A stretch of DNA of 13,593 nt, taken from assembly GCA_022561415.1 (NCBI GenBank), contig JADFRH010000023.1:1-13593 (forward strand), written 5' to 3'. Under the pieces are notes generated by a model that worked only from the letters and a program-made list of their open reading frames with translations, was not told the DNA's origin and made no database searches. The translations under genes were made by a program, and so were the position numbers. This DNA is from Planctomycetota bacterium. GTDB taxonomy: Bacteria; Planctomycetota; Phycisphaerae; UBA1845. How positions within the stretch are numbered: the stretch's first letter is position 1; every line of letters starts with the position of its first letter. Below, one piece after another: positions 1-13,593 of the stretch.

Positions 1-17
1 CAGGGACGGCCCGACTT

Positions 18-440
18 CTATTCGTCCGGGTCAGCAATCGGAAGATGCTGAATTTTTAGTTGCCCCTGCATCTCCCGAATGCGTTTGAAGTCTTGCCTTA
101 TCTCACCTATTGCTTTTCTTACTTCATCGGATTGATCGTCATCTTCCTCGTCGTCAGGACCTGGACAATCCACGGATCCGCCCTGGGCATACAAATAAAC
201 TAAATTGGAGACCGCTTTTTCAAGTTCATTCGACTGGTTCTTATCGAAATCGACCAACGAGTTTTTGACCTTTTGCGCAACAGATTCTGAAATCTGTTCA
301 ATAACCATTTGGGCGCGTTCGTCCCACTTATTGGCATCAGCCTCGAATTCATCTGTCTGTTCGGGGTATTTTGTTTTAAGTGCACGAACTTCTGCGGATT
401 TGAGTTGAAAGTCCCGGTACTTCACCATCGAGTCCAGCAT
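18..440 (-). CDS. Hypothetical acidic, helix-rich protein (140 aa)
   Basis: I do not recognise this protein. The translation is hydrophilic and probably mostly alpha-helical, with many K/E/Q/D residues across residues 15-80. An acidic run (about residues 96-106, DDEEDDDQSDE) is followed by a second predicted helix (108-130). No signal peptide, membrane segment or enzyme motif is visible, and one Cys (92) is present. The start is uncertain: ATG at 438-440 and a second ATG at 426-428 are both in frame, and neither has a convincing Shine-Dalgarno sequence. Base composition is unusual: two 60-base blocks inside it are about 47% and 42% G+C, against about 65% in a block of neighbouring obg. It lies 252 bp beyond the obg stop, behind a repeat element, so it is probably not part of the same operon. 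It may be recently acquired DNA or the 3' part of a longer, frameshifted gene (see findings). Confidence 0.6.
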   Translation of the reverse strand: MLDSMVKYRDFQLKSAEVRALKTKYPEQTDEFEADANKWDERAQMVIEQISESVAQKVKNSLVDFDKNQSNELEKAVSNLVYLYAQGGSVDCPGPDDEEDDDQSDEVRKAIGEIRQDFKRIREMQGQLKIQHLPIADPDE

Positions 441-572
441 CCAGCTTCCCGTCGTCCAACACCTGACCGGCCTGCGACCGGAAGAAACCTTTCGCTTCGT
501 CGTCGGGATCCGTCTTCACTTCTGACCAGGACGCGCGAGACTTCGCGCTGCGCCTTGGCGGGTGTGTGTGGG

Positions 573-698
573 AAGCTATCAGCCATCAGCAGTCAGCCGG
601 AATAATCGTTGACGGTTGAAAGCGTTTGGCTGCTAGCTGATCCCGGGGCGCCGGGAATGGCTGATAGCTGATGGCTTTCGGCTGATAGCTTTTCAAAC
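573..698. repeat. Heptad-repeat (GCTGATR-type) palindromic intergenic element
   Basis: Three runs of 7-base units built on GCTGATA/GCTGATG occur here. One is on the minus strand (573-598, read as GCTGACT-GCTGATG-GCTGATA). Two are on the plus strand: 629-642 (GCTGCTA-GCTGATC) and 660-690 (GCTGATA-GCTGATG-GCTTTCG-GCTGATA-GCT). Around a central perfect 6-bp inverted repeat, TCCCGG (641-646) and CCGGGA (651-656), there is an imperfect outer pair: GTTGAAAGC at 615-623 and GCTTTTCAAAC at 688-698. The right end overlaps the obg stop codon (693-695). The whole looks like a small mobile or expansion-prone intergenic repeat rather than coding DNA. It could also form an RNA hairpin behind obg, but no T-run follows it, so a classic terminator is not supported. 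Confidence 0.7.
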
Positions 699-1700
699 AC
701 CCGCGTCCTTGGATTCCTGCACGAAACTCCACACGAGTTCGGCGAGCCGGGCCACCCCTTTACCACTGACCCCGCTGAGGGGCAACACCTCTTTGCCGAT
801 CGCGTCGGCAAGCTCCCTGCACGCGTCCTCGGTGCCCAGGAGATCCAATTTGTTGCCGGCCACGATCTCCGGCTTGCTTTCCAAACCGGCGCCGTAGCGC
901 TCGAGTTCCTCCCGTACCATGCGATACGCCTCGGCGGCGGTCGTCTCGGTGAACTCGGACCCGACATCAACGAGATGAAGCAGCACGCGCGTTCGCTCGA
1001 TGTGCCGAAGAAAATCGTCTCCCAGCCCGGCGCCGGTGTGGGCGCCCTCGATGAGTCCGGGCATGTCGGCCATGACGAAGCGCCGATGATCGGAGAGCTC
1101 TACGATCCCGAGTTGCGGCTCGAGCGTCGTAAAGGGGTAACCCGCGATCTTCGGATGCGCCTTCGACATTCGGGCGAGCAGCGTGCTCTTGCCGGCATTG
1201 GGCAGCCCGATCACGCCGACATCCGCGATCAGTTTGAGTTCGAGGCGGAGCCATCGCTCCTCGCCCGGCGTACCGGCGTCGAACTCACGCGGAGTCTGGT
1301 GAGACGCCCGGGCGAACCGGGTGTTGCCGCGACCGCCCCTTCCACCCTGCGCGATGCAAATACGCTCGCCGATCACCGATAGATCTTTGACGAGCACCTC
1401 GGTCTCTCGATCGATCAGAAGCGTGCCGGGCGGCAGTTGCAGGATCAAGTCCTTGCCGTTGCGACCGTACATCTTCTTGCTCATCCCCGGCTGCCCGTTG
1501 CCGGCGATCCAGTGATGGCGACCGGAGAAATCCAGCAGCGTGTCGACGCCCGACGTGGCCGCCGCGAAAACGCTCCCGCCGTCACCGCCGTCACCGCCGT
1601 CCGGACCGCCCTTGGCGATATACTTCTCCCGGCGGAAGCTCACGCAGCCGTCACCTCCTTTGCCGGCTTTGATGAAGATTTCGGTGCGATCGATGAGCAT
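693..1700 (-). CDS. obg: GTPase Obg (ribosome assembly, CgtA/ObgE family)
   Basis: Obg is a cytoplasmic GTPase that acts on the large ribosomal subunit during assembly and links growth to the stress response. The 335-aa protein has the canonical layout. The glycine-rich Obg fold occupies about residues 1-156 (KAGKGGDG at 11-18, GGPDGGDGGDGG at 31-42). The G domain follows: G1/P-loop GLPNAGKST at 165-173, switch I YPFTTLEPQLG at 188-198, G3 DMPGLIEGA at 212-220, and G4 NKLD at 283-286. The G5-like LSGVSGKG (308-315) has Gly where most family members have Ala in the SA pair. No C-terminal OCT extension is present, as in many Gram-negatives. The MLIDRTEIF start is the conserved family start although no Shine-Dalgarno is evident. 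It is usually next to rplU and rpmA, but here it follows three beta-propeller genes after a 64-bp gap, and no L21 or L27 gene is in the window. Confidence 0.97.
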   Translation of the reverse strand: MLIDRTEIFIKAGKGGDGCVSFRREKYIAKGGPDGGDGGDGGSVFAAATSGVDTLLDFSGRHHWIAGNGQPGMSKKMYGRNGKDLILQLPPGTLLIDRETEVLVKDLSVIGERICIAQGGRGGRGNTRFARASHQTPREFDAGTPGEERWLRLELKLIADVGVIGLPNAGKSTLLARMSKAHPKIAGYPFTTLEPQLGIVELSDHRRFVMADMPGLIEGAHTGAGLGDDFLRHIERTRVLLHLVDVGSEFTETTAAEAYRMVREELERYGAGLESKPEIVAGNKLDLLGTEDACRELADAIGKEVLPLSGVSGKGVARLAELVWSFVQESKDAGV

Positions 1701-1764
1701 GTGCGTTGACGTTCGGCGGCGCGAGCCCGCTTAGTGCCGGTAAGAATTAGCGACGAGTTCGGGT

Positions 1765-3024
1765 CTATCCGACGTCCAAGGCCATGATGGTCTTGCGGTC
1801 CCGCACGTACAGGGTGCGACCCGCCAGGGTCGGTGCGGCCCACGAATAGCGCTCGGTGATTTCGCAGGTCGAGAGGATATTCAAACCGTCCGGAGACAGG
1901 GTGGCCAGGGCCAGCTTGCCGTCCTCGTCGAGGATGATGACTTTCCCGTCACCGTACACGCAGGTCGCTTTCTTGAATCCGCGCTGTCGCCATGCGATCT
2001 TGCCGGTTTCGAGATTCATTCCCATGAAAAACGCCGGTCCGAAATCCCCGGTCGACCCGTAGACGTAACCGCCGAATTGCACCGCGTTGCCGTGGTGAAG
2101 GCGCATCTTCCGGCTGTACCACAGCTCCTTCGCTACCGTCTTGCCACCCTCCCGGCTGAGGCGAATCGCGCGAGCGCCGGAGTCGTAGGCGGCCGAGCAA
2201 AACAGAATGTCCTTGCCGTCAAAGACCGGGGTCGAAAGATTGGCGCCGTACTGGGTCTTGTGGGGGTGTGACCAGAGGAGTTCGCCACTGTTCGGATCGA
2301 GCCCGACCAGCTCGGACCCCATGAAAAAGACGAGCTGATCTTCGCCTTGGAAGTGGATCAGGATGGGCGAGGCATAGGTTACCTGGAAGCTCTGATCTTG
2401 CCAGATGACGGCCCCATTGGACTGACTGAAAGCGACGACGCTCTGGCCTTCTTTGTCGTCACCGCCGACGGGGAGAATGACGGTGTCGCCGTAGGCGATC
2501 GGGCTGGCGCAATAGCCCCGCCCGGGAACCGTCGCGCCGAACTTCATTACGAGGTCGTGCTTCCAGATCACGTCCCCCGTCTTCTTGTTGAAACAGTGGA
2601 GCAGCATGTTCGTGCCGATCGTGTAGAGGCGGTTCCCGACGATCAGCGGCGTCGAACTCGGTCCGGCACCATATTGCTCCATCAGCTTGGTCGTCGGCGA
2701 AGGGATCTTGTGCTCCCAGAGCGTCTCACCCGTCTTGCGGTTCAGGCTGACGGTGAACTCATCCTGATCGATGCGATACATCACATACAGCGCGTCGCCA
2801 TCGACCAGAATCGTACCGTAGCCGTCGCCGAGTTCTCGGCGCCACAGCTCGCTCGGTCCCTCATCGGGCCATTTGTCGGCCAGGCGAGCGGTGTTGACGG
2901 AGAAGTTTCGCTGCGGTCCCCCGAACTGGGGCCACTGACCATAGCCTGCTGGCACGCCGACAAGAAGGACGACGGCACAGGTCCACGGCAGCAATACGAG
3001 TGGGAACGACGTTCGGCCCTTCAT
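1765..3024 (-). CDS. Exported PQQ-like beta-propeller protein, tandem paralogue 3
   Basis: A 419-aa protein with an N-terminal Sec signal peptide: basic MKGR, then a hydrophobic core to about residue 25, with likely cleavage just before QWPQFGG. The mature part consists of PQQ-like/BamB-type propeller repeats. These show recurring 'TGETLWEH', 'KTGDVIWKH' and 'TGKIAWRQ' blade ends and ends with RDRKTIMALDVG. It is paralogous to the two genes upstream of it: same N-terminal (Q/E)WPQ(F/W)GG motif, 'GPSSTPLIVGNRLY', 'GDGKVIILDEDGKLALAT', and same C-terminal blade. Length suits an eight-bladed propeller; PQQ dehydrogenases are longer, so an enzyme is unlikely. The start is supported by GAGGTG (minus strand, 3030-3035) five bases from ATG. 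It lies 45 bp from the preceding paralogue. It is probably a periplasmic or envelope protein; its ligand or partner cannot be read from sequence. Confidence 0.92.
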   Translation of the reverse strand: MKGRTSFPLVLLPWTCAVVLLVGVPAGYGQWPQFGGPQRNFSVNTARLADKWPDEGPSELWRRELGDGYGTILVDGDALYVMYRIDQDEFTVSLNRKTGETLWEHKIPSPTTKLMEQYGAGPSSTPLIVGNRLYTIGTNMLLHCFNKKTGDVIWKHDLVMKFGATVPGRGYCASPIAYGDTVILPVGGDDKEGQSVVAFSQSNGAVIWQDQSFQVTYASPILIHFQGEDQLVFFMGSELVGLDPNSGELLWSHPHKTQYGANLSTPVFDGKDILFCSAAYDSGARAIRLSREGGKTVAKELWYSRKMRLHHGNAVQFGGYVYGSTGDFGPAFFMGMNLETGKIAWRQRGFKKATCVYGDGKVIILDEDGKLALATLSPDGLNILSTCEITERYSWAAPTLAGRTLYVRDRKTIMALDVG

Positions 3025-3069
3025 GCGTACACCTCTTCTTGAACTTGCGGTGGCGATTCGATGCTCGTT

Positions 3070-4323
3070 TTACCCAAGGTCCAGCGCCACGATCGTATCG
3101 TTGTCTCGCGCGTAGAGTCGCTTCCCCACCAGGATGGGCAAGGTCCACGAGTTCTTCTCTTCTCCCAGGTCAAACAGCTTGAACGATGACAGAACCTCGA
3201 AAGACTTCGGCGAGGCCTTGACCAGCGTGAGGGTTCCTCCTTCGTCAAGGACAATGAGCTTCCCGTCGCCATACACGATCATGCCCTTCGCAAAGCCGCG
3301 CTCCCTCCACGCCATCTCGCCGGTTTCCGCGTGGACGACCGCCAGGAACGAGTTCGGACCATAGCCGGCACATCCATAGAAATGATTTCCCACGCGCACG
3401 ACGTTGCCCTGACCTACACTGGCTTTTCGGTGTGCCCACACTTCTTTGGGATCCGTCTTGCCATCCTTGCGAGCCAGTTTCAGAACCCGGCTGCCCGCAT
3501 CACCCCCTGACGTCGTATAAAGCAGGCCGTCTGAGCCCCAGACGGGCGTCGAAATGTTGGTCTTCCATTGGTTGGCGTGGTCGCGTCGCCAAAGCAGATT
3601 GCCGTTGTCGGGATTCACGGCCACGAGCTCACGATCCACCAGGAGCACGATCTGATCCTGTCCGTCCACGTTGATGACCACCGGCGATGAGTAGACGTTC
3701 TCGAAGTCGTGCTTTCGCCAGACGACGGATCCACTGACCAGATCAAACGCCATGATCCCGTTGCCCTTGCCGCCGCCGGCCACGATCAGCTTTCCCTGAT
3801 ACACGGTGGAACTCGACGCGAATCCGAACTCAGGCGATTTCGCGCCGAACGCCTTGATCAGGTCGTGCGACCAGACGGTCTTGCCGTCTTTCTTCCGCGT
3901 GCATTGCAACATGCCCGCGATGCCCAGCGTGTAAACGCGGTCGCCGGCAATGGTCGGTGTCGAGCGCGGTCCCACGCCGAAGCGCGTCTCGACGCCACTG
4001 GGAACGACGGCCGCGTACCTGTTCTGCCAAACCGTCTTGCCCGTCGAGGCGTCGATCGCAATCACGACCTCCTCTTCGCCGTCGCGATACATCGTGAACA
4101 GCTTGCCGTCGTCCATGGCGATCGACGACAGGCCGTCGCCGAGCGGACGGCTCCACACGCGCTTGGGTCCATCGTCCGGCCACTTGGCGGCCAGACCTTT
4201 GGCGTCGGACTTGAAGTCGCGGTTCGGTCCGCCCCACTGGGGCCATTGCGCCAGCACGGATGTGGACATCAAACAAATAATGAACAATGGGCAGCGCCTT
4301 GGATTGGCCCGATGCGTTTTCAT
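3070..4323 (-). CDS. Exported PQQ-like beta-propeller protein, tandem paralogue 2
   Basis: From the ATG at 4321-4323 this is a 417-aa protein with a signal peptide: basic KTHRANPRR, hydrophobic CPLFIICLMSTSVL, and cleavage likely after VLA before QWPQWGGPNRDF. The frame stays open to a GTG at 4357-4359, but the ATG is preferred. It has a good Shine-Dalgarno (GGAGAAG, 4331-4337 on the minus strand), and the 12 extra residues would spoil the signal peptide. The mature region is a propeller with recurrent blade ends such as 'STGKTVWQN', 'KDGKTVWSHDL', 'DNGNLLWRRD' and 'ETGEMAWRERGF', ending RDNDTIVALDLG. It is closest in the window to the genes on either side. It is probably periplasmic. No catalytic or metal-binding residues can be assigned; dehydrogenase activity is not supported because of the short length and absence of enzyme-specific insertions. 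Confidence 0.92.
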   Translation of the reverse strand: MKTHRANPRRCPLFIICLMSTSVLAQWPQWGGPNRDFKSDAKGLAAKWPDDGPKRVWSRPLGDGLSSIAMDDGKLFTMYRDGEEEVVIAIDASTGKTVWQNRYAAVVPSGVETRFGVGPRSTPTIAGDRVYTLGIAGMLQCTRKKDGKTVWSHDLIKAFGAKSPEFGFASSSTVYQGKLIVAGGGKGNGIMAFDLVSGSVVWRKHDFENVYSSPVVINVDGQDQIVLLVDRELVAVNPDNGNLLWRRDHANQWKTNISTPVWGSDGLLYTTSGGDAGSRVLKLARKDGKTDPKEVWAHRKASVGQGNVVRVGNHFYGCAGYGPNSFLAVVHAETGEMAWRERGFAKGMIVYGDGKLIVLDEGGTLTLVKASPKSFEVLSSFKLFDLGEEKNSWTLPILVGKRLYARDNDTIVALDLG

Positions 4324-4330
4324 TACCGTA

Positions 4331-4337
4331 CTTCTCC
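4331..4337 (-). promoter_or_regulatory. Shine-Dalgarno that sets the start of paralogue 2
   Basis: GGAGAAG on the minus strand, seven bases before the ATG at 4321-4323. It argues for this ATG over the upstream in-frame GTG at 4357-4359. Confidence 0.7.
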
Positions 4338-4371
4338 GTTCATGCGACGACGCAGACACGCGCCCGCCTGT

Positions 4372-5607
4372 TTAGCTTAGATCGAGCGCCATGATAACCT
4401 TCTTGTCCCGAACGTACATCCGGTTACCGACGATGGTCGGCACCGTCCATGCGACATCATCGAACAGCGCAACTTGCGAATGAATCGTAAGGTCGTCCGG
4501 CGTGGCCGTGGCGATCGCGAGATTGCCTTCTTCATCCAGAATAATCAACCGTCCATCGGCCAGCACGGTCGTCGCCTTGGCAAAGCCGCGTTTGCGCCAG
4601 GCGACCTTGCCGGTTTTGATGTTGATGGCCGCGTAGAGGTTAGGTGCTCGAGCCCCGCTCGACCCGAGAACATAATCTCCCATCCTCACCGACGTCACGT
4701 GATAGAACCGAACCTTCTTGTTGATCCAAAGCTCTTCGACGTCGACCTTGTCGCCGTTGCGGGTCAGCTTCAACCCGTGTGAACCGGGTCCGGGCGTCGA
4801 AAAGAACAGGATGTTCTCTTTCTCGTCCCAAATCGGCATGCAGATGTTCTGCGCCGCCCTGGTGCCGATGGCGTAACGCCATTCCACGCGACCGTCGACC
4901 GGGTTGACCCCGATGGCCGCCTCGGCAGTGAGCGTTACGAGGTGGTCCTGGCCGTCGAGCCTGATGATCTTCGGCGTCGAGGAGCTGTTCTTGAAACCAG
5001 GACTTTTCCACCGGACCGATCCCGAGTTCTGTTCGAAAGCCATGAGGCCGACCTCGTCGCCACCCACCAGCACGATCACCGTGTCCTTATAGACGATCGG
5101 GCTCGAGGCATAGCCGTGCTGCAACACCGTTCCTCCGTAGTCGGTCCAGAGGTTGTGTGACCAGTAGGGCTTGCCGTCGTACTTGTTGAGACAGAACATC
5201 TTGCCCGACACGCCGATCGCGTAGAGGCGGTCGCCCACCAGAAGCGGCGTCGAGCGTGGGCCTCGGCCAAACTGATCGGCGTGACCGTCCGCCGGTGACG
5301 AGTCGTACTTGTGCTGCCACAGGGTCTTTCCGGTTTTCGCATCGAGCGCGATGACGATCTCGCGCTCGTCGGCACGATACATCGTGTAGAGTCGATCGCC
5401 CTCGGAGAGTATGGCCGAGTAGCCCTCACCGAGATCACGCGTCCACAACTTCGTCGGACCTGTCTCGGGCCACGTCGTAGTGATCGAGCCGGCGTCGGCC
5501 GAGAAATCCCGGTTGGGACCGCCCCACTGAGGCCACTCTGCCGGCGCCGGTGCCGCGAAGAGGGCGATGGCCATCGTGGCCGCGACATTGCGAATCAGAC
5601 GTTTCAT
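4372..5607 (-). CDS. Exported PQQ-like beta-propeller protein, tandem paralogue 1
   Basis: A 411-aa protein from the ATG at 5605-5607. That start is preceded by a strong Shine-Dalgarno and gives a clean signal peptide (MKRLIRN, then hydrophobic VAATMAIALFAA, cleavage about APA before EWPQWGGPNRDF). An upstream in-frame ATG at 5638-5640 would add 11 charged residues and is less likely. Eight putative blades can be followed. Examples are 'LYTMYRADEREIVIALDA' with 'TGKTLWQH', 'GKMFCLNKYDGKPYWSHNL', 'NSGSVRWKSPGF', 'VDGRVEWRYAIG', 'IKTGKVAWRKRGFAKATT', and a last blade ending RDKKVIMALDLS. It is the first of three tandem paralogues, 48 bp before the next and 68 bp after the more distant propeller gene. 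It is probably periplasmic or cell-envelope; the role is unknown. Confidence 0.92.
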   Translation of the reverse strand: MKRLIRNVAATMAIALFAAPAPAEWPQWGGPNRDFSADAGSITTTWPETGPTKLWTRDLGEGYSAILSEGDRLYTMYRADEREIVIALDAKTGKTLWQHKYDSSPADGHADQFGRGPRSTPLLVGDRLYAIGVSGKMFCLNKYDGKPYWSHNLWTDYGGTVLQHGYASSPIVYKDTVIVLVGGDEVGLMAFEQNSGSVRWKSPGFKNSSSTPKIIRLDGQDHLVTLTAEAAIGVNPVDGRVEWRYAIGTRAAQNICMPIWDEKENILFFSTPGPGSHGLKLTRNGDKVDVEELWINKKVRFYHVTSVRMGDYVLGSSGARAPNLYAAINIKTGKVAWRKRGFAKATTVLADGRLIILDEEGNLAIATATPDDLTIHSQVALFDDVAWTVPTIVGNRMYVRDKKVIMALDLS

Positions 5608-5615
5608 TTTTCTTA

Positions 5616-5624
5616 CTCCTCCCC
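5616..5624 (-). promoter_or_regulatory. Strong Shine-Dalgarno that sets the start of paralogue 1
   Basis: GGGGAGGAG on the minus strand, eight bases before the ATG at 5605-5607. It favours this start over the upstream ATG at 5638-5640. Confidence 0.75.
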
Positions 5625-5675
5625 TGGTATGCTCGGTCATTGTCCAAGCCCCGTCGGGGCCGCAAGTCTAAAGAA

Positions 5676-6860
5676 CTACTTGGCGGCGCCGAAGCAGTAG
5701 ATCATGCCGTCTTCGGTGCCGATGACCAAGCTACCCTCGGCCACCGCCGGCGACGCGCTGATGGGACCACCCGCTTCGAACCGCCACGTCTCCTTGCCCG
5801 TATCGAGTGTGAGGGCATACAGATTGCCGTCTGACGAGCCGATGAACACCCGATCGCCCACGACAACCGGCGAGGAATCAACCCGCCCATTCGTGACGAA
5901 GACCCACTGCGGTTTGCCGGTTATTCGGTCGAGCGCCCGAACTCGCTTGTCCCGACCACCGACAATCACCCAGCGATCGGTGACTGCGGCCGATGACATA
6001 ATCGGAAACTCGCGATCCCCGTCGGCGAACGACCACTCCACGCGGCCCGCCTTCCAGTCGATCCCCAGCATGTGACCGCCGTAGGTTCCGACATACGCGC
6101 GGTGGCCGTGCGTGGCGGCCGACGCCCCGGACACCGAACCCATGCTGATTTTCCTCACGGGTCGGCCGTCGTCGAGGCGCAGCACATGTATGAACTCGTC
6201 ACACCCGGCCGCGATCACATGGCCCGCAGTGATTCCCGGCGTTCCGTGAACCCGGCCCTGTGTCTCGAACTTCCACAGCAGTTTGCCCACCTGACGGGAT
6301 ACACAGTACACAAAACCGTCGTAAGAACCAAACACGAGCCGATCGTCGGCGTGATTCACGGAGGAGATGATTTGATCGTCGGTTGGAAACGTCCATTTTC
6401 CCTTTCCCGAACCCGCATCGACGGCGTGTAAGACGCCCTCGTCATCGCCGACATAGACGGTCCCGTCGATCACCGTCGGTGACGATTCGATCGCCTCTTG
6501 GGCCTTGTATTTCCATTTGACGGAGCCATCCGACAGGTGGAGTGCGAACAGGGTTCCATCGTAACAGCCGACGTACACCGTGCCGTTCACGATGGCGGCC
6601 GATGACGTGACGGCGTCGGGCGCCTCGAACTTCCAACGGACTTTCAGACGATCCGGCAGGCGTGTGTGGGCGATGCCGCGAAGTTGCGGTCCGCCGCGGA
6701 ACATGGACCAGTTGCGCTGTCCTGGTTTTTCGCTCGCCACGGCCTTGGCCGGCTCGCGCTCACCGGCACGTGCCGGGGAAATGAGTAGTGTGGCGCAGAC
6801 GAACGCACAGGCAACCCGTCGGCCTAAGGACGCTCGAACTGTGTCGACAAGGTGAAACAT
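5676..6860 (-). CDS. Exported eight-bladed PQQ-like (BamB-type) beta-propeller protein
   Basis: This has a different propeller subtype from the three genes after it. Eight regular repeats of the form 'VYVGxxDGxLxALDxxTGKxxWxF' can be counted. They include VYVGCYDGTLFALHLSDG, VYVGDDEGVLHAVDAGSG, LVFGSYDGFVYCVSRQVG, AYVGTYGGHMLGIDWKAG, VFIGSSDGNLYALTLDTG, and a final half-blade LVIGTEDGMIYCFGAAK that would close the ring. The N-terminus has basic residues then CAFVCATLLISPARA, a Sec signal peptide. I chose the ATG at 6858-6860 (394 aa) because AGGA lies four bases upstream and the signal peptide then starts properly. An in-frame ATG at 6897-6899, directly abutting the upstream stop, would add 13 residues without a ribosome site. 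True BamB is an outer-membrane lipoprotein; no lipobox is seen, so a periplasmic soluble propeller is more likely. Its ligand is unknown. Confidence 0.9.
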   Translation of the reverse strand: MFHLVDTVRASLGRRVACAFVCATLLISPARAGEREPAKAVASEKPGQRNWSMFRGGPQLRGIAHTRLPDRLKVRWKFEAPDAVTSSAAIVNGTVYVGCYDGTLFALHLSDGSVKWKYKAQEAIESSPTVIDGTVYVGDDEGVLHAVDAGSGKGKWTFPTDDQIISSVNHADDRLVFGSYDGFVYCVSRQVGKLLWKFETQGRVHGTPGITAGHVIAAGCDEFIHVLRLDDGRPVRKISMGSVSGASAATHGHRAYVGTYGGHMLGIDWKAGRVEWSFADGDREFPIMSSAAVTDRWVIVGGRDKRVRALDRITGKPQWVFVTNGRVDSSPVVVGDRVFIGSSDGNLYALTLDTGKETWRFEAGGPISASPAVAEGSLVIGTEDGMIYCFGAAK

Positions 6861-6899
6861 ATCGTCCTGGGAATCGAAGGCCAACCGACCGCTCGGCAT

Positions 6900-7361
6900 T
6901 TACATGGGCTTGAACTTGAGCACCAGTGCAGCACCGGCGGCGGCCACCACGATCCCTGCGTAGAACAGCGGGTTCGGCGCGTTGGCCGGCTTGTGCAACA
7001 TCATCGAGACCAGCGTGTTGACGATCGGCGCACCCGCAAAAACCAACGGCGCCACCACGAGCGGATGACCGCCCGATGTCTTTCGCAGTGCAAACACGAT
7101 GCCGAGCGCGCCGACGGCGCCGAGGATTCCCGCGAACGTCGAGATGAACCCACCCTTCCGCGTGAATTCCAGCGGCTCCGCGCCGGAGAACTTTAGGTAG
7201 GCGATTACGACGATCGAGACGATCAGGTAGGCAAGACCCACGAACAGAAAGGCCCGCAGGGCGCTGTCCTTGCCGAGTGCTTTTTGACCGGTGTGCAGCG
7301 TCGGCACATACGCACCCCAGCAAACAACCGTCACCAACACGAATACCATCCAGAGCTTCAT
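6900..7361 (-). CDS. Small five-TM membrane protein, EamA/DMT half-transporter-like
   Basis: This 153-aa protein is almost entirely hydrophobic, with about five membrane segments (residues 3-20, 37-57, 71-92, 99-121, 131-149). That size and layout equal one half of a ten-TM drug/metabolite transporter. The N-terminal segment contains a WG pair (WGAY, 15-18), as in EamA repeats, followed by YVPTLHTGQKAL. A half-size member would have to dimerise. The start is supported by GAGGGAG (minus strand, 7369-7375) seven bases before ATG. The stop TAA is 39 bp from the next gene's preferred start. The substrate is unknown. Assignment to the DMT superfamily rests on topology and the WG feature only; it could be an unrelated small membrane protein. 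Confidence 0.75.
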   Translation of the reverse strand: MKLWMVFVLVTVVCWGAYVPTLHTGQKALGKDSALRAFLFVGLAYLIVSIVVIAYLKFSGAEPLEFTRKGGFISTFAGILGAVGALGIVFALRKTSGGHPLVVAPLVFAGAPIVNTLVSMMLHKPANAPNPLFYAGIVVAAAGAALVLKFKPM

Positions 7362-7394
7362 CGCGAACTCCCTCTACTTTGCGCGGAACACGTC

Positions 7395-7688
7395 TTAGGA
7401 AATCTTCGCCACCACGCCGCTGAACTCTTCGGCGTCGAAGGCCCGCAACATGGTGGTTCGCACGGCGTTGCCCCGACCGAGTTCGAGCACCACGGCGGCC
7501 GCTGTCGCATCGTCCGGGGCACTCAGAACGATCACACCGTCATGCGACCCGAGCGTCCAAAAGAGCGACTCGACCGTCGCGCCGGCTTTCTCGGCCGAGG
7601 CGCGAAATGCGGCCGATCGCTGTACCGAATCCTTGATCCCCCCGATCCCCTTCTCGGTGAAGTTCAGCAATACTACGTAGCGTGTCAT
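7395..7688 (-). CDS. GYD-domain protein
   Basis: A 97-aa protein matching the GYD family end to end. It begins with RYVVLLNFTEKGIGGIKDS (an N-terminal beta strand plus helix). A central LFWTLGSHDGVIVLSAPDD follows, in which SHDGV occupies the place of the family-defining G-Y-D residues. It ends with the conserved VRTTMLRAFDAEEFSGVVAKI. GYD proteins are small cytoplasmic ferredoxin-like (dimeric alpha-beta barrel type) proteins with no established biochemical role. The start has AAAGG eight bases upstream. It lies 18 bp after the thioesterase gene and 33 bp before the small membrane protein, so it is probably co-transcribed with them. Confidence 0.88.
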   Translation of the reverse strand: MTRYVVLLNFTEKGIGGIKDSVQRSAAFRASAEKAGATVESLFWTLGSHDGVIVLSAPDDATAAAVVLELGRGNAVRTTMLRAFDAEEFSGVVAKIS

Positions 7689-7706
7689 GGTCTTAGCCTT
7701 TCATCT

Positions 7707-8126
7707 TCAGGTCTTGGAGCCTTTTTCCAGAGCTTGACGCAGCCGATCCGGGATCGGCAGGGATTGAAATCTGCCCGCGTCCATTGAACAGCAGACGGCC
7801 GTGGTCTTTCCGAGGGCAACCCGCTCACCCTCGCAGCGAAACTCAATTTCATACTCGACCGAACGGTTTCCGATTTTCACGAGCCGAAGTGCCAGCTCGA
7901 GTTCGTCCTCGAACCGGGCCGGGCGAAAGTACTCGCAACTCGTCGCGACGCGCGGCCAGCTGATCTCTCTTCCCTCCTCCTCCGCCATAACGCACAGGCC
8001 TAGAGAACGCCAAAACGCGTGTTCCACTTCCTCCATGAACCGGTAGTAGTTGGCAAAGTGCAGCACACCGGCCATGTCCGTCTCGGCGAACTGCACCCGG
8101 CGTTTGATGGTAAATGGTTCTGCCAT
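7707..8126 (-). CDS. Hot-dog acyl-CoA thioesterase (4HBT/YbgC type)
   Basis: A 139-aa single hot-dog-fold protein that should hydrolyse acyl- or aroyl-CoA thioesters in the cytoplasm. The diagnostic active-site segment is present: VQFAETDMAGVLHFANYYRF at residues 11-30. Asp17 is in the position of the catalytic Asp of 4-hydroxybenzoyl-CoA thioesterase, followed by the helix EEVEHAFWRSLG. The later strands (RPARFEDELELALRLVKIG, SVEYEIEFRCEGERVALGKT) also fit. The start lies six bases after the symporter stop without a clear Shine-Dalgarno, suggesting translational reinitiation. It is close to a chorismate-lyase-like gene. That makes an aromatic CoA substrate attractive but unproven; YbgC-type short-acyl or DHNA-CoA hydrolysis are alternatives. 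Confidence 0.88.
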   Translation of the reverse strand: MAEPFTIKRRVQFAETDMAGVLHFANYYRFMEEVEHAFWRSLGLCVMAEEEGREISWPRVATSCEYFRPARFEDELELALRLVKIGNRSVEYEIEFRCEGERVALGKTTAVCCSMDAGRFQSLPIPDRLRQALEKGSKT

Positions 8127-8132
8127 GAGAGC

Positions 8133-9767
8133 TTACACCCGACCCCCGAAGAATTTCTGAATCGTAGCGGCGGACGGCGGCCTGGTCACCAGTGACACGA
8201 GAACCAGCGCCGCGGTCGACAGCCCGATGATGGTGGTCACCGGCATCATGTTCAGGAACATGTAGCTTCGGTCGGCCGCGTAGCCCGACTCACGAAACAG
8301 CCACCACCAGACGATCGTGGCCGTGATGACGCTCGCGTAGGCACCGGCCTTGGTCACACGCTTCCAATAGATGGCCGCGAAGACGAGAGGGAACAGGCTG
8401 GCAAACCCGCTGAAACACCAAATGGCCATCGAAAACACACCGCGATCCTTCAGTTTGAGTGCGAGAACGTATGTGATCACGACGATCGCCACGACGAACA
8501 CACGACCGAGCATGACCTTTTGTCGATCGCTGAGACGATCCTTGGCAAGGTAGTGCGATGCAATGTCGTTCGTGAAGATGCTTCCGATGCAGAGGAACTG
8601 TGAGTCGAGAGACGACATGATGGCCGCCAAGATACCGGCCGTCAGAAACCCACCGAGCAGCGGAGAGGTCAGCTTCTTGACCATCAGCGCCAGCACGATG
8701 TTCGGTTTGGCGAGGTCCGGCGGGATGACCCCATGCCCGTTGACCACAGCCGACGTCGCCCACACGCCGATCATGACGCACGGCACCCACACGATCATAA
8801 TCATGAGCGGGTGGGCCACCACGGACAATCGAAAGGACTTGGCCGACTTCGCGGTGAGCCAATGCTGAAACAGGTGTGGGAACATCGCGACGCTGAGCGG
8901 GATAAAGAGGTAGGTCAGGAATCCCAGTCGCGGCACGGACTCGGGCTCGTGCGGCTTGATGATCGCGGCCTCTTTGTCCTGCTCCCAGGCGGCCATTTGT
9001 TTCTCGTAGACCTGCCGATCCGCTTCGGTCACGGTCGACTTGAGCCTGGAGGGGTTGTATTGGCGAACCAGTTGCGTTGCGGCGACCGGACCGCCGAGCT
9101 TGTCGGCGATCGCGAAGAACGTGACGAAGCCCAGGACGATAAACACGATGGTCTGAAACGCGTTGGCCCAGGCCGTGCCGCGCACGCCACCGAAAAACAC
9201 GTAGATCATCACGACCGCACAGATCACGGCCGCCCCGAGCCAATAGGGTACGGCCCCATTGAGACGACCCTCGGCCGGGAACAGATCGGGAAAGGAGCCG
9301 GCCGTGAGGCTCTGAATGACCGAGCCCGCACTGATCACCCCAATGAGCAGATAAGGAATCACGAGTCCCACCAGCACGGGAAAGAGCAGCAGCCCGAGCT
9401 TGTCCGACTCGAACCGATCGCGAAAGAACTGAATCTGCGTGACGTACCCGTACTTCGCGCCGAAGGACCAGAGCTTGATACCGACAAGAAAGAAGCAGGC
9501 GGAATGAATGATGGCCGACCACGACGCCATTCTTCCGTAGGCGCCGATGCCGCCCTTGAACGCCTCGCCGCTGCTGCCGACCAGCGCGAAGGCGGTCATC
9601 GTCGTACCGAACAGTGACATCAAGAGTAGGAACGAACCGATGCCGCGAGACGCGAGAAAATAGTCGGCGGCCGTGCCGCGAAAAAAACGATTGCTGAACA
9701 GGCCCAGTGCCAAGAGCAGTCCCAGATAGCACACGACGACAACGACCGCGATCTGTCCGGGGTTCAT
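8133..9767 (-). CDS. Sodium:solute symporter family (SSS) transporter
   Basis: A 544-aa inner-membrane protein with about 13 hydrophobic segments and the SSS hallmarks. These are an early unwound-helix region SLFGTTMTAFALVGSSGEAF (51-70), the VFFGGVRGTAWANAFQ motif (190-205), and AAIMSSLDSQFLCIGSIFTND (381-401). In the last, Ser385/Ser386 match the Na2 sodium-site Ser/Ser-Thr pair of the family. A charged hydrophilic stretch at about 233-280 interrupts the membrane core; it is rich in K/E/R/D and longer than in many members. The start has GGAGGTG (minus strand, 9772-9778), and the ATG overlaps the TGA of the DUF3311 gene (ATGA), so the two are translationally coupled. Substrate cannot be read from sequence; pantothenate, proline and small organic acids are typical of the family. 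Confidence 0.93.
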   Translation of the reverse strand: MNPGQIAVVVVVCYLGLLLALGLFSNRFFRGTAADYFLASRGIGSFLLLMSLFGTTMTAFALVGSSGEAFKGGIGAYGRMASWSAIIHSACFFLVGIKLWSFGAKYGYVTQIQFFRDRFESDKLGLLLFPVLVGLVIPYLLIGVISAGSVIQSLTAGSFPDLFPAEGRLNGAVPYWLGAAVICAVVMIYVFFGGVRGTAWANAFQTIVFIVLGFVTFFAIADKLGGPVAATQLVRQYNPSRLKSTVTEADRQVYEKQMAAWEQDKEAAIIKPHEPESVPRLGFLTYLFIPLSVAMFPHLFQHWLTAKSAKSFRLSVVAHPLMIMIVWVPCVMIGVWATSAVVNGHGVIPPDLAKPNIVLALMVKKLTSPLLGGFLTAGILAAIMSSLDSQFLCIGSIFTNDIASHYLAKDRLSDRQKVMLGRVFVVAIVVITYVLALKLKDRGVFSMAIWCFSGFASLFPLVFAAIYWKRVTKAGAYASVITATIVWWWLFRESGYAADRSYMFLNMMPVTTIIGLSTAALVLVSLVTRPPSAATIQKFFGGRV

Positions 9768-10000
9768 GCGTCACCTCCGGCCGTGGTATCACTTCGTGTC
9801 GTGTCTTCTTCGAGCCCTGCAGGCCAGCAGTACCTGACCGCCATCGCCCAGAGAATCGCGGCCACGACCGAGACGCCGGCCTGGTAGGCGAGTCCGATCG
9901 GGACAAACCCCAAGACGAGCGGATCGATCCGGTCCCACCACCAGAAGTCCTGGTGAACAATCGCCAGGAGCACGATCAGGCCATAGACAAATCGTTTCAC
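9764..10000 (-). CDS. DUF3311-like small membrane protein, symporter partner
   Basis: A 78-aa protein with two membrane segments (about 3-17 and 30-56), an aromatic link HQDFWWWDRIDP, and the pattern DPLVLGFVPIGLAYQAGVSV. This matches the short DUF3311 proteins that commonly precede SSS symporters. The start codon is GTG (9998-10000), chosen because a strong AAGGAG (minus strand, 10010-10015) lies nine bases upstream and the N-terminus MKRFVYG then leads directly into a membrane helix. Its stop overlaps the symporter start by four bases. It is probably an accessory subunit or assembly factor for the symporter; the family has no firmly established mechanism. It is 39 bp after the halogenase-like gene. 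Confidence 0.8.
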   Translation of the reverse strand: MKRFVYGLIVLLAIVHQDFWWWDRIDPLVLGFVPIGLAYQAGVSVVAAILWAMAVRYCWPAGLEEDTTRSDTTAGGDA

Positions 10001-10009
10001 GAAGAGGGT

Positions 10010-10015
10010 CTCCTT
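10010..10015 (-). promoter_or_regulatory. Shine-Dalgarno for the GTG-initiated DUF3311 gene
   Basis: AAGGAG on the minus strand, nine bases before the GTG at 9998-10000. It supports the non-ATG start. Confidence 0.7.
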
Positions 10016-10039
10016 TGGGGCATCGCCGCCCGAGGAATC

Positions 10040-11290
10040 TCAGCCGGTCTCGAGCCGAACCGGAGCGGGAAGGGTAGTCCATTCCCGCATCACGTCAAAG
10101 ACCTCGCCTACTTCGTCGTTGAAGATATCACCAATGAGCAGGCGAACGATGTGGTCGCGATATTCGGGATGTTTTCGGCTGAACGCCCCGAAGCTAAATT
10201 CTCGATCGTAGAACACGTACACAAGCCGGCGAATCAGATGTAGCCCGGCCGCCAGCTTGGGGCCGAAGCAACCGAGGCGCTCAGCCGATACATCGCCGGC
10301 GCTGAGCGCATCGTGAATGGCATCCGCCGCGAATTCGCCGCTCTTGAGCGCCAGGAACACGCCGGACGAATAGACCGGATCGAGGAAGGCGAATGCATCG
10401 CCGATGAGCACCCAGCCGTCGCCGGCCACGCGCTTCGAGCGGTAAGAAAAATCGCTCGTGACATAGGCCTGACTGACGCGCTCGGCGCCATCCATTCGGC
10501 GCCGAATGCCCGGACAATTGGCGATCTCTTCTTCGAGGGTTTGCAGCGGCTGGTCGCCGCGCCCGGTGCATAGGTAACTCGGCGGCGCGACGACGCCGAT
10601 GCTCGCGACGTCATCGGAAAGCGGAATGTACCAGAACCATCCCTTGCGCTCGGGCGTGTGAATGATAATCGTCGCACCGCCGTCGCGACCCTCGTCGCGG
10701 TGTGTTCCTTTGTAGTAGGCGTAGATGGATGCGTTGCGCAGCGCCTCGTCGGGCTCGCGAATGTCGAGCTGGCGCGAGAGGACGGCCGACATGCCGGTGG
10801 CATCGACCACGACCTTGGCCCGAATTTCTTTAACGGCGCCGTCCACGACCGCGCGAACACCCACGGCCTTCTCACCCTCGAACATGACCTCTTTGACGCC
10901 AACGCCCTCGCAAACCTCCGCGCCGTGCTCGCGGGCGTTGTCCAGCATCATTTTGTCGAACTCGTCTCGCCTGACCTGCCAGGTGATCGAGCGTTCGTGT
11001 GGGTCTCGATCCGTAAAGTAGTAGGGCTGCGAATCGGAACCGGACGCCGAGACGAACTGAACGCTCTCTTTGCGTGGATAGGCCGAGGCTTTGAGTTTGT
11101 CGAGCACGCCGAGACGTTTGAACGTGTCGTAGGTCTGCGGCATGAGCGATTCGCCGATGTGATGGCGGGGGAACGTCGCCCGCTCGAGAACAAGCACCGA
11201 GCGACCGAAATCGGCGAGCAGCGTAGCGACCGTGGCGCCGGCCGGTCCGCCCCCGATGATCACACAGTCATAGTCTTTGCTAGTCGGCAT
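10040..11290 (-). CDS. Flavin-dependent halogenase-like FAD oxidoreductase
   Basis: A 416-aa member of the tryptophan-halogenase/geranylgeranyl-reductase-like FAD family. The FAD fold shows GGGPAG at 13-18, VLERATFPRHHIGESLMP (34-51), and the second FAD motif GDAFAFLDP at 297-305. Both sequence features used to recognise flavin-dependent halogenases are present. One is a WxWxIP motif (WFWYIP, 218-223). The other is FxxPxxSxG (Phe302, Pro305, Ser308, Gly310). Lys74 in PRKESVQF lies where CmlS-type enzymes carry their catalytic lysine, though that alignment is by eye. It would need reduced FAD from a separate reductase; none is seen nearby. No Shine-Dalgarno is visible; the gene starts 43 bp after the chorismate-lyase-like gene. 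It could halogenate a phenolic product of that enzyme. A non-halogenating monooxygenase or dehydrogenase of the same family remains possible. Confidence 0.85.
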   Translation of the reverse strand: MPTSKDYDCVIIGGGPAGATVATLLADFGRSVLVLERATFPRHHIGESLMPQTYDTFKRLGVLDKLKASAYPRKESVQFVSASGSDSQPYYFTDRDPHERSITWQVRRDEFDKMMLDNAREHGAEVCEGVGVKEVMFEGEKAVGVRAVVDGAVKEIRAKVVVDATGMSAVLSRQLDIREPDEALRNASIYAYYKGTHRDEGRDGGATIIIHTPERKGWFWYIPLSDDVASIGVVAPPSYLCTGRGDQPLQTLEEEIANCPGIRRRMDGAERVSQAYVTSDFSYRSKRVAGDGWVLIGDAFAFLDPVYSSGVFLALKSGEFAADAIHDALSAGDVSAERLGCFGPKLAAGLHLIRRLVYVFYDREFSFGAFSRKHPEYRDHIVRLLIGDIFNDEVGEVFDVMREWTTLPAPVRLETG

Positions 11291-11333
11291 GGGTGGTTGT
11301 GTTGGAAATCAGAAGCCGGGGTTGCCGGCTATG

Positions 11334-11909
11334 TCACTCGAGCGGCGCGCCGGTCACGACCTCCAGTAGCTCGATGGCCGGCTGGTCATCGCAATAAATG
11401 GTACCCACGCGCCCATACGTATCGAACGCGGTCGCGCAGTCAAACGATTTCAGTAGCCGCGCTTGCGGACCGAGCCGCAGGTACCACCTCGGCTCGATCC
11501 GGCGGAGCACGTCGTGTTCGATCAGAATGTCGCCGAGCGGCGTGTCGCGCCGCAGGATCGCCTCACGCACCGGCTCGGTCGTAAACGACAGATCGATTCT
11601 CACCAGGCCGCACTCAACGATGGTATCCGAACCGGTCGGTGTGAGCACGACTTGTCGGTGGTAAAGATCGTCCTCAATCTGTTCGTGCAGAACCCGAAGC
11701 TCGACCGGACGACCGTAGTGGCCGGTGAGCGTGGTGGTCATGTGATCGTGATGCACCAGGAGGTCGTGAAACGGAGGAGGGATTTCGTCGGGTCCAACCT
11801 CGTGTACGGTCGTTGCGGCGATCTGCGCCGCCGTGAAGCCGTCGCACAAGTCCCTCAGCGCCTCGTCGACGCTCTTGTAGTCGATCAATCGTGGTCGCAC
11901 CGGAGTCAT
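11334..11909 (-). CDS. Chorismate-lyase-like protein (UbiC / DUF98 family)
   Basis: A 191-aa cytoplasmic protein. The pattern PFHDLLVHHDHMTTTLTGHYGRPVELRV (46-73), YHRQVVL (83-89), GLVRIDL, then TPLGDILIEHDVLRRIEP (123-140) and PAIELLEVV (177-185) fits the chorismate pyruvate-lyase fold. By eye, Arg85 corresponds to UbiC Arg76, Leu125 to UbiC Leu114 (TPLG segment), and Glu183 or Glu180 to UbiC Glu155, so the active site looks intact. The expected reaction is chorismate to 4-hydroxybenzoate plus pyruvate. Its ATG overlaps the stop of the radical SAM gene (ATGA, 11906-11909), so the two are translationally coupled. The flavin halogenase-like gene follows. No ubiquinone genes (ubiA, ubiD) are in the window, so 4-hydroxybenzoate may feed a specialised product. 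Identification is from motif recognition only. Confidence 0.75.
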   Translation of the reverse strand: MTPVRPRLIDYKSVDEALRDLCDGFTAAQIAATTVHEVGPDEIPPPFHDLLVHHDHMTTTLTGHYGRPVELRVLHEQIEDDLYHRQVVLTPTGSDTIVECGLVRIDLSFTTEPVREAILRRDTPLGDILIEHDVLRRIEPRWYLRLGPQARLLKSFDCATAFDTYGRVGTIYCDDQPAIELLEVVTGAPLE

Positions 11910-13246
11910 GTATAGCGGATGCTCCGAAACTGCGGCTCGAAGAAACGGAGCATCAGCCCATCAGCGCAGAGCAGGCCGCTGCGGGTCAGACGCATCTCAT
12001 CGCCATCGACCTGAGCAAATCCGTCGTCGACCAGCGATTGGATCGGCTCGGCAAACACATCCGACACCTCTACACCGAACTTATCGCGGAAATAGGCCGC
12101 ATCGATGCGCCCGAGCTTCAGCTGCAACGCAAACTCGCGGATCAATCGCTGATGGTCGGTCACCGGAAGCGCCCGGGCGATGGGAAGCTCGCCTTCCTGT
12201 AGCGTCGAGACGTAGGTCTCCCAGTCATCGGCGTTTTGGAAGTGCATACCGGCGACGTGCGAGAACGAGGCCACGCCGGTGCCGATCATGTCGGCCCCGC
12301 GCCAGAGCGCGTCGCGATAGATGAAGTCCACCTGCCGCCCGTTGATGGCCGGCTTCGTCACGGTGTAGGCACTCGATACGACGTAACCCGCCTGCTCGAA
12401 CTGGCAAAACGCATAATCGACCCAGGCGCGCTTGGTGGCCGTGTCTGCCACCGAGATCGACTTGCCGGTTTCCTTGGCCTCGCGCACGAAGACCGTGTTG
12501 TGCGGCAGTTCCATTTGATAGATCGTGAGACTGTCGGGAGCGAGCTCGAGCGCGGTGGCGACGGCCTTTTTCCACTTGGCCTCGGTGTCGCCGAGCAGAC
12601 CCGCAATCAGGTCGATGTTGAGATGATCGAACCCGACCTCGCGGGCCATGTCGTAGGCGCGAAAAACGTCAGGCGACTTGTGCCCCCGCCCGTTGAGCGT
12701 TAGCACGTCGTCGTCGAAGTGCTCGACGCCCAGGCTCAGCCGTGTTACGCCAATGGCCTTGACCGTTTCGAGCTTGCTCTTGCGAAACGTGCCCGGCTCG
12801 CACTCGAACGTGACCTCGCGCGCGGCGTCCCACCGCCAGTGCTTCGAGATGCGGTCGATCAGGCGCTGAAGCTGATCGCTACTGAGAAACGACGGCGTGC
12901 CGCCGCCGAAGTAGACAAAGTCGAACTCGCGACCCGCGAACGCGGACCGCTGGGCGTACAGTTCCGTCTCGTGAGCGAGAGCGTCGATGTACGTATCGAC
13001 GTCGTTCGAGTTCTTGTCGGTGTACACGCGGAAGTAGCAGAACTTGCAACGCTGCCGGCAAAACGGAATGTGAAGATAGAGCCCCAGCGGCGCCGCGTCG
13101 GTGCCGGCCGCCTTCGCATCCAGCGATTCGATGGCGGCCGGAACGTTCTGGGGCGTCCATACCGAAAACGGCGGATAGTTCGCGATGAAATAGTTGCCGA
13201 CCTCCGGCGATCCCGAAGCAATTTGCACTTCCATAGGCCTGTTCAC
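11906..13246 (-). CDS. HemN/HemW-like radical SAM enzyme
   Basis: A 446-aa protein from the GTG at 13244-13246; the in-frame ATG at 13232-13234 (442 aa, AGG four bases upstream) is about equally plausible. The radical SAM 4Fe-4S motif is CRQRCKFC (Cys63, Cys67, Cys70), inside LYLHIPFC...FRVYTDKN. The SAM-binding GGGTPS is at 114-119, and FECEPGTF, LSLGVEHFDD and LNIDLIAGL follow as in HemN-type TIM barrels. A HemN C-terminal domain covers about 360-436. The fourth Cys of true HemN is replaced by Phe72, so coproporphyrinogen oxidase activity is unlikely. The HemW heme-chaperone HNxxYW-like motif is also absent; the place is taken by FIYRDALWRGADMIGTG. It therefore belongs to a specialised HemN-like subgroup, some of which catalyse methyl transfer or cyclopropanation in natural-product pathways. 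It is the first gene of the leftward operon. Confidence 0.9.
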   Translation of the reverse strand: MNRPMEVQIASGSPEVGNYFIANYPPFSVWTPQNVPAAIESLDAKAAGTDAAPLGLYLHIPFCRQRCKFCYFRVYTDKNSNDVDTYIDALAHETELYAQRSAFAGREFDFVYFGGGTPSFLSSDQLQRLIDRISKHWRWDAAREVTFECEPGTFRKSKLETVKAIGVTRLSLGVEHFDDDVLTLNGRGHKSPDVFRAYDMAREVGFDHLNIDLIAGLLGDTEAKWKKAVATALELAPDSLTIYQMELPHNTVFVREAKETGKSISVADTATKRAWVDYAFCQFEQAGYVVSSAYTVTKPAINGRQVDFIYRDALWRGADMIGTGVASFSHVAGMHFQNADDWETYVSTLQEGELPIARALPVTDHQRLIREFALQLKLGRIDAAYFRDKFGVEVSDVFAEPIQSLVDDGFAQVDGDEMRLTRSGLLCADGLMLRFFEPQFRSIRYT

Positions 13247-13310
13247 TCACTCGACAAGACCGCCCACCGGCACCTCACCATCCAATCGATCAAGGCAATC
13301 GGGCACGGCC

Positions 13311-13335
13311 TTTCCGGCTCTTACTATACCGGAAA
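13311..13335. promoter_or_regulatory. Inverted repeat TTTCCGG-N11-CCGGAAA, candidate operator or 5' leader hairpin
   Basis: A perfect 7-bp inverted repeat, TTTCCGG at 13311-13317 and CCGGAAA at 13329-13335. It lies 64 bp upstream of the radical SAM start, and the 11-base spacer overlaps a TATAGT sequence (minus strand, 13323-13328) that could serve as a -10 element. No good -35 is seen at the right distance. A dimeric regulator binding here would cover the -10; alternatively the arms could pair in a leader RNA. Confidence 0.4.
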
Positions 13336-13351
13336 ACGCCTGTGTTTGCTC

Positions 13352-13380
13352 TGTAACAACCTGTCAGACATAGAGTTACA
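13352..13380. promoter_or_regulatory. Concentric dyad TGTAAC-N4-TGTC-A-GACA-N4-GTTACA, candidate operator
   Basis: Two inverted-repeat pairs share the same centre at 13366. TGTAAC (13352-13357) pairs with GTTACA (13375-13380), and TGTC (13362-13365) pairs with GACA (13367-13370). Twenty of 28 flanking positions are symmetric. It sits about 106 bp upstream of the radical SAM start in a stretch visibly richer in A+T than the genes. This is the form expected of a binding site for a dimeric transcription factor; the regulator is unknown. Confidence 0.4.
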
Positions 13381-13395
13381 AACGCTATGACCGCG

Positions 13396-13593
13396 TTATG
13401 ACTGGGTATGGGCCGAGCGGTAGATCGCGTGCAGCTCGGGCGCCTCGTCGGGCCCGACGACCTTCGCGCCGGACGCCATCAAGATCGCCGAACCAGGCCG
13501 GTGCCGCAGCCCAGGTCAAGAACATGGTATCTCAACGCCGGGATATACCCATCACTAACCGCGGTCAATTTTGCTCCATTGATGACTTTGTTC
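13396..13593 (-). pseudogene. Broken class I SAM-methyltransferase remnant, cut by window edge
   Basis: Reading leftward from the edge, one frame gives an uninterrupted translation that ends in YHVLDLGCGTGLVRRS and a TGA at 13479-13481. VLDLGCGTG is the SAM-binding motif I of class I methyltransferases (encoded at about 13497-13523). The protein stops right after this motif, whereas a functional enzyme needs 100 or more further residues. In the next frame the coding-like text continues as ILMASGAKVVGPDEAPELHAIY and onward to a TAA at 13396-13398, so a frameshift or deletion junction lies near 13480-13490. I cannot tell whether the two pieces came from one gene. The remnant's 5' part is outside the window. 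A sequencing error cannot be excluded. Confidence 0.6.

Follow-up and report, generated by a model that had tools for sequence, protein, structure and literature searches.

What does a planctomycete make with three adjoining genes that encode a HemN-like radical SAM protein (rSAM), a chorismate-lyase-like protein and a halogenase-like flavoprotein? We analysed a window of 13,593 bases, one contig, whose nearest relatives among named organisms are planctomycetes, Phycisphaerae included; a preliminary description had proposed that these three genes (hereafter the trio) form 4-hydroxybenzoate from chorismate, halogenate it and add a radical modification. Halogenase-like genes are usually viewed as scattered secondary-metabolite genes. 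The trio proved to be a genuine and conserved module of known enzyme kinds, and we give a probability of about 50% to the reading that its enzymes stand at the centre of a planctomycete pathway for the synthesis and tailoring of 4-hydroxybenzoate. Taken as a whole, the earlier interpretation is partly supported. A search of the open PMC literature, judged by title and start of abstract, found no paper describing the trio.

Layout of the locus

The three genes lie on the minus strand in the order rSAM, lyase-like protein, flavoprotein. The first two overlap by 4 bases (ATGA) and 43 bases separate the second from the third; coordinates, overlap and gap, as previously given, were all confirmed from the open reading frames of the window. 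The rSAM gene starts with GTG, and an in-frame ATG lies 12 bases further in. The gene run extends 3' of the trio through DUF3311, sodium:solute symporter, thioesterase, GYD and membrane proteins (Table 1); relatives of the DUF3311 protein were found at 9 loci (cluster c14 of the proteins from lyase neighbourhoods), and it is uncertain whether the PQQ-type beta-propeller protein belongs to the pathway. No RNA families or tRNAs were detected in the window, promoter-like sites numbered 1 against 1.9 expected from shuffling, and no polyketide-synthase gene was seen among the window genes. Among the matches listed to plasmid records, the best identities were 37% (flavoprotein) and 32% (rSAM), with none at 60% or above.

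Table 1. The trio and the genes that follow it, in window coordinates
Feature	Position	Strand	Remarks
HemN-like radical SAM protein (rSAM)	11906..13246	-	446 aa; CxxxCxxC at residues 63-70; HemN_C domain
Chorismate-lyase-like protein	11334..11909	-	191 aa; R85 and E183 are counterparts of UbiC R76 and E155
Flavin-dependent halogenase-like protein	10040..11290	-	416 aa; GxGxxG, K74, WxWxIP 218-223, FxxPxxSxG 302-310
DUF3311 small protein	9764..10000	-	78 aa; 35.8 bits against a cut-off of 30; overlaps next gene
SSF-family sodium:solute symporter	8133..9767	-	544 aa; relative in 23/34 rSAM loci
4HBT-type thioesterase	7707..8126	-	139 aa; relative in 24/34 rSAM loci
GYD-domain protein	7395..7688	-	97 aa; relative in only 3/34 rSAM loci
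Small family-less protein, hydrophobic, probably membrane	6900..7361	-	153 aa; relative in 22/34 rSAM loci
PQQ-type beta-propeller protein	5676..6899	-	relatives follow in several loci

Assignment of the three proteins

The lyase-like protein has the chorismate-lyase fold (UbiC / DUF98 superfamily). R85 aligns with UbiC R76 by sequence, and E183 was matched to UbiC E155 through structural end-points (190 to 162, assuming a gap-free stretch), a plain sequence alignment being one residue off at this position. Both residues, whose UbiC counterparts we take to be the catalytic pair, are invariant in 50 of 50 lyase-like proteins, as are the MT, PLG and GR motifs that are also present in UbiC. Since both the fold and these residues match UbiC, the previously proposed assignment as a predicted chorismate lyase is supported. 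No Pfam family matched the window protein even at E<=10, and 2 of 38 lyase relatives matched PF01947 (best E 0.037). A search of 24 genomes with PF01947 gave no protein above its cut-off in any of them, and the idea of a DUF98 lyase encoded at another site was rejected on this basis.

For the flavoprotein, the Pfam match is Trp_halogenase (92 bits). Residues K74, W218, W220, P223, F302, P305, S308 and G310 are invariant in 43 of 43 flavoproteins, and G13, G15, G18 and I222 are conserved in at least 90%; they fall in GxGxxG, the catalytic Lys, WxWxIP and FxxPxxSxG, which we take to be halogenase motifs. K74 lines up with the Lys of PltA, Mpy16, Bmp2 and FasV, and the structure is nearer to halogenases (PltA/Bmp2/FasV group) than to geranylgeranyl reductases or hydroxylases. 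Geranylgeranyl reductase, the grouping against which the preliminary description had set its halogenase assignment, is disfavoured both by the structural comparison and by the score against TIGR02032 (144.3 bits, below the curated 158.8). The CmlS equivalog (NF033113) was also rejected, at 210 bits against a curated 900. Grouping with flavin-dependent halogenases is thus supported, and halogenation itself is a prediction.

The rSAM matches Radical_SAM (80 bits) and HemN_C (29.5 bits) in Pfam. It scored 192.2 bits against the HemW model (TIGR00539; curated cut-off 205.4), with three orthologs at 167-177, and 186 bits against that of HemN coproporphyrinogen oxidase (TIGR00538; curated 325), while a separate HemW above the cut-off (254-285 bits) was found in five of five genomes tested. 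Since the curated cut-offs were missed and a separate HemW is present, neither identity was retained. The cysteine region reads CRQRCKFCYF in the window and CHKLCYFCGC in HemN; the fourth Cys of CxxxCxxCxC, which is important for HemN, is missing. STM4012 (187 bits against 380) and HutW (180 against 400) also fell below their curated cut-offs, as did NF006385 (134 against 355), which we take to represent a menaquinone methylase family although the model's own name is coproporphyrinogen III oxidase family.

The PDB matches to the rSAM profile include HemN and NocN, the NocN match (E 6.7e-36) being confined to the SAM domain. Residues Y57, C63/C67/C70, Y112, R169 and D212 are kept in 19 of 19 rSAMs, a set that includes the second-SAM-stacking Tyr of HemN and NocN and the counterparts of NocN Y96, R153 and D196; NocN S225 is replaced by T241 and the NocN substrate residue R230 by E. 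The roles of the NocN SAM-II contacts and substrate residue are those given in the sections of PMC12871812 at hand. The residues that mark class C radical SAM methylases (NosN/NocN/TbtI), namely CxxxCxxC, the second-SAM Tyr and the SAM-II contacts, were found. We note that the second-SAM Tyr and the cysteines are also common to HemN, a non-methylase. It is a fair inference that the rSAM is a class C enzyme that binds two SAM molecules, with methyl transfer predicted, and the trio gives a motive to examine a HemN-family enzyme outside heme metabolism.

Conservation and gene neighbourhoods in planctomycetes

In a sample of 393 planctomycete genomes requested at a completeness of 90, the lyase was found in 121 (E<=1e-3) and the rSAM in 142 (E<=1e-80, a count that may take in a paralog, as in G185 at 1.9e-91). 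The flavoprotein was found in 180 genomes at E<=1e-60, 39 of these having neither lyase nor rSAM, and in 142 above a clear score gap, the cut of 1e-100 having been chosen after viewing the gap between 1e-96 and 1e-110. The full trio is present in 120 genomes, about three in ten. A further 20 have rSAM and flavoprotein without lyase, 1 has lyase and flavoprotein without rSAM, 2 have the rSAM alone, 1 the flavoprotein alone and 249 none of the three. Thus 120 of the 121 lyase genomes hold the rSAM and all 121 the flavoprotein, which bears out the earlier view that the genes belong together.

Co-occurrence extends well beyond adjacency. The rSAM gene lies directly upstream of the lyase gene in 46 of the 120 genomes, within 20 kb in 22 more, and farther away or on other contigs in 52; lyase and flavoprotein genes adjoin in at least 47 genomes, and the full ordered trio occurs in at least 33, both counts coming from 59 flavoprotein places chosen by eye. 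As an internal yardstick we used the DUF116-prenyl synthase fusion, found in 114 genomes (117 minus 3 matching the synthase part only), for which adjacency counts are lower bounds from 32 places. It occurs in 92 of the 121 lyase genomes, is absent from 29 full-trio genomes and is present in 10 genomes without any trio gene, and so agrees with the trio far less than the trio genes agree among themselves. The Fisher value for lyase and rSAM (9e-77) ignores kinship and should not be read as a true probability; what still counts is the co-occurrence of the three genes even in genomes where they are sited apart. As co-occurrence holds in 120 of 393 genomes, separated genes included, a shared, uncharacterised aromatic product is predicted.

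Gene neighbourhoods were compared at 80 loci retained from 153 lyase relatives found in a scan of one genome per species. Planctomycete titles are borne by 79 of the 80, counting L045, whose title Candidatus Kuenenia is also that of a planctomycete. One locus (L011) is labelled Alphaproteobacteria, yet its gene order is that of L013. Two contexts emerged, one with the rSAM (34 loci) and one with the DUF116-prenyl synthase fusion (38), with 1 locus showing both and 9 neither. Of the 34 rSAM loci, 31 have a spacing of -11 to +55 bases between the rSAM and lyase genes, and 30 contain the flavoprotein; of the four loci without it, L015 and L022 end at a contig edge, and L039 and L069 do not. Linkage of the trio is not a matter of chance, since rSAM and lyase share 34 of 80 loci, 30 of them with the flavoprotein. 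The search for the same gene order elsewhere, suggested earlier, also revealed conserved extra neighbours: in addition to the symporter and the thioesterase (Table 1), a set of AMP-binding-like, aldehyde dehydrogenase and iron alcohol dehydrogenase genes occurs in 10 to 12 of the 34 loci, the AMP-binding Pfam match being above cut-off in one of two members tested.

In the second context, the lyase gene follows genes for a squalene-hopene-cyclase-like protein (DxDD in 29/29) and the prenyl synthase (DDxxD in 38/38), and the lyase is thus tied to isoprenoid genes in Planctomycetia-type loci, a label that comes from record titles and gene context (L042 carries no class name). L030, titled Planctomycetaceae, has the Phycisphaerae-type order. 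A search of 9 first-context and 6 second-context genomes found the rSAM in all 15 and the flavoprotein in 14, with none at E<=1e-10 in G022 and a best match of 39% identity in G020; in second-context genomes the rSAM is usually sited elsewhere, not lost. A GcvH-like protein follows the rSAM at seven loci, L069 and those of the six second-context genomes (Pfam run on one), with no such match found in the remaining loci compared, and the same AMP-binding-like and aldehyde/alcohol dehydrogenase genes precede the rSAM in three of the six second-context regions. The module is thus wider than the three genes first described, and the isoprenoid genes of Planctomycetia-type loci fall outside the earlier scheme.

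Of the 22 genomes with rSAM and no lyase, 19 supplied 20 regions whose called proteins were searched by profile, and no lyase was found (best E 0.17); their whole genomes were searched with the first lyase profile only. In L148 the rSAM gene directly adjoins that of the flavoprotein, the operon being similar in other respects, and six regions of this set have the rSAM gene beside a thioesterase gene. In view of these loci, the closest association within the trio may be that of rSAM with flavoprotein, the acid coming from more than one source, or the lyase may be too divergent to detect.

Proposed pathway, alternatives and known systems

Gene order, predicted folds, key-residue conservation and co-occurrence are established directly for the trio, and from these we infer the reactions, their order and the product. 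The lyase-like protein would convert chorismate to 4-hydroxybenzoate and pyruvate. The flavoprotein would use FADH2, oxygen and halide, with K74 as key residue, to halogenate the ring, ring oxidation being the main alternative for this step. With two SAM bound, the rSAM would, like NosN/NocN, methylate an sp2 carbon, either in the ring or in the activated acid; the acid is perhaps presented on the GcvH-like carrier where the rSAM has carrier and AMP-ligase-like neighbours, and the thioesterase would release the product. Dehydrogenases and transporter around the core may provide reduction and export, and in Planctomycetia-type loci the prenyl synthase and cyclase may contribute as well, by prenylation; the outcome would be a product that is lipid-like or exported. 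A more specific version, which we regard as rather unlikely, is that the trio is the core of a widespread planctomycete pathway to a halogenated, C-methylated 4-hydroxybenzoate lipid exported to the envelope, elaborated in Planctomycetia to a meroterpenoid by the linked prenyl synthase and cyclase, with known halogenated phenolics and 4-hydroxybenzoate esters as branches.

The flavoprotein could instead be a hydroxylase or dehydrogenase, in a module leading to a non-halogenated, prenylated 4-hydroxybenzoate derivative (quinone-like or a meroterpenoid envelope lipid): the lyase would supply 4-hydroxybenzoate, a prenyltransferase would add the chain, the flavoprotein would oxidise the ring and the rSAM would C-methylate it. 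We consider this the most plausible of the alternatives, if clearly less probable than the halogenating pathway, given that the key halogenase motif residues are kept in 43 of 43 flavoproteins and that the fusion has the looser distribution described above (92 of 121 lyase genomes, missing from 29 with the full trio, present in 10 without any trio gene). UbiA proteins occur in 14 of 14 control genomes as well, so their presence says nothing specific about the trio. It is improbable that the lyase-fold protein, rather than being a chorismate lyase, has a binding or scaffold function comparable to that of the UTRA domain in a lipid or envelope pathway, with rSAM and flavoprotein modifying an acyl or isoprenoid chain: a binding domain need not keep the counterparts of UbiC R76 and E155 and the MT, PLG and GR motifs, all invariant in 50 of 50 proteins.

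We give very little credence to the view that the three genes are neighbours by inheritance only, with separate housekeeping roles such as HemW for the rSAM. Presence of the trio may track clades, and shared ancestry alone can lift co-occurrence, for which the Fisher test is uncorrected. However, a separate HemW was found in five of five genomes, and the trio rSAMs (window and three others) are under every cut-off shown; trio genes are retained in many genomes though sited apart, and the linked, similarly prevalent prenyl synthase fusion agrees clearly less.

Returning to the 4-hydroxybenzoate pathway, the earlier comparison with the bromophenol (bmp) pathway of marine Pseudoalteromonas proved loose. 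The nearest Bmp structure to the flavoprotein is Bmp2, which brominates a carrier-bound pyrrole, Bmp5 being the enzyme that acts on 4-hydroxybenzoate. To our knowledge, the bmp scheme includes no HemN-like rSAM, SSF transporter or isoprenoid genes. Aryl polyene and xanthomonadin clusters contain a chorismatase, an AMP ligase and a halogenase-like protein, and thus resemble the trio in hydroxybenzoate supply and halogenase-like flavoprotein; the UbiC-type lyase and the rSAM set the trio apart. Divergent relatives in L146 and L147 lie next to a gene whose L147 member matches an FkbO/Hyg5-like chorismatase, and L147 also has an AMP ligase. The rSAM itself is like NosN and NocN in belonging to the HemN family and keeping second-SAM residues, and NosI and NosJ have roles in the same scheme, on a carrier-bound aromatic acid. 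Some rSAM loci recall NosI-NosJ-NosN in having an AMP-ligase-like gene and a carrier-like protein nearby, but that protein resembles GcvH rather than an acyl carrier protein, and the rSAM partner in the window is the lyase. NocN, as presented in the same sections of PMC12871812, is a class C radical SAM enzyme that methylates an aromatic acid bound to a carrier. Two other leads were dropped: for ladderane gene clusters, the part of PMC2649909 consulted mentions radical SAM twice but never chorismate, squalene or halogenase, and the term methyl-plastoquinone is absent from the literature found on that subject.

Planctomycete products listed in the accessible part of a 2025 review (PMC12078418) include 3,5-dibromo-p-anisic acid from strain 10988, which agrees with the dibrominated anisic acid mentioned in the preliminary description, and alichondrichlorin from Alienimonas chondri, a 4-hydroxybenzoate ester of a chlorinated fatty acid with the chlorine on the fatty part. 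In that part of the review, the alichondrichlorin genes are given as unknown and the dibromoanisic acid pathway and genes as only postulated. By these descriptions both compounds are halogenated and/or derived from 4-hydroxybenzoate, and the trio provides candidate genes for such compounds. The same text reports a chlorinated fatty acid from Rhodopirellula baltica, of which one genome (L071, G024) has all three trio genes, a single case that is suggestive.

Partners of the radical SAM gene and its paralogs

In the regions L132–L137, fetched around relatives of the radical SAM (rSAM) enzyme or the flavoprotein, and in the lyase locus L069, the rSAM gene is immediately followed by a gene for a GcvH-like protein (PF01597 match checked on the L136 copy), in the position that the lyase gene holds in Phycisphaerae-type loci. 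This placement suggests that the rSAM enzyme may work with a lipoyl-type carrier. Three further fetched regions (L138, L139 and L140) carry rSAM paralogs with 45–48% identity to members of the rSAM cluster; these paralogs adjoin genes whose L138 copies gave matches to the XdhC family, to MobA-like families and to a molybdopterin xanthine-dehydrogenase-type enzyme. The HemN family could have a second role, possibly in molybdenum enzyme maturation.

Genes accompanying the lyase and the flavoprotein

DUF116 and a polyprenyl synthase are fused in one gene within the lyase locus in 38 of the 80 loci, usually preceded by a squalene-hopene-cyclase-like gene. Eight cysteines of the DUF116 part are invariant in all 11 aligned sequences, and DUF116 is not named in any of the 20 open PMC papers listed, out of 35 that matched a related literature search.

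The genes adjoining two divergent flavoprotein relatives are related to each other; the L147 copy matches an FkbO/Hyg5-like chorismatase, and L147 also carries an AMP ligase. This arrangement resembles that of aryl polyene clusters.

Coordinates of features in the window and in fetched loci
Feature	Location	Strand
DUF116-polyprenyl synthase fusion	L076:7933-9828	
Divergent flavoprotein relative and adjoining gene	L146:925-3275	
Divergent flavoprotein relative and adjoining gene	L147:7494-11549	
Four consecutive genes, one family by clustering	window 1765-6899	
Terminator-like stem within the 43 bases that separate the lyase gene from the flavoprotein gene	window 11330-11314	minus

Other features of the window and related loci

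Since the scanned stretch holds 11 terminator-like sites versus 7.3 expected, the stem between the lyase and flavoprotein genes may be due to chance. In L011, a contig bearing an Alphaproteobacteria label, the genes are ordered as in L013 and other Phycisphaerae loci; the contig is therefore probably mislabelled or part of a mixed bin. The last of the four clustered genes was tested and encodes a PQQ-type beta-propeller, and relatives of these genes recur close to the trio in other loci.
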